Made by a program: the position numbers and the translations under genes. Shown here piece after piece: positions 1 to 64,000 of a stretch of DNA of 64,000 nucleotides. The DNA is from Ogataea parapolymorpha DL-1 (Eukaryota; Ascomycota; Pichiomycetes; Pichiales; Pichiaceae). The number at the start of each line of letters is the position of its first letter. The first letter of the stretch is position 1. The DNA lies in assembly GCF_000187245.1 (NCBI RefSeq), contig NC_027866.1, positions 860,411 to 924,410 of the forward strand, written 5' to 3'. Under the pieces are notes generated by a model. The model worked only from the letters and a program-made list of their open reading frames with translations. It was not told where the DNA came from and ran no database searches.

Positions 1-340
1 CTGGCGTGATAGTCACCATGGAGGTGAGGATTTGGGCTAGTCTTTTTCTTGGGCCAAGTGGTGGACGATAAGCTAAATGTAATAGTTTGTACGCGTAATG
101 GGTAAAAGGCCCATTGATTAGAAGGCCATACAGAAACATCAAAGGGACGCGTTTTGTGACGGAGTGAGATAGCTGCACCTCTTTGAATCCGATCTTAATA
201 GTTGACTTTCTGGATTCTCCAGCAAAGCAGGTGGCTAGTTGTTCATTTAGTCCGTTTAGGATTGCCGCAGTTAGCGCCTTGGTGGCAAGTGGACGGTTTT
301 CCAAAGTGTCGAGGTATTTTCTGTTCAGATCGGCGAGCAT
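1..340 (-). CDS. Mpv17/PMP22-family membrane protein, C-terminus cut by window edge
   Basis: The reverse strand reads openly from an ATG at 340 to the first base of the window, about 113 codons. The start MLADLNRKYLDTLENRPLAT and the later MFLYGLLINGPFTHYAYKLL fit the Mpv17/PMP22/Sym1 family of small inner-mitochondrial or peroxisomal membrane proteins: an N-terminal helix ending in RPLxTKA, then a YGxLxxGPxxHYxYKLL block. The frame is also open upstream of 340 but has no ATG there. The gene is divergent from NOP1 with only about 145 bp between the two starts. The C-terminal signature lies outside the window, so Sym1-like and YOR292C-like members cannot be told apart. Confidence 0.6.
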   Translation of the reverse strand, partial: MLADLNRKYLDTLENRPLATKALTAAILNGLNEQLATCFAGESRKSTIKIGFKEVQLSHSVTKRVPLMFLYGLLINGPFTHYAYKLLHLAYRPPLGPRKRLAQILTSMVTITP

Positions 341-485
341 AGCAAAGACGCGGTATAATGTATTTATCTTTTTTTTAGCACTATCGGCTCGTTTATCTGC
401 CCATTTGTTACCCTCCTTGGATTGAAAAATTTTTAAATAAATTTTTGTTAAAATTCAAAGTTGATTTTATTATAACAATTTAACT

Positions 486-1409
486 ATGGCATTCTCAGAC
501 AGAGGCGGCAGAGGCGGCAGCAGAGGAGGTCGTGGTGGTTTCAGAGGAGCACCAAGAGGCGGAGCCCGTGGAGGAAGAGGTGGAGCTCGTGGTGGCAGAG
601 GTGGTGCTAGAGGTGGAAGAGGCGGTGCCAGAGGTGGAAGAGGTGGTGCCCGTGGAGGAAAGGCTGGTGGAAAAGCTGGAGCCAAGGTGATAATCGAACC
701 ACACAGACATGCGGGAGTTTATATTGCAAGAGGAAAAGAGGATTTGCTCGTGACCAAAAATCTCGCACCAGGTGAGTCCGTGTACGGAGAGAAGAGAATA
801 ACTGTCGATGAGCCTTCCAAAGACGAATCAGCCCCAGCTACCAAGGTGGAGTACAGAGTCTGGAATCCTTTCAGATCCAAGCTTGCTGCCGGTATCATGG
901 GAGGGCTGGATGAGCTTTTCATTGCTCCTGGCAAAAAGGTGCTCTATCTGGGAGCAGCTTCCGGTACCTCTGTTTCCCACGTCGCTGACGTTGTGGGACC
1001 AGAAGGTGTTGTGTATGCTGTTGAGTTTTCGCATAGACCGGGCAGAGAGCTGATTGGTATGGCCAAGAAGAGACCAAATGTCATTCCTATCATCGAAGAC
1101 GCTAGACATCCGCAAAAGTACAGAATGTTGATCGGTATGGTGGACGTTGTTTTTGCCGACGTTGCCCAGCCAGATCAGGCCAGAATTATTGCCCTGAACT
1201 CGCATCTCTTCCTCAAGGACAAGGGAGGAGTGGTCATTTCCATCAAGGCCAACTGTATCGACTCTACTGTTGACGCAGAGACCGTTTTCGCTAGGGAGGT
1301 GCAAAAGCTCAGAGAGGAGAGAATAAAGCCTCTCGAGCAGCTTACCTTGGAGCCTTACGAGAGAGATCACTGTATCGTGGTTGGAAGATACATGAGAAGC
1401 GGATTGTAA
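486..1409 (+). CDS. NOP1: Fibrillarin, box C/D snoRNP 2'-O-methyltransferase
   Basis: The 307-residue protein opens with a glycine/arginine-rich (GAR) domain at about residues 5-67, built from RGG and RGGARGG repeats, and continues with the fibrillarin methyltransferase fold. Diagnostic stretches are [20 protein letters not shown], the SAM-binding [15 protein letters not shown], and [13 protein letters not shown]. Fibrillarin is the catalytic subunit of nucleolar box C/D particles that methylate pre-rRNA riboses. Length and domain order match yeast Nop1. The GAR codons leave long reverse-strand frames that are only shadows. The gene shares a short divergent upstream region with the Mpv17-family gene. 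Confidence 0.97.
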
Positions 1410-1617
1410 AAGGCTTATAGAGGTGTAGCTTGTACCAGAATAATGTGCGTTTGAACTAGTAAAAAAAAAAAAAACCTCTGGCTGTGCAGCAAATAGTTTG
1501 CAACTCAGATTTTAAACAAATCTTTTTGTTATAGATTACAAGCCATACTTTCCGAACAGAGGCCACTCTTATTTTAACAAATACCACGCAGCGGAGTATC
1601 CAAAACATTATCTCTTG

Positions 1618-2805
1618 ATGAGTCGACGGAATTCGGTCATCGAGCTTCTTTCCGACTCTGAAGACAGTTTTGTGGTCCCTACTTCAAATAGGCGTCGTGT
1701 GCGGCAAAGGCGTCAGGACCGGTCTACCACACCCGCAGAAGACCCAATAGTGATACTCTCTGATGCCGAAGAGGCCCACTCAGATGGAGATGTTGAAATC
1801 ACAGGCGAACAAACTCTGGCACCACCACAACGAAGGGCTTTTTCCAGACAACGGCCTGGTTTCACACTGTACCAGCCCAACGGACCCGTTTTCCAACCAG
1901 ATGAGTCTGTGCGAATATCCGGAACACAGCGGTCAATAGCAGCAAATAGACCACGCAGGCGACTTCGTCCCCGGTATCCCAGACGAGCGAACAATCAAAG
2001 AGCGCATTTTACCAATGAATACATCAACGAAGTCCTCCGCAACAACTGGATGGTGAACGCTTTCCGACTTGGACGAACAGATAGTGACAGTTCAATAGCT
2101 TCAAGAGTGCTGTACGACTTACGCTCGCGGGTACCGTATGTCAGACATCTAAACAGAATGGGATTTATGCCTTTGGCCGCACATCAAGTCGATTTTGGCC
2201 CACAAGAAGAAGGCGAAGGAGACGAAATACCCCATAGCATAATGGATGAAATCAGGCGCAGGGAACAGGAAGAGGAAGATCGTCGTGTCAGATCGAGGTC
2301 AAACATGGCGAACAAGATGAAAATGACACAAGAAACCAAAGCACTGATACCTGAGGAACAGAGAAATATGTTTTCGAATGGATTTTCATCCAAAGATACT
2401 TCCGTATGCATTCTTTGCGGCGTCCCATTGGTCGAAGGAATACCAGACGACTTCGAAACGAGCACAGATATGGAACTGAAGCGCAAGCTCGTGGTGCACG
2501 ACAAGTTCATGTCACCATGGCAATTCACTAAGAATCTCACCACCGCAGACAAAGACCTTTCACGCAAGGTATTTTTTGGTAGATGCGGCCATGTTTACTG
2601 TGGGAGATGTATCAACAACATCAACAGATACGCAAAACAGAAAGGCAAATCCAGGCCTAAGAAGAAAAAAACCGATCTGGACAAAGTTGGGGTGGAGCAC
2701 ATGGATTTGAACGATCCGGAGTACTCAGCTCCCAATCGTTGCGTGGCGCAAGATTGTAAAAGGCTTTTGACAGGTAACTACTTTTTCCGCGAGTTATATG
2801 TCTGA
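1618..2805 (+). CDS. SLX5: Slx5/Rfp-type RING subunit of a SUMO-targeted ubiquitin ligase
   Basis: The 395-residue protein has acidic-hydrophobic SUMO-interaction motifs near the N-terminus (VIELLSDSED and PIVILSDAEE, possibly DVEIT). A basic, low-complexity middle follows, and the C-terminus carries a RING finger: CILCGVPL, FFGRCGHVYCGRCINNINRY, CVAQDCKRLL, and a closing YFFRELYV. SIMs plus a C-terminal RING of this type are typical of Slx5 in budding yeast and Rfp1/2 in fission yeast, which pair with Slx8 to ubiquitylate SUMOylated nuclear proteins. The start is the ATG at 1618; the open frame begins one TTG codon earlier. The gene converges on the Atos-like gene with 10 bp between stops. 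Confidence 0.7.
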   Translation: MSRRNSVIELLSDSEDSFVVPTSNRRRVRQRRQDRSTTPAEDPIVILSDAEEAHSDGDVEITGEQTLAPPQRRAFSRQRPGFTLYQPNGPVFQPDESVRISGTQRSIAANRPRRRLRPRYPRRANNQRAHFTNEYINEVLRNNWMVNAFRLGRTDSDSSIASRVLYDLRSRVPYVRHLNRMGFMPLAAHQVDFGPQEEGEGDEIPHSIMDEIRRREQEEEDRRVRSRSNMANKMKMTQETKALIPEEQRNMFSNGFSSKDTSVCILCGVPLVEGIPDDFETSTDMELKRKLVVHDKFMSPWQFTKNLTTADKDLSRKVFFGRCGHVYCGRCINNINRYAKQKGKSRPKKKKTDLDKVGVEHMDLNDPEYSAPNRCVAQDCKRLLTGNYFFRELYV

Positions 2806-2815
2806 TTCATTGTCA

Positions 2816-3724
2816 TTAAGCGTATGTGAAAGAAGGAAACTGTACACATTCATCGTCGTCATCTTCATAGTCATTGCAATGAGCACATTGGCGGATATAA
2901 TACGAGAGGTTGACGGGGTATTCTCCAGACTCGACTGTCTCGATATCAGTCTTAGAGCTCTGTGGGTATAGGGGTATTTTTGGGTTAATTTGATGGTGTT
3001 TGAAATCTGGTAGATTTGCGCTTAATGGCAGCTTAACGTTTTCTGACAAAAAGCCTGGAGCAAATGTAATTTTAAGTGAGTCAAACAGGTAGAACCTCTT
3101 ATTCTTGTAGTTCAGCGCCTTGAACTCAAGCTCATTATGGAGCTTCTTGATGTTTATTTTAAAATCTTTGTCTGACTCTGAGTCATACGTTATTGTGCTA
3201 TTTTTGCGGAATTTGATGATTTTTTTATGATTTTCTTTCAAATTTGATAAGTCGTAAGGAAAGAACAACAACGAGCTTACGCTTTTCTCGTTATTGTAGA
3301 TAATTAGCTGTAATTTGCCCTTGATTGGAATTTCGAGACCGGGAAATTTACGTTTCGAGCCTTTGGACCTGCGTTCCTTTTCTTTAGCAATGTAGTAATC
3401 ATTCAGATTGATTTCTGCAAAATAGGGCGAATCGGATATGTCTTTCATGAATGAGGCCGTGAATGGCAACATGATCTGCTTCTGATACGTTTGCGAGCAT
3501 GCCGAAAGCTTCATGGTAAAGGGGAGTGGTTCCGACGAAGTTATCAATTCTGAGAAGACCACAGACGAGGAAGACCTTCGACGTCTGGAAGCTGTGGGGG
3601 TCGGAATTCTCTTTGAGCATCTAAAGCACTTAGTGAGCTCTATGGACTTCTTGGACTCTGATCGGAAGCCCTCGAGGTCATCTAGTGTCGATAGCTGCGA
3701 CAACGACGACCTTCTTTTCGACAT
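2816..3724 (-). CDS. Atos (FAM214/Atossa) family protein
   Basis: The 302-residue protein is basic and serine-rich for its first 60 residues. Its middle carries the conserved order PYFAEINLNDYYIAKEKERR, FPGLEIPIKGKLQLIIYNNE, LFFPYDLSNL and later FYLFDSLKITF. These match the DUF4210 and chromosome-segregation-in-meiosis blocks of the Atos/FAM214 family: growth into a proline/glycine-rich motif, then QLQLVIxNPxKT, then VPYDL, then a short hydrophobic IYLxxxIRVxF. Fission-yeast relatives are annotated as meiotic chromosome-segregation factors and animal members as transcriptional regulators; the molecular activity is not settled. The tail has CxxC-like pairs (QCAHC) that could bind metal. Assignment is by motif memory only. 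Confidence 0.6.
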   Translation of the reverse strand: MSKRRSSLSQLSTLDDLEGFRSESKKSIELTKCFRCSKRIPTPTASRRRRSSSSVVFSELITSSEPLPFTMKLSACSQTYQKQIMLPFTASFMKDISDSPYFAEINLNDYYIAKEKERRSKGSKRKFPGLEIPIKGKLQLIIYNNEKSVSSLLFFPYDLSNLKENHKKIIKFRKNSTITYDSESDKDFKINIKKLHNELEFKALNYKNKRFYLFDSLKITFAPGFLSENVKLPLSANLPDFKHHQINPKIPLYPQSSKTDIETVESGEYPVNLSYYIRQCAHCNDYEDDDDECVQFPSFTYA

Positions 3725-3839
3725 GACTAAATTAAAGAATATTTGTAATTATTTCTTAATTCCGCAAAGATAAGGGGTAAAATGTTACACTGCCACAACT
3801 ATTGTCTATCAAAAATAATTAACCAATTTTTTTAAAAAC

Positions 3840-4989
3840 ATGGCTAAAAACGTCGGGGTAAGTCATCATAAGATTGAGCTAACGCCAGCTCCTGCTTCTG
3901 GTCGCAGGAACCGTGATTGCTGGATGCTTGAATTCCATAATCACGAAGTATCAGGACAACCAGTGCATAGAGAACTGTGATAAACCGGGGCAAGAGGTTT
4001 TGTTTGAGCAGCCTGTTTTACAAACCTTGCAAATGTTTGTGGGAGAAATCCTGTGTTGGATTCCTGTTTTCATAGGCCGCGCACGCAAGGGATCCGCAGA
4101 TGTAGCCGAACAAGCCCCTTTGCTGGGAAAAAGGAGAATCACCACCGCACGCGAGTCCTTTGTGCTTTCATTACCTGCTATATGCGACTTTACCGCTACG
4201 ACACTGCTGAACGTTGGACTACTGTACACGCCTGTTTCAATCTACCAGATGACGAGGGGATCGGTCATTTTGTTCGTCGGGCTATTTTCTGTCATTGCTT
4301 TGCACAAGACCATTACCAAGCTTGAATGGCTCAGTTTGTTCGTAGTTGTTTTTGGGGTATTCATCGTTGGTTTGAGCGGGTCGATCGAATCTGGTGAGGA
4401 GTCCATAGAGGTCGAACAGGGCAACGTCGTATTCGGAATGCTCATAATTGTTCTAGGTATCATGTGCAACGCGGCCCAGTTTGTGATCGAGGAAAGCATC
4501 CTAGCCAACCTGGAGGTGAGTCCTCTAAAACTCGTTGGCTACGAAGGTATTTATGGTGCACTTACAACCACAGTGTTTATGCTCTTTGGCCAGACATTCA
4601 TGCACAAGTCATCCAAAGACGCATGGGATATGGTGTATGCTCTGCAACTCATGTTCACGCATTCTCGGGTGCTGCTCAGCTCGTTGCTCATCATGCTCTG
4701 CATTTCGTCATTTAACTTCTTTGGCATTTCTCTCACACACAAACTCAATGCCACTGCTCGCTCCACCATTGATACCTCAAGAACGCTGCTTGTGTGGCTG
4801 GTGTCGTTGAGTATAGGCTGGGAGCAATTCAGAGCACTGCAACTGGTGGGGTTCAGCCTTCTCTTGTATGGCACCCTTGTGTTCAATGGTGTTATAGAGC
4901 TTGAAAAGAGCCGTTTTGTGCCTCAATGGCTGAAACAAAGGTCCAAAGATCCTCTTATAACCATAGACGAGCCAATTGAGAGGTTTTGA
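3840..4989 (+). CDS. SLC35F6-like multispanning transporter, two exons
   Basis: Exon 1 is 3840-3857 (six codons, MAKNVG). Exon 2 is 3889-4989, giving 372 residues. Joining them yields MAKNVGLLLLVAGTVIAGCL, which restores the first membrane helix and the family start seen in human SLC35F6 (a helix, then an asparagine-rich segment and KYQDNQC). About ten hydrophobic helices follow, as in the drug/metabolite transporter superfamily. SLC35F6-type proteins sit in lysosomal, vacuolar or mitochondrial membranes, and their substrate is uncertain. Without splicing, the frame begins only at a GTG (3913) and loses helix 1. The gene is tandem with VPS68, 35 bp downstream. Confidence 0.75.
3858..3888 (+). 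other. Predicted 31-nt spliceosomal intron
   Basis: The intron starts GTAAGT, has a branch-like GAGCTAAC at 3876-3883, and ends CCAG at 3888, so the branch A lies only about 6 nt before the 3' splice site. Removal joins codon 6 in frame to the hydrophobic helix of exon 2. The next AG (3907) would put exon 2 out of frame. This is very short for a yeast intron. Confidence 0.65.
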
Positions 4990-5024
4990 AAAAATATGTA
5001 ATTTATTTATTTTAACATCTCAGT

Positions 5025-5537
5025 ATGGAGTCGCAAAGACTGTTCCGCTTTCCTATTTTGCGCTTCCCCAACACGCAGGCTGCAAAAGCTGCGGCCATCT
5101 ATATTTCAGGAGCATTATATGCCATTGGCTTCTGGGCAATGGTGGACGCCTCCATCTTTTCCAAAACGGTCAACGCCTCCGTGGTCCACGTCACCTTTGT
5201 GGACTGGATTCCTTTCATTTGCAGCACCTTGGGTACTATAACTGTGAATATGATCGACAAAAAGCAGTTAATGGCATCGGACAGCTTCGGAAGCGGCTCT
5301 ATCAGATGGCAGGCTCGTCTGGTGCTGTTCATTGGATGCACCCTCCTAGCTGTGGGCATGTCGGGGAGTGCTCTTTTAGTCATTCTGAAATACGTGATCA
5401 AAGGCTACACATCCATGCCCACGCTGGGAATGGCATTGGAAAACATTTACGCAACAGGAAGCATCACGCTGAGCTGTATTATTTTATGGGTCGTCCAAAA
5501 CGTGGAAGAGGACTATAATTATTCGTTGGCGTTGTAA
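5025..5537 (+). CDS. VPS68: Vps68/TMEM50-family endosomal membrane protein
   Basis: The 170-residue protein has four hydrophobic helices. It carries the family motifs YISGALYAIGFWAMVDAS, HVTFVDWIPFICSTLGT, then a polar loop, and a closing WVVQNVEEDYNYSLAL. This matches yeast Vps68 (UPF0220/TMEM50), which works with ESCRT-III and Vps55 in late endosome-to-vacuole sorting. Length is close to the family norm (about 180). It ends 9 bp from the convergent MCK1 stop. Confidence 0.93.
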   Translation: MESQRLFRFPILRFPNTQAAKAAAIYISGALYAIGFWAMVDASIFSKTVNASVVHVTFVDWIPFICSTLGTITVNMIDKKQLMASDSFGSGSIRWQARLVLFIGCTLLAVGMSGSALLVILKYVIKGYTSMPTLGMALENIYATGSITLSCIILWVVQNVEEDYNYSLAL

Positions 5538-5546
5538 TGCAAATAC

Positions 5547-6650
5547 TCAGGATTCATCAACAAGAATTTCCTTTACCGCATCACCAAGGACACGTAGCTC
5601 GTAGTCGCTGAAATTGTATAGCATATTGTGGACATCGACTCGGGAGTTGGTGGTGCGACTGATGACTTGGAAATCCGGCGACCGCAGCGGTTTGAAGAAA
5701 TCGTGAGCCAAAATAGCTGGCGGACGGAGCCTGTCTTGCGGACGGTACACAAGCAGACTCATAAGAAGATCAACGGCAACGGGACTGGCATGGGAAAAAG
5801 TTTTCTGGAACCGGGTGCTTACCTTGGACGTGTACAATCTGTGTGAATACATCGGCCCATTGTAGCTAGGATTGCTCTCGTAGATGAATTCTTTATCCGG
5901 TGGTCCCAGAAGCTTCGAGATCTCCCTGAGTTGAAGCATTGGGTCCTGGCCCTGGAAAACAGGTTTGCCGATGAACATCTCAGCAATAACGCAACCAAGC
6001 CCCCATATGTCAATCTGGGTAGTGTAGAGAGAGCATCCCACTATCAGCTCGGGAGCACGGTAGTACCTTGAGCAAATATAGGAAACAGAGGGTTGATTGT
6101 ATTCCAGTTTTTTCGCAGAGCCAAAATCACAGATCTTGAGCACTAAGGTATCTGGGTCAATCAAGATATTGGACGGCTTAATGTCCCGGTGACAGATTCC
6201 AAAACTATGCAAGTAATTCATACCTCTAGCGATCTGGAAAGAGTACACCTGGATGTGCGACTCGTGTAATATCAGGTTCGAACTGTGGTATCTTTTGATC
6301 TCCGTCTGAAGCGTGCAGGGTAAAGATTCCATCACCAAGTGCTGGTACAGCTTACCACGGTCCTCTGCATTGGGGTAGTTGAAGAAGTATTTCAGGGAGA
6401 CGACATTAGGATGGGATGTCTGTCTCAGGATCTCCAGTTCTCGGCTCTTGTATTCGGTCTGTGCTGGCACCTTCTTGATGGCAAATGGCCCGAGCCACTG
6501 GTCTTCGGATGCCGTGGCGTTGCGCAGTTGGGCTTGTGTCACCGTTCCAAAGGCACCCTCGCCAATCTTGGCGATGTCTTTGATTATCATGGGCTTGGTG
6601 ACATTGGTATGGTTGTTGGTAACCTCCTCCACCAAATATTCAATGGCCAT
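5547..6650 (-). CDS. MCK1: GSK-3 family protein kinase, Mck1 type
   Basis: The 367-residue protein is almost entirely kinase domain. It shows the glycine loop IGEGAFGTV, the VAIK-type lysine in FAIKKVPAQTEYKSREL, catalytic HRDIKPSNIL, DFGSAKKLE, and the activation loop SYICSRYYRAPE with the tyrosine that GSK-3 enzymes autophosphorylate. WLGPFAIKKVP and HNQPS-like YNQPSVSYICSR are close to yeast Mck1 rather than Rim11. In yeast Mck1 acts in meiosis, stress signalling, calcineurin-independent growth and centromere functions. It is divergent from MRPS18 across about 250 bp. Confidence 0.88.
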   Translation of the reverse strand: MAIEYLVEEVTNNHTNVTKPMIIKDIAKIGEGAFGTVTQAQLRNATASEDQWLGPFAIKKVPAQTEYKSRELEILRQTSHPNVVSLKYFFNYPNAEDRGKLYQHLVMESLPCTLQTEIKRYHSSNLILHESHIQVYSFQIARGMNYLHSFGICHRDIKPSNILIDPDTLVLKICDFGSAKKLEYNQPSVSYICSRYYRAPELIVGCSLYTTQIDIWGLGCVIAEMFIGKPVFQGQDPMLQLREISKLLGPPDKEFIYESNPSYNGPMYSHRLYTSKVSTRFQKTFSHASPVAVDLLMSLLVYRPQDRLRPPAILAHDFFKPLRSPDFQVISRTTNSRVDVHNMLYNFSDYELRVLGDAVKEILVDES

Positions 6651-6901
6651 TTTGGGGGAAACTTATTCCTCTTTATTCGACAAAATTGAGGTCTATAGAA
6701 ACCGGAACGACTTTTCACACAGTCAAGCAGCGCACTGATCCACGATTCAGCAACCGTGGTGGAAATATAAAGCTAGTAGATCTTGTTTTGAGTAATCTCC
6801 GGAAACAAACAAGACACAGCATTGTGTCGCGCAATTAGGTGTAGCATCTTTGCACCGGTAAAAAAGGGAAATATTCTTTAAACAGAAAATTAATTCGCAT
6901 C

Positions 6902-7510
6902 ATGATCAGAATGCTCAACAGAGTTGGTCTCACACGCTCATTTGGCACGTTTCGTGCACTTCGCCAGGAGCCATCGTCTGCATCGACGCTCGGAGCCATT
7001 TTGAATCAGCAAAACAACGAGGGTGACGCGCAGGTGGCGAAAAAGAAAGCGCCACAGATGAAGCTCGTGAAATTTGTTCTTCACGGTTTGTTCCGCAAAA
7101 ACAACTCCCACTTGACGCTGACCAAGGTTGAATACGACACAAATTTTGAGCAGAATAACCCACAATTGTCGTTCAACGAAAAAGTGCTCTATTATCTCAC
7201 ACTACCAGAAAAGACCGTCTACACATTGAATACAGGTACTATCGGGTTCCGTGGAGCTCAAAGAGGAGAGTATGAAGCAGCCTACCAGCTCTCATCAGCA
7301 TTTTTCCGCACAATCAGAGAACGTAAGTACTTCAAAGGAGACGTGAACCTCGAGGTGGTAGTTAAGGACTTTGGAAAGGGCAGACGAGCCTTTTTCGACG
7401 CTTTGAAGGGAAAAGAGGGACTAGGTGTGAGAGAACATGTGTGCAAGCTCACAGACATGACTCCAATCAAGTTTGGTGGCGTCCAGGGACCAACCCCAAG
7501 AAGATTGTAG
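6902..7510 (+). CDS. MRPS18: Mitochondrial small-subunit ribosomal protein uS11m
   Basis: The 202-residue protein starts with a basic, arginine-containing presequence (MIRMLNRVGLTRSFGTFRAL). Its C-terminal half is the uS11 fold: KFVLHGLFRKNNSHLTLT, TGTIGFRGAQRGEYEAAYQLSSA, then the rRNA-binding tail MTPIKFGGVQGPTPRRL. This matches yeast Mrps18. It would bind the 3' domain of 15S rRNA in the mitoribosome platform. It lies just upstream of RPL25 on the same strand. Confidence 0.93.
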   Translation: MIRMLNRVGLTRSFGTFRALRQEPSSASTLGAILNQQNNEGDAQVAKKKAPQMKLVKFVLHGLFRKNNSHLTLTKVEYDTNFEQNNPQLSFNEKVLYYLTLPEKTVYTLNTGTIGFRGAQRGEYEAAYQLSSAFFRTIRERKYFKGDVNLEVVVKDFGKGRRAFFDALKGKEGLGVREHVCKLTDMTPIKFGGVQGPTPRRL

Positions 7511-7553
7511 TGTCGCTGTATATATAGCCTGGATTCTAACGTATATATCTATA

Positions 7554-7562
7554 TCACGTGAT
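7554..7562 (+). promoter_or_regulatory. TCACGTGAT E-box, likely Cbf1 site upstream of RPL25
   Basis: TCACGTGAT lies 67-75 bp upstream of the RPL25 start codon. It matches the centromere-binding-factor 1 consensus (RTCACRTG). Cbf1 is known to regulate ribosomal-protein genes in Candida-type yeasts. The same nonamer precedes RPS31 in this window. Binding is inferred. Confidence 0.55.
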
Positions 7563-7628
7563 AAATATTACGGGTTGAGTGCCCTCATATATTTGAAAAA
7601 TTTTAGCTGAAAAATATCTTTAACAAAC

Positions 7629-8054
7629 ATGGCTCCAACAACTAAAGCTCAAGCCGCCAAAAAGGCTGCCATCAAGGGTTCCAACTCGCTGAAGGCTAAC
7701 AAGGTGAGAACGTCGACCACCTTCAGACTGCCAAAGACCCTGAAACTTGCCAGATCGCCAAAATACACCAAGTCTGTGCCTCACTACCCAAGAGCCGACT
7801 CTTACAAAATCATCGTCCAACCAGTTACCAGTGAGACTGCCATGAAGAAGGTTGAGGATGGTAACACTTTGGTTTTCCAAGTTGACTTGAAGGCCAACAA
7901 GCACCAGATCAAGCAAGCCGTCAAGGAGCTTTACGAGGTCGACGTTGAGAAAGTGAACACTTTGGTGAGACCAAATGGAACCAAGAAGGCTTACGTCAGA
8001 CTCACTGCTGATTACGATGCTCTCGACATTGCCAACAAGATCGGTTACATCTAA
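7629..8054 (+). CDS. RPL25: 60S ribosomal protein uL23
   Basis: The 141-residue protein matches Rpl25. It has a basic alanine/lysine N-terminus (nuclear import signal region), [53 protein letters not shown], and the near-invariant end [14 protein letters not shown]. uL23 sits at the polypeptide exit tunnel and docks SRP and nascent-chain factors. The gene is uninterrupted, whereas S. cerevisiae RPL25 has an intron. Conserved leucines in FRLPKTLKL are encoded by CTG, supporting standard CUG decoding. Confidence 0.98.
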
Positions 8055-8107
8055 GTTAGATAGCGGAGAATGAATTAATCATCATATGAAAAAATATAAA
8101 TAGGACA

Positions 8108-9136
8108 TCATTGAGAGAAGCTGGCTCCCTTGGCGATATTTCCCGCCAACGTTTTACAACAGATCTTGAGCAGCTCTTTCTCTTTGTTGTTGACTCTGGA
8201 GAGAATGTCACTTTTAATCTCCTTGATTCCTTCCTTGCTCAGCACGACGGGCATCGCGAAGTAGTCTAGCGACTCCCCACCATAGAGTCCTTTGATAATC
8301 TCTTTTGTTTCCTTGGCACCCGGAATCGAGTCATCCAAGTACACGTACGACGACTCGATGATCGTCGTATCCCCCGTCGATGCCGCGAGCACTGCGTGCA
8401 AGAACTTGTAGCCGGCGTATGCCATCGACAGCGTGGCGCTGCCTGCGCCATTCTTCGCCTGAACAACCTCGTCTCCGCCGTATTGCACCCTGTGCACCAA
8501 AGCGTCTATTTTTTTTTCATCCTCCAAAGCGTAAACGTGGGGAGCACAAACGGAGAACAAAGGAACGATCGTCTCACCCGAGTGTCCTCCCACAACTCTG
8601 ATGTTGAACGCGCTAGGAGCCTTGTCTGCTTCATTGGTTGCAACTTCCGAGATGAAGGTGTTCGCTCTCACCGAGTCTAGTGTGGTGACACCAAACAATT
8701 TGCGGGGATTGAAGATACCCTTCTTTTTGAAGACCTCTGCAAACACAGGCACGGTGGAGTTAACTGGGTTCGAAATCACCAGCACGGCGGCATCGGGACA
8801 GGTCTCTGCAATACCTGTTGCGAGCTCCGAACAGATGCCAGCGTTGATTTTGAACAAATCGTCTCTGGTCATTCCAGGTTTTCTGGGAACTCCTGCGGGG
8901 ATGATGACGAAATTTGAGTCTTTGAGAGCCTGGGAAAGTCCGGTGTTGTTGTCGTCTGATTTCAGATGGTATGTGACCTTGGTGTCTGTGTCAATGTGAG
9001 ACAGGTCGGTGCCAACACCGGGAACATTGACGACATCGAACAGGGATAGCTCGTTTATGTAGGGGTTCATTTTCAACATAAGGGACAGCGGCTGGCCAAT
9101 GCCGCCAGCAGCTCCGCAAACAGTAACTTTAACCAT
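8108..9136 (-). CDS. NAD-dependent malate dehydrogenase, no organelle signal seen
   Basis: The 342-residue enzyme begins directly with the NAD-binding fold ([19 protein letters not shown]), so it has no cleavable mitochondrial presequence. It shows [16 protein letters not shown] with substrate-binding arginines, [12 protein letters not shown], and the catalytic histidine in [15 protein letters not shown]. The C-terminus is SFSQ, not a PTS1. On sequence it fits the cytosolic Mdh2-like class, which interconverts malate and oxaloacetate for gluconeogenesis or redox shuttling. A peroxisomal role by another route cannot be excluded. It is divergent from YRA1 across a long 539-bp spacer. Confidence 0.9.
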
Positions 9137-9675
9137 ATCTTGTAGAGTCTTGGGGAATTTAGAGGATAAAAAATGCGGTTGTCTTGGGGTATTTATATCA
9201 CTGCCCCACGATTATGATACAATAAAAGTAGATGACCTTTCAAAAAAAAAAAACTGCCGCACTTCTTGTTCCTCCGGATGGCGTGAGGGGCAACCCGGGT
9301 TGGAGTGCTAAGGATAGCCTATGCGGGACCGGCTAGGGGTATGGGTAGGAGTAAATGGCTTATTAGTCTGAGTAGAAGAGTCGGAAAATAACCAGGCAAA
9401 CGTGGTGGTGATCAATGCAGCAACATTCGGAGTTTGACAGCTTACAGAGACCATTGATCGTCTATAAAATCAGTTAATACTTGGTGATGACAAACCCACC
9501 CGGGCTGATTGAGCATGTCTGCCTTCCTCCGAGAGCAGTTCACCCCCTGTTTACCGGAGCAAAAGTGGGGTGGAGCTATTTAAAGTTGGCTTCTGCATAG
9601 TCGGCTCCCGGGCTCCAGCAGCGCGGTCGATCGACGCGGATTTCTGTTTTTTTTCCTGTCTCGACATTTGTTGAC
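9137..9675. promoter_or_regulatory. Long divergent spacer between malate dehydrogenase and YRA1
   Basis: These 539 bp carry no convincing gene. Visible items are a near-duplicate TCTTGGGGAATTTA / TCTTGGGGTATTTA at 9148-9161 and 9182-9195 (TTGGGG resembles an Adr1-type site but is probably in the leader), a 12-A run near 9242, GC-rich CCCGGG and GTGGGGTGG blocks, and a TATTTAAA element near 9580. No tRNA or clear snoRNA fold was recognised. Confidence 0.4.
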
Positions 9676-10338
9676 ATGTCTCTTCTTGAACAGTCGTTAG
9701 ACGAGATTATTAACAGTGGGCCAGGCGGTCCGCGGAAGAGCCACAGCAAGCCCCGTCAGAGGGCTCATAGAGGCGTGTCCAAGGCACATGGAAAACCAGC
9801 CAGGGGCAGCAGAAGACCGCACAGACCGTCGGTTCCTCTTCCACGCAGCAAGGAAGCGGAGGAACTCAGCGGCGGACGACCATATTTGCGCGTGTCGCAT
9901 CTGCACCCGGAACTAACCGAGAAAGACTTAGAAGGCCTTTTTTCGAGCATCGGAAGTCTGCTTTTCACCAAAATAGAATACAACACCAGAGGCGAGTCTA
10001 CGGGAGTTGCTTTCGTTGGGTACCAAAACCCTGCCGACTGCGAGGTGGCCATAGAAAGATTCGATGGACGCAGGGCTGCCGGCCAGATTATCAGCGTGGA
10101 GAACGCGATTCCGCTCTCGCAGCGGATCAGCGTGTCCAAAAGGGGAAAGAAGGCAAGAAGTCGCGAAAGAGAGCCGAAACCGCGTCGCAAGACCGTCGAA
10201 GAGCTGGACGCCGAGCTGAACAGTTATATGGGCGTCCCAGAGACAGAGACTCCAGCAGAGACGGAACAGCCGCGCGAGACGAGCGAGACCGGCGACAGCA
10301 ATCCCGCGTTCGCCGCTACAGACATGATGGTCGAATAA
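9676..10338 (+). CDS. YRA1: Yra1/ALY-REF mRNA export adaptor
   Basis: The 220-residue protein has the REF layout. An N-terminal UAP56/Sub2-binding motif (LEQSLDEIINSG) is followed by an arginine/glycine/proline-rich box and one RRM at about residues 70-140 (YLRVSHLHPELTEKDLEGLF, ESTGVAFVGYQNPADCEVAI). A second basic box and a C-terminal Sub2-binding-like motif RRKTVEELDAELNSYM come next, then an acidic tail. Such proteins couple splicing and transcription to Mex67-dependent mRNA export. S. cerevisiae YRA1 has a long autoregulatory intron; none is seen here. Yra2 is the alternative paralog. Confidence 0.85.
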   Translation: MSLLEQSLDEIINSGPGGPRKSHSKPRQRAHRGVSKAHGKPARGSRRPHRPSVPLPRSKEAEELSGGRPYLRVSHLHPELTEKDLEGLFSSIGSLLFTKIEYNTRGESTGVAFVGYQNPADCEVAIERFDGRRAAGQIISVENAIPLSQRISVSKRGKKARSREREPKPRRKTVEELDAELNSYMGVPETETPAETEQPRETSETGDSNPAFAATDMMVE

Positions 10339-10392
10339 GCAAGTAGAGGTGTATGTGATCAATTAATGAAAAACTGGTAATCTTACAACTGT

Positions 10393-11325
10393 TCAGTGTC
10401 CACCAGCACCCAACTCGACGGCAGGAGGGCAGCCAAGAGCGCCCTTGATGGAGCCGTAGAGAGCAAACTGCAGAGACGTCAAGGTACCGACCATGACCAA
10501 TCTGGTGGAGAGACCGGTGAAGGAACCTCTAACACCCAACTCGCGAGCCAACTGGGCCAACAAACCAACGGTAGACTGTCCTGGAGCCTTCTTGGTCTTG
10601 TTGACCTTGGACAGCAAAGTGTCGGCTGGCTGAGAGACGATGGCGGCCATACATCCGGCAATAACACCAGCACCGAGGTTGATACCAGTAACAGCAGTGG
10701 AAGACAGTTGGTCCTTTGGAGTGGTGACGAAAGAGTAGATGGCCTGGGAGGCTCTCTCGTAGGTCAAGAACTTAGCAATGTTGTAAGGAATCTGCTTGAA
10801 CAGGATTGGGGTGAAACCGTTGTAGAAAGAGCCAACACCCTCTTCTCTCAGAATTCTGGCGAAACCGCCAATCAGACCGTTGGCGAAGGTTGGCTGCGAA
10901 ACAAGTCTAATTCTGGTAGCCTCCAATGGACACAGAGCAATGTCGGCAAAGAACTCAGCAATGGCAGCGGAACCGATGTAGATCGCGTCTTTGTACTGGA
11001 CAGCGGTCTGGTAGCCGAGAGCGTCGATGAAAGTTTTCTTGAAAAGTTCGTAACCACCGAATTTGAAGGCACCTTGCAGGGAGTAACCCAGAACAGTTGG
11101 ACCAAGACCGGTCAACAGAGCGCCGGCACCCTCGTTGGCAATGACCTTCTTGAAAGAACCAACCATACCGGTGTTGTAGACGGTAGGCTCAAGCTGGATT
11201 CTGGTCTTGACAACGTCGATAGGGGTCATCGATCCGTGGGTAACACCGCAGCCGATGGCACCAGCAAGAGCGAATTTAGCGTAGTCACTGACAGTGTAGT
11301 TAGGAGTCTGGTAGGTAGAAGCCAT
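10393..11325 (-). CDS. MIR1: Mitochondrial phosphate carrier
   Basis: The 310-residue protein has the threefold carrier repeat. The signature motifs are [16 protein letters not shown] and PADTLLSK, with six predicted inner-membrane helices. [21 protein letters not shown] and [19 protein letters not shown] are typical of the phosphate carrier, which imports phosphate with protons for ATP synthesis. Codon use is strongly biased (uniform GTC, ACC, AGA choices), as expected for an abundant protein. Its upstream region is short, and its start is separated from the downstream end of the GCR1_C-like gene by 127 bp. Confidence 0.95.
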
Positions 11326-11452
11326 CGTGAATATTATGTGTTCTAGTAAGAGATCTAGAAGAAGATACGTAAATTAAGGAGGAAAAATTTTTGGACCGAA
11401 ATTTTACGTAACTGTTTGCGAAAACGCGGTATTTGATTGGATTACAATTATT

Positions 11453-12232
11453 TTACTTTAATTCCCTCCGGGCCACGCACTCCTGCACCCGTCGCACTAC
11501 TTCCTCCATGCCTGGGGCGTCCTTCTGCTTGGAGCATTGGTCCGAAAGAGCGTTGACTCCTGGAACCTTGTACTCTTGCATGTATGCTTCCACCTTATCG
11601 ACCGCACTAGCCACATCGTCCCCGCCAACGGTTTGCAACAGCTGCGCCACACGTTTGAGCCGGTTGAAATACGTCGTTTCCGTCGAGCTCCAGTTCGGAT
11701 ACTCCTGCACGACCCTGGCGATCGGCATTCCGTCCGGCGTGCGTTCGTTGCCCACAAACCAGGCCTCGTATAGCTCGCGTAGACTTAGACTCTTATTTTG
11801 GCGAGGACCCCGGGGCAGTCGGTATCTGCGCACGCTTTCTGGTATTTCTTTTTTTCCACTCGGAGAGCTCGCGCTCGTATTCCCAAGTTTCACCCTTGCA
11901 CGGTATTGCCGTCGCAACCTGGCCAAGCGCTCTTTCAGGTTGCGCAATTCTCTAGTTTTCGACTCTATGGTGTCGCCGCTGTCGACCTGTGACTGTGCGA
12001 GAGCGAGCATATTTTTGGTCGACGATTGGCGCAACCGAATGGCCTCTAGTCGCATTTTGCAGTGACCCACATACTGCTGGAGCTCTTTGCGCAGTCGTGC
12101 CAGCAATTGCGCTTTGTACTGCGCCATAGCGCTGTCAATTGCACCCTCCACACCCTTCCAGAGCTCATCGCTTTCAACACTCTGCTGGAGCCCTGAAAAC
12201 AGTTTCTGCAGGCCCTCTAGTTTGTCATCCAT
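11453..12232 (-). CDS. Small protein with GCR1_C/Hot1-like DNA-binding domain
   Basis: The 259-residue protein begins at the ATG at 12232; the open frame runs further upstream but overlaps the neighbouring regulator. The N-terminal two thirds is helical and probably coiled-coil (heptads around residues 30-130, KTRELRNLKERLARLRRQYR). A C-terminal segment SLSLRELYEAWFVGNERT followed by EYPNWSSTETTYFNRLKRV resembles the GCR1_C domain of Gcr1, Hot1 and Msn1: an aromatic-rich E-W-x-x-G block followed by a W and a basic helix. Those proteins activate glycolytic or stress genes. This one lacks their long activation region. Assignment is tentative. Confidence 0.45.
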   Translation of the reverse strand: MDDKLEGLQKLFSGLQQSVESDELWKGVEGAIDSAMAQYKAQLLARLRKELQQYVGHCKMRLEAIRLRQSSTKNMLALAQSQVDSGDTIESKTRELRNLKERLARLRRQYRARVKLGNTSASSPSGKKEIPESVRRYRLPRGPRQNKSLSLRELYEAWFVGNERTPDGMPIARVVQEYPNWSSTETTYFNRLKRVAQLLQTVGGDDVASAVDKVEAYMQEYKVPGVNALSDQCSKQKDAPGMEEVVRRVQECVARRELK

Positions 12233-12279
12233 CGACCGTCGAACAAAAAAAAAAAAAATCTTCGACTTCTCGCACACCC

Positions 12280-13953
12280 TTACCCCACGAAGATATCGAT
12301 TTTCCAGTCTGCAGCTACCGCAAACCAACTGGCATAGCTTTTGAGACCGCTCAGCAGATGGTCGTCTGGAGCTAAAAACATGTTCTGCGACTCGTAATGC
12401 GCCTTCAGCTGACACTTGCGCTTCCACACCTCCTCCATTACGCTGGATAACAGCTTCATGTTGTTGGACGCGATCGCATCAAAAACGGCAGCCGTTTTTG
12501 TGCGGAACCAATCTTTTTCCGCCGTCGTGAAAGCCTCGCACGCAGCTATAAACAAAGGAAACACGTGGATCACGACCGACGCGCCGCCCGACAGCCGCAG
12601 TGTCGACAATTTCTCGCGCACTTTATGGGACAGCTCGCGCGGACTAAGGTACCGTTCCACCTGCGGGAACGCGTTCTGGAGAAGAATAAGCGTAGCGTAG
12701 CGGTAACTTTGCGCGGTAGCTTCGTGGTCGGCCACTTCCTCCGGTGTCCACAGGTCCATACCGGTTTTTGGAGGCTCCCAGTGGACAAGTGCGTACTGTA
12801 ATCCACAAACTTTTTCAATCAAATTCTGAGGATAAGCGTGCTCAGGAACGTTTTTGACCAGCTCGATGACGTCCATGAGCAGGTCGAGAATCGTGAACAG
12901 CTCCTGAGACATGCCCAGTATATGGTCTATGGTGTGGCCGTCACTAACTAGACGCGGCTGGTACGCAAATTTAAAGCCAAGGGCTGGATTAAGTAGCGAA
13001 GTTCGTGAAATCACCCGCATGTACTGCCATGCGCTGAGCAAGAACTGGAACCGCGGGTCCTGCGTCGTGCTGCGCAGTCGACGGTCGACAAAGTACGAGG
13101 CGCTTCGCAGATGCGAAAGGTCCGTGCGAGACTTGTTGTCCCAGAATTCGTCCAGGGCAAGCAGAATGCAGCTCATAAGACAGATATCATTAGGAAAGAG
13201 ATTATTCGCGAGTCCGTGGGAAAGCTGCTGGTACGCACGCACCTTGAATTCGAGCCCCATTGCCTTAATTTCCGGATTTTTCGCTCCCAGATGCGAACAC
13301 ACAATCATTCCTAACAGGTTGAGAACTATTGGGTATTTGTCAACTAGCGGCATGATTTCCTTACGCCAGGGATTGAGGTGCGACGCAACGTAGACACACA
13401 GCACATTGGAAGTGGACATGTCAAAACTGTTGAGCACAAATTGCGTTTTGTGATAATGAGCAAATATATTCGGAGATTGGGGCACTTCAAAGAAATATGG
13501 TACCTGCTCGTTCCTGACAAGCGTATCTGAAGTGCCCTGTGGATAGAGCATGGAGTTTGGCTTGCTGCGGAACTCTTTGAGCACAGATTCGAGTTCCGAC
13601 GCCAACTGCGGATTCTTCCCTTTTCTTGCTAGATGTTGCTCTAGAACAAGCTGTTCATACGTTTTCCCGGTGATCGATCGCGCAGCGTGGTGGAACACCT
13701 GCGAGAGCTGGGAATCAGATGGCTGCAGCTGAAAAATATCGGTATCGTCAGAGTTGCTAATGCTTTTTGCCCTGCCCCCATAGGCAGATTTAATCTCCTT
13801 AAATTTGAAGACTCTGGTGTAACCTCCGCATTCAATTCCCCGAGATAGACAATTATGGCACTGTGGTTTGTGCTCGTCGCATTTGATCTTGTTTCGCCTG
13901 CACGTGTTGCACCCGCTGCGGCTTTTTTGTCGCGAGACACGGGTTTTCTTCAT
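12280..13953 (-). CDS. Zn2Cys6 transcription factor, Fungal_trans_2 type
   Basis: The 557-residue protein has a binuclear zinc cluster right at the N-terminus. The cysteines are at 15, 18, 25, 32, 35 and 42 in SGCNTCRRNKIKCDEHKPQC and the following CLSRGIEC. A long helical regulatory region follows, of the kind found in Upc2/Ecm22-like and related regulators (PF11951 type), with no obvious dimerisation coiled coil next to the cluster. Target genes cannot be read from the sequence. It is divergent from the secreted ureohydrolase (145 bp apart), which makes that gene a candidate target but proves nothing. Confidence 0.85.
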   Translation of the reverse strand: MKKTRVSRQKSRSGCNTCRRNKIKCDEHKPQCHNCLSRGIECGGYTRVFKFKEIKSAYGGRAKSISNSDDTDIFQLQPSDSQLSQVFHHAARSITGKTYEQLVLEQHLARKGKNPQLASELESVLKEFRSKPNSMLYPQGTSDTLVRNEQVPYFFEVPQSPNIFAHYHKTQFVLNSFDMSTSNVLCVYVASHLNPWRKEIMPLVDKYPIVLNLLGMIVCSHLGAKNPEIKAMGLEFKVRAYQQLSHGLANNLFPNDICLMSCILLALDEFWDNKSRTDLSHLRSASYFVDRRLRSTTQDPRFQFLLSAWQYMRVISRTSLLNPALGFKFAYQPRLVSDGHTIDHILGMSQELFTILDLLMDVIELVKNVPEHAYPQNLIEKVCGLQYALVHWEPPKTGMDLWTPEEVADHEATAQSYRYATLILLQNAFPQVERYLSPRELSHKVREKLSTLRLSGGASVVIHVFPLFIAACEAFTTAEKDWFRTKTAAVFDAIASNNMKLLSSVMEEVWKRKCQLKAHYESQNMFLAPDDHLLSGLKSYASWFAVAADWKIDIFVG

Positions 13954-14098
13954 GATGCCAGACTAGATGTCAAAAAATTATTTAAATTATTCAGAATAAA
14001 GTTCCAGACCCCCGAGTAGTTCCGCCAAAATACGATAAGCCGCTAAGATTAATATATTTATTTATCTGGTTCCAACTTTTTTTTTTCCAGCCCGTCTC

Positions 14099-15217
14099 AT
14101 GAGATTTACCGTTGCAACTTCTCTTCTTGCCGCAATGGCAGTGGCCAAGGCACTTCAAAGCCCCATTCAATTTGCATCAAACTCAGAACCCACTTTGGAC
14201 CAGCTTTGGGGCGAGGACTGGCCGTTCAACGGAATACAGACCTTTGCTCACCTGAACTACACCAAATGTCTCGTGGACCCAGAAACTAGTTTCGACATCG
14301 GGGTCATTGGCGTGCCGTTCGACACGGCAACAACGTACCGCAGCGGCGCCCGGTTCGGTCCTCGGGCCATCAGAACGGGCTCGCAACGTCAGACCTCAAA
14401 AAGAGCTTTCAACACCAGAGCCGGCATCAACCCCTACCAGGACTGGGCAAAAGTGATCGACTGTGGTGATATCCCGGTGACCCCAATGGACAACGAGCTT
14501 GCTCTGGATCAGATGACCAAAGCTTTCGAGGAGCTGCTGCTGAAAAGGAAAAATGCCGTGGACGGTTCTGGGCCTCCTAAACTTGTCGCACTGGGCGGTG
14601 ACCATTCTATCCTGCTGCCCCACTTAAGGGCTCTAAACAAGGTGTATGGAAAAGTGGCCGTCATCCACTTTGATGCGCACCTGGACACCTGGTCGCCATC
14701 GAAATACCCTTCGTTTTGGTCGAGCGACCAGTCCAAGTTCACTCACGGATCAATGTTGTGGATGGCCAACGAGGAGGATTTGCTGAGTGACGACTATAAC
14801 GTCCATATTGGTCTCCGGACAAGAATTAGCGGCAAGGACTGGGAGGACTATGAGGATGACGACGACCAAGGCTGGGCCAGGTTCAGTGCAGACGATATTT
14901 GGATCAATGGTCTCGGAGGACTCAAGGAAATTGTCAGGTCCATCAACGAGAGAATTCCAAAAGATTACCCCACATATGTGTCTGTGGACATTGATTGTCT
15001 GGACCCTGGGTTTGCCCCTGGCACGGGAACGATCGAGTCCGGCGGACTGCTTCCCCGTGAGCTATTCTATCTGTTGAGAAACATCGATGTCAACCTTGTT
15101 GGAGCCGACATTGTTGAGGTGTCGCCTCAATATGACCATGCTGAGATAACTGCCACAAACGGCGCGGAGGTGGCTTACCAATTGATCACTTCGATTGTGA
15201 AGCAGGGTAAAAAATAA
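14099..15217 (+). CDS. Secreted agmatinase/ureohydrolase-family enzyme
   Basis: The 372-residue protein starts with a cleavable-looking signal peptide ([20 protein letters not shown]). The binuclear manganese ureohydrolase fold follows with its metal ligands: [18 protein letters not shown] and [36 protein letters not shown] is typical of agmatinases and guanidinobutyrases rather than arginase. Such enzymes hydrolyse guanidino compounds to an amine plus urea. A signal peptide implies action in the secretory route, wall or medium, for example nitrogen scavenging. The stop lies 3 bp from the convergent ECM14 stop. The exact substrate is not determinable. Confidence 0.82.
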
Positions 15218-15220
15218 TGT

Positions 15221-16666
15221 CTATTTGTCAGTAACAAAGCTGGAAAAATACTTGATCGATGAGTAGATCTCTTTGCCAACGGGAACGATGAATTTTGGCG
15301 GCAGCAAAAATCCATGGCTTCCAGTGTCTCGCAGCTTCAAAACAAACGCCCAGTAGGCTTTGTTATGGTACATGTAGTCCAGAGCAGAACCAGCGCCCAT
15401 GGCGGGCAGCAGATCCGAGCCTTTATCCTCGCACGCAGACAGCACGGCGTATGATTTGCCCGAAGTGAGTCTGATCGACTGGCTGAGGCCATACGCCAGT
15501 TCAATCAGGTTTTCTTCATCTCGAGGCTTTTCGGAGCAGGTGTATGCGTAGGGATAAAGGATTTCCTCTGCATACGAGTGCAAATCGATGTATCCGTAAA
15601 TTGGATGGTCGTGTTTTGTTTCGTTCAGATAGTTATCCCACACGCTGCTTTCCAAACTCTCAAAGGCTCCCTCTCCAGGGTAATTTTCGCTGCAAGGAGA
15701 ATCCTCACTTTTTGTAAAGTGGAAATTGAACGAATGGTCAATGTCTATTCCAAAACATCTTGGATTATATGTTTGTTGCTTGTTTTTCCTCCACAAACGG
15801 TCAGTGGTCCACGTATGTTCGTATCCATCAGGGTTCATCACCGGCAAGAACAGGAAATCCATGCTGTCCAGGTACAGCCGTGCCTTTTTCTTGCCTTTCT
15901 CATAGTCCTGCAGCAGTCTATACAGTATATAGCACGAGGTAGACACACTGATCCATTCGCGCGCATGGATGCCGCTGGTGATGACTAGGGTCTTTAGGGG
16001 TTTTTCTGGCGACGGCTCGCTTTTGTGTGCCGTCAGTCTGACCGCCTTGATATCTCTTCCCTCATAGGTCTGGCCGATCCACTCAACCTCCAACAGGTCT
16101 GGATAGGTTGCCACAAGTAGGTCGAACCACTGGTAGATGGTCTTGAGGTCCCTGTACCGTTTGAAGAAGAGGTCCTGCTGAACACTGAAATCGTCGTCTT
16201 CGTCTGGAGAAGAGTATGTTTCAAACACTGCCTGCGGCAAGTCGCGCACAACAAGGTCCAATTGGAGGTCCATATCAGGCCATTGGCCTGTCACGTGCTG
16301 CAGAAACTCTACTCCAGACTCTTTTGAAACTTGCAAGTCAATGAAACGCTTCGACACAGAAAACTCCCACACAGACACATTTAGTTCATGAGCTGCCGTA
16401 TACAGAGTGTTCAGGTCCTCTTTCGCTGCCACATTGACCCTCAACACGTACTGGCCTCGATACTGGTCAAAGTCGATGGGCCAGTCCTCTTTGGCGAGCG
16501 ACGAGTAATGAACAGAGTCTGAGTTCCTTGTTACCGTCTGGTCGATTAGCGAGATAAATTCTACCTCGGGCGACTTTTTCAGACCAAACGGCAGCTGCAG
16601 GAGACCCCAGTCGCGTGCAAAAGCTTGTCCCAACAGTAAAGTTAAAACAAGAACGATAGGGAACAT
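15221..16666 (-). CDS. ECM14: Ecm14-type inactive metallocarboxypeptidase homolog
   Basis: The 481-residue M14-family protein has signal peptide MFPIVLVLTLLLGQAFA, a propeptide-like region, then the carboxypeptidase fold. Zinc ligands are kept (H234 and E237 in GIHAREW, H363 in IDLHSY). The general-base glutamate, normally in FELRDTG, is a lysine here (K444 in FVLKLRDTG). Yeast Ecm14 carries the same loss and is a vacuolar/secreted pseudopeptidase tied to cell-wall phenotypes. The protein therefore probably binds zinc and perhaps peptide C-termini without cutting. Confidence 0.88.
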   Translation of the reverse strand: MFPIVLVLTLLLGQAFARDWGLLQLPFGLKKSPEVEFISLIDQTVTRNSDSVHYSSLAKEDWPIDFDQYRGQYVLRVNVAAKEDLNTLYTAAHELNVSVWEFSVSKRFIDLQVSKESGVEFLQHVTGQWPDMDLQLDLVVRDLPQAVFETYSSPDEDDDFSVQQDLFFKRYRDLKTIYQWFDLLVATYPDLLEVEWIGQTYEGRDIKAVRLTAHKSEPSPEKPLKTLVITSGIHAREWISVSTSCYILYRLLQDYEKGKKKARLYLDSMDFLFLPVMNPDGYEHTWTTDRLWRKNKQQTYNPRCFGIDIDHSFNFHFTKSEDSPCSENYPGEGAFESLESSVWDNYLNETKHDHPIYGYIDLHSYAEEILYPYAYTCSEKPRDEENLIELAYGLSQSIRLTSGKSYAVLSACEDKGSDLLPAMGAGSALDYMYHNKAYWAFVLKLRDTGSHGFLLPPKFIVPVGKEIYSSIKYFSSFVTDK

Positions 16667-16752
16667 TAAAAAAACATTTAATTTTCGATACCGAATAAAA
16701 TAGTGGACGTGGGGAAAAAGGGTGGTTTTCTATAAACAGCATCTGTATAGAT

Positions 16753-17403
16753 TCAATTGGCCTTGAGCACTTTCGGAGCATTGGCATTAGGCTGTCTAAG
16801 CTGCTTAAACAGACAGAACGCAGCGAACGCGAGGAAAGACACTACAGCAAAGATGACGGCACGCAGCCAGTCATCCACGTCTAGAAATGGGTATGGATAG
16901 TGGCCCTCGGCAGAAATGAGCCGTTTGAGATGCCACCAGTAGGCGGCTGCCATGAGCGACGTGGTAAGGAGCGCCTCTTTTTTAGATATTGTCCACGGGT
17001 CCATGAAACAGAAATAGTCGATCACGAGAGACGCAAAGGGCAGGGCATGGATGGTGAGATCGATCGAGAGCGGGATCCCAGGTCCTTTCATGATCAGGTC
17101 TCTGTTGATAAGTCTAAGGCCCCAGTAAACGTATGTGACGATGAACTCCAGCGAGATCGCCATGGCATTGACAAACTGGCGTGTGTAGGCCAACTTTCTG
17201 ATCTCGAAAAGCTGGTACACAGCATTGAGCGAGAAATAGAAGATGGTCACGTAAAGAGCAATGTTGGTGAGGAACTGGGCATGGCCACCCTCTTGGAGTT
17301 CTGGGGGGAGTTGTAGTGTGAACAGCTGGCGCAGTGCGAGACTGCCAAGCGTTATCACCACATAACTGAGACTCAGCGAGAGCTTACTGCCGATAGATGA
17401 CAT
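16753..17403 (-). CDS. FAR-17a/AIG1-like integral membrane hydrolase
   Basis: The 216-residue protein (ATG at 17403; the open frame extends upstream with other ATGs) has five or six membrane helices. It matches the FAR-17a/AIG1/ADTRP family, with SIDLTIHALPFASLVIDYF as the conserved histidine block. Human AIG1 and ADTRP are threonine hydrolases of fatty-acid esters of hydroxy fatty acids with a catalytic Thr/His pair. Equivalent residues here would be T46 (FLTNIALYV) and H119. The C-terminus ends soon after a last helix with a basic stretch. The role in yeast is not established. Confidence 0.75.
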   Translation of the reverse strand: MSSIGSKLSLSLSYVVITLGSLALRQLFTLQLPPELQEGGHAQFLTNIALYVTIFYFSLNAVYQLFEIRKLAYTRQFVNAMAISLEFIVTYVYWGLRLINRDLIMKGPGIPLSIDLTIHALPFASLVIDYFCFMDPWTISKKEALLTTSLMAAAYWWHLKRLISAEGHYPYPFLDVDDWLRAVIFAVVSFLAFAAFCLFKQLRQPNANAPKVLKAN

Positions 17404-17644
17404 CTGTAAATTATTAAAAAAAAAGCTTCCAAAAATTGCCATGTGCCGCGCAGCAGATTCATGTGGGGAGGATTGCATGCGAGAGAAAAGAGACTGTATT
17501 TTTTAGGAAATATTGTGGTCACTAGAGCAGCCTAGTCATGTACGCTGGGCAGTATTTACGTTTCAGCATGGCCCCACATCGGAAATGGGACCACAATTCC
17601 CAGTATAAATCCGGGCGTTGCTGGCCCAGTGGGCAGACACGATA

Positions 17645-18181
17645 ATGACGAAAAAGTACTCTTCCTACTCCCAAACCGAGCCAACCCATCTGGAGCATCT
17701 CTCTCCAGTCACCTCCAGGAGAAACTCCTTGGAGGAACCCCCACTTAGAAAATTCGACGACATTGTAGCCTTTGAGCAGTATCTCAAGGACGAGACCTGG
17801 GATAATGAGTTCGACTATTTCCACCTCAAGGTGAACTACCTGCCCCCATTTGTTCTCCACAGCATCCACGACAACCCGGAGAAGATCAAACCCACCATGA
17901 ACTCGCGCTCGCGCAAGTTTGTTAGACACCTGGGCCACCACATCAAGAGACACTTGCTCTCGGAGATCAATTATTACACGGGTGTAAACTACAACTTCGA
18001 GAAGGCAGTTGTCGAGCACAGGCCGGACGGAAGCATTCTGTTCCATCTGCATGACTACTCGGACCACGGTTACGGCGAGGAGACCGACAAGTACAACAGA
18101 CACTGGAAGGTGGATCTGGACGTGATGTGCAACCCTGAAAATCCTTACGTGGAGGTTGACATGAAAAGCGTCCCCGTGTAA
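17645..18181 (+). CDS. RGI1: Respiratory growth induced protein (Rgi1/Rgi2 family)
   Basis: The 178-residue protein starts MTKK like yeast Rgi1; an in-frame upstream frame begins from a non-ATG codon. It shows the family blocks KFDDIVAFEQYLKDE, FDYFHLKVNYLPPFVLHSIH, DNPEKI, SRKFVRHLGHHIKRHLL and a charged C-terminus KVDLDVMCNPENPYVEVD. Rgi1 is a small plasma-membrane-associated protein induced under respiratory growth and involved in energy metabolism; its biochemistry is unknown. The first 40 residues (serine/threonine-rich) are longer than in S. cerevisiae. It converges on MEP2. Confidence 0.88.
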   Translation: MTKKYSSYSQTEPTHLEHLSPVTSRRNSLEEPPLRKFDDIVAFEQYLKDETWDNEFDYFHLKVNYLPPFVLHSIHDNPEKIKPTMNSRSRKFVRHLGHHIKRHLLSEINYYTGVNYNFEKAVVEHRPDGSILFHLHDYSDHGYGEETDKYNRHWKVDLDVMCNPENPYVEVDMKSVPV

Positions 18182-18223
18182 CGAGGTAAACGATATAATG
18201 ATTGAATGAATCTGTTTATGATA

Positions 18224-19702
18224 CTACACCTCGACAGATTTGACGTGGTGGTGCGCAAGCTTGTTTTCGTGGACCTCGCTCGAGGTGCCCGTGCCGACCA
18301 CGCCTGTTCCGCCATTGTACGACACGCCGGAGTCCTTTCTGTCCCTAACGTATTCTTCCAGCCCGCCGTCGTACTCGGCCATCTCGTAGAAGTCCATGCC
18401 CATTTCCTCGGCCTCCTCGATGCCCTTGAGCTTGCAGCCGGGGATTTTGTCCACAAGGAAGCAGATTGCGTAGGTGGCCACGAAACTCCACACGGTGATG
18501 CTGATCCAGCCAGCAAACTGGTAGCCCATCTGCTTCCAGTGGTGGTAAATCCATCCGCCGGGAATTTCGGTCACTCCGTCCAAACCGGCCACGTACGGCG
18601 AGGCAAACACTCCCAGACACATCGATCCGAGAATGCCGCCAATTCCGTGCACGACGAACGAGCGCGTGGTGTCGTCGATGCCCAGCCACTCGTTAACGTT
18701 GTACAGCAGGCGGCAGCACGCAGCAACGAAGGCAGACGTGATAAACGACCAGTACGGGGTGTAGAAGCCGCAGCTCGGGGTGATGTTGACGAGTCCGACA
18801 ACGGCGCCTTCGCATGCGGCTGCCAGACTCCACTTACGCTCGAACATGAAGTCGACCAAGGTAAACACGAAACTGGCCACCGATGCGGCGATCTGCGTGT
18901 TAGCCATGATGTAGCCGGTTCTCGTGTTGACGGCAAGCAAGGTACCCGAGTTGAAGCACAGCCACGTGCACCAGATGATGGACACGCCGATAAAGGTGGC
19001 CACCATGTTCTGAGGCTTGTAGTCCTTGTTGGTGGACGGGTTTTTCCAATACTTGCGCTTGCCGATAAAGTACGAGAATGCGAGCGACGAGACGCCCGAG
19101 GCTATGTGGACAGGGCCGCCGCCGGCGAAGTCGAGTGCGCCCAGGTTATACAGCCAGCCGTTGGTCGACCATGTGGAATATGCGAACGGGCAGTAACAGA
19201 CTGTGCACCAAAGGAACCCGACCACGAGCGAGGGAACAATTCTGGCACGTTCAGCAATGGCCCCGACAAAGATTTGCACGGTGGCAATCGGGAAAAACAC
19301 AGAAAACGTAAAGTAGATGATCGAAGGGATGGTGCCGCCCTCGATGAACGGTCCGGCGCCGAGTTTAGCGAGCGCCCCGAGCGAAAAGTTACCGCACACG
19401 TGTGACGGAGAAACTGAGACCGCGAGCGAATAGCCAAACAAGAACCATTGGATTGTGATGGTGCAGGTCACCATGTAAGACTGGAACAGCATCTGGATGA
19501 TGTTTTTCTTCTTGAGTAAACCGCCGTAGAACAGGCCAATGCCTGGCGTGAGAATCATGACTCCCACGGTACAGAACATCACGTAGCCCATGTCTGCTGC
19601 CACGTAGGTGGACGTGTCTTCGGCGAGGGTTTCGAGCGAGTCGCGCTTGGCTGCCATGAGCAGCTGGGCCGAGCCGAGCCCCGAGTTTGCGTATCCTCCC
19701 AT
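18224..19702 (-). CDS. MEP2: Ammonium transporter, Mep2 type
   Basis: The 492-residue protein (ATG at 19702; the frame extends to a GTG at 19714) has the eleven-helix AMT/MEP fold. Marks are FYGGLLKKKN, DFAGGGPVHIASG and SFVVHGIGG. The twin pore histidines are both present, at 199 and 352. In S. cerevisiae this is the state of the sensor Mep2, whereas Mep1/3 carry glutamate at the first site. The cytosolic tail (EEMGMDFYEMAEYDGG) resembles the regulated C-terminal region of Mep2. CTTATC and GATAAG elements upstream fit nitrogen catabolite control. Confidence 0.92.
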   Translation of the reverse strand: MGGYANSGLGSAQLLMAAKRDSLETLAEDTSTYVAADMGYVMFCTVGVMILTPGIGLFYGGLLKKKNIIQMLFQSYMVTCTITIQWFLFGYSLAVSVSPSHVCGNFSLGALAKLGAGPFIEGGTIPSIIYFTFSVFFPIATVQIFVGAIAERARIVPSLVVGFLWCTVCYCPFAYSTWSTNGWLYNLGALDFAGGGPVHIASGVSSLAFSYFIGKRKYWKNPSTNKDYKPQNMVATFIGVSIIWCTWLCFNSGTLLAVNTRTGYIMANTQIAASVASFVFTLVDFMFERKWSLAAACEGAVVGLVNITPSCGFYTPYWSFITSAFVAACCRLLYNVNEWLGIDDTTRSFVVHGIGGILGSMCLGVFASPYVAGLDGVTEIPGGWIYHHWKQMGYQFAGWISITVWSFVATYAICFLVDKIPGCKLKGIEEAEEMGMDFYEMAEYDGGLEEYVRDRKDSGVSYNGGTGVVGTGTSSEVHENKLAHHHVKSVEV

Positions 19703-20034
19703 TCTGGCTCGCACCGGGAGCGAGACACGCGTTATATATGGAAGGACCCTACGAGTCTGTGATAGACGGACTGCATTATCTTATCGAAAATTAGTTCTTG
19801 TCGAACCGCAAACGTAGATGACAGATGTGCAATTTTTTTCTACTTTAGGATAATGGAAAGCCATTGGAAAAACCGCTACTGAAAAGTCTGCGGCCCACGA
19901 CCGTGAATTCTATAGATAAGATCTACAGCGAATGAAGTTGCACGTCAAATCCAGATTGCAAAGACCGGAAACCTCGCCAGCTGCCGAACCGAGCGGTGGA
20001 ACCTTTCGAGAACGCAGCAAGGACCCTGCGCAAA
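19703..20034 (-). promoter_or_regulatory. MEP2 upstream region with GATA-factor sites
   Basis: This 332-bp spacer lies upstream of MEP2 and downstream of the FMO1 stop. It holds CTTATC at 19780-19785 (GATAAG on the gene strand) and GATAAG at 19915-19920, separated by about 130 bp, plus GATAAT overlapping the first. These are Gln3/Gat1-type elements. An inverted CCAAT (ATTGG) lies near 19865. No gene seen. Confidence 0.55.
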
Positions 20035-21528
20035 TCACAGCTTGAACTCTGTCCAGTCCACGTCCTCAAACTTAAAGTCGACTGCCTGCTGTAGCTCCTC
20101 AATGCTCGTCGCGCGTTTGCCATTGGTCAGCTCGCGGTATTTGAGATACGCCTCCTTCATCTTCACGGCCGACGCACGGTACAAAATATCCTCGTGGCTC
20201 CATTCACAGGGAACCAGCCCGTTCTGCCAGTCAGGCGTTGAATACACGTGCTGGTTCAGCTCATGTGCATAATGAACGTCGTCGGGATACATCAGATTAT
20301 GGAACTTGGGCGAGTCGCCACGCAACTTGACGGTGTTCTCCTCGTCAGCCTTCATCTCTTCGATGCTGGGTAATGCCAGCTTGCCCTGGAAAATCTTGGA
20401 CAGCCAGATCGCCTGTGCCTCCCCCACTCTGGTGGGTAGAATGTACCTTGGTGTGGCGATGAAGGCGAGCCCGGGGAAATTGTAGCTGACACATTGCTTA
20501 TATAAGCCATGGAGTCTGAGGCCGTCGGTGACTACTGGGGTGGACGTTTTGTTGATCTCGTCGAGGAACGGGTAATGTCTTAGGAATCCGGTGGCGAACA
20601 GGACGTGGCCGACGTTCTCGAGCACTGACCCATCGGTGAACCTGACCGACTTTGTTTCTGGCTCGAAACGGTCGATGTCCGGCACGGTTTTGATGTAATC
20701 GCTGCTTCCGCCAGGGAGCATTGCCTGCGATCTGGCGCTCTTGTAAACGTTGCGCTGCAATATTATTGCTGTCTGGTACGCAAGGTCCAGTGCCGACGCG
20801 GAATTGCCCACAATCAGTAGGTTCCCTGGGACGTCCGCAAACTGTCGCGGGTGTCTGAAGTGTTTTGAGTGCGACACAGATCCGGGATATTTGGACGTCC
20901 ATTCGGCAAGTCCTTTCTTCTCCGGTACGTACGGCAGCTCGTAGTGGCCTGAGGCGACCAGCACGGCGTCGAAATGGTCGGTTTGGTCAGGAAACGCGGC
21001 CGAATATTTTAGTCCACCTTGCGTCTCGTCGCAGACGGGACGATGTGTAACCTGCCATTTTTTTTCCTCGTTGGGCCGGTACCTCACAGAAACGACGTTT
21101 GTGTTGAAACTGATGTGAGGCTCTGCGTCCTTGGCGTACTCCTTAAAATAGTCCAGCACCTGCTGTTTGGTAGGAAATAGCGGTGTGTCTTTCGGGAACG
21201 GGAAGCCACTGTACTCCATGATCTGACGGGGCACGTTTGTATCGAGCAGCTCGTAGATGGCGCTGGGCCAGACGTACTGGTTTGCGCCCAGCTTGCAGGG
21301 CTTGACGAGATCTGGGCTGTGCGGATCGAGGGACGGGCCTGCGACAGGCTCTGGCCCGGCATGAGAGTCGTGGTAGTTCCAGAGCCCGCCAGAGCCTGCC
21401 CGCCTCTCGTACCCGCGCACACAATCGAAGGCCGATTCTTTTAAAAGCGCCTTGATTGCAGCTGCACCACAAGGCCCGCCTCCTATAACTGCGATGGACT
21501 TGACCAATCCTATGTTGAGGCTTGTCAT
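20035..21528 (-). CDS. FMO1: Flavin-containing monooxygenase
   Basis: The 497-residue protein has FAD-binding VIGGGPCGAAAIKALL near the N-terminus, a second dinucleotide site LLIVGNSASALDLAYQ for NADPH, and VLFATGFLRHYPFLD, the FATGY-like FMO motif. Yeast Fmo1 (432 residues) uses this chemistry to oxidise biological thiols such as glutathione and helps set ER redox balance. This version is about 65 residues longer, mostly in loops. It is divergent from the D-arabinitol dehydrogenase gene across 296 bp. Confidence 0.82.
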   Translation of the reverse strand: MTSLNIGLVKSIAVIGGGPCGAAAIKALLKESAFDCVRGYERRAGSGGLWNYHDSHAGPEPVAGPSLDPHSPDLVKPCKLGANQYVWPSAIYELLDTNVPRQIMEYSGFPFPKDTPLFPTKQQVLDYFKEYAKDAEPHISFNTNVVSVRYRPNEEKKWQVTHRPVCDETQGGLKYSAAFPDQTDHFDAVLVASGHYELPYVPEKKGLAEWTSKYPGSVSHSKHFRHPRQFADVPGNLLIVGNSASALDLAYQTAIILQRNVYKSARSQAMLPGGSSDYIKTVPDIDRFEPETKSVRFTDGSVLENVGHVLFATGFLRHYPFLDEINKTSTPVVTDGLRLHGLYKQCVSYNFPGLAFIATPRYILPTRVGEAQAIWLSKIFQGKLALPSIEEMKADEENTVKLRGDSPKFHNLMYPDDVHYAHELNQHVYSTPDWQNGLVPCEWSHEDILYRASAVKMKEAYLKYRELTNGKRATSIEELQQAVDFKFEDVDWTEFKL

Positions 21529-21824
21529 GAAAAGAAAGAAGCAACAGGTGCAGAGATGTGCGAGGACGAATCAAACGGTTGCAAAAAGAAACTTCTGGAG
21601 CACCAGACAATAGGTCATTAGGCGGAATTCCGCAGACGGAGTTCCACGGTTTTTTTACTTGTTCCAGCGGGCAGCTTCGGGGTGGCAGAACTCTCTTTCT
21701 TTTTCCGTGACACCCCCACAAACGGATTTCCTAACCTAAAAATATGTGTGAGAGACTTCTGCACTCCTCAGAGTATAAAAGCCAGCCTTTTCCCTCCTCC
21801 TGAGCTCCATACAATCCACAAAAC

Positions 21825-22649
21825 ATGGCTGACATCGTCCCAACCTTCAGACTAGACAACGAACTCACAGTCGTCACCGGTGCTTCCGGTGGACTGTCCA
21901 ACGCCATCATCAAGGGCCTTCTTGCTTATGGCTCCGAACTTGCCCTGCTCGATATGAACTTGGAAAGAACAAAGGAAACTCAAGCAGAGCTCTTCAAATT
22001 CTGCGTTGAGGAACTCAAGATCAAGGAAGACCTCGTGCCAAAGATGCACTCGTACGTTTGCGACATTAGCGACGCTGAGCACGTGAACGAGGTCTTTGCT
22101 CAAATATACGCTGACTTCGGAAAGTACCCGCTACATCTCGTCAACACCGCTGGTTATTGCGAGAATTTCCCAGCCGAGCAATACCCAGCTAAGAACGCCG
22201 AAAAGCTTCTCAAGGTCAACCTTTTGGGCGCCTTGTACGTTGCACAAGCATTCGCCAAGCCACTTATCGACAACAACATCAAGGGAGGCTCTATCGTGAT
22301 GATCGGATCCATGTCCGGAGAAATCGTCAACGACCCACAACCGCAAGTCGCCTACAACATGTCCAAAGCCGGTGTGATTCACATGGTCAAGTCTCTCGCC
22401 GCCGAATGGGCCAAATACAGCATCAGAGTGAATACTTTGTCGCCAGGATACATCCTTACACCGCTCACAAAGAACGTTATTAACGGTAATAACGAAATGT
22501 ACCAGAGATGGCTTTCGCTGACCCCAATGGGCCGTCTTTCGGAAGCTAAGGAATTCACCGGCACGGTTCTCTACTTGCTCTCCAACTCCGCTTCTTCATA
22601 CACGACGGGAGCAAACATTACTGTTGACGGTGGTTTCACTTGCTGGTAA
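21825..22649 (+). CDS. D-arabinitol 2-dehydrogenase (ribulose-forming) SDR
   Basis: The 274-residue short-chain dehydrogenase has VVTGASGGLSNAIIKGLL (cofactor loop), an active-site SMSGEIVNDPQPQVAYNMSK with Tyr-x-x-x-Lys, VNTLSPGYILTPLTKNVI and a closing TVDGGFTCW. The INTAGYCENFP and SMSGxIVNDPQPQ blocks are characteristic of the yeast NAD-linked D-arabinitol dehydrogenases that interconvert D-arabinitol and D-ribulose. It is strongly codon-biased and has a TATAAAA element about 50 bp upstream of the start, suggesting high or inducible expression. Confidence 0.85.
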   Translation: MADIVPTFRLDNELTVVTGASGGLSNAIIKGLLAYGSELALLDMNLERTKETQAELFKFCVEELKIKEDLVPKMHSYVCDISDAEHVNEVFAQIYADFGKYPLHLVNTAGYCENFPAEQYPAKNAEKLLKVNLLGALYVAQAFAKPLIDNNIKGGSIVMIGSMSGEIVNDPQPQVAYNMSKAGVIHMVKSLAAEWAKYSIRVNTLSPGYILTPLTKNVINGNNEMYQRWLSLTPMGRLSEAKEFTGTVLYLLSNSASSYTTGANITVDGGFTCW

Positions 22650-22714
22650 ACTGGTTCCTCGCATCGAGTAAACTTAATTAATATGGGATAGAATGTATTC
22701 GGTTGATTTTCGAT

Positions 22715-24613
22715 TTACGCGTAATTTTCTGGATTGAAGCTGCTGCCAACGTAGGTCCATCCCCCAAACTGTTTCTGAACGCTTTCACTCAAGAAATCGT
22801 CCACCACGGAATCCATCGGACGCTCGTCCGTGAACTCTGACGAGATGTTGCTCACATCTGCCGAGTCTTGCACTTGCGGCTTGAATGGGGGAATGTAACC
22901 CTTGTGGCTGAGCTTGTACCAGTCGATGTCCTTGAAGAATTGATGGTTTTTGATCTCCTCCACGCCGTGGTAGCCGAGTCTCTTTTTCGGGTCTCTGTTG
23001 AGAAGTCTAGTGATCAGGTCTTTAGTGTCGGGGTCGAACTCGGCCGGGAACACGAGCGGGTCGTTCAGGATCTTTCTGTACATGGTGTTGACGTCTTCGT
23101 CATAGAATGGAGGCAAGCTGGTGAGCATTTCGTATAATAGAACACCCAAAGTCCAGAAGTCCACGACCCTGGTGTACCCCTTGCCCATGAGCAGCTCGGG
23201 AGCAAGGTACTCTGGAGTTCCGCAGAAGGTGTTTGTTTTTTGGTCAAGCTGCATGTTGATTTTGCACAGACCAAAATCGCAGAGAGCAATGTGGCCCTGG
23301 TAGTCGAGCAGAATATTTTCTGGCTTCAAGTCTCTGTAGATGATGTTCATAGAATGCAGATTTTCCACGGCCGAAAGCAGCTCGCAAATGTAGAACTTTG
23401 CGCGGATCAGTGGGAATCGTCTCGCCTTCTGCAAATGGTAGAACAATTCTCCGCCGTTAATGAACGATAGCACCAGGTACAATTTTTCTGCAGACTGGAA
23501 CGCGAATTTCAGCGGAACGATAAAGGGTGAGGTGACTCTGCTTAGAACAAATTTCTCGGCCAGAGTGTGCGTCACCTCCATCTTGTTCACAATGTGGGAT
23601 TTTCTAATCGATTTTAAAGCGTAAATCTTGCCTGTGTCTTTCTTTCTGACCTGCATCACCTTTCCGAACGAGCCCTTACCGATCACCTTGAGGAGGTCAA
23701 AGTCGTCGATCGACAGACTCTTCTTAGAGGACATCGACAGTGGCTTAAAGTCCAGCGTGATACTGACCGCTCCGGGTAGGTCCTGGTCTGTGTAGGGGTT
23801 GCGCAGTTTTTTCCACTCGTGGTTCAGAATACGTATTTGAGATGCCTCCTGTTGTAGAGCAGACGAGCTAATAGGATACTGGAATGACCCCAGCAAGCAG
23901 TCTTCCTGTCTTTCTGACTCCAGGAGAGATCCCGGCACCCGGACATACACCTGGACACTCAAAATGGCCGTGTTTGGTGACGTCACATCGAAAGTGGTGA
24001 CACTATTGAATTTCGTATTGCTAATGGTGTTTCCGATGGAGTTAATGCGTTCACTGCTGTTCTCTATTTCTACAACCGCGTAGACCAGACTGTAGTTTGT
24101 GACCATGTTTTTCGTGGTGTCTCCGGAGTTTATGCTCAACGTGGAGGGAAGGTAGTACGAGATGTTTGAGTTCTTGATCTCGTCCATTGTTTCGCTCAGC
24201 GCCTCTATACGTCTAATCAGCTCGTCCTCGTTCAGATTCGTGCCCATGTTGGCCAATCTGGTCAGAATCGGTTTTGTGATTCTAAGTGGAATTGGTATCT
24301 GCAGGTCCTTGGAGGAGTAGATCTTGACCGTGAGAAGTCCCGGGCGCAGCTTCACAGGCTCGGAAACCTCTTTTTCCAGAACCGGGTCGGTGCTCCCGAG
24401 ATCTTTGGTGATAACTTGGGGCGTTTGTGAGTCCAGATTCAGATTTCCAACGCCCGACGCGACGTCGTTGATCAACGTCTTTCGGGAGTCTCGGAACTCA
24501 TCCTCTGTGTGCGATGCTCCTGTATCAGTGGAGGGGGTCGTCTTCAGACTTGAGCCACTGGAAGCTTGTTGAGTCTTGTGCGACTTGTTAAACAGCTTCT
24601 TCCAGTTGGACAT
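22715..24613 (-). CDS. YPK1: AGC protein kinase Ypk1/Ypk2 (SGK ortholog)
   Basis: The 632-residue protein starts at the ATG at 24613 (MSNWKKLFNKSHKTQ). An N-terminal regulatory half precedes the kinase domain at about 300-555 with VIGKGSFGKVMQVRK, YRDLKPENILL and CDFGLCKI. The PDK1 activation site is in TNTFCGTPEYLAPE. The AGC tail has the TORC2 hydrophobic motif QFGGWTYVG near the end. Ypk1 links TORC2 and Pkh kinases to sphingolipid synthesis, flippases and membrane stress. It shares a 67-bp divergent spacer with the NT-C2 gene. Confidence 0.93.
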   Translation of the reverse strand: MSNWKKLFNKSHKTQQASSGSSLKTTPSTDTGASHTEDEFRDSRKTLINDVASGVGNLNLDSQTPQVITKDLGSTDPVLEKEVSEPVKLRPGLLTVKIYSSKDLQIPIPLRITKPILTRLANMGTNLNEDELIRRIEALSETMDEIKNSNISYYLPSTLSINSGDTTKNMVTNYSLVYAVVEIENSSERINSIGNTISNTKFNSVTTFDVTSPNTAILSVQVYVRVPGSLLESERQEDCLLGSFQYPISSSALQQEASQIRILNHEWKKLRNPYTDQDLPGAVSITLDFKPLSMSSKKSLSIDDFDLLKVIGKGSFGKVMQVRKKDTGKIYALKSIRKSHIVNKMEVTHTLAEKFVLSRVTSPFIVPLKFAFQSAEKLYLVLSFINGGELFYHLQKARRFPLIRAKFYICELLSAVENLHSMNIIYRDLKPENILLDYQGHIALCDFGLCKINMQLDQKTNTFCGTPEYLAPELLMGKGYTRVVDFWTLGVLLYEMLTSLPPFYDEDVNTMYRKILNDPLVFPAEFDPDTKDLITRLLNRDPKKRLGYHGVEEIKNHQFFKDIDWYKLSHKGYIPPFKPQVQDSADVSNISSEFTDERPMDSVVDDFLSESVQKQFGGWTYVGSSFNPENYA

Positions 24614-24680
24614 GGTGGCAAACAGAAAAAAAAATAAAGCCAAATGAATTAAATTAGATAATTAAAAGTTGGGGAACTAA
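24614..24680. promoter_or_regulatory. 67-bp divergent spacer between YPK1 and the NT-C2 gene
   Basis: The two start codons face away with only 67 bp between them. The spacer is A/T-rich with no obvious activator site. Each promoter must partly lie within the other gene's 5' region, so the two genes may be co-regulated. Confidence 0.5.
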
Positions 24681-25529
24681 ATGCTCAAGCTCAATTATAA
24701 GGCCATAGAGTTTGAATTGAATGTGCAGCTTGCAGAGCTGTCCAACATCCCACAGCTGGACCACGTGTCATGCTTTTACATCCAGACAATCTCGAACAGC
24801 CGGCTCACTGGCAAGCACCAGTACCATCATAGACACGCAGTTCAATCGGCGGAGCGTCCGGTTGAAAACCACAAGTCTGTGTTCAACAACGAGCTAATCC
24901 GGGCCAAACTGAAGCTCTATGCCAATCCAAAGGAATCCTTTACGCTCTCCGATAAATGGCTATACATTACGTTTTTCATTCACGATACGCATACTAGCAA
25001 GAAAAATAAGCTTGGCACTCTTGAGCTCAATTTGACGGAATATGCCAACGACCGCGAGCCTAAAAATCTACGCTATCTCCTCAAAGACTCAAAGACAAAC
25101 GCGATTCTGCGCTTGTCAGTATACATGAAACATCTCGACAGTGCCCAAGATTATCATTATAATGTCCCAAAAAGAAGCACACAGCAGATATACACGGGTC
25201 TAAAAGACTCGATTGAGGATTCCAAGAAGGAGTTCCCGGATCCGGAGAAGCACAAAAACGACTCCGAGATGATTCTTAACGACATCATCAACAAAACGTT
25301 CAAGTTCAGCTGGCAGTTCAACGGTGTCAATTACGACGAATACACGCCTATCGAGTGCGTTAGGGATATCACGCAGCACAACGGAAACGGCTGGAAACGG
25401 AACGAGTTCGGCGTCCCGTACATCGACACCGTGCAACACGATTACACCACGCGCAAGAAAACCGGCCATGGACCCCTGCAGGAGTCAGACTACCGGTCAG
25501 ATCTGCGCAGCTGGCATCTTGAAAGCTAG
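24681..25529 (+). CDS. NT-C2 domain protein, YBL086C-like
   Basis: The 282-residue protein starts with an N-terminal C2-type (NT-C2, EEIG1/EHBP1) domain at about 5-155: YKAIEFELNVQLAELSNIPQ, then FYIQTI, LRYLLKDSKTNAILRLSVYM. The family recruits proteins to membranes. Yeast YBL086C is a cell-periphery protein of unknown function with the same domain. The rest is polar and ends RSDLRSWHLES. It is divergent from YPK1 and its stop codon overlaps the YND1 stop on the other strand, both using the tetramer CTAG at 25526-25529. Confidence 0.7.
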   Translation: MLKLNYKAIEFELNVQLAELSNIPQLDHVSCFYIQTISNSRLTGKHQYHHRHAVQSAERPVENHKSVFNNELIRAKLKLYANPKESFTLSDKWLYITFFIHDTHTSKKNKLGTLELNLTEYANDREPKNLRYLLKDSKTNAILRLSVYMKHLDSAQDYHYNVPKRSTQQIYTGLKDSIEDSKKEFPDPEKHKNDSEMILNDIINKTFKFSWQFNGVNYDEYTPIECVRDITQHNGNGWKRNEFGVPYIDTVQHDYTTRKKTGHGPLQESDYRSDLRSWHLES

Positions 25530-27478
25530 ACGGCGCGCTCTATGCCATCGTCGCTGTCCTCCGAAAGGTCGAAGTCCTCGTATCCGCTCAAAATATCGTC
25601 GTCCTCCACGCCCAGATCGAACTCGGAGTCTTCCGGCTCTGCAATATCCATTTCGCTGAGTTCCACCTCGCTGGCACCCAGGTCCATCGACCTTGCTCGC
25701 TTGTACCGTCCCCGCGTCACATATGGCCAGTGGATGCCGCCTGCGCGACCATGTATGTATTTTCTCACCAATGACGAAACAAACAGCACGATTTCGTTAA
25801 TGAGACGTAGCACACGCGATTTGTTCGCAATGACGAAAATCAAGCCAACCAACACTATCAACACAACTATCCACGAGTGCGCTTTAAAAATCGATTTATG
25901 GTCGATTTCCTCAACAACGTCGTCGTTTTCGTAATCTTCTCCTTGTTTGAGGTCTCGGAGGAAGCCTGGCTCTTGATATGAGTCGAAAATCTCATAAACA
26001 GGACGCAGAGGCACCCCGTCCACCTCTGAGCCACGAACAAACACTCCAGGAGCAGAGTTGCGGGAGTACCCCACCTTGTCGCGTTTGCCGTCGTCCACGT
26101 AATTATGGACATAGTTTTGCACCTCAATCAGACTTTCATCGCTAGCATAAAGCACGGCCCGCCCCAGTGTCCACGTAAATGCCGACCCGTTAACGTTGTC
26201 ATTGACGGTGAAATGCGATCGCGTACGGTTTAAGCCAAACCCGTTGTGGAGGAGGTTCATTAAATACGTGCTTTTGAAACACAGCTCCTCAAGCTCTGAT
26301 TTTCCAAGGTCTTTGTACTCTTTTAGCTGGTTCCAGTTCAAAGAACATATTTTCTCCGTTTCCTGCACCATTTTGTCGTATGCGTAAATCTTTCCATAAT
26401 TCTCTTCTTTGTCGTTGTAGTTGAGCAGCTTGGAAACAGTGTCCCAGTATCCGGAGACTCCATAAAAATTATCAGAATTCAAATTAAAGTCCGGGTTTGT
26501 GTTGCTCAGCAGACAGCTCGATACCTCTTGTTTGTCCCCACATTTGTTGGCTATTAGTTGGTAGACGTTCTCATTGCATTGTTCATAATTTCCTGTTCCT
26601 TTCACCTCAATCTCCATGCCGTCGAGTTGCACGGTCTGGTGTCTCTTTGCAGCAAGACATGGGTCTTCCACGTACTCCTTCCCGTCCTCCCGCTTGCGTT
26701 CAAGACCGCGCAAATACTTTAGCCGCATTTGCGAAAGACCATATCCGAGAAATGAGTCCGAGTAGACGTTATATCTCAAATTCGTGACCTCTTGGCCCAT
26801 CGTGGCCAGCTTTAAATTAATTAATTGATTGTAATGCTCTTTCGTCTCTTTCTCGTTAGGCTCAAACGAGATTTGTGTGGATGCGCCGCCCATGTCCAGT
26901 AGGCCTGCAGAGCTCCTGTTGACGGCTAAGGTACCGGTCAGATAATTGAGGGCAATCCAACCGAAAAGTCCTTCGACATCACCGTCAATAATATTTATAT
27001 GGCTCGCGCAGTCTGGGAGGTAGAAATTGGTTTCTTGTTGCAGATACGAACACACATTGTCCAGAATCTCCTGCTGCTCGTTGGGTTTTAGAAGCCTCAT
27101 GCCAGCAGTAGCATGGAGAAATATGGGCGTTCGATAATGCTGCTCAATGGGAATTATGTCGTAAACCTTCTTGAGAAGGTAATTGAGGTATTTTGGTCCT
27201 ATATGGGCAGAGTTCTCATGAAACACGCTAATACCTGGATGGATTTTCTTGTGCCATTTACTGCCTGTCTGAACCTGAGGAAGATCGGACGGATCTAGCT
27301 CGATCCTTTTTAGCAGCTTAACATGATCGTCAGGCACGCGCAAAATGTTATTGGCAAGTAGGTACTGCGAGGAAAGCCAGTAGTACACGTAGGCACGTGA
27401 CCCTTTTGACCCGGCGTCTATAACTATCAGGTAATTGTAAGGTATGCCGTTCTCGTCAGTAACGCTTCCTTTAGCCAT
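25526..27478 (-). CDS. YND1: Golgi apyrase of the GDA1/CD39 family
   Basis: The 650-residue protein starts at the ATG at 27478. Apyrase conserved regions are visible: LIVIDAGSKGSRAYVY (ACR1), FLHATAGMRLL (ACR2), EGLFGWIALNYLTG (ACR3) and LLDMGGASTQISFE (ACR4). One membrane helix lies near residue 525 (SWIVVLIVLVGLIFVIANKS), with an acidic cytosolic tail. This is the layout of yeast Ynd1, which hydrolyses nucleoside di- and triphosphates in the Golgi lumen to keep glycosylation running, and differs from soluble-tailed Gda1. Confidence 0.92.
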   Translation of the reverse strand: MAKGSVTDENGIPYNYLIVIDAGSKGSRAYVYYWLSSQYLLANNILRVPDDHVKLLKRIELDPSDLPQVQTGSKWHKKIHPGISVFHENSAHIGPKYLNYLLKKVYDIIPIEQHYRTPIFLHATAGMRLLKPNEQQEILDNVCSYLQQETNFYLPDCASHINIIDGDVEGLFGWIALNYLTGTLAVNRSSAGLLDMGGASTQISFEPNEKETKEHYNQLINLKLATMGQEVTNLRYNVYSDSFLGYGLSQMRLKYLRGLERKREDGKEYVEDPCLAAKRHQTVQLDGMEIEVKGTGNYEQCNENVYQLIANKCGDKQEVSSCLLSNTNPDFNLNSDNFYGVSGYWDTVSKLLNYNDKEENYGKIYAYDKMVQETEKICSLNWNQLKEYKDLGKSELEELCFKSTYLMNLLHNGFGLNRTRSHFTVNDNVNGSAFTWTLGRAVLYASDESLIEVQNYVHNYVDDGKRDKVGYSRNSAPGVFVRGSEVDGVPLRPVYEIFDSYQEPGFLRDLKQGEDYENDDVVEEIDHKSIFKAHSWIVVLIVLVGLIFVIANKSRVLRLINEIVLFVSSLVRKYIHGRAGGIHWPYVTRGRYKRARSMDLGASEVELSEMDIAEPEDSEFDLGVEDDDILSGYEDFDLSEDSDDGIERAV

Positions 27479-27784
27479 GCAATTAAACAAAGAAAAATAT
27501 ATCGGTGTCAAGTGTGCGATGTCCTAGTCGGGTGCAAGGGTGTGCACGGATAAGATGCTGTCAATATCCGTCGCAACATGCTCGCACAAGTGGTCGACAA
27601 TATGATCAGCAGCCATAACACGGCGCTTACCTCCAACTTTGGGCCGCAGTTGAGACCAAAAACAACATTTCCGATCGTCCTCCGAATTGCAAGCAATCAC
27701 AGGCCTTAATTTTGTCATCACCATCAGGGCTCGTAACACCCTTATATATTTCCTCATCCCCGGACAAAAGTTGAGAAACACACC
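27479..27784. promoter_or_regulatory. Divergent spacer between YND1 and SDH4
   Basis: The 306 bp contain no gene I can support. A GATAAG lies near 27547 and a TATATATTT element near 27743 precedes SDH4. No clear CCAAT box was seen, although SDH genes are often Hap-controlled. Confidence 0.35.
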
Positions 27785-28249
27785 ATGCTGAAAGTTGGAT
27801 TACGCGCAAAACCTTCTACTGCCTTCAGACCCCTCGCCGTCCGCGGCTTCATCAAGACCATCCCACAGCCTCCTGGAAATATTGTGGGAACCGTGAATGA
27901 CGCCTACGTTCCTCCACCCCCACACAAGTTGCACGGATCGCTCCACTGGACAAGCGAGAGAGTTGTTGCTATTGGCATGGCTCCGTTAATCATGACTCCT
28001 TTTGTGACGGGAACTTCTTATCCGCTTGTCGACTCTATTATGGGAACTTTGCTCCTTTACCACTGCTATGTCGGATTTGAGAGCTGTATCATTGACTATA
28101 TTCCATTAAGGGTTTACGGTATCTGGCACAAAGCTGCCATTGGCTTGCTAGGGTTTGGAACTCTGATTGCAGGATATGGCGTCTACATTATCGAGAAAAC
28201 CGAAAAGGAAGGATTAGTGGGTGTTGTGAAGAAGCTTTGGAAGGCCTGA
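27785..28249 (+). CDS. SDH4: Succinate dehydrogenase membrane anchor CybS
   Basis: The 154-residue protein has a basic mitochondrial presequence and three membrane helices. It carries the CybS signature: KLHGSLHWTSERVVAIGMAP, LLLYHCYVGFESCIIDYIP with H93 and the D104-Y105 pair near the quinone/heme site, then RVYGIWHKAAIGLLGFGT. It anchors the SDH1/SDH2 catalytic dimer of complex II. Tim18, a paralog in S. cerevisiae, is an alternative but the quinone-site residues favour SDH4. It converges on the CSN7-like gene. Confidence 0.9.
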   Translation: MLKVGLRAKPSTAFRPLAVRGFIKTIPQPPGNIVGTVNDAYVPPPPHKLHGSLHWTSERVVAIGMAPLIMTPFVTGTSYPLVDSIMGTLLLYHCYVGFESCIIDYIPLRVYGIWHKAAIGLLGFGTLIAGYGVYIIEKTEKEGLVGVVKKLWKA

Positions 28250-28285
28250 GAAGCCCGTGGATATTTATATATAATGCATTCGAAA

Positions 28286-28750
28286 TCAACTTTCTAAACG
28301 TCGTTTGAGCTTGGAAGTGCTTGCGTCGTTGCCGTAGTTCAACTCCTTTTGAAGCAACTCTATTGTGATCGGTTTGGTGAAGGAAGGCGAGGGATCTCCC
28401 TGCACCCATATGTCTCTAGAACTAGCTCTTATGAATTTGACCGTCTGGGCCAGTTCGTCAATTTCGAGCTCTAAAAGCGGACTGCGAGCCAGCACGGCCA
28501 GGGTTTTGACTAAGTCATTGTAGTTTAAGTCCAAAAGCATGGATACTTGGTCGAACGTCAGCAGTCCCTGCTTGACGACCGACATCAGCGTCAGTTGGCG
28601 CAACTTCAGCAATTGGTTTTCGTCCAGCGGTCCAATCAGCTGCTTGTTCGCTTTGTAGTCCGCAATTGTCCCAAATGCAAATAGCTCGTTCACAGGAGTC
28701 GGGGATTCTCTCCATATTTTACCATATTCGTTGAACAAAAGAGAGTACAT
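28286..28750 (-). CDS. Short PCI-domain protein, COP9 signalosome subunit 7-like
   Basis: The 154-residue protein shows the CSN7 pattern. ELFAFGTIADYKANK is followed by LDENQLLKLRQLTLMSVV, then a winged-helix region with LLDLNYNDLVKTLAVLAR, LLELEIDELAQTVKF and a closing RASSRDIW. In CSN7 these are the C-terminal PCI elements that hold the signalosome lid together for cullin deneddylation. S. cerevisiae has only a divergent signalosome, so a recognisable CSN7 is notable. The protein is shorter than typical CSN7 (about 200 or more), and the N-terminal helical repeats are mostly missing. Confidence 0.6.
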   Translation of the reverse strand: MYSLLFNEYGKIWRESPTPVNELFAFGTIADYKANKQLIGPLDENQLLKLRQLTLMSVVKQGLLTFDQVSMLLDLNYNDLVKTLAVLARSPLLELEIDELAQTVKFIRASSRDIWVQGDPSPSFTKPITIELLQKELNYGNDASTSKLKRRLES

Positions 28751-28812
28751 TAAATAAATAATTTACATTCAATTATTTTTCATTACTTGCATTATTCGTA
28801 CCGCTCGCGTAA

Positions 28813-30846
28813 CTACTCCAGATCCATCTGGTCCAACACATCATCTTCCGCGATTTCTTCTCCTTCCTCCTCCTCCTCATTTTCCACCATGTTGACGTCC
28901 TTAAAGACGCTCTCACTAGGCATTCTTCTCATTTCTTTCTGTGATTTGAATAGCGGTCCAATACGCGAGATCCACTTGTTGCGTTTCTCCAAAAGACTCA
29001 TGAAAGACGAGTTGCTAACCAGCTGCTGGTTGGTCAATTCCTCCTTTTCTTTGGCAGCATTGCCACCAGCATTTGGACCTCGTTTCTTGGCCTTTTTCGG
29101 TGCAACGTTGATTCTTCTCCTGTAGTGCTGCTCCACCTGTTTATCCAAATCCTCTAAAATAGACATGTACTCCTGCCAGGCAATCTGCTCCTCCACTATC
29201 GGGATGATCTTTTTCTTGCGTTTGATGTTGCGCGCCTGGACAGCTTTGAGTTCCTTCTGCAAATGGCGCAGCTCGGTGGAAATCTCGTCATCTTCTCTAT
29301 TTTGGACCCAATCCTGCTCGAAACCAGGCTCGTTTAGCGTCTGCTCCACATTCATGTACACTCCAATGTATCTTAATTCCCGCTTCAAACGCTCTTCAAG
29401 AGTCTTGTAATCTGTCTTGATAATAGACGACTTCCACCCTTGCTGGTCTGCCAAAGCCGACGAAGATAGCGTGTCTCCAGCACCGCTGTCGCCGCCGTTC
29501 TCATCTGCAGCAGGACTGCCCGCAAGGCTGTCATCTCCACTGTCTTTGTCCGGCGTATCTTTGATGAGAGCCGATAGAAGCCTCGAGGTCAGCGGACCAC
29601 ACGAGACATCCTCTGTCTCCAATACATCGCTGCTCAAACTGTCCGAAGACGCCTTTGGCTCGACCAGACTCAACATGTTCATTTCCAGCTGTTTGCGTAG
29701 ACTGAACCCCATGCCGTCAGGGTTCTTGATCAGGCCATTGCGCAGGTCTTCCTCGTACCACACGTCAGCGTAGTGCGGGCCCAGCCGCGGGATGTGATAC
29801 GGGGTCTTCTGGTCGTCGTAGTCACGGGGCAGATTGCTGCTTAAATTGCATTTCGTTCGCAACAAACGGATATCTTCCTCCGTAAATGGTCTGAAAAACG
29901 GTTCCACATATGCCTGGAACGAGGTAAACGCGATCTGGTTGTTGTTGGGCTTTGCAGTGGAAAAATCGGTCATCGGGATTTCACCCGGTAGCAGGTCCTT
30001 CAGGTCGTCGTGCGGGAAGTCCGCAACAGCATACTTATGCCTGAGGAACTCCTCTCCATCGCCATACTTCTCGTGTGCTTTCTGCTCGTCGTATAATTCC
30101 AGCTTATCTCTGGCAGATTCCAAGAGCTCGTCGATCTTGAAGTCAGGCTTCTCTTTGCCAATATAGACAGACGGAATCACCTCTCCGTCCTCCAGCTTGT
30201 CCTCGTCGTCTGGTTTCTTCTGGGTAATCTTGAGTATCGGCCTCTCCTTCTTCACCGTAACGGATCCAACCGGCAATGCATCCTCGTCGTCCTCGCTCGC
30301 AACAAGAGGCGGCTCAGAAGCAGCGTCGGCCCCCTCGTCACGTGAGTCCGGAGTAATCTCCTTGCGCTCTCCGTTAGCAGTGATGATAATTCTCTGCCGT
30401 TTTCTCTTGGGCATCTGTATAGCACTGTCCTCGTCCTCTTCATCATTTTCCTGCTTGATCTCCACACCAGGAGGAACAACGGGCTCCGATGCTTCCTCCT
30501 TGACTGCAGCCGTCTTTTGGTTATCTTCTCGGTCGAGCAAGGAAATTTCTGAGTCGATCGACGCTATCAACCGTTTGTCGGTTTCCACTCCAGATTCAAG
30601 CTCTCCAATCAGTTTTTCCAGCAGCTTCTTCAATGCTGTCAGCTTGGCTTCTGACGGGGTCGAAAACATGCTGTCACCTTGGAGCAAGCCGAGACTTGAG
30701 TCGTAACTCAGATTGAGCTCGGTAAGGACTGCCTGCAGCGTTTCTGACGGCAAGCCCATCACCACGGCCCCTGTCGGCACGGGAGTCGACTTTCCCTTGC
30801 CCAAAATGTTCTTGCCCTTGCGACGATTCGCTTTGCGTGGAGGCAT
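28813..30846 (-). CDS. NGG1: SAGA/ADA subunit Ngg1 (Ada3)
   Basis: The 677-residue protein is highly charged, with coiled-coil stretches and acidic runs. DFSTAKPNNNQIAFTSFQAY followed by VEPFFRPFTEEDIRLLR is the Ada3 middle region, and WQEYMSILEDLDKQVEQHYR falls in the conserved Ada3 C-terminal domain. Ngg1 bridges Gcn5 and Ada2 in the histone acetyltransferase module. Length is near yeast Ngg1 (702). A basic N-terminus (RKANRRKGKN) may be a nuclear signal. Confidence 0.88.
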   Translation of the reverse strand: MPPRKANRRKGKNILGKGKSTPVPTGAVVMGLPSETLQAVLTELNLSYDSSLGLLQGDSMFSTPSEAKLTALKKLLEKLIGELESGVETDKRLIASIDSEISLLDREDNQKTAAVKEEASEPVVPPGVEIKQENDEEDEDSAIQMPKRKRQRIIITANGERKEITPDSRDEGADAASEPPLVASEDDEDALPVGSVTVKKERPILKITQKKPDDEDKLEDGEVIPSVYIGKEKPDFKIDELLESARDKLELYDEQKAHEKYGDGEEFLRHKYAVADFPHDDLKDLLPGEIPMTDFSTAKPNNNQIAFTSFQAYVEPFFRPFTEEDIRLLRTKCNLSSNLPRDYDDQKTPYHIPRLGPHYADVWYEEDLRNGLIKNPDGMGFSLRKQLEMNMLSLVEPKASSDSLSSDVLETEDVSCGPLTSRLLSALIKDTPDKDSGDDSLAGSPAADENGGDSGAGDTLSSSALADQQGWKSSIIKTDYKTLEERLKRELRYIGVYMNVEQTLNEPGFEQDWVQNREDDEISTELRHLQKELKAVQARNIKRKKKIIPIVEEQIAWQEYMSILEDLDKQVEQHYRRRINVAPKKAKKRGPNAGGNAAKEKEELTNQQLVSNSSFMSLLEKRNKWISRIGPLFKSQKEMRRMPSESVFKDVNMVENEEEEEGEEIAEDDVLDQMDLE

Positions 30847-30951
30847 GCTCAGTGTATCACTCGACCTTGTTTTATTTTTTTCTCAAAGCTCACGGTGGTC
30901 AGAACGCGGTGTACGGATGTGACTGAAAAATATATCTGGTGTCTATGTACA

Positions 30952-31932
30952 TTACTCGGTGAGCATCTGCTGCCAGTCGACCTGTTTGGACTCCGGCACA
31001 ATTGGACGCTCCCACTCCTTCGGGAACTCGTAAACACGTTTCTTGCGATGCTGTTTCTTTTTGTACTTCGCCTTCGTGTGTCTCTTGTCGAGCGGAACGT
31101 CGGCATACTTGTGAGCATCTCTTTTGGTCTCGGCGATCAAGTCGTCCATCACCTCGGACAAAAACGAGGCGTTCTGGGCCGGCTCCAAGTATTTGTCACT
31201 GGACATCTTGAAAATGTCCCTCACATGGTCGTATCTGACACCGGCCAGCAGCTTGAACTTGTGTTGTTGCTCCCGAGTTAGGGCAAGCTCCGACACCTTC
31301 ACCGACACCGACACCTTGCGCTCAGCAGGATGGCTCTCGCCAAAGTACTTGGTGTAACGGTAGGTGACCGGCTTCTCTCCCTTCTTCGGCGGCACGTACT
31401 CCTTTCTGTATTTGGTAAGGAGTGGCAGCTCGTATGCGGCCACTCTGTTGAACTCCAGGTGGTCTCTAAAGTTTTCGACCACTTCCTGGACGTCTGTTGG
31501 GTATTCATCGTATTCATCCTCTTCAATCTCATCGGCCATGAAGTTACCTCTGTTGTGATACATCTTCGACTGGTAGTTGAGCTGGTTTCTGAACATATCT
31601 CCTTCCTCAGCAGTGTACGCGTGTGCAGCCATCTCTGCCGTATGGATATCTGAGGAGGCAGCAATTAAAGCGGTGAATTCATCTTTGTTACGCCGGTAGT
31701 GCTTTCCGAGATTAATCTTTCTCTGCTGGTACAACTCTAGGACTTTTTGGTCTGGCAGACCTTGCCAAAGTTCCGGTCTGTCAAGCAACGAGTTGTCTTC
31801 GGGACTCAGCTGGGCTTCCTTCTGTAACTTTTTGATTCTATTATCAATAGCTTCCAGAGCTGATGAGGCGTTCAGCGTCGGCCGCACGCACGAAAAGTGT
31901 CTGGCGGAAGGCCTCAGTAGTCGTCCAAACAT
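30952..31932 (-). CDS. RSM24: Mitochondrial small-subunit ribosomal protein mS35
   Basis: The 326-residue protein begins with an arginine-rich presequence (MFGRLLRPSARHFSC) and matches Rsm24/mS35. Marks are LELYQQRKINLGKHYRRNKD, DVQEVVENFRDHLEFNRVAA, KYFGESHPAERKVSVSVKV, then LLAGVRYDHVRDIFKMSSDK. The C-terminus is lysine-rich. It belongs to the mitoribosome small subunit head region. It is in tandem with NGG1 on the same strand, 105 bp upstream. Confidence 0.88.
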   Translation of the reverse strand: MFGRLLRPSARHFSCVRPTLNASSALEAIDNRIKKLQKEAQLSPEDNSLLDRPELWQGLPDQKVLELYQQRKINLGKHYRRNKDEFTALIAASSDIHTAEMAAHAYTAEEGDMFRNQLNYQSKMYHNRGNFMADEIEEDEYDEYPTDVQEVVENFRDHLEFNRVAAYELPLLTKYRKEYVPPKKGEKPVTYRYTKYFGESHPAERKVSVSVKVSELALTREQQHKFKLLAGVRYDHVRDIFKMSSDKYLEPAQNASFLSEVMDDLIAETKRDAHKYADVPLDKRHTKAKYKKKQHRKKRVYEFPKEWERPIVPESKQVDWQQMLTE

Positions 31933-32296
31933 GCTTTGTTAAAAATTTTGTCGAAACTTTTTACTGGGTCGATCGACCGGAATGGATGATGGTCACGGCT
32001 GAGTCTCATTACTCGCAAATCTGCTCCTTGGATAGGTGATTCCAAACACTATGGAGATGCTGAGATTGAGACGGCCCAAATGGTTCAGCTTGTCCAGTGC
32101 TTCCATTTTTAATACCCTCACTCACGTCCCTTACTCTTTTTCTGCGACCATAAAATTTAAACCTCCTTTTTATATATTTGGTATCCCCTTTTTTTCTGAA
32201 GCACTGATATATTGTTGCTGGCTAACACAACTTCGCTCCAATAACGCCCATCTTGCTTGAAAACTTGCTCTGAAGTCACAGCTGTACATTTTTGCC
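31933..32296. promoter_or_regulatory. Divergent spacer between RSM24 and the zinc-finger gene
   Basis: The 364 bp hold no coding frame of note. A TATATATTTGG element near 32173 probably serves the downstream + gene. C/D-box-like words (ATGATGG, CTGA, GTGAT) occur around 31986-32065 but spacing and flanking stem do not fit a snoRNA. Confidence 0.35.
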
Positions 32297-33124
32297 ATGT
32301 CCTTTCTGAAATCGCTGAAAATCAACGACCCAGAAAAACTCAAGGATCCAGATTTCGTTTCTTCGCTGAATCAAAAGGAGGTTATTTCCAAGCTGTTACT
32401 TGCTGTATTCTCGCTTCAGGGCCAGGTTGATAAGCTGAACGAGAAACTTGAAAAATACGAGAACTTGGATAGACTCTTGAACGGGGAGGATCTGTCAGAA
32501 CCACCAGTTCCAGACCCTAAAAAGGAAAGTCTTGTTGTCGAAAAAGTGTCCAGAACCCCTTCAGACGATAGCATACCTATCGGATTCACACCCCTCTACT
32601 CGACGCCGGCTTTATCCGAGTCGGAGATCATGGACAAACCAGCGAAAAGAAATGTTGTGGTGAAGCCATGGCCAGAAGTATCGCTCAACCAGTTGGCACA
32701 AAGGTTCAAGGTTCCTCGAGAACAGCTGATGCTGGCTAACAAGACGCTAAATAAGGATAGAAAGGGACATCTGCGCCCACTGAAGCCCAACGTCGAGACT
32801 GAAACGCTGTCGCCTAGTGACTCTAAAGAGTCTACTCCTCAACCTACGAAGCTGACTAAACCATCAAAAAGGAAATTCGACCAAGCCATTGAATCGCCGA
32901 GTTCAAATGAGGCGAACTCTTCCAATAGTTCGGACCCTACAAGCGAAACAACTTCGACGACAACGAAAAAGCCACTCAAATACACAATCACCAGCCTTGG
33001 ACTCTACAAATGTGACGCATGCTTGAACGATGAGATCTACTCAAGTTATCCAGCATTGTACGAACATAAAAAGAGCAGCCACCCTGACGAGTTTGCAAGC
33101 ATCAAGCTGGAAAAGTCAAGCTGA
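32297..33124 (+). CDS. Uncharacterised protein with C-terminal C2H2 finger
   Basis: I do not recognise this 275-residue protein. The first 60 residues are charged and probably helical (KLLLAVFSLQGQVDKLNEKL reads as a coiled coil). The middle is rich in serine, proline and threonine. A conserved-looking block WPEVSLNQLAQRFKVPREQL may be a small helical domain. Near the end, LYKCDACLNDEIYSSYPALY runs into EHKKSSHPDEF, a C2H2-like finger (C-x2-C, H-x4-H). It may be a nucleic-acid-binding factor, but no function is claimed. It is adjacent to, and convergent with, HMO1. Confidence 0.75.
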   Translation: MSFLKSLKINDPEKLKDPDFVSSLNQKEVISKLLLAVFSLQGQVDKLNEKLEKYENLDRLLNGEDLSEPPVPDPKKESLVVEKVSRTPSDDSIPIGFTPLYSTPALSESEIMDKPAKRNVVVKPWPEVSLNQLAQRFKVPREQLMLANKTLNKDRKGHLRPLKPNVETETLSPSDSKESTPQPTKLTKPSKRKFDQAIESPSSNEANSSNSSDPTSETTSTTTKKPLKYTITSLGLYKCDACLNDEIYSSYPALYEHKKSSHPDEFASIKLEKSS

Positions 33125-33224
33125 AGAAATTGATTCTACTCTTACACAGAAAACTAATATAACAAAGCGACAAAAACAGGCAGAGAACCGCGATTTATCA
33201 GAATTTGGTCACAAGTTCGTCAGT

Positions 33225-33903
33225 CTATTCGCTCATAAGGAGTTGCTGTTGTTGCTGCTTTTCCTTCTTCTTCTTCTTCTTCTCCTTTTTCTTCTCGTGG
33301 TCGCTCTTCTTCAGGCTCGATGGAGTGGGAGCAGTCTCTGGTTTCTTAGGAGCAGTATATGCAGCGCCGGTTTCCTTTGCCAGAAGGTACTTCTTGTTTT
33401 CCTCCTCATACATGGCTTTCTGCTCTTCATACAGCTCCTTCCATTTGGCTTTCTCGCTTTCACTGAGCTCCTTCCACCTCCTGGAAGTCTCCTGAGCGAT
33501 CTCAGGTTGTGATAGGCTGCTTTCGCCCGAGAGCATTCTCTCCTTGACGATAATATCTCTCATGGCGTTTGAGTACAAAAAGAACGAAGTTAAAGGCTTC
33601 TTTGGAGCATTAGGGTCCTTAGGGGCCCTTTTCTTCTTCTTGTCCTCCTTTTTGTCGTGGTGTCCCATGTTCGCAAGCATAGGGACCGAGTCGTGCCCCA
33701 CGATAGGAACCATCAGGTCTTCGAACAACGACCGGTCAGTGTTGTTGTTTTCCAACGCGTTGAAGAACAGGAACGTGGCTTTCGACGCATCACTGGCTGC
33801 CTTGGACAGCTCCACGAGAGCAGACACAAGCTATTTTGTTAGAAACGCGTTATTTCATGCGTGCACCTACCGCATCTTTAGCACTTTTGACCTCGTCAGT
33901 CAT
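33225..33903 (-). CDS. HMO1: HMG-box protein Hmo1, two exons
   Basis: Exon 1 is 33871-33903 (MTDEVKSAKDA) and exon 2 is 33225-33830, giving 212 residues. The joined start KSAKDALVSALVELSKAAS matches the first helix region of yeast Hmo1 (KSAKDSLVSSLFELSKAAN). One HMG box follows from about residue 85 (RAPKDPNAPKKPLTSFFLYS, SRRWKELSESEKAKWKELYE). The C-terminus is a lysine/glutamate tail ending in a glutamine run. Hmo1 binds rDNA and ribosomal-protein promoters and acts with TORC1 signalling. Confidence 0.88.
33243..33300 (-). repeat. Low-complexity CTT/CTG run coding the HMO1 tail
   Basis: A stretch rich in CTT and TTG triplets (gene strand AAG and CAA/CAG) encodes the lysine-rich, glutamine-ending Hmo1 C-terminus. 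Such runs are prone to length variation between strains. Confidence 0.6.
33831..33870 (-). other. 40-nt spliceosomal intron of HMO1
   Basis: On the gene strand the intron opens GTAGGT, has the branch TTTCTAAC close to the end and finishes AAATAG. Splicing is in frame between codons 11 and 12 and restores the Hmo1 N-terminus. The unspliced frame has no ATG start. Confidence 0.8.
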
Positions 33904-34089
33904 TTTTCGGTTATCGTGGTGGAAATAAAAAGAGCGGCGGAAAATCTGCTGCAGCAGGCTGCCCCCCTCTGGCCGGCCGTAAATTCGCGCACACCAGGGA
34001 CCAAACACGCTAAAAAAAAATATTGTAGGTTATAAATAAATAAATAATATAAATAAATAAAGACAATTTACGCCACCAGATGAACGGCG

Positions 34090-35109
34090 ATGACCTTCAG
34101 CAAAAGTAAAATTTGGGAGGCTGCTGAGCTCAAGCCAGTCGGGTCTCGGCTGAAAAGAGCGCTGTTTTCCAATTGGTGTGTCACCTGGACATCGCCGGAG
34201 GATCCAGTCTACAATTACCAAGCCTATACTGAATCTCAATATTTTCTCTTTGGAGGCAGATTGCGCGGTCTGAGACTTGTTGACTTAAATGAATATGTCT
34301 CATTCATTACCACCATAGTACTTCACATTGTATCCTTGCCGCTGTATATTATCTTTGAGGCGAGATACACATGGACTCATATTTCACCCGCTATCATTTT
34401 TATTTTCTGCTACCTTTGGTGCCTGTCAGCCTCGTGTCTTATTCGGGCAGCCTTTCACGACCCAGGATTACTTCCGCGGAATGTTCATCTGGTGGATAAC
34501 GTTGTCCGCAATGGGCTGCCCACCGAGTACATTAACAATCAACTTGTGGATGGACCAAAATCAAAGGTGGAGCTAAAATACTGTACAACATGCTACATTT
34601 GGAGACCTGTACGTTCGTCGCATTGTTCCATGTGTAATGCTTGCGTCCTGAATATGGACCACCACTGTCCTTTTCTGGCCAATTGCATAGGACAGAGGAA
34701 TTACTGGCATTTTCTATGCTTCCTAACATTTACTGTGCTGCTCTGTGCATTTGTATGCGCACAGACAGCTTATAGAATCTCACGGCAGAATATAGCTGAC
34801 ACCCCAATGAGCCTCTTTTTACTCATATACGCCGGGCTGTGCATTCTGTTTCCCGCATCACTGTTATTTACCCATTTGTGCTTTGGTTTGACAGGCATTA
34901 CCACCAGAGAGTTTTTTGCGACAGACAAAGTAGACGGTCATTTCTTCTTGAAAGATGTGTGTCTGAATCCGTTCAATTCGGGAAATTTGATTGCAAATTG
35001 GCTGCGCCAGTGGCTACGGCCTCGCGGCTTAAGTACGCTTCCGTTGCGTCAGCATTTTACCGAGACGGATACCAGATTCCAGGAGTACGTTATCGGCTCG
35101 CTGACGTAA
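34090..35109 (+). CDS. ERF2: DHHC palmitoyltransferase, Erf2 type
   Basis: The 339-residue protein has four membrane helices with the cysteine-rich DHHC domain between helices 2 and 3. Marks are KYCTTCYIWRPVRSSHCSMC, NACVLNMDHHCPFLANCIGQ and RNYWHFLCFL. The TTxE-like motif is seen as GITTREF. Length and the N-terminal YFLFGGRLRGLR block match Erf2, the ER enzyme that palmitoylates Ras with Erf4. An out-of-frame ATG 10 bp upstream is ignored. Confidence 0.85.
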   Translation: MTFSKSKIWEAAELKPVGSRLKRALFSNWCVTWTSPEDPVYNYQAYTESQYFLFGGRLRGLRLVDLNEYVSFITTIVLHIVSLPLYIIFEARYTWTHISPAIIFIFCYLWCLSASCLIRAAFHDPGLLPRNVHLVDNVVRNGLPTEYINNQLVDGPKSKVELKYCTTCYIWRPVRSSHCSMCNACVLNMDHHCPFLANCIGQRNYWHFLCFLTFTVLLCAFVCAQTAYRISRQNIADTPMSLFLLIYAGLCILFPASLLFTHLCFGLTGITTREFFATDKVDGHFFLKDVCLNPFNSGNLIANWLRQWLRPRGLSTLPLRQHFTETDTRFQEYVIGSLT

Positions 35110-35253
35110 GCAGAGAATCCGAGAGTAAAAAATGACACTACCGATACACCGATACGGCTTTTCTTTTTTTAGACCGTTCCGGTTTTCACCGCCACCAAAA
35201 ATTTTTATTTCAAAAGAGGTATTTAACTCGCTCGCCAGTCTCTTGATATCGTC

Positions 35254-35898
35254 ATGAAGGTGTTCAATTCGACGCAATTTTACAACTACTCGTGGGATTA
35301 TGTAAGCGCTGCCAACTGGTGCAAGTACCCAAACGAGCTGAGTACTCATGTCGTGGGCGTTGATGTTCTTCGTCGGGAATTTGATCCGGACAAGGGCACT
35401 TTGACCACAGAACGCCTTATCACATGCAAACAACCTATTCCACGCTGGCTGATGTTTCTTGTTGGCGGACAAGACAAGTCGTATGTGAGGGAGGTGTCGG
35501 TGATTGACCGGAACCAGCGGACCCTGACCATGCGGTCTTGCAACCTAACCATGTGCAAGCTTTTGAGAGTCTACGAGACGGTGGTTTACAGGCCAGACCC
35601 TGTGTCTCCGGTCACGCGTACGCGGTTTGACCAGGTGGCCGAGATCACTGCCTTTGCCTCTTTGCGCCAGCTTTGTGACAAGTTGGAGGACTGGTCGGTT
35701 GAGCGGTTTGGCCAGAACGCGCGCAAAGGAAAGCTTGGATTTGATTCAGTCTTGAAAAATTTGGAGGAACAGTGGCACGGACTTGCCGATAAAACGCAGA
35801 TTTTACTTGATGAGGTTAACGAAAAAACAAACGATGTCATGTCAGGAGTCAACGAGAAAACCGGGGCTTTGGCGAAAGTATTCGGATACAGAAATTAG
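35254..35898 (+). CDS. UPS2: PRELI-domain lipid-transfer protein Ups2
   Basis: The 214-residue protein is a PRELI/MSF1 domain protein. FNSTQFYNYSWDYVSAANWC starts the domain, then KYPNELSTHVVGVDVLRREF, TERLITCKQPIPRWLMFLVG, and VIDRNQRTLTMRSCNLTMCK. That series fits the Slowmo branch (Ups2/Ups3). Ups2 with Mdm35 moves phosphatidylserine across the mitochondrial intermembrane space for PE synthesis. The last 50 residues are helical (LDEVNEKTNDVMSGVNEKTG). Confidence 0.9.
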   Translation: MKVFNSTQFYNYSWDYVSAANWCKYPNELSTHVVGVDVLRREFDPDKGTLTTERLITCKQPIPRWLMFLVGGQDKSYVREVSVIDRNQRTLTMRSCNLTMCKLLRVYETVVYRPDPVSPVTRTRFDQVAEITAFASLRQLCDKLEDWSVERFGQNARKGKLGFDSVLKNLEEQWHGLADKTQILLDEVNEKTNDVMSGVNEKTGALAKVFGYRN

Positions 35899-35940
35899 AA
35901 TTGATAGAGCGCATGCATAGCATATAAACGATTCGAATTA

Positions 35941-36840
35941 TTATAACGTAGTGATTTTAGCTTTTCTTAATTGTCTCATGTCGGGTGGTTTCTCTATGCC
36001 GAGCTCGTTTCTAAGTTGGTCCACATCGCGGTCCAAAATCTTTTCCCAATAGACGTTGATGAGAGGTTTACAGGTGAAACTGTTTTTCAGGGCCCAGGGG
36101 TAGTATATGTTGAACAGGCGGCTTCGCTGGGCTCTTTTGATTGGAATTGGGGCAAAAAGAGCACCCAATCCTGCAAACGGGATCTTGAGGTTGAGGAATT
36201 CAAATAATTTCAATGCAATCTCTCCTTCTCTGACAATAGGCAGTCCTGTAATTGCATGGTAGAAATCGTGGCATTGGCGGTACCTCTGGAAAATGAATGC
36301 TAGTTCCTCGTCATCGATAAATCGGACAGGTTCTCTGGTGTCTGGGGACACCCCTTCCTTCTCAAGCCAGTCAACATAGGCTCTTGCCAGTGTATTATCC
36401 GGATACTGCTTGAGCTTGGCCAGATTCAAGGACTCGGAGGTTATGTAGGGGCGTTCTTTGAGAATTTGACGGCCAACTGGATCGTTCAGCATTTGCACTT
36501 TGAGCTGCTTGAGAAAGTATGGGAATGCAGTAGACTCTCCAAGAGCAACAATGAATTCGTTTCTCTCGGGGTGAAAAAAGGCGCCAATTGCAGATCCAGC
36601 AAATAGCAGAGCTTTTTCAAACCCGTACAATGGCACATGCTGTGGATAATTGGGCTCAGGCCGGACAAACAGTGGGGCCTTCTTCCTGGCCAATAGTTCG
36701 TCATGGTTTGGACCTCGGTGGATTTCGCCGCGCTCCAGCTGATCCGCTAGAGACGTGCTCTTGTAAAGCTGAGATGCGGCCGTGAACGCCAGTGTGAAGA
36801 ACTGGCGCGAAGGCGCCACCTGGGGTTTAACTAGTGGCAT
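35941..36840 (-). CDS. COQ4: Coenzyme Q biosynthesis protein Coq4
   Basis: The 299-residue protein starts with a mitochondrial-type presequence and carries the Coq4 signature. The zinc motif HDxxHx11E is intact (H191, D192, H195, E207) in RQCHDFYHAITGLPIVREGE. VPLYGFEKALLFAGSAIGAF and NIYYPWALKNSFTCKPLINV are family blocks. Coq4 is part of the matrix CoQ synthome and recent work assigns it C1 decarboxylation and hydroxylation. It faces UPS2 tail to tail. Confidence 0.95.
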   Translation of the reverse strand: MPLVKPQVAPSRQFFTLAFTAASQLYKSTSLADQLERGEIHRGPNHDELLARKKAPLFVRPEPNYPQHVPLYGFEKALLFAGSAIGAFFHPERNEFIVALGESTAFPYFLKQLKVQMLNDPVGRQILKERPYITSESLNLAKLKQYPDNTLARAYVDWLEKEGVSPDTREPVRFIDDEELAFIFQRYRQCHDFYHAITGLPIVREGEIALKLFEFLNLKIPFAGLGALFAPIPIKRAQRSRLFNIYYPWALKNSFTCKPLINVYWEKILDRDVDQLRNELGIEKPPDMRQLRKAKITTL

Positions 36841-36933
36841 GATAAAATCTTGAAAATAATTTATGCAAAAAGGGATTGGTATATTTTATAGAAATATAAT
36901 GCCTTGGGTTTCACGTTTTTCGTTCCCTGCTCC

Positions 36934-37437
36934 TCAATGCTTCATGTCCAGGACTCTTGGCTTGATAACGTGGCACTTGAGAAAATACTTTTCCAGCCTC
37001 TGGGTTGTGAAAGTGCCGATATCTGTTCCATCGATGAGACTTTCGAGTCCTACCACTCTTTGGATTTCCTTGCCGTCACGATATATCACAATGCATGGCA
37101 GAACTTTGATTTGCAACTTAACAGCGAGAAACGGTGCTTCTGTGGCTTTTATCTTGTAGAACTGTGTATCGTAGTATCTGGAAGCTATCTCTCTAAGAGC
37201 GCTGTCCACTATCTGGCATGTCTGGAATTCTGGATTATGAAATAGTATTACCACGGTCTGGGTGGAGACCGTTTTGCGCATCAGCTCTCCCTCGTCATGA
37301 ACCTCTTGGTACGCGTCCTCGCCGCGCTTTGCGTGCTCTATCTCCCTTGCCAGTTCCTCCATCCGCTGCTCGCGGTAACGGCCTAAATAGTCGTCCATTT
37401 CTTCTTCCAGCTCTCTGAGTGACTCTGAGTCTGACAT
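36934..37437 (-). CDS. PLP1: Phosducin-like/TXNDC9 protein Plp1
   Basis: The 167-residue protein has a helical charged N-terminus (LRELEEEMDDYLGRYREQRM), then a thioredoxin-like fold with VVILFHNPEFQTCQIVDSAL, a single cysteine where TXNDC9 has its active site, and IKVLPCIVIYRDGKEIQRVV. This is the Plp1/TXNDC9 group, which modulates CCT chaperonin folding of tubulin and other substrates. It is shorter than S. cerevisiae Plp1 (230 residues), mainly at the N-terminus. Confidence 0.8.
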   Translation of the reverse strand: MSDSESLRELEEEMDDYLGRYREQRMEELAREIEHAKRGEDAYQEVHDEGELMRKTVSTQTVVILFHNPEFQTCQIVDSALREIASRYYDTQFYKIKATEAPFLAVKLQIKVLPCIVIYRDGKEIQRVVGLESLIDGTDIGTFTTQRLEKYFLKCHVIKPRVLDMKH

Positions 37438-37520
37438 GGTGGTAAAAGATTGTTTTATTTTTTACTGACGCAGCCTGCCTATTTATTTATCTACAATTAT
37501 TATTTTTGAATAATTCCACA

Positions 37521-38798
37521 ATGTCTTCTCGGCTAAAATATAGGCGACGGCGAAATGATAAGGACGACACTAAGCCATTGTGCGATCAGCCGCAGCGTGA
37601 CTCTCCCGAATATTTGCAAAAACTCATAGCCGAATTGTATGGAGTGCAGCAGGAGTCGCTTCCTGCCTTCACGTCGTCTTCTACAGTAGACAACGAGCTT
37701 CACGCGTTGGTGGGGCTCTTCCTACGCCAGTTTGTGCTCGGGTGGTACAAGAATGTTGCGTTTGATGAGAACGGGGAGTTCCTAAATGAAATAGTTGCAC
37801 TGATCGCTCATTTGACTAGAGATCTCCAGCAGAGGTGTTTAAGAATTGACTGGAGCCAATTGTTGCTAGACGACCTATTCGTGGTACTCGGTAAACACAT
37901 GGAAGCACTGAGAGAAGCCAAGACACGAGTAGGAACAAAATTTAGCATCCAGGACGAAAACGAGTTGATTGCCAACTATCTATCTCTGAACGGTCACTTT
38001 GCTATCCAATTAGACACCCCTGAGCGCGAGCGGCAATATATGCAAGTCTTGGTCAAAAAGCTGATGAAAATGATGCTACCGAACGAGGAGGCAGAGTCCA
38101 ACTTGAGCCGAATGTTTGCAGAAACTATTTTCGGAGACCTCATTCTGCGAAACGTTGTGGAGAACCTCACAGACAACTTCATGCTCTGGAACATGATCAA
38201 GGCCGTCAGCGAAGCTTCAAGCAGGCGTCCGAAGACGAAGAGGCCCTTTTTCGAGCAATTATCTGCCGGAAGCCGTCAGGTGGGCCATATAGTAGCATAT
38301 TGCACCTCTGTCTTCTCCTCCAAGCCGGCTCCCCAAACCTTGGTAACGCAATACGCTGTGTTCCCATTCATAAACAGATTGGTCCATTTCAGCAACAGAT
38401 ATCCACTAGCACATGTGGTTGTCACGACGACAGCGGCATTGCTCCAGAAATCCAAAAAATTCAATCACCTATGCAGTAACGTTCTTAATAACTTGATTTA
38501 CAACAGATTGCTCACTAGCGAGACGATATCCAGTGCAGTACGGGCTTTGCGCCATATTATGTTCCCAACGGATGAGTACTTCAACACAACGCCTAGATAC
38601 GTGCCCCAAACCACACAAGAACTCGAAGAAATCAAGCTGAATGCCAAAATTGCCATGGACAAGGTGTTCTTCCATCCTTACCTCGATACAGAGTCCTTTC
38701 TAGGCTCCTTTGAACACAAGACCATCAACAAGTCCTTAATGTGGAACATACTCGATTTGCTGCTCATAAATGTTTTTCCAGAACTGAAGGAAATGTGA
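37521..38798 (+). CDS. NVJ3: PXA-domain protein, Nvj3-like
   Basis: The 425-residue protein starts at the ATG at 37521; the open frame begins at TTG five codons earlier. The PXA domain covers roughly residues 40-220, with LVGLFLRQFVLGWYKNV, FLNEIVALIAHLTRDLQQRC, LLLDDLFVVLGKHMEAL and the later MMLPNEEAESNLSRMFAETI. It has no PX or RGS domain, which fits yeast Nvj3 rather than Mdm1. Such proteins sit at ER-vacuole contacts. A transmembrane anchor is not obvious. Confidence 0.75.
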   Translation: MSSRLKYRRRRNDKDDTKPLCDQPQRDSPEYLQKLIAELYGVQQESLPAFTSSSTVDNELHALVGLFLRQFVLGWYKNVAFDENGEFLNEIVALIAHLTRDLQQRCLRIDWSQLLLDDLFVVLGKHMEALREAKTRVGTKFSIQDENELIANYLSLNGHFAIQLDTPERERQYMQVLVKKLMKMMLPNEEAESNLSRMFAETIFGDLILRNVVENLTDNFMLWNMIKAVSEASSRRPKTKRPFFEQLSAGSRQVGHIVAYCTSVFSSKPAPQTLVTQYAVFPFINRLVHFSNRYPLAHVVVTTTAALLQKSKKFNHLCSNVLNNLIYNRLLTSETISSAVRALRHIMFPTDEYFNTTPRYVPQTTQELEEIKLNAKIAMDKVFFHPYLDTESFLGSFEHKTINKSLMWNILDLLLINVFPELKEM

Positions 38799-38804
38799 TG
38801 CGTA

Positions 38805-39911
<1,107 letters not shown>

Positions 39912-40030
39912 AGCTGTTGCGTGGAGGGGTTGATTGTCTATATAGCAGGCTAATTGATTACCATCCGGTGTTAAATAATTTCACCCTTACGTAATAACAT
40001 TTTCTCCCCAGAATCAGATAAGTGGTTAAG

Positions 40031-41146
40031 ATGGGACAACAAATTTCGCGGAGTAATAGCTCTCCGTGCCGCGATTCGGACGCGCAGACCACACGGTCCA
40101 GTGCGTCCCAAAAGTCTGGTTTCTTGCATTCTACAGCTGTTTCGTCCCCACGCAAATGGCGCAAATTCACAGGGTTGCTGAGACGAAGGCGGGCCCCTGA
40201 AACACTATCGGAACCGACCCGAATGGTGAGTAGAAGTCTTCTGTCGCCGGCCCAGTCGTCTGTGGACGCGCTGCGCAGCGTTTCGTCCAACATCAACGCG
40301 TCTAGCGGGTCTGTGGCGGAGTCTCCTGACGAGCCAGAACAAAACGAGTTACTCACGTCTCAATTTAGATCATTGTCGAGTTTGCTCGAAACAGTCACCA
40401 TGAGCACCCTCAGACGTCTTATAAACGTCAACGTTGACTACGTGGGCGAAAGAATATATCCGGAGGACAATTTGGACGGAAGCATGGACACCGACTTTGC
40501 CAGCTTCGTTCGTAGCCTGACCACCGAAGACCTTTTGCAGCATGCTCTGGGAAACCAGATGGAGCTCGGCCGCACATTGAGTTTCTTCAGAGCGTTCAGA
40601 TTCGACAACAGCTCCCATCTGGGCTACAACTCGTCTTTGCACGAATTTGAACGTCTGGTGCCTGTTCTGATAGTCGGGGTGGTAGGCCTCAATGTTCCTC
40701 AAGCGCAATCGGAGCACTATCGATCGTGGGTGATCATTGTGATGGCACACCATTACTCGGCCTCAGACCCGGTTCTCAGCTCCATGGCCATATTTATAGG
40801 ACTTCTGGCCAGCTATGTGGCCAGCACCAGCAACATGACACTGGCCCAGCACGATGACAATTCCGACACGCGGATTAGCACTTTCAGAGACTCGCTTTAT
40901 CGGATATTCCGCGGAAACAAGCTCTCGCAGTCCGTTCTGGACGATCACACAGAGTCCGTCTTCGACATCCAAACTACGCTCGACAGGTGTCCGATATGTC
41001 TGGTCGACTACGAAATGGGCGAGCAGGGCCGCCGTTTACAGTGCGCGCACGAGTTCCACAAAGACTGTGTTGACCAGTGGCTACTTACAGACAACAGCTG
41101 TCCGATCTGCCGTCGGCGTGCGATTGATACCGAGATGGAATTCTAA
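40031..41146 (+). CDS. N-myristoylated-type RING-H2 ubiquitin ligase
   Basis: The 371-residue protein starts at ATG 40031; the open frame begins at a [14 protein letters not shown] fits an N-myristoylation signal (MGxxxS). The first 100 residues are serine/arginine-rich. A hydrophobic middle follows ([33 protein letters not shown]). A RING-H2 finger spans about 320-360: [32 protein letters not shown] membrane-associated E3 is the likely role. I do not know the ortholog. The stop overlaps the convergent subtilisin stop (CTAA at 41143-41146). Confidence 0.7.
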
Positions 41147-42279
41147 CTATTGAGGATCTGGCCCAGTTTTCCACCATAATTGTTGAGGATCCGGTTCGGC
41201 GTTCCTGGCCGGTACAAAAAATTGTGCGCTGGGATGCTGCCTGATTCTGCCAGGTTGCGCACTTTCGCAAGAGCCTCGACGCTGGTATCGTTCATTGACA
41301 TATACGTTGCCACAAGGCCTGCTGCTATGGCGGCGGACATCGAGGTGCCCGATTTTTGTGTCACTCGCTCGGCCATCGGCGACAGCGTGGCCACGTTGAT
41401 GCCGTCGCCGAACACGTCGACGCAGTCTCCCCAGTTTGTGAAAAAACCCAGGTTGTCGCCGTGTGTCTCTATGGACCCAACGGTGAGCCCTGACTCGAAC
41501 GCTGCTGGGGAATAGAGACACGCGCTGCTGTTGAAGTTTCCCGCGGCAGAGACTATCGCGAAACCGCGGTCTGCCAGCTGCGAAAGCGCAGAATGGAAGA
41601 TCTCGTTGCGCTCGGTGACCATCGCCAACAGCACGACGCCAGGCGTCTCGTGGTCGTGAATCAACTTCAGTGCTTCCAGTACCGTCGACAACTGGGCCGT
41701 GCCGCTCTCGTTGAAAACGCGGTAGTCCACCAGAACACACTGTTTGCTGACACCGAACGTCTCGGAGCCAATGATGCCTGCAACCGCCGTGCCATGGCCG
41801 TTGGGGTCGCCGTACAAGTTGTCCTGGACCAAACTGGCGCCCAGTCTCGCTCTGGCGTTGAAGTCTGGATGGTCAATCTTGATGCCCGTGTCGACGATGT
41901 ACGCGCTCACGTTGGACCCTGCGCCGGGCTCGTAAGTGTAGTCCATCAGCTGGCGGCGGTTGACAGTTCCCAGCTGAGATATGCGCACCAAGTGTTTGGG
42001 CGCAAACTCTTCTACATCGGAGATTTGCACGGTGCGGTCCAGACTGATCCGCTTGACGGCCTTGTCGAAGTACGCGGACTTGACGAAGTTGAGATTGAAA
42101 GCGCCGTGGCACAGCTTTATTTTTCCCAGGTCGAAGCATTTGTACGATTCAGAAAGCAACGGATGGTATCTTTCGATAAATTGGCGCTGGTCCTGATTGT
42201 CCTCAAGCTCCAGCACCAAGTTGACCAGCTCTGTGCAGTGACACAGCCATGCAAATAACGCAAATAACAACAGTCTCAT
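41143..42279 (-). CDS. Secreted subtilisin-like serine protease, proteinase K type
   Basis: The 378-residue S8 protease has a signal peptide ([17 protein letters not shown]), a short propeptide-like region to about residue 105, then the catalytic triad D130 ([17 protein letters not shown]), H162 ([12 protein letters not shown]) and S313 ([13 protein letters not shown]), with the oxyanion asparagine in SAAGNFNS. It is a compact member of the fungal proteinase K/Prb1/Rrt12 group, with no extra C-terminal domain. It could be vacuolar, secreted or spore-specific as Rrt12 is. Catalytic residues are intact. Confidence 0.85.
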
Positions 42280-42332
42280 GAATTTATACGGGATGGATTA
42301 GGATTAATTATTTCAGGGCTAAAGCCGCATAG

Positions 42333-42788
42333 CTACCACCCTTCGAAGCCGAGCTCGTCCTCATAGTTGAGGAAGTCTCCTTCTGCGTCGTCGCCGCGCT
42401 CCTCATTACCTTCAGCGTCGCTTCCGTTGTCGTCGTCAGCGTCTGCCGTTAGTCCTTTTCGCTGTCGGTACTTCTCTCTTCTGGCTTCGCTCTCCAAAAG
42501 CTCGTACTGACGGTATTTGGCAAGATATATTTTCAGTGTCTCCGCGTAGTTCTCAAACCCGAGAGAGTACATCGAAAACAATATGTCCTCCCCATTGAGC
42601 GTTTTCCTCTTTTCCAAAGAACATTTTTCAGCTGCTTGGGAGGTGATGAAGGAGATAAATTCAGACACACACTCTTGCATGCACTGTTTGGCCTCTTTCG
42701 AGAGCTTTCCGTGAGGTGGAAGGGCCTGTCGCATCACGCGGCCAACGTTGGCTATGGGCAGCCAGCGGTCCTGTTCGCGGATATCCAT
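42333..42788 (-). CDS. HAP3: CCAAT-binding factor subunit Hap3 (NF-YB)
   Basis: The 151-residue protein has the NF-YB histone fold at about residues 5-95: [78 protein letters not shown] polar, acidic tail follows. Hap3 pairs with Hap5 and Hap2 to bind CCAAT and drive respiratory genes; SDH4 in this window is a plausible target class. Confidence 0.96.
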
Positions 42789-43032
42789 AGGTTGTAACGG
42801 TGTTATCGATTTTAAAGAGAGGAATTTTCTATTGACTGGACGTTTGCTTTTTCAATTGTACACGAGCTATGCGGTGGACCAGGCTTAAAGAGAACACCGA
42901 TGATTTGAATTAATCGAGAATTTAGTTCTGTGTGCAAAGCCAGGTAATTATTTCTGCTACCACAAGTCTTGACTCTGCGTCGTCGCGTCTGTGTTTTTCG
43001 CTTCTGCGCATTATATATTTTCTATTTATATG

Positions 43033-44454
43033 CTATTCATTATCAATCGCCAAATCTATCCCACGCGAGTGCTCTATCACATACTTCCCGTTCACCATGT
43101 CGTTTCCGTCGGCCCGCTGCTCTGCCTCCTCTTTGGTCTTGCTGATCCCGGCCTCCAAATGCCGCCGCACAATTCTCTCCCGAATCAGCTCGGGCCGCGC
43201 GACGACCATCCAGCTCGCGTCGGCAATTTGCGAGATCTTACTCCACGGCTCCTTGTCCAAACAAACGTAGTTGCCTTCGAGAATAACGATCTCGTTCTCA
43301 GGACGAATCACGATCGAATCTTCGACTGGATCCTTGATTTTGTGGTCAAAGCTCGGCGCATATATTTCCTCCTCGGGATGCTCTCTAATCCGCCTCACTA
43401 AATCAACCAGTCCCTCAGCGTTGAACGTAAAATCTGCACCCCGTCGAGCAACCATGGTTTCTGGATCGTCCATCTGCAACAATTCTTTCATGTAGTAGTG
43501 GAACCCGTCCTGGGGGACCACAACGCCAATCCGCTTGCCAAAGCGCTCATTCAGACGGTTAATAACCCTCTCTGTGATCAAAGACTTGCCACTGCCCGGC
43601 GCACCGCACACGGCAACAATAACACGCTGTCCTGAGCATTTCTGCTCATGAAGACGAACCAAAATATCAACTAGATGATCGATGTCCTTGCCGCTCACGT
43701 GCCGAACCATTTCAGCGTCTCCTGCATCCAGGAACAGCGGCTTCTTTTTATACTCTTCACAGGTATTCTGCGCTCCGCGAACTTTACCCCAGACACCATC
43801 AGTTTTCGCGGTCTTATCAACCCCGAGGTTGCTGACGTAAGCGCGCAACTCGAGCCACCACTTGAGTTTTTCCTTGTAGCTGATGGTGACGAGGCCGGAG
43901 GTGCTGGGTATCACAAAGATAGTGCAGCCCTCAAGCTCGAGCTGTTGCCGTCCCCAGCCAAAGTTCTTCAAGGCGTCTTTGTTTCCCAACGTCTTGCACA
44001 CCTGTTCCCAGATTCCCTTCCCCACGAAGCAGGCCACCGCAGGCTGGTTGCTCCTAAGTTCGGCGCACAGTCTCGGTACGTTGTGGGCCATTTCCGTTTT
44101 AGTCAGTTGCCCCGCGTTCTGCGTGGGGCGCAGCACCAGATCCGTGAACCCGATGCCGTATTGGAGCAGATCCCAGTCGTCCTTGGCGGCGCAGGGGTGA
44201 GAGTGTACCCCGTTAGTCACGGTGCTCAATATTCCCGACTCGTTAAATAATTTCCAAAACAGGTTAGTGGGGTGAGCGTAATGATGCTGCAAGGACGAGG
44301 AGCGGATCGAGGGGTTGTAGCCGATGAACACCACGGCTAGGCCCGGGCGAAGTGAAGGGTTCAGGTCGGGCAGTTTAGGCGACACAGGACTGGGTCTTTT
44401 ACTCCGGATTACACGTTTTTGCTGTTTTTCTTCATATCCATATTTTTTCAACAT
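43033..44454 (-). CDS. Fusion of TDG/Mug-type DNA glycosylase and Yfh7-type P-loop kinase
   Basis: One open frame of 473 residues joins two domains (ATG at 44454; the frame is open further up). Residues about 38-208 are Mug/TDG-like: AVVFIGYNPSIRSS with catalytic-type N47, HYAHPTNLFWKLFNESGI, GIGFTDLVLRPT, and VIPSTSGLVTISYKEKLKWW. A linker of about 40 residues follows. Residues about 250-473 are a kinase like Yfh7/uridine-kinase relatives: Walker A GAPGSGKS (284-291), PQDGFHYYMKELLQMDDPET, RRGADFTFNAEGL, APSFDHKIKDP and ILEGNYV. TDG/Mug enzymes remove U or T opposite G. Yfh7 substrates are unknown. An internal ATG (M249, 43710) could give a kinase-only product. Confidence 0.8.
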   Translation of the reverse strand: MLKKYGYEEKQQKRVIRSKRPSPVSPKLPDLNPSLRPGLAVVFIGYNPSIRSSSLQHHYAHPTNLFWKLFNESGILSTVTNGVHSHPCAAKDDWDLLQYGIGFTDLVLRPTQNAGQLTKTEMAHNVPRLCAELRSNQPAVACFVGKGIWEQVCKTLGNKDALKNFGWGRQQLELEGCTIFVIPSTSGLVTISYKEKLKWWLELRAYVSNLGVDKTAKTDGVWGKVRGAQNTCEEYKKKPLFLDAGDAEMVRHVSGKDIDHLVDILVRLHEQKCSGQRVIVAVCGAPGSGKSLITERVINRLNERFGKRIGVVVPQDGFHYYMKELLQMDDPETMVARRGADFTFNAEGLVDLVRRIREHPEEEIYAPSFDHKIKDPVEDSIVIRPENEIVILEGNYVCLDKEPWSKISQIADASWMVVARPELIRERIVRRHLEAGISKTKEEAEQRADGNDMVNGKYVIEHSRGIDLAIDNE

Positions 44455-44492
44455 AGAAAAAAAAAAAAGTTTTAGCCATTTTTGGGCAACAT

Positions 44493-45314
44493 TTATGGGC
44501 AGCAATAACCACCGTCAATGATGAGGTCAGCGCCGGTGGTGAAGGTTGAGGCGTCCGACGCAAAGTACAGGTATGCGCCCACAAGCTCTTGAGGAAGCCC
44601 CTCTCTGCCCATTGGGATCAACGTGCACCACTTGACTTTCTCCTCGTTAGGCACATCTTTCGAGATAGGGGTGACAATGTACCCTGGAGAGATCGTATTG
44701 ACACGGGCGAAGCCGACCCATTCCATTGCCAGACTCTTGGCAATCTGGATGCACGCTGCCTTGCTGGCGTTGTAAGCCGCTTGCCACACGTGAGCCGTGA
44801 CAATATGGGCTGCCTGTGAGGTGGTGATGATAAAGGAACCCTTGCCGTGCTTCTTGAAAATTGGACCCACGCACTTGGCGCAGTAGTACACGCCGTCCAA
44901 ATTCGTGTTCATGATTGCCCGGTATTTTTCCAGCGACGCATCGATCACAGGCACCGATTGGGAGCCAATCCCCGCATTTGCAACAAAAATGTGAATCGTG
45001 CCAAAGTCAGACTCAATGGCATCGATCGTGGCCTTGACCTGGTCAAAGTCGCCGACTGCGCACTTGTAAGCCTTGGCACGGATCCCGTACGTCTTGGACA
45101 GCCTCTCAGCTTCGTGGTCAGCGTTTGTGCTGTTGTACCAGATGGCCACGTCTGCGCCTGCCTGAGCATACGCTTCTGCCACAGCCAGACCAATTCCCGT
45201 CGAGCCACCAGTAATGCTGGCCACCTTGCCTTTCAGGGAGAACAGGCTGAAAACGTTGGAAGGCAATTGAGGAGCCTCGGTTGGTAGTTTGTCGTAATTT
45301 CCGATAATGTTCAT
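44493..45314 (-). CDS. SDR carbonyl/sorbose reductase-like
   Basis: The 274-residue short-chain dehydrogenase has GKVASITGGSTGIGLAVAEA, the middle ANAGIG, an active site with QAAYNASK (Tyr-x-x-x-Lys), VNTISPGYIVTPI and a closing IIDGGYCCP. It resembles Sou1/Sou2 sorbose reductases and yeast NADPH carbonyl reductases. It may reduce sugar or dicarbonyl substrates. It is divergent from the fructosyl-amine oxidase gene across 138 bp. Confidence 0.75.
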   Translation of the reverse strand: MNIIGNYDKLPTEAPQLPSNVFSLFSLKGKVASITGGSTGIGLAVAEAYAQAGADVAIWYNSTNADHEAERLSKTYGIRAKAYKCAVGDFDQVKATIDAIESDFGTIHIFVANAGIGSQSVPVIDASLEKYRAIMNTNLDGVYYCAKCVGPIFKKHGKGSFIITTSQAAHIVTAHVWQAAYNASKAACIQIAKSLAMEWVGFARVNTISPGYIVTPISKDVPNEEKVKWCTLIPMGREGLPQELVGAYLYFASDASTFTTGADLIIDGGYCCP

Positions 45315-45452
45315 GTCTGCTGCTTTTTTCGGTACTTGAAAAAATCTGGGGAAAAACTTTGGTACCCTTCACCGTCTTTGCGACCCGCGTCGTGTGCCAC
45401 TCAACCTGGCTAGGAAAAAAAAGCTGAAGCTATCAATTCTTCGTATCGGATC

Positions 45453-46724
45453 ATGTCGTTGTTGATTGTCGGGGCTGGCGTTTTTGGGCTTTCGACGGCC
45501 ATCCAAGCGCAAAATAAGGGATATACAGTCACTGTGATTGATAAACACACTGTGCCGTCTCCGTACTCTGCCGCATGCGATATCAACAAGATTATTCGGA
45601 GCGAGTACGACTCGGACTTCTACGCCAGGATGAGTCTTGATGCAATTGAAGCCTGGAAAGCCGATCCAGAGTATTCAGAGACGTACTTTGAGTGCGGCAG
45701 ATTGTCTGTTTGTCCAAAATCTAACACCAGCAGACGAAGATTTGACGATATAAGTATCGCTGTTCTTAGTGAGCTGGGCAAGGCTGATAAAATTACCAGG
45801 TACGACAACGTTGCATCTCTGAAACGGGACCTGCCCTCTCTGGGGGACTGCAAGTTTTCGTCGGAGGACGTTTATGTTTACAACGGCAGGGCCGGATACG
45901 CACATTCGTCTAACGCTCTAAAAGCAGCTTGGAGAAAAGCTGTTCGGTGCGGAGTCCACTTTGTTTTTGGTGAGGCCGGAGAGGCCGTCGGAATAGAGCA
46001 GACCGATGGCAAGGCCACGGTGGTTGTCAAGTCTGGAGCCAGCTACTCTGCAGACAAAATTCTTGTTGCGTGTGGTGCGAGCTCTGGATTTGTTGTGAAT
46101 GTCGCTGGCGTGCAATCGGCCACTGGGCTTTTTGTCACGCATATTCAGCTGACTCCTGGCGAGGCCGCAAACATGCAAGATATTCCGGTGATTTTCGACG
46201 CGGGTCTTGGGTATTTTTTCCCGCCTGATAAGGAAACCGGGCTTATGAAAGTCTGCATATCTGGCGTGGCAGCAGCCAACACAGTGACGAATCCTCACGC
46301 TTCGGGCACAGTGTCCTTGCCGCGCTACAAATATGATATGGCAAAGGACACGATTCCGCAAACTTGCCTTTCCCAGGCACGCAAGCTGCTGACCAAGTAC
46401 TTTCCCGAACTGGCTACCAAGCCTTTTATAAGAAGCAAAACTTGTTGGATAGCAGATAGTTCAAACTCCGACTTCATCATAGACAAGGTTCCTGGCCATT
46501 CGGACGTATATCTTGCGTCTGGAGACTCTGGCCACGGATTCAAGTTTCTTCCGAATATCGGGATCTATATATTGGAGATGCTAGAAGGCCGTCTGGATGC
46601 CGCAACTGCAGAAAGATGGAAATGGAGAAGTGAGCCAGAAGGGCTGGAAAAGTACAAAAACACGGATTGGAAACTGACCAAGCAGCTTTTGGAGTTTGAC
46701 CAGATCTCTTTTGCCAAAGAGTGA
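45453..46724 (+). CDS. FAD-dependent fructosyl-amine/saccharopine oxidase-like
   Basis: The 423-residue protein has FAD-binding LLIVGAGVFGLSTAIQAQNK, then SPYSAACDINKIIRSEYD, typical of the amadoriase/saccharopine oxidase/pipecolate oxidase group. RSKTCWIADSSNSDFIID holds the cysteine expected to bind flavin covalently. ASGDSGHGFKFLPNIGIYI is the C-terminal FAD site. Products would be an amino acid, a sugar osone or semialdehyde and hydrogen peroxide. The C-terminus FAKE is not a PTS1. Which amine is oxidised cannot be read. Confidence 0.75.
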   Translation: MSLLIVGAGVFGLSTAIQAQNKGYTVTVIDKHTVPSPYSAACDINKIIRSEYDSDFYARMSLDAIEAWKADPEYSETYFECGRLSVCPKSNTSRRRFDDISIAVLSELGKADKITRYDNVASLKRDLPSLGDCKFSSEDVYVYNGRAGYAHSSNALKAAWRKAVRCGVHFVFGEAGEAVGIEQTDGKATVVVKSGASYSADKILVACGASSGFVVNVAGVQSATGLFVTHIQLTPGEAANMQDIPVIFDAGLGYFFPPDKETGLMKVCISGVAAANTVTNPHASGTVSLPRYKYDMAKDTIPQTCLSQARKLLTKYFPELATKPFIRSKTCWIADSSNSDFIIDKVPGHSDVYLASGDSGHGFKFLPNIGIYILEMLEGRLDAATAERWKWRSEPEGLEKYKNTDWKLTKQLLEFDQISFAKE

Positions 46725-46825
46725 CACTCCCGCAAATGGTGCAGGAGGGTCGGAAATCAAACATTTTAGGAGATTCTTTTTATCTAAATTTTTGACGCAG
46801 GCGTATGCGCGCGCATTAAAAAACT

Positions 46826-46843
46826 ATTTCGCGAAATCTTATC
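46826..46843 (+). promoter_or_regulatory. Palindrome ATTTCGCGAAAT abutting a CTTATC GATA element
   Basis: A perfect 12-bp palindrome (46826-46837) is followed directly by CTTATC (46838-46843), 56 bp before the permease start. A related CGCG-centred palindrome (TCTCGCGAGA) with TTATCA precedes the gene at 52711. It may be a regulator plus GATA-factor site. Binding is not shown. An out-of-frame ATG at 46856 lies between this site and the start. Confidence 0.45.
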
Positions 46844-46898
46844 AGTTGCAACGCAATGATCCAATCTATAAAACGCTCTGAAACCTACACCTCTTATT

Positions 46899-48476
46899 AT
46901 GACTGGCTCATTCAACCTGGCGGGGGAGAAGATCTCTGCCGCTCTTCCAAACGACGATCGCAAATGGTACCAAAGACGCAATCTAGTAAAACTGAATTTT
47001 TATATGTTCAGCTTCATCCTCTACGCTGCAGCGATTGGCTACGACTCTGCGCTGACGAACGCCATACAGGCTCTGCCTCAATGGCAAGAATTTACAGGAT
47101 ACCCCACCGGAACCTGGCTAGGATTTATTAATTCGTGTCCCTTTATCGGTACCTGTGCTATTATTTTTTTCGTGCCCTACTTCTGTGACAGGTTTGGCCG
47201 CAAACTGGTGATTTTTGCAACCTCATTCTTTATTTGGGTTGGCGCAATTGTGGCCGCGTCAGCCAAAAACAACGCAGCGTACATTATGGGTCGGATCATG
47301 ATTGGGTTTTCGTTTGCCTGCAATTACGCTGCCTCATTGTATATCAACGAGATGGCATTTCCAACCACCAGAGGAAAATTCTCGGCAGCCTACCACTCAA
47401 TGTTTTACTTTGGCGCGTTGATGGTTGCGTGGATTGTTTTTGGAACCAGATCGCTTCCAAACAGCAACAGTTGGAGGATTCCACTCGCCTTGCAGGCGTT
47501 TCTCCCCTCTGCTCTCATGCCATCTCTGCTAATGGCCCCCGAATCACCAAGATGGCTTGCATCGAAGGGAAGGATGGAAGAAGCACGAGAGATTCTTATG
47601 AAATATCACGCAGACTACGAGGAAATGTACGTCCCGCTCGTGGACCTCGAGATTGCCGAGATCGTGGCTTCTATCGAGGCCCAGAAAGCCAATAACGTGG
47701 CTTCCTGGAGATCGCTCGTGGCTACTCCAGGAAACAGGAAACGGATGTTTGTTGGGTGTTTCACTGCTGCTTCGTGTTCCTGGTGTGGAACAGGAATTGT
47801 CTCGTCGTATCTCAGCACGGTGCTGGACGCCGTCGGGATCACAAACACTCTCCAGAAAACTCTGATCAACGCCTGTCTACAGCTGTCTAACTGGCTGTGC
47901 GCGGTCACAGGTGTGATGCTGGTGGACAAGGTGGGAAGACGGACGCTTTTGCTGATGTCCATGATCTCTCTATTTATTTTCTATATTCCGCTGACTACCA
48001 TCACCGCAGTTTACCAGGAAACAGGCAAGAATGTGGGCCAGGGCATCATCGTGTTCATTTTCCTGTGTCTAGGGTTTAACAACGTGGCCTTCAGTCCTCT
48101 CGTCACAGCGTATCCGGCAGAGCTGTGGCCACAGGTGACGAGATCAAAAGGGCTTTTCTCAGCAATGTTTGTCCTCAATGCCACCACGTTCTTCAATATT
48201 TTCGTGAACGGAATTGCGCTGAACGCAATCCACTGGAAATACTATTGTGTGTATCTTGCAGTGCAGCTGGTGATCATCGGTGTCATTTACTTTGTTTTTC
48301 CGGAAACCAGAGGCCACTCTTTGGAGGAGATTGCACTTATTTTTGACAAGGACGATGTCACCCAGAACGCGCTAGGATCGATCCAGGTGATCAAATCAAA
48401 GTCTGCCGGCGGCAAGGTGGAGGCTATTGTGTCTGTGACGGAGGTTCCTGTCGGATCCGATGTAAGTCAGGTTTAA
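46899..48476 (+). CDS. MFS sugar permease, Lac12-like family
   Basis: The 525-residue protein has twelve predicted helices and sugar-transporter marks: DRFGRKLVIFATSFFIWVGA, PESPRWLASKGRMEEAREIL, VDKVGRRTLLL and the final PETRGHSLEEIALIF. SALTNAIQALPQWQEFTG and SAAYHSMFYFGALMVAW are typical of the fungal Lac12/lactose-permease branch rather than hexose carriers. A cytosolic loop near residue 235 is polar. Its substrate could be a disaccharide or, given the adjacent oxidase, a sugar-amine conjugate; that is inference. Confidence 0.85.
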   Translation: MTGSFNLAGEKISAALPNDDRKWYQRRNLVKLNFYMFSFILYAAAIGYDSALTNAIQALPQWQEFTGYPTGTWLGFINSCPFIGTCAIIFFVPYFCDRFGRKLVIFATSFFIWVGAIVAASAKNNAAYIMGRIMIGFSFACNYAASLYINEMAFPTTRGKFSAAYHSMFYFGALMVAWIVFGTRSLPNSNSWRIPLALQAFLPSALMPSLLMAPESPRWLASKGRMEEAREILMKYHADYEEMYVPLVDLEIAEIVASIEAQKANNVASWRSLVATPGNRKRMFVGCFTAASCSWCGTGIVSSYLSTVLDAVGITNTLQKTLINACLQLSNWLCAVTGVMLVDKVGRRTLLLMSMISLFIFYIPLTTITAVYQETGKNVGQGIIVFIFLCLGFNNVAFSPLVTAYPAELWPQVTRSKGLFSAMFVLNATTFFNIFVNGIALNAIHWKYYCVYLAVQLVIIGVIYFVFPETRGHSLEEIALIFDKDDVTQNALGSIQVIKSKSAGGKVEAIVSVTEVPVGSDVSQV

Positions 48477-48478
48477 CC

Positions 48479-48517
48479 GCTTATCAGCTCCCGATCTCCT
48501 TTTGTGGAGCTTATCAG
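48479..48517 (+). promoter_or_regulatory. Two GCTTATCAG direct repeats upstream of 5-oxoprolinase
   Basis: Identical nonamers GCTTATCAG at 48479-48487 and 48509-48517 each contain GATAAG on the other strand, 30 bp apart. Two GATAAG copies 15-35 bp apart form the UASNTR element that Gln3/Gat1 use in S. cerevisiae. GATAAA words also occur near 48534 and 48610. Confidence 0.6.
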
Positions 48518-48650
48518 TGCGCGGATAAAATTTCTACTTTATTTAATTTATTTTTTTGCGTATCTATCAGTGGAAGCGGAGTTACCTAAAATGGCGCATC
48601 AGGCACAAAGATAAATACCCATCCCCAACCTGTGTATCCGTCAAATCCTC

Positions 48651-51600
48651 ATGTCTGACATTAAAATTGCCATTGACCGTGGCGGAACATTTACCGACTT
48701 CCTAGCTATCATTCCGGGCCAGCAAGACTACGTCTTTAAGCTGCTTTCTGTTGACCCTGCCAACTACGAGGATGCCAACATTGAAGGGATCCGCAAAATT
48801 TTGGAACATGTCCAGGGAAAGAAAATTGCCCGTGGCGAGCCGTTAGATACCTCAATCGTCAGCAGCATCCGTCTGGGAACCACCGTTGCAACAAACGCTC
48901 TTCTGGAAAGAAAAGGAGCCAAGTGCGCTTTTGTCACCACCAAGGGCTTCAAGGATCTTCTGAGGATTGGCGACCAGAGCAGACCCGACCTATTTGCTCT
49001 CAAGATTGTCAAACCGGGCGTGCTGTACGAAGAGGTCGTTGAGATCGACGAGAGGGTCACAATGCCTGCGTACACCGAGGATCCACAAATGAACGATTGC
49101 AGAGAGCTACTTGACGGCACAAAATTCGTTGAGGGTACCACCAGGGAGGTGTTTGAGATTCTGAGGCCTATTGATCTTGATGCCGCCAAGCACGAACTGC
49201 TGCGGCTCAGATCCAACGGGTTCAAGTCCGTGGCTATTTGCCTGATTCACGGCTACAATTTCCAGGACCACGAAAAAAAACTGAAAGAACTAGCTATCGA
49301 GCTGGGCTTCGAGTTCATCACCACGTCCCACGAGATCATCCCTATGATCAAGGCTGTGCCACGAGCACAGTCTGCCGTGCTCGATGCGTATTTGACGCCT
49401 GTGGTGAAAGAGTACATCCACGGACTGCTGAAAGGCTTCAAGCCTGGCTTTGAAAAGCACACGAGAATCGAATTCATGCAGTCGGACGGCGGTATGTGCA
49501 CGGCAGAGCATTTTACAGGCCTCAAAGCCCTGCTGTCTGGCCCTGCTGGCGGTGTTGTGGGCGAGGCAGAAACTTGTTACGACGCCGACTACGGCGTCCC
49601 CATCATCGGCTTCGATATGGGCGGAACTTCCACGGACGTGTCGCGTTATGCTGGCCAGTACGAGCACGTTTTTGAGACCAACACGGCTGGAATCAACATT
49701 ACCGTGCCCCAGCTCGATATCAACACTGTTGCTGCCGGCGGAGGCTCTATTTTATTCTATAAGAACGGCATTTTCGTTGTCGGTCCTGAGTCCGCTGGAT
49801 CGCATCCCGGACCCGCATGCTATCGTAAAGGCGGTCCCCTCACGGTCACCGATGCCAACCTGGTGACTGGCCGGATTGTTCCTGAACAGTTTCCGAAAAT
49901 ATTTGGGCCTGACGCAAACGAGCCGCTGGACGTGGAGATTTCAAAGAAAAAATTCAGAGAGCTCACAGATCTCATCAACAAGGACAATCCGGGCTCACCA
50001 AAGACGGTCGAGGAGGTTGCTCTTGGCTTTCTCACCGTTGCTAACTACAACATGGCAAAGCTAATCAGAACACTTACCGAGTCCAAGGGCTACGACATCA
50101 CGAGACACAACCTTGCTTCCTTTGGCGGAGCAGGCGGGCAGCATGCGGCCCCGATGGCCGAGATTCTGAAAATCAAGCGTGTTGTCATCCACAAGTACTC
50201 GTCTATTCTCTCAGCCTACGGTATAGCTCTGGCTGACACCGTGGTGGAGAAACAGATCCCATCCAGCGCCGTCTACAAGGAGGACGCTGTTTCGGAGTTG
50301 TTGGAAAAATGCGAAATTTTGAAGGAGGAAGCTAAACAGAAGCTTCTATCTCAAGGTCTGAGGGAGTCTGATATTCGCTTTGAGGTCTTCTTTAACATGG
50401 GCTACCATGGTTCAGAAACGAAGCTGATGATCAACCAGGACGCAGAAAAGGATTTCTTCACATCCTTCAGGGAATCGCATCTCAGACAGTTCACGTTTGT
50501 GGACGACGAAAGAGACGTGATTGTGCATGATTTGCGGGTCAGGGGCACTGGGGCGTTATCCAAGGTGGTGGAACGGTCACCGTATAAGGATTTGGAAACG
50601 GTTGCACAGCAGCCTGTCAAAAGTGGCGTCGAAGTGAGCCAGCAGGAAATCGCTTTTGATGAAGGAAAAATGATGTCCAAGGTGTACTTCATGAAAGACC
50701 TCAGCATGGGCGATATCATAGCCGGACCTGCAATGATACTGGACGAAACTCAGACTATTCTGGTCACACCGGGTGCACGAGCCATCAATTTACCCAGACA
50801 CATCATTATCGACGTGGACAACGAGAAAACGCAGGACGAAATTTCCCTGGACCATGTCGATCCAATTTTGCTTTCCGTCTTTTCCAACAGGTTCATGTTC
50901 ATTGCTGAGGACATGGGCAGAACGTTGCAGAAAATTTCTGTTTCGGCCAACATTAAGGAACGCATGGACTTTTCTTGTGCGCTGTTTGACGAGGATGGAA
51001 ATCTGACGGCTAACGCGCCTCACGTTCCTGTCCATTTAGGATCCATGAGTTTCTCCATCAAATACGCTATTGAGTATTGGAAAGACAATATCCACGAAGG
51101 CGACGTTCTTGCTACCAACCACCCCGTGGCAGGCGGAACACATCTTCCTGACATTACCATTATTTCTCCAGTCTTCATCGAAGGGAAGATCCGATTCTTC
51201 ACCGCCTCCAGGGCACACCACGCAGAAATAGGAGGACTCACTCCTGGTTCTGGCTCTACAATGGCCACCAGTTTGGCTGAGGAAGGTGCGCAGTTTGAAG
51301 CATGGAAAATTGTTTCCAAGGGTCAATTTGATTACGAAGGGCTACACAAGTACTTCATGGAAGTCCCTGCAGAGGCTCCTGGCTGTTCACCAACCAGAAA
51401 GCTCGAAGACAACGTTTCTGATCTCAAGGCGCAGATTGCCGCAAATCAGCGTGGTGTCAACCTGTTGGTGGATTTATTCAAGGAGTACGGCGTTGAGACA
51501 GTGTTGTTCTACATGCGCAACGTCAAAAAGACGGCTGAAATGGCCGTGCGTGCAGCCCTTAAGAAACTTGCTAAAACGCACCGCGGAAAACTCCCGCTGC

Positions 51601-52562
51601 GGGCAGAAGAGGTGCTGGACACAGGCTCTAAAATTGTGGTGTCCATAGATATCAACGAAGAGGACGGCTCTGCTGTTTACGATTTCACTGGCACAACAGA
51701 GCAGGTGTACAGCCCGCAAAACTCGCCGATTGCAGTGACCCACGCCTGCGTCATTTACGGGCTGCGGTGTATCATCAACTCGGACATCCCTCTGAACGAG
51801 GGTTGTCTTGTGCCGATCGAGATTATTGTTCCAGAAGGCACGTTGTTGAACCCGTCCAAGGAGGCGGCTGTGAGCTCCGGAAACGGCAGTGGTTCCCAAA
51901 TTCTTACCGAGACCATTTTCAAGGCCTACCAGGTGGTGGGTAGCGGGCCTGGATCGATGAATGCACTACACTTTGGTGTTGGAGGCTTGGAAAACGGCCA
52001 GCTTGTTAAAGGATTCGGTATGGTTGAGACTATCGGCGCCGGCAGCGGTGCAACAGAAGGAGCAGACGGATTTTCGGGCACTCAGTGTCACATGACCAAC
52101 ACGAAAATCACAGATCCTGAGGTGCTTGAAAAACGGTATCCGTGTATTCTGTGGGACTGGAGTATTCGTAAAGGGACTGGTGGAGACGGTAAATGGAAGG
52201 GAGGCGACGGATTGCAACGGATTATTCAATTCACCACGAAAGTGGAAGCGTCGATTTCCTCGTTCAGGCGTGCTACGTCTCCCTATGGTATGGCTGGCGG
52301 ATGTTGTGGTGCTCGTGGTATCAACAAAATTGGGAAGCAGATGAAGGACGGGTCAGTCCAATGGTTTGGGATTGGAGCCTTTGCCGATATCGTGCTCCAG
52401 AAAGGTATGTATATCGCGATTCTTACTCCAGGAGGAGGTGGTTACGGCGACCCGAAAGAAAGAGAAAAAGTCGTGATGAAGACCGGGCACGAGTTGCCAA
52501 GAGCCCCACTGGCCGGAGGGACGCTCTCTAACATTGTTGAGGCCGCAAACACCTCTCAGTAA
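48651..52562 (+). CDS. OXP1: 5-oxoprolinase, ATP-hydrolysing
   Basis: The 1303-residue protein has the HyuA N-terminal nucleotide-binding part (IKIAIDRGGTFTDFLAI, IIGFDMGGTSTDVSRYAGQ) and a C-terminal HyuB part (GTHLPDITIISPVF, NGSGSQILTETIFKAYQVVG). Length matches yeast Oxp1 (1286). The enzyme opens 5-oxoproline to glutamate using ATP in glutathione turnover and pyroglutamate use. It is the largest gene in the window. The GATA repeat upstream suggests induction on poor nitrogen. Confidence 0.95.
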   Translation: MSDIKIAIDRGGTFTDFLAIIPGQQDYVFKLLSVDPANYEDANIEGIRKILEHVQGKKIARGEPLDTSIVSSIRLGTTVATNALLERKGAKCAFVTTKGFKDLLRIGDQSRPDLFALKIVKPGVLYEEVVEIDERVTMPAYTEDPQMNDCRELLDGTKFVEGTTREVFEILRPIDLDAAKHELLRLRSNGFKSVAICLIHGYNFQDHEKKLKELAIELGFEFITTSHEIIPMIKAVPRAQSAVLDAYLTPVVKEYIHGLLKGFKPGFEKHTRIEFMQSDGGMCTAEHFTGLKALLSGPAGGVVGEAETCYDADYGVPIIGFDMGGTSTDVSRYAGQYEHVFETNTAGINITVPQLDINTVAAGGGSILFYKNGIFVVGPESAGSHPGPACYRKGGPLTVTDANLVTGRIVPEQFPKIFGPDANEPLDVEISKKKFRELTDLINKDNPGSPKTVEEVALGFLTVANYNMAKLIRTLTESKGYDITRHNLASFGGAGGQHAAPMAEILKIKRVVIHKYSSILSAYGIALADTVVEKQIPSSAVYKEDAVSELLEKCEILKEEAKQKLLSQGLRESDIRFEVFFNMGYHGSETKLMINQDAEKDFFTSFRESHLRQFTFVDDERDVIVHDLRVRGTGALSKVVERSPYKDLETVAQQPVKSGVEVSQQEIAFDEGKMMSKVYFMKDLSMGDIIAGPAMILDETQTILVTPGARAINLPRHIIIDVDNEKTQDEISLDHVDPILLSVFSNRFMFIAEDMGRTLQKISVSANIKERMDFSCALFDEDGNLTANAPHVPVHLGSMSFSIKYAIEYWKDNIHEGDVLATNHPVAGGTHLPDITIISPVFIEGKIRFFTASRAHHAEIGGLTPGSGSTMATSLAEEGAQFEAWKIVSKGQFDYEGLHKYFMEVPAEAPGCSPTRKLEDNVSDLKAQIAANQRGVNLLVDLFKEYGVETVLFYMRNVKKTAEMAVRAALKKLAKTHRGKLPLRAEEVLDTGSKIVVSIDINEEDGSAVYDFTGTTEQVYSPQNSPIAVTHACVIYGLRCIINSDIPLNEGCLVPIEIIVPEGTLLNPSKEAAVSSGNGSGSQILTETIFKAYQVVGSGPGSMNALHFGVGGLENGQLVKGFGMVETIGAGSGATEGADGFSGTQCHMTNTKITDPEVLEKRYPCILWDWSIRKGTGGDGKWKGGDGLQRIIQFTTKVEASISSFRRATSPYGMAGGCCGARGINKIGKQMKDGSVQWFGIGAFADIVLQKGMYIAILTPGGGGYGDPKEREKVVMKTGHELPRAPLAGGTLSNIVEAANTSQ

Positions 52563-52710
52563 GATTTTAGATAAGGCTTTAAAAATTGCACCATTTATTT
52601 ATCTCTCGCGAGATCTCCGGTTATCAACTTCCGAGATAAGAAATTCTACGAGACTAATACAGATCAAATATTTAAATCAAGCACGAAGTGCAAACTTTCA
52701 CTAAATTCTA
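52563..52710 (+). promoter_or_regulatory. Promoter with GATA sites and TCTCGCGAGA palindrome
   Basis: GATAAG at 52570-52575 and 52635-52640, a GTTATC (GATAAC reverse) at 52620-52625, and a perfect palindrome TCTCGCGAGA at 52604-52613 lie within 70 bp. The region serves the transporter gene at 52711 and suggests nitrogen-dependent control. Confidence 0.5.
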
Positions 52711-54219
52711 ATGTCCGAAAAAGAAACAGCTACGCACAATCTGGACGAGGTGAGCAGCGTGGAGAACCGCGAGTGGGCAGACGTGGATCAGGCTATGGCC
52801 CTAGCTAAGGAGTCCAAGGAGGTGACTCTCGACAAAAAGGCCAACGATGCTCTTCTTCGGAAACTCGACTTTTTCCTGATGCCTTTGGTCTCCTTTCTGT
52901 ACTCTTTGTTCTACATTGACAAGGCCTGCAATGGTTATGCAGCAGTTATGGGAATTAAAACCGACATGAACATGGTCGGTAACCAGTACGCATGGACCTC
53001 CTCAGCTTTCTACTTGGGATACCTATGTTTCCAGCCGATTGCCGGCTACACGCTCCAACGATTCCCTCTTTCGAGAACATTCAGTATATACATGTTCTCG
53101 TGGGCAGTCATCATTTGCCTACAAGCTTCTAATCACAGCTACGCAGCGTTCATATTTTTAAGAACACTTCTGGGCTGCTCGGAAGCATCTGCCTCTGTCT
53201 TCACCACTATTCTGACGTCTCAGTACTACCGCAAAAAAGAGGCGTTTTTGAGAGTGTCCTTTTGGCTCAGTACCGCTGGGTTTGGAGTTTTCTTTGGGTC
53301 GTTGATGTCTTACGGTATAGCTATTCGAGCAGACCAGTTTTCGATCGAGCCTTGGAAAATCTTGTTTATTGTGGTGGGGCTTATATCGCTGACGACCGGA
53401 ATAATTGTCTTTATTCATATTCCAAACACTCCTGGTGAAGCATGGTTCTTGTCCAAAAAAGAGAAACTGCTTGTGGTGGAGAGACTGAGAGAGAACTTCC
53501 AAGGTTTTGGAAACAAAAAGTTCAAAAGATACCAGTGCATCGAGGCTCTGCTCGACGTGAAAACCTGGCTATTCTTTTTCTACGCCGTGTCGTTCAACAT
53601 TCCCAACGGTGGAATCAGCTCTTTCGGATCAATCTTGTTGAACTCCGACCTCGGATACTCCGCTACCGACGCATTGCTCTACGGATGTCCTCAGGGAGTG
53701 GTGGAATTTATTGGACTTCCTATTATCGCGTATCTGATCCAAAGATACAACTGGCCACGGTTGCTGACCACGAGTATAGTTATTGTGGTGTGCCTTCCGT
53801 TTGCTTGTATGCTTGCTTTCTGTGAAGCAACGCACGCAAAGCTCGCTGGTTACTATCTGTTGAACCTGATGCAAATTGGACCTATTGGATGTTTCTCTTA
53901 TTTCGCTAGCAACACGCCTGGCCACACGAAGAAAATCACTGTCACTGGAGTTTATCTGATTGGATACTGTGTTGGCAATCTTATTGGTCCCCAGACCTAC
54001 CGCGCTTCAGATGCTCCTCACTACGTGCCAGCAAAGATCGCTATAGTTGTGTGCCTGGCTGTCGCATCCTCTTGTATTTTGGGAGTTTACCTTCTTTGCA
54101 GGAGAGAAAACAAGAGGCGTGACCGCATGGAGGAAGCACGGCCAGAGCTGGCTCCAGAGAATATCGAGTTTTCGGACTTGACCGACAAGGAGAACATTTT
54201 TTTCAGATACACCCTCTAG
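52711..54219 (+). CDS. Dal5-like MFS permease (anion:cation symporter family)
   Basis: The 502-residue protein has twelve helices and the Dal5/Tna1/Seo1 pattern: LRKLDFFLMPLVSFLYSLFY, DKACNGYAAVMGIKTDMNM, FQPIAGYTLQRFPLSR, RTLLGCSEASASVF, and YRKKEAFLRVSFWLSTAGFG. Family members carry allantoate, dipeptides, nicotinate or thio-amides. With the peptidases and 5-oxoprolinase nearby, a small nitrogen compound or peptide is likely. The start is at ATG 52711. Confidence 0.85.
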   Translation: MSEKETATHNLDEVSSVENREWADVDQAMALAKESKEVTLDKKANDALLRKLDFFLMPLVSFLYSLFYIDKACNGYAAVMGIKTDMNMVGNQYAWTSSAFYLGYLCFQPIAGYTLQRFPLSRTFSIYMFSWAVIICLQASNHSYAAFIFLRTLLGCSEASASVFTTILTSQYYRKKEAFLRVSFWLSTAGFGVFFGSLMSYGIAIRADQFSIEPWKILFIVVGLISLTTGIIVFIHIPNTPGEAWFLSKKEKLLVVERLRENFQGFGNKKFKRYQCIEALLDVKTWLFFFYAVSFNIPNGGISSFGSILLNSDLGYSATDALLYGCPQGVVEFIGLPIIAYLIQRYNWPRLLTTSIVIVVCLPFACMLAFCEATHAKLAGYYLLNLMQIGPIGCFSYFASNTPGHTKKITVTGVYLIGYCVGNLIGPQTYRASDAPHYVPAKIAIVVCLAVASSCILGVYLLCRRENKRRDRMEEARPELAPENIEFSDLTDKENIFFRYTL

Positions 54220-54229
54220 CTTATCTTCG

Positions 54230-54250
54230 GGATTGCCGAATCGGGTGCTT
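54230..54250 (+). promoter_or_regulatory. CTTATC next to TTCGG-N5-CCGAA inverted repeat
   Basis: CTTATC (54230-54235) runs directly into TTCGG (54236-54240), five bases, then CCGAA (54246-54250). The half-sites are like those bound by Zn2Cys6 dimers (Ppr1 uses N6). It lies 65-85 bp upstream of the CPS1-like start, so the cluster regulator is one candidate ligand. Confidence 0.45.
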
Positions 54251-54314
54251 TTTTTCGGTTCTAGATATCCGATATAATTTAAATAAATATGAACAGTTTG
54301 AACAAATTTAGGTA

Positions 54315-56003
54315 ATGAATTTCCAGGCCTATGTCAGTTTGTGGGCCGCGTGCTTTGTGGGTGGTCTTCTTGTACTCTACACAATTTATTCAGCTAAAGA
54401 AGCAGTAGACTACATGCCTCAATGTCCCATGGTCGAACCTTATAGACCTTCGACCTATCTCGCCAACAGTCAGGTCATAGACACCATTTTACATGACCAT
54501 GAGTTCCGCAACCAATCTCTTGTCAAGTTACAAAATGCAATTCGTATAAAAACAGAAACCCACGACGACGACCCGGCTACTGTAGAGGATGACCCTGAAT
54601 ACTGGTCAAAGTTCGATATTTTTGAAAGTTACTTAAGGTCGACTTTTCCTTTATTCTATCAAAACACGGAGCTCCATAAGGTTAATCATCATGGTCTTGT
54701 TTACATCTGGAGAGGTACAAATACAACCCTAAAGCCACTGCTTTTAATGGGACACCAAGACACCAGCCCAGTGCCGGAGTCGACCCTCCCCTTGTGGACG
54801 TATCCTCCTTTTGAGGCACATTACAACGGCACGCATCTTTTTGGCAGGGGATCTTCAGATTGCAAGAACCTGGTCATTGGCTATTTTGAGGCTGCTGAAG
54901 AGCTTATGAAGACGGGTTTTATTCCTCGTCGTACCGTTGTATTTTCGTTTGGTTTTGACGAGGAAGTGAGTGGTGTGCGTAATAGGAACGCCCAGTGGCT
55001 GGAGCAGAAATTTGGTTCCAAGTCCATGTATGCAATTTGCGATGAAGGAGGTGTTTCTTTAACCACACTGGACGGGACTACCATGGCTGTTCCTGGCACA
55101 GGAGAGAAAGGCTTTTTGAATCTGTGGATTGACCTAAAGACCCCAGGTGGCCACTCTTCTGTGCCTCCTGACCATACCTCATTGGGAGTCATGGCAGATC
55201 TCATGGTAAAAATTGAAAACGATCCATTTCCTTCCTATTTCACGCCACAAAATCCCACATACTACCAATATGTTTGTCTTGCTGAAAATTCTGCTACCAT
55301 TGACAAAGAGCTGAAGAAAAATATTCTCAGCAGCCAAGCTAGTCCTTTGTCAAATAAAAAGGTCAGAGAGTACATCGAATCGAGTCGGTGGCTGAAATAC
55401 TATATTAAAACATCGCAAGCACTTGATGTGATTCATGGAGGATCAAAGTCTAATGCGTTGCCGGAATTTGTCCAGTTGACCATCAATTCGCGAGTTGCCA
55501 TTGAGGAATCCATCCACTCAGCACTAGAAAAGTATCTGCGGAACGTTAAAAATGTTGCCCAAAAGTACGATTTTGGCCTGAGCTACCAGCTGAAAAACGA
55601 GCCAGCCGTTGAAATATTTCCTCCAACACCTCAAGGTGACTTTCTGGTTCACACCGACGAGTATTTCGATGTTGCGCCATTGACTCCCATAAACGACAAC
55701 CATTGGAAAATATTTGCAGGGAACATTAAACACGTGTATGAAGAGCTCATCTGGCCAGACATATATCAAGGCCCGAATGCCCACAACCCTATAATTGTGT
55801 CTCCAGGGATTGCTCCCGGAAACACAGATACAAAATACTACTGGAACCTTTCTGATCACATCTATCGGTATAGGCCCGGAGAGTATACGAGTGTCGAGAC
55901 CTCTGCCCACGGAGTGAACGAATGGATTAAATTCGACAGCCATCTCCAGATCATCGTGTTTTACTTTCAGTACATCCAGAGTGTAGATGAGATCGACGAT
56001 TGA
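54315..56003 (+). CDS. CPS1: Carboxypeptidase S (M20 Gly-X carboxypeptidase)
   Basis: The 562-residue protein has an N-terminal signal-anchor helix (YVSLWAACFVGGLLVLYTIY), then the M20 fold: LLLMGHQDTSPVPESTLPLW, HLFGRGSSDCKNLVIG, FSFGFDEEVSGVRN, and a dimerisation domain with LKTPGGHSSVPPDHTSLG. Metal ligands (H, D, E, D/E, H) are present. Cps1 is a vacuolar zinc enzyme that frees C-terminal residues from small peptides under nitrogen limitation. It converges on the aminotransferase gene. Confidence 0.9.
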   Translation: MNFQAYVSLWAACFVGGLLVLYTIYSAKEAVDYMPQCPMVEPYRPSTYLANSQVIDTILHDHEFRNQSLVKLQNAIRIKTETHDDDPATVEDDPEYWSKFDIFESYLRSTFPLFYQNTELHKVNHHGLVYIWRGTNTTLKPLLLMGHQDTSPVPESTLPLWTYPPFEAHYNGTHLFGRGSSDCKNLVIGYFEAAEELMKTGFIPRRTVVFSFGFDEEVSGVRNRNAQWLEQKFGSKSMYAICDEGGVSLTTLDGTTMAVPGTGEKGFLNLWIDLKTPGGHSSVPPDHTSLGVMADLMVKIENDPFPSYFTPQNPTYYQYVCLAENSATIDKELKKNILSSQASPLSNKKVREYIESSRWLKYYIKTSQALDVIHGGSKSNALPEFVQLTINSRVAIEESIHSALEKYLRNVKNVAQKYDFGLSYQLKNEPAVEIFPPTPQGDFLVHTDEYFDVAPLTPINDNHWKIFAGNIKHVYEELIWPDIYQGPNAHNPIIVSPGIAPGNTDTKYYWNLSDHIYRYRPGEYTSVETSAHGVNEWIKFDSHLQIIVFYFQYIQSVDEIDD

Positions 56004-56008
56004 TAAAA

Positions 56009-57334
56009 TTATATACCTTCGGCCACAACAGCCTCGAATGCACTCTTTATTATAGCCAACCCTTCATCCATCTCCTTCTTGGAGATAGAAATAGGCGGTG
56101 CCATTCTGAAAGTGGTGCCAAAAGATTTGACTGCAATCAGATTAGCAGACAGCCCAAGGTCCATCATCTTGGTTGCTAATTTTGAAGCGAGCTCGGGATA
56201 AGGCTCTTTTGATTTGCGATCCTTAACCAGCTCCATTCCGCACATGAGACCTTTTCCCCTGACATCCCCGATCCAAGGATATGTTTTAGCCAAGTCTCGT
56301 AGTCCGTTTCTGAACTGTTCACCGCGTTCAGTAGAGTTTTGCACCAAATTCTCTCTCAGCACAATATCCAGCACCTTTGACCCAACAGCGGCAGGAATCG
56401 GGTCATTCACGTGAGTGGTGTAGAACAGGAATCCTCGTTCCTCAGTTACCTTGGCTATCTCGTTCGAAGTCATCACAGCTGACAAAGGCAGCCCGTTTCC
56501 AAGAGTCTTGCTCAAAGTCAAAATGTCGGGGACAACGCCGGAATCAATGCACGAAAACATGGATCCTGCACGGCCAATTCCTGTCTGCGCTTCATCAACA
56601 ATGAGCAACATGCCACGCTTCTCGCACTGTAACTTCATTTCCTTCAGATAGCCATCAGGAAGGACGAGCATTCCACCCGAAGACAGCACAGGCTCCAAAA
56701 TCACAGCAGCAAGAGATCCAACAGAGGCAGAATCAACAAGAGACCACCCATACAGCATTTCTGTCTTCCAATCGTAGGACCCATCTGGATGTCTGAAAAT
56801 TGAGCGGTACTCATTTGGGGCTGGGAGGATCAGCTGACCCGGCACGGTTGGGCCATGCCCAATTCTTCCTGACTGGTAGGTGCAGGATCCAGCATTTCCG
56901 GTCATGCCATGCCAAGAAAGCGAAAGGCCAACTATTTCAAACTTTTGAGTGAAAGTTTTGGCTAGTTTGATGGCGCACTCGTTGGACTCTGCTCCGGTGC
57001 TAAGAAAAATGGCTTTGTCCAGTCCGTCAGGTGTCAGGGAGACCAATTTGGAAGCAAGATCTACAACTGGTGGAGAGAGCATGCCGGAAAAGATATGATC
57101 CAGATTCTCGGCGTAGTATGTAATAACCTCCGAGATCTCGCTATTGCAATGGCCGATCAAGCACGACATTTGGCCTGAGGTAAAATCGAGGATCTTTTTG
57201 CCTTCATTTGTGTACACATACAGGCCTTTTGAGCCAACTATGATCTCTCTCACAAACTCGCCTCCGTACTTGAGAAGACAATTATCGGCCTTTTCCCAAA
57301 AATTGGAGAGTTCTATTTCACTTCCGACAGTCAT
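56009..57334 (-). CDS. 2,2-dialkylglycine decarboxylase-like class III PLP enzyme
   Basis: The 441-residue protein is a class III aminotransferase close to bacterial 2,2-dialkylglycine decarboxylase (DGD): LDFTSGQMSCLIGHC, HIFSGMLSPPVVDLA, SLSWHGMTGNA, VILEPVLSSGG, DEAQTGIGRAG, LTLSKTLGNG. Active-site positions of DGD line up: Q55 (DGD Q52), W141, M144, D247, K276 (PLP lysine) and R410. The glutamine is characteristic of DGD among this fold. The reaction would be decarboxylation of 2-aminoisobutyrate or isovaline with amino transfer to pyruvate. Yeasts rarely carry such a gene, so horizontal origin is possible. It is divergent from nothing within 60 bp; the regulator ends upstream. Confidence 0.75.
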   Translation of the reverse strand: MTVGSEIELSNFWEKADNCLLKYGGEFVREIIVGSKGLYVYTNEGKKILDFTSGQMSCLIGHCNSEISEVITYYAENLDHIFSGMLSPPVVDLASKLVSLTPDGLDKAIFLSTGAESNECAIKLAKTFTQKFEIVGLSLSWHGMTGNAGSCTYQSGRIGHGPTVPGQLILPAPNEYRSIFRHPDGSYDWKTEMLYGWSLVDSASVGSLAAVILEPVLSSGGMLVLPDGYLKEMKLQCEKRGMLLIVDEAQTGIGRAGSMFSCIDSGVVPDILTLSKTLGNGLPLSAVMTSNEIAKVTEERGFLFYTTHVNDPIPAAVGSKVLDIVLRENLVQNSTERGEQFRNGLRDLAKTYPWIGDVRGKGLMCGMELVKDRKSKEPYPELASKLATKMMDLGLSANLIAVKSFGTTFRMAPPISISKKEMDEGLAIIKSAFEAVVAEGI

Positions 57335-57398
57335 CGCTGCGCACCTACTGCAAATTGCAGCTTTTTATAGTTTATGCAACGGCTATCAAAATCCGAAA

Positions 57399-59294
57399 TT
57401 ATTTTTTGATAAGCGGGTCTAATGGTTCCTCGAGATCGTAGTCGGGAAACAGTGAACCCCAAATATCAATATCTTCGGAGGTCATATATAGTGGTGGACC
57501 ACCAAAAGTACTATCGAGCGGGTTTGGGTCACGGGGAGTTTGGCTCATGGGCGTTGGTTGGGGAAGCGAAGCCTGGATATGCGCCGCATAGCCGAGATCA
57601 TAGTCGTAGCTATAATCATTGAGCAATCTCGAGCGTATCATGGTGTAAGATTTCTCTGCCAACTTCCAAGTCTTGCCGGCTTTGCGAAGAACGTCCATGA
57701 AGTCAAAAAATTGTGATCCGGCCCCAGGGTTCTCTTCTAAATATTTGGCAACGTTTTTGCCAGATGATAGCAGAATAACAGAGACGGATAAAATAGAGGA
57801 ATAGATAATCAGGATTGAGCACCGATTATATCCATGCAGCCCTGTAAATGTCATGACGGCCATATAGAGATCATCGATGGTGGATTCGCAGATGGAAACT
57901 GATTGTGGACATTTTTCTCGATGGCTGATAAAGGGTCTATTGAGACAGAGAACGACAATATAATAGTAATATTTGAGTCCCATTTTTGTTGGATCTGTGC
58001 CCTCTTCAAGCAAGCCCTCAGTATGCCAACTGATTTCAGATGGCAGACGCTCTTTCCAGTGGACTAGCTGCCGGTTATATTTTTGAAGAAGTGCTAGTTT
58101 CTCCGACAGTAGAAACGACTGTTCTTTTAAACCAGTGCCAGTAAAGATATCATGCAACATGCCTTCTGTGATGTTTATGAGATCAATTGTTGCTTTCAGA
58201 GGATTGGCTATGTCAATCCGTTTTGGTGTGTCACCGACCTTCTGTGGATCGGTATAAGTAAATTCCTTGATCCAGTACAGGTCAGGCATGGTGTTGGACT
58301 CTTCCATTGTTGCCTGGCTCATTTTAAGAACACTAGGACGACCCAAAATAAGACTGATGAAATGGTCCACCACATACGAGCCCCAGAGAACACGACTGCG
58401 GATCCCAATATTTGTTTCGTTGACTTCTTCATTGGCTTCTGGATGATAACTTTTTGGACTAAGCTGGAAACCCAGATTGAAACCCATACGTAACCCAATA
58501 CCTGTGAGCATCCAACCTCCGTTGTTGCGTCCATTATAGATATCGTACAAACCCAAAATTAGAAAGCTTTGCAGAGAAGTAATTGTAGGGTGATCAATTT
58601 TATTGAGTAGACTCTGGCGTGCCCTTTCGTAAAAAGTTTTTGATTTCTGCCTTATTTGCTCATTTTCAGAGAGCAGCGAGCCGATAGAGCATATCGAAAA
58701 GACCAGCTCTTTCGAACAATATGAAAAGTCAATTTTTGGATGAAAAAAGTCCAAAAGAAAGGCCTCCCGATAAAGAAAATAATGCATATCGGGATAAAGC
58801 CATCTGAAAAACAGTTTGATGCACTCCAAAATCTCAGAGTTGGAGTTGAGGTGCTTCAGCTGATCGACTTCGTCCATCTCTGAGTTTGGGATCGAGACGC
58901 TATCGAAAATACTTGTGGGTCCGTAAACGGCGAGTGACTGATTTTTGTACTGCGGAAACGACTCTGTCCATGGATACAACGCATTTCTGTCTTCTTTGTC
59001 TTCTGTCGGCTTTGAAACAGTGCTCGGAGTTGTTGTCCTCTCAGAAATGAGCCGTGTAATTTCCGTACTGTGCCTTTGAAGTTGCGCTAGGACGTCTTTC
59101 TGCAGCTTGACCTCCTCCTCGAGCGACTCAATATATTTACTATCGTGTCTCTCCTTCCGTCTGTCTTTTTCAAACTTGATGCACTCAAAGCCATGCTTTC
59201 TGCATGAGGAGCAAGGATGTGAGACACTGACATCGCACTTGATCTTCTTTGAACGACATTTCAAACAAGTCACCGTAGCCCGTCTTCTTTCCAT
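57399..59294 (-). CDS. Zn2Cys6 transcription factor inside the catabolic cluster
   Basis: The 631-residue protein starts at the ATG at 59294 (MERRRATVTCLKCRSKKIKC); the open frame runs 133 codons further but through the divergent peptidase promoter. Zinc-cluster cysteines are 10, 13, 20, 28, 31 and 38. A coiled coil follows (SLEEEVKLQKDVLAQLQRHS). The Fungal_trans middle domain has IKLFFRWLYPDMHYFLYREA and later GLRMGFNLGFQLSP. Central placement, with a 78-bp divergent spacer to the M20 peptidase, makes it a likely local regulator. Confidence 0.85.
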   Translation of the reverse strand: MERRRATVTCLKCRSKKIKCDVSVSHPCSSCRKHGFECIKFEKDRRKERHDSKYIESLEEEVKLQKDVLAQLQRHSTEITRLISERTTTPSTVSKPTEDKEDRNALYPWTESFPQYKNQSLAVYGPTSIFDSVSIPNSEMDEVDQLKHLNSNSEILECIKLFFRWLYPDMHYFLYREAFLLDFFHPKIDFSYCSKELVFSICSIGSLLSENEQIRQKSKTFYERARQSLLNKIDHPTITSLQSFLILGLYDIYNGRNNGGWMLTGIGLRMGFNLGFQLSPKSYHPEANEEVNETNIGIRSRVLWGSYVVDHFISLILGRPSVLKMSQATMEESNTMPDLYWIKEFTYTDPQKVGDTPKRIDIANPLKATIDLINITEGMLHDIFTGTGLKEQSFLLSEKLALLQKYNRQLVHWKERLPSEISWHTEGLLEEGTDPTKMGLKYYYYIVVLCLNRPFISHREKCPQSVSICESTIDDLYMAVMTFTGLHGYNRCSILIIYSSILSVSVILLSSGKNVAKYLEENPGAGSQFFDFMDVLRKAGKTWKLAEKSYTMIRSRLLNDYSYDYDLGYAAHIQASLPQPTPMSQTPRDPNPLDSTFGGPPLYMTSEDIDIWGSLFPDYDLEEPLDPLIKK

Positions 59295-59372
59295 ACGATA
59301 AATGAAAATGGAAATATTTGAGATAGAGTCCCGGTAAATAAAATCCGGCGAGATGAAAAATGTTAGCCAGCG

Positions 59373-60458
59373 ATGTTTTGGGCTTTCTTTTTGTACGTAC
59401 TGGCTGCCGTTGCCATACAAGTCCCTTTGAGGGAAAGATCGCTGGTCGAGTTCCATAAGGAGATCACACAGATTGACTCCGAGGTTGGGAACGAATACGA
59501 CGTCGTGCATTATCTGGCTGATTATCTTTCTGCCCGGGGACTGACCGTTGAGTTGCAGCTCGTTGAAGAAGGACGCGAGAATGTTTATGCTTACTTGGGA
59601 GACCAAAGGAATACTAAGGTATTGCTGACCTCTCATATAGACACTAATCCTGCTGGAAAGATACCATACCATCTTGAAGGAGACGAAATACATGTGCGTG
59701 GAGCCTGCGACGCCAAAGGAAGTGTTGCTTCTCAGGTGTTTGCTTTTTTGGAGCTTTGGGACGAGAAAATTATTCGTGAAGGTGACTTGGCTCTCTTGTT
59801 TGTTGTGGGAGAAGAATATAACGGTATAGGCTCTTTCACTGCCGTCAACGACCTCAATGCTTCCTGGTCAAATGCAGTCATTGTTGGTGAACCAACAGAT
59901 AACAAACTTAGCGTTGGACACAAGGGTAATTTTCGTTTTGATGTCAATGCCGTGGGCGTGTCATGTCACTCAGGATACCCGGAACAGGGTTTCAGTGCTG
60001 TGGAGTACCTGCTTGGCAGAATAGAGCATCTTCTGCAGCAAGAATTTCCTTATTCCAGTCTCCTCGGTCCAACTACAGTCAATATTGGCACTTTTCATGG
60101 CGGGTTAGCTGCCAATTTACTTGCTCCTTCAGCAAAGGCAGAAATATACATAAGGGTGGCAGAAGACATTCAGCTAGTTAATCGGACTGTGGACAGGATT
60201 TTTTCCACTTCTCACTCTAACTACTCGATCGTTCAAATGCTGGAGCCACAATATTTGGACCACGACGTTCCGGGCTTCGAATTGGTGGCATGCTCCTATG
60301 CCACTGATATTCCTTATTTCAAGGGCAAGACTGCCAAGCGGTATTTATACGGTCCAGGCTCCATTCTTGTGGCACATAGTGCCGAGGAGTACATTCTGCC
60401 TGGAGATTTGTATGAGGCTGTCCGCGGATACAAGTCCATTGTGAAATATAATATATAG
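59373..60458 (+). CDS. Secreted M20-family metallopeptidase
   Basis: The 361-residue protein has a signal peptide (MFWAFFLYVLAAVAIQVP) and an M20A/ArgE-like fold: VLLTSHIDTNPAGKIPYH, VRGACDAKGSVASQV, LLFVVGEEYNGIGSF, and the dimer domain GKGNFRFDV-like HKGNFRFDVNAVGVSCHSGY. Metal ligands H, D, E and the later H are present. It may cleave peptides or N-acyl amino acids outside the cell or in the vacuole. Fungal secreted relatives process acylated amino acids and small peptides. Confidence 0.8.
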   Translation: MFWAFFLYVLAAVAIQVPLRERSLVEFHKEITQIDSEVGNEYDVVHYLADYLSARGLTVELQLVEEGRENVYAYLGDQRNTKVLLTSHIDTNPAGKIPYHLEGDEIHVRGACDAKGSVASQVFAFLELWDEKIIREGDLALLFVVGEEYNGIGSFTAVNDLNASWSNAVIVGEPTDNKLSVGHKGNFRFDVNAVGVSCHSGYPEQGFSAVEYLLGRIEHLLQQEFPYSSLLGPTTVNIGTFHGGLAANLLAPSAKAEIYIRVAEDIQLVNRTVDRIFSTSHSNYSIVQMLEPQYLDHDVPGFELVACSYATDIPYFKGKTAKRYLYGPGSILVAHSAEEYILPGDLYEAVRGYKSIVKYNI

Positions 60459-60565
60459 CGGAGTAACAAGATCGGAAATTTAATTAAAGACGGAAATTGA
60501 TCGCCGGGAGCTGAGATATTTTTTCATGACTAAGATGAAAAAGTCTCACTATCTATTATTTTTCA

Positions 60566-62281
60566 ATGCCGGAAGAAACACCGCTTTTACAAGATCCTTC
60601 GGGAGGGTCTGCTGCCATTGTGGCTCGCGAGGTGGCGAAAGATATTGAAGGGGACAACACGGATGAGTCGTCCTTGGCGTCTTTTGGGCAATACGGCGCC
60701 GTAGAGCTTCAGAAACCAGCTGGTGGAATATCACCCTCACATCTCAAAATTATTTTGTGCTGCCTTTTTGTCAATGTTTTCTTGTCCTCACTGGACGCTA
60801 CCATTGTGGCCACTTTACTGAGTGTGATATCCAGCGACTTGAACCAGCTTACAAATTCTTCGTGGCTCGCGACGAGCTATTTGCTAGCCTGTGCTGCCTT
60901 CCAGCCACTATTTGGGAAAATATCCGATATCTTTGGCCGCAGAAGCATCACCATCATCTGTACTGTGCTATTTGGTTTTGGATGCCTACTCTGTGGAGTT
61001 ACAAGCTCCTTCTGGGTTCTTGTCTTTGGAAGATTCATCACCGGTATAGGAGGTGGTGGCTTCAACACATTGTCCACAATCACGTTATCAGACGTGATCG
61101 CTACTCGTCAAAGAGGTTTATACCAGGGCTATATGAATATAGCGTTTGGCTTTGGAACAGCAAGCGGCGGAGTTGTTGCTGGATTTTTCCACCACTACTT
61201 TGGCTGGAGGTCAGCATTTTTGGTCCAAGTGCCTATCTGCCTCCTTTCCGCTGTGCTCGTTTTCTTCTTTTTGGAGCTACCTAAAGGTTCACCAGGTCGT
61301 GGACTGGAGGGCCATGGTGTTTGGAAGAAGGTGAAGACGATGGACTTTGTAGGCTCCTCACTGCTAGTGGCGTCATTGTTGCTTTTAATGTACGCTGCCT
61401 CCTCAGGGGGCAAGGAGTTTGCCTATTCAAGTCTGGAGTTCAAGGCTCTACTGGTCTCGGGTACCATCTTCATGACGCTCTTCTATTTCTATGAGCTGAA
61501 AGTGGCTGCTGAGCCTGTTATTCCCGTCCAACTACTGGCCAACAGGACTGTCCTTAGCTCCTCATTGAACTGCTGGTTCACTTCAATGAACGTGTTTTCC
61601 ATCATCTACTATGTTCCATTCTACTGGCTTTCAGTGAAAAACATGACATCCATGGAGAGCGGAATACGTCTGCTTCCAGCTGCAGTGGCCATTTCAGTGG
61701 GGTCGCTATATGCCGGTTACAGAATCAAAAAGACTGGAAAGTACCGAGTCGCGATGCACATGTACGGACTTCTTGCAATTTTGGGAAGCACGCTTGTGTA
61801 CACGCTCAAGCCGGAGAGTAGCTCATTTTTTGAGTATGCAGTGCTGGTGCCGTCAAGATTAGGTACTGGTGCCGTGATCACAGTCGACCTGATTGCCATG
61901 ATTTCTTCTGTCACTACCAAAGAGCAGGCCCTCGTGACTTCGATTCAATACGGATTCAGATCTACGGGATCAACAATTGGCGTGTCGATTGCCTCTGCAA
62001 TACTGCAAGGCTTCTTATCGCGTGATTTGCGCAACAATTTTTCTAATCTCACCAACGTGCCCCCAGAGTTCAACTCTCCTGAGAAACTCGCTCAGATAAT
62101 AGATAAGGCACTGCACAGCACCATTTACGCCCACACAAAATGTCCCGAATTCGCCCGCAATGCAGTCATATCTGCCTACGACTCATCTTGTCATGCTGTC
62201 TTCATTTATATTGTGATCACAGCTATTGCGGCAACGGCAAGTACATGGTTTATCGAGGAAAACAACCTTGAAAATAAATAG
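60566..62281 (+). CDS. 14-helix MFS transporter, Vba/Fnx1-like
   Basis: The 571-residue protein begins MPEETPLLQ, an acidic dileucine motif (ExxxLL-type) used for vacuolar sorting. DHA2-type marks are LDATIVATLLSVISSDLNQL, FGKISDIFGRRSITIICTV, and FGRFITGIGGGGFNTLSTIT. This fits the Vba1/Vba2/Fnx1 group that moves basic or other amino acids into the vacuole; drug export is the alternative. CGGAAATT repeats occur at 60473-60480 and 60491-60498 in its promoter. Confidence 0.82.
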   Translation: MPEETPLLQDPSGGSAAIVAREVAKDIEGDNTDESSLASFGQYGAVELQKPAGGISPSHLKIILCCLFVNVFLSSLDATIVATLLSVISSDLNQLTNSSWLATSYLLACAAFQPLFGKISDIFGRRSITIICTVLFGFGCLLCGVTSSFWVLVFGRFITGIGGGGFNTLSTITLSDVIATRQRGLYQGYMNIAFGFGTASGGVVAGFFHHYFGWRSAFLVQVPICLLSAVLVFFFLELPKGSPGRGLEGHGVWKKVKTMDFVGSSLLVASLLLLMYAASSGGKEFAYSSLEFKALLVSGTIFMTLFYFYELKVAAEPVIPVQLLANRTVLSSSLNCWFTSMNVFSIIYYVPFYWLSVKNMTSMESGIRLLPAAVAISVGSLYAGYRIKKTGKYRVAMHMYGLLAILGSTLVYTLKPESSSFFEYAVLVPSRLGTGAVITVDLIAMISSVTTKEQALVTSIQYGFRSTGSTIGVSIASAILQGFLSRDLRNNFSNLTNVPPEFNSPEKLAQIIDKALHSTIYAHTKCPEFARNAVISAYDSSCHAVFIYIVITAIAATASTWFIEENNLENK

Positions 62282-62359
62282 ACACTATTTATCGATTTAT
62301 ATTTTTATTTTCTACTTTATTTAATTTTTTTCATTTGACTGCCTTGATTTCTTTGTAGC

Positions 62360-64000
62360 ACGCGAAAAATACCATCTTTCCGACAGCCAGGACACAAAAA
62401 TCGTCTTCAGCATGGCGTGAAAGACAAATCTAGCCGATAGAATGAGGTATTATACGCTACGCTGTGCGGATTCGAAAAATTCCCCGTGCGCGACCTGTTT
62501 TTCAAGATGCTCAACCAATCGCTCGCCGATTACATGAATGCCATGACCGGCCACATCTACCTCTCTACCCACTTGCCACCTCACCCGACGGATTTATATA
62601 ACTTGATTGATGTGTTTGGACATGGCATTGAACCTGCTACTGTTCGAGGACCACTTCTACCAGGAGGGTTAGCGGCTGGCATACGAGAAAGCCTAAACCG
62701 GGCCGGTCCGCTGTGATTCAAGGGCTGGTGTACGACGAGATGAAGCACCAGATGTTGGATTCTGGGAATTGATCCTTAGTCAGGCTCGAGGAGGCGATCT
62801 ACCCCTCGCTCCATAACTCCAGGGGGCACTGGCCAAGACGACAAACCTGGTGTATGAGGATCTACTCGATTCCTACGCCAGACACGATCGTCCGTCCAAC
62901 AATGCAACGCCTGGTTGTGCGTGGTGGGCCCCGTGGACCGCTTTTGCCGCTGGAAAGACAGCACAAGGGGTCGTTGACCTCGTACTGTGGCCGGCCGGAC
63001 GACGTGTAAAGGACCAAAATGGCCGAATTTGCGGGGCAAATATCGATGCGACGATCCACCGGCGCGCCGTTGGGCTCAACCTGCTGAGCTCGCTTGTGCC
63101 GGGGTGGCTCAACAAGGTGGCCCATTCGAGAGACTCAAGTGCGACAGCGTGAATACAGGTTTAGAGAGGAGCACGCTTTTCACGGCGACGCCCTGTCTAC
63201 AGAGCGCATCGACAAGTACATTCTGGACGCTCCCTACTTCCACAATACGATGTCTCCGGACAATGGGCTGGAAGACAGATTTTTGCCGTAAGCAGCAGTA
63301 GTTGAAAAAGAAGATCGAAAGTCTGGACGACAAGGGCAGGCAGGTGCTGTCAGATACTGCACAAGCGCGTACAAGCGTGTATTGAAGCTACTGGAGAACC
63401 AGAGCAAATAGGAAGACCTCTGAACCTAAAAAACACGGGCGGCACCAAGCTGCGGGCGAGAGGGCCGCCCAAGACGATCTCGTCTGCCGAGCTGTGGTTG
63501 GAGCTGGTGAACGGACTGTCTGACGAAGCTTTGCACGAAATCAAGTCCATGTTGCTGATCATGGACGAGATCCAGCAGTACACGGGTGAAATCTCGCCAA
63601 GGCGTTTTCGCACAGTTCGCCTGACGACGTGGTTATGAACTGGAACTTTGAATCGCTGCTCGACCTGTGCCATTTGCTGCTTGCAGAGACAAATTCCGAC
63701 AAACCAGACAAGCTGAGCGTTCTGGTGAAGACCCGTTGAGCGAAGTTAGTGTGACCGCCAGCAGCGGCCACAGCTACGCACGGGTTTTTGAGTCAGCCAA
63801 GCTGCAGCGGCTATTGGGGGAACTGAGCAGGTATCGTTTTTAAACGACCTGCGGGCTTTGGACGAGCCGAATCGGCTGGAAAAAGTATGTGCTGCACTGA
63901 AACAAACTCAAAGCATTTTGCTTTTGGCCTGAAATTTCAAGATTATAGTCACGACTGCTAGCACAAATGTGTGGACACAGAAGAACCGGTTGCCCGATAC
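62360..64000 (+). pseudogene. CYM1: Decayed CYM1-like presequence protease, continues past the window
   Basis: No long frame survives, but fragments in all three + frames follow Cym1 (M16C metalloprotease) in order. They read KYHLSDSQDTKIVFSMA (about 62367), [20 protein letters not shown] (about 62465), [12 protein letters not shown] then a stop at the expected tryptophan, [102 protein letters not shown], and VTTASTNVW. The HxxEH zinc motif expected between the first two fragments is gone. Several TGA/TAG/TAA codons and at least five frame changes are visible. It is non-functional as it stands. Confidence 0.85.

What the first reader, a model, noticed from the sequence alone, without database searches (positions are those of the whole stretch)
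43033..44454. DNA glycosylase joined to a Yfh7-type kinase in one reading frame
One uninterrupted 473-codon frame encodes a TDG/Mug-like domain (GYNPS with N47, HPTNLFWKLF, IPSTSG) followed by a P-loop kinase with GAPGSGKS and the Yfh7-like PQDGFHYYMKEL and RRGADFTFNAEGL. S. cerevisiae lacks TDG and Yfh7 stands alone there. A repair enzyme fused to a kinase of unknown substrate suggests coupling of base excision to nucleoside or nucleotide salvage. An alternative is two products from one locus, since M249 aligns with the natural Yfh7 start.
Basis: partly seen in the sequence, partly recalled or inferred. Interest (0 to 1): 0.75.

Follow-up and report, generated by a model that had tools for sequence, protein, structure and literature searches.

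The report
Yeast DNA-repair enzyme fused to kinase
In Ogataea yeasts a DNA-repair enzyme that removes wrong bases and a small-molecule kinase, seen as separate proteins in other fungi, are encoded as one two-part protein; the joining is real and shared by several species, but what the partnership is for is not known.

Summary
One 473-codon frame (43033-44454, minus strand) encodes a TDG/Mug-type glycosylase (about residues 30-206), a linker, and a P-loop kinase (249-473). Proteins of four named Ogataea species have the same joined form; of 256 related proteins held, only these four match both halves. The linker is 16% identical to O. philodendri's, against 73% and 61% for the domains, and is predicted disordered. 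Catalytic motifs are largely kept, but the fused kinases lack an Arg beside DGFH that 29 of 30 stand-alone ones have. No second gene as close was found in the genome for either half.

Corrections: the kinase is a compact PRK09270-type enzyme without Yfh7's insertions. Bacterial relatives sit in sugar/polyol clusters (8 of 10 read; 2 of 21 control stretches), so a sugar or polyol substrate is likelier than a nucleoside, and coupling to base salvage is weak. A separate kinase product from M249 is disfavoured by overlapping out-of-frame ATGs.

Verdict: genuine domain combination, so far seen only in Ogataea; purpose unknown.

The parts
43033..44454 (-). whole joined frame, 473 codons plus stop
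   Evidence: same architecture in P0001-P0004
43837..44367 (-). TDG/Mug-type uracil-DNA glycosylase domain, about residues 30-206
44314..44316 (-). N47, aligned with the Asn of GINPG in TDG and Mug (the catalytic N140 of TDG, whose N140A mutants are in the PDB titles)
   Evidence: alignments; Asn in 31 of 31 stand-alone and 5 of 5 fused sequences
43711..43836 (-). linker, residues 207-248, low confidence in the model (213-247 under pLDDT 50)
43036..43710 (-). compact PRK09270-type P-loop kinase domain, residues 249-473; M249 is its first codon
43585..43605 (-). Walker A GAPGSGK, residues 284-290
43498..43509 (-). DGFH, residues 316-319
   Evidence: D316 in 30 of 30 stand-alone kinases and 5 of 5 fused
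43267..43278 (-). EGNY, residues 393-396 (Walker B region)
43797..43799 (-). out-of-frame ATG within the linker-coding stretch (34 codons, stops after M249)
   Evidence: mRNA offset 655, stop at 757; M249 is at 744
43725..43727 (-). second out-of-frame ATG within the linker-coding stretch, 10 codons, stops after M249
   Evidence: mRNA offset 727, stop at 757
44493..45314 (-). upstream same-strand neighbour: SDR whose best solved relatives are carbonyl reductases and NADP-dependent mannitol dehydrogenases; ends 38 bp before the fusion's ATG

Best explanation
It is a real two-domain gene of Ogataea yeasts: a TDG/Mug (S. pombe Thp1-type) glycosylase joined by a disordered, fast-evolving linker to a compact PRK09270-type kinase. 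Shown: the frame; the same joined protein in four named Ogataea species; most conserved motif residues kept in both halves; two confidently modelled domains; no other gene as close to either half found in the genome. Inferred: it is made as one protein; it arose when tandem THP1 and kinase genes lost the stop between them, the former intergenic stretch becoming the linker and M249 being the kinase's old start. Each half most likely keeps an ancestral type of job: G:T/G:U base removal, and phosphorylation of a sugar- or polyol-type metabolite, perhaps with a changed substrate because a conserved Arg and Ala are replaced. The joining then mainly ties two enzymes into one expression unit and one cell location; the chemistry of one half does not feed the other.
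For: Frame and domains. Conservation: O. polymorpha, O. angusta, O. haglerorum and O. philodendri proteins align over the full length and all four pass both Pfam cut-offs. Linker (residues 207-249 as counted): 91, 72, 70 and 16% identity to those four, with gaps at 0, 0, 1 and 12 of 43 positions, against 94, 95, 95, 73% (glycosylase 35-206) and 92, 92, 88, 61% (kinase 250-473). Linker codon usage in the reading frame (0.258 bits per codon) is like the domains' (0.176, 0.223); the other two linker frames give -0.002 and -1.802, the downstream intergenic stretch -0.322, -0.912, -0.449. AF2 mean pLDDT 87.3; 213-247 is the only stretch under 50; pTM 0.54, so no fixed orientation is predicted. Kept in 5 of 5 fused sequences: G45, N47, P48, HHYAH, IGFTD, GKGIWE; R277, the P-loop, DG-H, RRGA-FTF, EGNY, RRH. 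Copies. Polarity: 252 of 256 held relatives match one half only. Kinase context: sugar/polyol genes beside 8 of 10 bacterial relatives read, against 2 of 21 control stretches (Fisher p 2e-4). A published table lists the yggC/At1g03030 family as a predicted 'Sugar/polyol kinase', work in progress (PMC3223725, one passage seen).
Against: No transcript or protein evidence for a full-length product. No DNA from the other Ogataea species was available, so selection on the linker and former adjacency of the genes are untested. Fused kinases depart from stand-alone ones near the active site: Met for Arg at 322, three residues after DGFH (Arg in 29 of 30 stand-alone, Leu in P0223), Met for Ala at 334 (30 of 30), Leu or Ser for Thr at 292 (27 of 30), so activity or substrate may have changed. 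In the glycosylase Ser replaces the Gly after N47-P48 in 5 of 5 (Gly in 30 of 31 stand-alone). The bacterial kinases whose context I read are only 29.7-36.5% identical, so the substrate class is a lead. Trees leave the fused clade's sister unresolved. Retention of the fusion could itself be a sign of functional coupling.
Confidence: 0.58

Rival explanations
1. Two products from one locus: full-length protein plus a kinase-only protein from M249, by an internal promoter or leaky scanning.
For: M249 lies at a usual distance before the P-loop for a kinase start, and an in-frame Met lies within one column of it in all 5 fused proteins. M249 has G at -3, while M1 has T at -3. There is one TATAAA-like hexamer at codon 235, 42 nt before M249.
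Against: Two ATGs in another frame (mRNA 655 and 727) open short frames that end at 757, beyond M249 (744). A transcript that includes them would be decoyed, so a clean kinase mRNA would have to start in the few bases between 727 and 744. Leaky scanning would have to pass 5 further ATGs between M1 and M249. T at -3 is not unusual: 7 of 33 long window ORFs with mechanical starts have it. The TATA-like hexamer falls in the linker, whose protein sequence O. philodendri does not share. Whether the decoy ATGs exist in other species is unknown (no DNA).
Confidence: 0.13
2. Functional coupling of repair to metabolism (the first reader's idea, or a variant in which the kinase acts on a repair by-product or regulates the glycosylase).
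For: The joined form is kept in the window and in all 4 relatives found, with most motif residues intact in both halves. YFH7 is listed among hits of an S. cerevisiae minisatellite-stability screen (PMC3618361, one table passage seen).
Against: The glycosylase yields a free base and an abasic site; kinases of this fold phosphorylate hydroxyls of sugars, nucleosides or pantothenate (established knowledge). Context of the bacterial relatives read is mostly sugar catabolism. A review table lists no TDG for S. cerevisiae (PMC8620282 passage), yet YFH7 is there, so the kinase family does not need TDG. The linker is disordered and pTM is low, so there is no sign of a channel.
Confidence: 0.15
3. Passive fusion with no benefit: a neutral loss of a stop codon fixed in an Ogataea ancestor.
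For: Linker nearly unconserved (16% identity to O. philodendri); no other lineage shows it among the 256 held proteins; the two functions look unrelated.
Against: Kept through the divergence of the window's species and O. philodendri with both halves joined; no separate copy of either half found in the window's genome.
Confidence: 0.25
4. Artefact: sequencing error or assembly joint hiding a stop.
For: None found.
Against: Proteins of four other species carry the same joined form; linker codon usage is coding-like.
Confidence: 0.01

Closest known systems
S. pombe Thp1 / human TDG / E. coli Mug (UDG superfamily family 2)
   Different: Carries a kinase at its C-terminus; Ser instead of Gly after N-P. 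The other 120 glycosylases held lack the kinase
S. cerevisiae Yfh7 (PDB 2ga8, 2gaa)
   Different: Yfh7 has 359 residues in the PDB record, with long stretches between the matched blocks; its PDB title speaks of a circular permutation. The Ogataea domain is a compact 225-residue form and is fused
Bacterial PRK09270-type kinases (E. coli YggC; 3c8u, deposited as fructokinase / putative fructose transport system kinase)
   Different: Score is under the curated cut-off of 227 bits; 8 of 10 bacterial relatives read lie in sugar/polyol gene neighbourhoods
Stand-alone fungal kinases annotated 'Phosphoribulokinase/uridine kinase', e.g. Candida viswanathii P0005
   Same: 49% identity over 89% of the kinase half; most conserved columns agree
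   Different: No glycosylase in the protein; Arg at the column of M322 and Ala at that of M334

Membership tests
TDG/Mug (UDG family 2) | Catalytic Asn in motif 1, G-x-N-P | tested here: met
   G45, N47, P48 in 5 of 5 fused and 31 of 31 stand-alone sequences; aligned to TDG/Mug GINPG
TDG/Mug (UDG family 2) | Gly closing motif 1 (GINPG) | tested here: not met
   Ser in 5 of 5 fused; Gly in 30 of 31 stand-alone; the exception, unnamed P0121, also has Ser
TDG/Mug (UDG family 2) | Second motif near the C-end (PNPSG / PSSSA type) | tested here: met
   IPSTSG 182-187 aligned with PNPSG of Mug and PSSSA of TDG; P183 and T185-V189 nearly invariant in the 10-row alignment. Alignment A2 did not align this stretch in the 31 stand-alone rows
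TDG/Mug (UDG family 2) | Fold | tested here: met
TDG/Mug (UDG family 2) | Excision of T or U opposite G | not testable with these tools
   needs an enzyme assay
PRK09270-type P-loop kinase | Walker A, conserved Asp (DGFH), EGNY, RRH | tested here: met
   kept in 5 of 5 fused
PRK09270-type P-loop kinase | Other near-invariant columns of stand-alone fungal kinases (T292, R322, A334) | tested here: not met
   L/S, M and M in the fused proteins; stand-alone T 27, R 29, A 30 of 30
PRK09270-type P-loop kinase | Curated NCBIfam cut-off of NF006743 and sister models | tested here: not met
   154 bits against 227; the four other fungal kinases scanned also fall short (135-174 bits)
Yfh7 proper | Long insertions / 359-residue form | tested here: not met
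   225 residues; matched blocks spread over residues 2-353 of Yfh7
Nucleoside (uridine) kinase | Nucleoside as substrate | not testable with these tools
   udk model only 29.5 bits (cut-off 220.3); context of bacterial relatives mostly sugar catabolism
True gene fusion | Joined frame conserved between species | tested here: met
   P0001-P0004 as proteins; their DNA was not seen
True gene fusion | Single full-length transcript and protein | not testable with these tools
   no RNA or proteomic data at hand

The most novel reading that the evidence does not exclude
The glycosylase half carries a metabolic kinase to chromatin (its N-terminus is basic, 9 K/R against 3 D/E in residues 1-34), so that a sugar/polyol-phosphate signal or an ATP-dependent step acts directly on base excision, or the kinase, with its altered Arg and Ala, phosphorylates a sugar-type product of repair. 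This would be an unrecorded link between base-excision repair and sugar metabolism in methylotrophic yeasts.
Probability: 0.1. Interest if true: 0.75.

Novelty: new variant of a known kind. Interest (0 to 1): 0.4.

Why it matters
Gene fusions that survive speciation are natural hints of a shared pathway, place or dosage. One partner here is a well-studied repair enzyme for which a review table shows no S. cerevisiae counterpart; the other belongs to a widespread kinase family for which my searches showed no tested substrate. Ogataea polymorpha and its relatives are laboratory and industrial yeasts (general knowledge), so 'does joining matter?' can be put to a direct split-gene test, and the kinase's bacterial neighbours suggest which substrates to try first.

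Tried and rejected
Rejected: assembly or sequencing error. Looked for and not found: a second copy of either half in the genome. NF006743 gave the fusion (157 bits), then 30.2, 17 and 16.1 bits elsewhere. PF03167 gave only the fusion and an Ung-type gene. PF00485 gave six places, one of them the fusion; of the other five I read and scanned three ORFs (L010, L013 and the partial L011). All three hit uridine-kinase models best, but L013 is nearly tied (28.4 bits against 27.0 for PRK09270.1-5), so it is a distant cousin. The two C6 places were not translated. These searches ignore introns and score only the best candidates.

Considered and dropped: an intron in the linker. The only match to the five 5' splice hexamers tried is at codon 457, and no TACTAAC is present. 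ATG depletion before M249 as a sign of leaky scanning: 6 ATGs against 9.6 expected, 7.3% of 2000 simulations as low. SDR neighbours as a mark of the kinase family: by my reading 4 of 10 kinase neighbourhoods and 4 of 21 control stretches hold an 'SDR family oxidoreductase', so this does not discriminate. Candida viswanathii has both halves as separate proteins (P0005, P0180), with longest contigs of 0.97 and 2.24 Mb; these may be different assemblies, so it does not prove that the genes are unlinked there.

Limits of counts. One search found 345 proteins and listed 120 (only 7995 candidates scored); one search found 201 and listed 120; one search listed all 43. The 256 proteins are those listed. 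Other Pichiales genera were not examined one by one, so 'only in Ogataea' means only in this search. Trees used 42 of 132 stand-alone kinases and 34 of 120 stand-alone glycosylases, picked by me; alignment A2 used 30 and 31 and did not align the stand-alone glycosylases beyond about residue 178, so says nothing on that end and the AF2 model had no stand-alone rows there. The 10 plasmid neighbourhoods are 10 of 70 records with a match (40 listed), picked by me; two are Phyllobacterium and one is shorter (8.3 kb). The 21 control stretches of 12.6 kb come from 7 of those 10 plasmids and were scored by eye. Strict rule: a product name that gives a sugar or carbohydrate transporter, sugar kinase, sugar isomerase/epimerase, transaldolase, transketolase or mannitol dehydrogenase. 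Misses: Streptomyces and Paracoccus (only glucose 1-dehydrogenase and a TRAP transporter). Control hits: one third each. A lenient count was 9 of 10 against 5 of 21 (p 0.001).

Literature searches that gave nothing on this fusion: 'thymine DNA glycosylase' + 'Ogataea' 0 papers; 'Thp1' + 'Saccharomycotina' + 'glycosylase' 0; 'Ogataea parapolymorpha' + 'domain fusion' 0; broader glycosylase/fusion/Hansenula terms, listings only: 3 of 3 and the best 15 of 2,758 seen, none on this. Papers of which I saw passages: PMC3223725, PMC8620282, PMC4372426, PMC5490237, PMC3618361, PMC7090016; the last, and PMC4372426 and PMC5490237, added nothing. Listings only: apart from those papers.

Full report
What is there. 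The minus strand from 44454 to 43033 carries one ATG-to-stop frame of 473 codons. Pfam places a UDG-superfamily domain at residues 37-203 (E 4.5e-14) and a PRK/uridine-kinase domain at 279-431 (E 3.5e-5). NCBIfam names the halves more closely: mug (TIGR00584) at 38-204 and the PRK09270 kinase group at 263-472, all below their curated cut-offs; the four other fungal kinases and two other glycosylases that I scanned fall short too. Among solved structures the N-half matches E. coli Mug and human TDG. The C-half matches S. cerevisiae Yfh7 (98.6 bits) and 3c8u (79.7 bits), then far weaker pantothenate and uridine-cytidine kinases.

Is it real? A protein search returns four clusters that align over the full length: O. 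polymorpha (93%), O. angusta (91%), O. haglerorum (89%) and O. philodendri (61%). All four have both Pfam domains over the cut-offs. After these the score drops from 659 to 202 bits. I held 256 listed proteins from three searches; 124 match the glycosylase, 136 the kinase, and 4 match both, namely these clusters. The window's genome has 8.87 Mb in 7 contigs, which from memory fits O. parapolymorpha DL-1; I did not test the name.

Are both halves likely active? I compared 31 stand-alone glycosylases and 30 stand-alone kinases with the 5 fused proteins at columns where at least 85% of stand-alone proteins agree. Kept in 5 of 5: N47 and its G-x-N-P, HHYAH, IGFTD, GKGIWE; the P-loop, DG-H, RRGA-FTF, EGNY and RRH. 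Departures shared by the fused proteins: Ser for Gly after N47-P48, Pro for Cys 110, Gln for Glu 116, Met or Ile for Lys 122, Cys for Val 142 in the glycosylase; Leu or Ser for Thr 292, Met for Arg 322, Met for Ala 334, Ile for Leu 356, Met for Phe 416 in the kinase. Position 459 is Val in four of five (Ile in 28 of 30 stand-alone), and position 65 is Gln in one of five. R322 lies three residues after DGFH; only P0223 of the 30 stand-alone kinases also lacks the Arg. So both active sites look largely preserved, but the kinase's substrate or rate may have changed. The last part of the glycosylase was not compared in that alignment; its PSTSG motif is nearly invariant in a 10-row alignment. The genome shows one TDG/Mug-type hit (this one) beside an Ung-type gene. 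One strong PRK09270-type hit was found (this one) beside other PRK-fold kinases, one of which scores weakly with a PRK09270 model.

One product or two? M249 lies 35 residues before the P-loop, and 24 of 29 stand-alone kinases start 30-45 residues before theirs. All 5 fused proteins have a Met within one column of it. That fits a fusion in which the kinase's own start was kept inside the frame. For a separate kinase product the leader is awkward: ATGs at mRNA offsets 655 and 727 are in another frame and terminate at 757, past M249 at 744; before them lie ATGs at 0, 13, 19 and 363. M1 has T at -3, but 7 of 33 long ORFs in the window share that. If the transcript starts upstream of -25, an ATG there opens a 15-codon frame that overlaps M1, so the start of the mRNA is worth mapping. 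The upstream SDR gene ends only 38 bp before M1.

What does the kinase do? Relatives on plasmids (70 records; the ten rows I opened are 29.7-36.5% identical) let me look at neighbours. Of 10 neighbourhoods, 8 hold sugar transporters, sugar kinases or isomerases, transaldolase, transketolase or mannitol dehydrogenase: Phyllobacterium twice, Palleronia, Tsukamurella, E. coli yggC, Deinococcus, Arthrobacter and Bartonella. Streptomyces and Paracoccus do not by the strict rule. Of 21 stretches elsewhere on 7 of these plasmids, 2 meet the rule (p 2e-4). A published comparative-genomics table lists yggC/At1g03030 as a predicted 'Sugar/polyol kinase' (PMC3223725, passage), and 3c8u is deposited as a fructokinase. 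In the window the gene just upstream is an SDR whose best solved relatives are carbonyl reductases, then mannitol dehydrogenases. A Diaporthe protein (P0120) joins a kinase of this family to an SDR 41% identical to the window's SDR; it is 1 of 256 held proteins with such an SDR. That is suggestive, but SDRs are common and my plasmid control shows no excess of them. I conclude that a sugar- or polyol-type substrate is more likely than a nucleoside. Glycosylases of this type release free bases (established chemistry; Thp1's substrates: PMC8620282, passage), and a free base is no substrate for either kind of kinase.

How it most likely works. One protein carries a mismatch glycosylase and a metabolite kinase on a flexible tether. 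Each acts on its own substrate; joining gives shared expression and location. It probably arose by read-through of tandem genes in an Ogataea ancestor (inferred; no unfused neighbour pair was seen). In the glycosylase tree the fused clade groups with two unnamed stand-alone proteins on long branches (P0121, P0128), and the tool warns that such joins may be false. In the kinase tree the fused clade is well separated (100) with no resolved sister. So the stand-alone state looks ancestral, but the date of the fusion is open.

Novelty. Both families are known; the combination did not turn up in the papers I searched, though the proteins are in public databases as hypothetical proteins. I rate it a new variant of a known kind. 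The most novel reading, a metabolic kinase recruited to base-excision repair, is not excluded but has no direct support beyond the conservation of the fusion and one screen listing of YFH7 for minisatellite stability (PMC3618361).

Noticed in passing
44493-45314 (-) and P0120: The SDR gene 38 bp upstream of the fusion is 41% identical to the C-half of a Diaporthe protein whose N-half is a kinase of the same family: a possible recurrent kinase-SDR pairing in fungi, or merged gene models.
   Followed up: partly
44477-44492 (-): Two ATGs lie between the SDR stop and M1 (at -38 and -25); the second opens a 15-codon frame overlapping M1. The leader also has a run of 12 T that ends two bases before M1.
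   Followed up: partly
42333-42788 (-): Downstream neighbour is a histone-fold CBF/NF-Y type protein (Pfam PF00808), from memory HAP3-like.
   Followed up: no
P0163: A protein labelled as from an Asgard archaeon MAG groups with Candida viswanathii's glycosylase on a short branch: probably yeast contamination in that MAG.
   Followed up: no
P0121 and P0223: Unnamed stand-alone proteins that share odd features with the fusion: P0121 (glycosylase, 219 aa) has the GYNPS motif, P0223 (kinase, 217 aa) lacks the Arg after DGFH. Their source organism could be the closest unfused relative.
   Followed up: no
PMC3618361 table: YFH7 is listed among candidate genes of a minisatellite-stability screen in S. 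cerevisiae, a faint hint of a genome-stability role for this kinase family.
   Followed up: no
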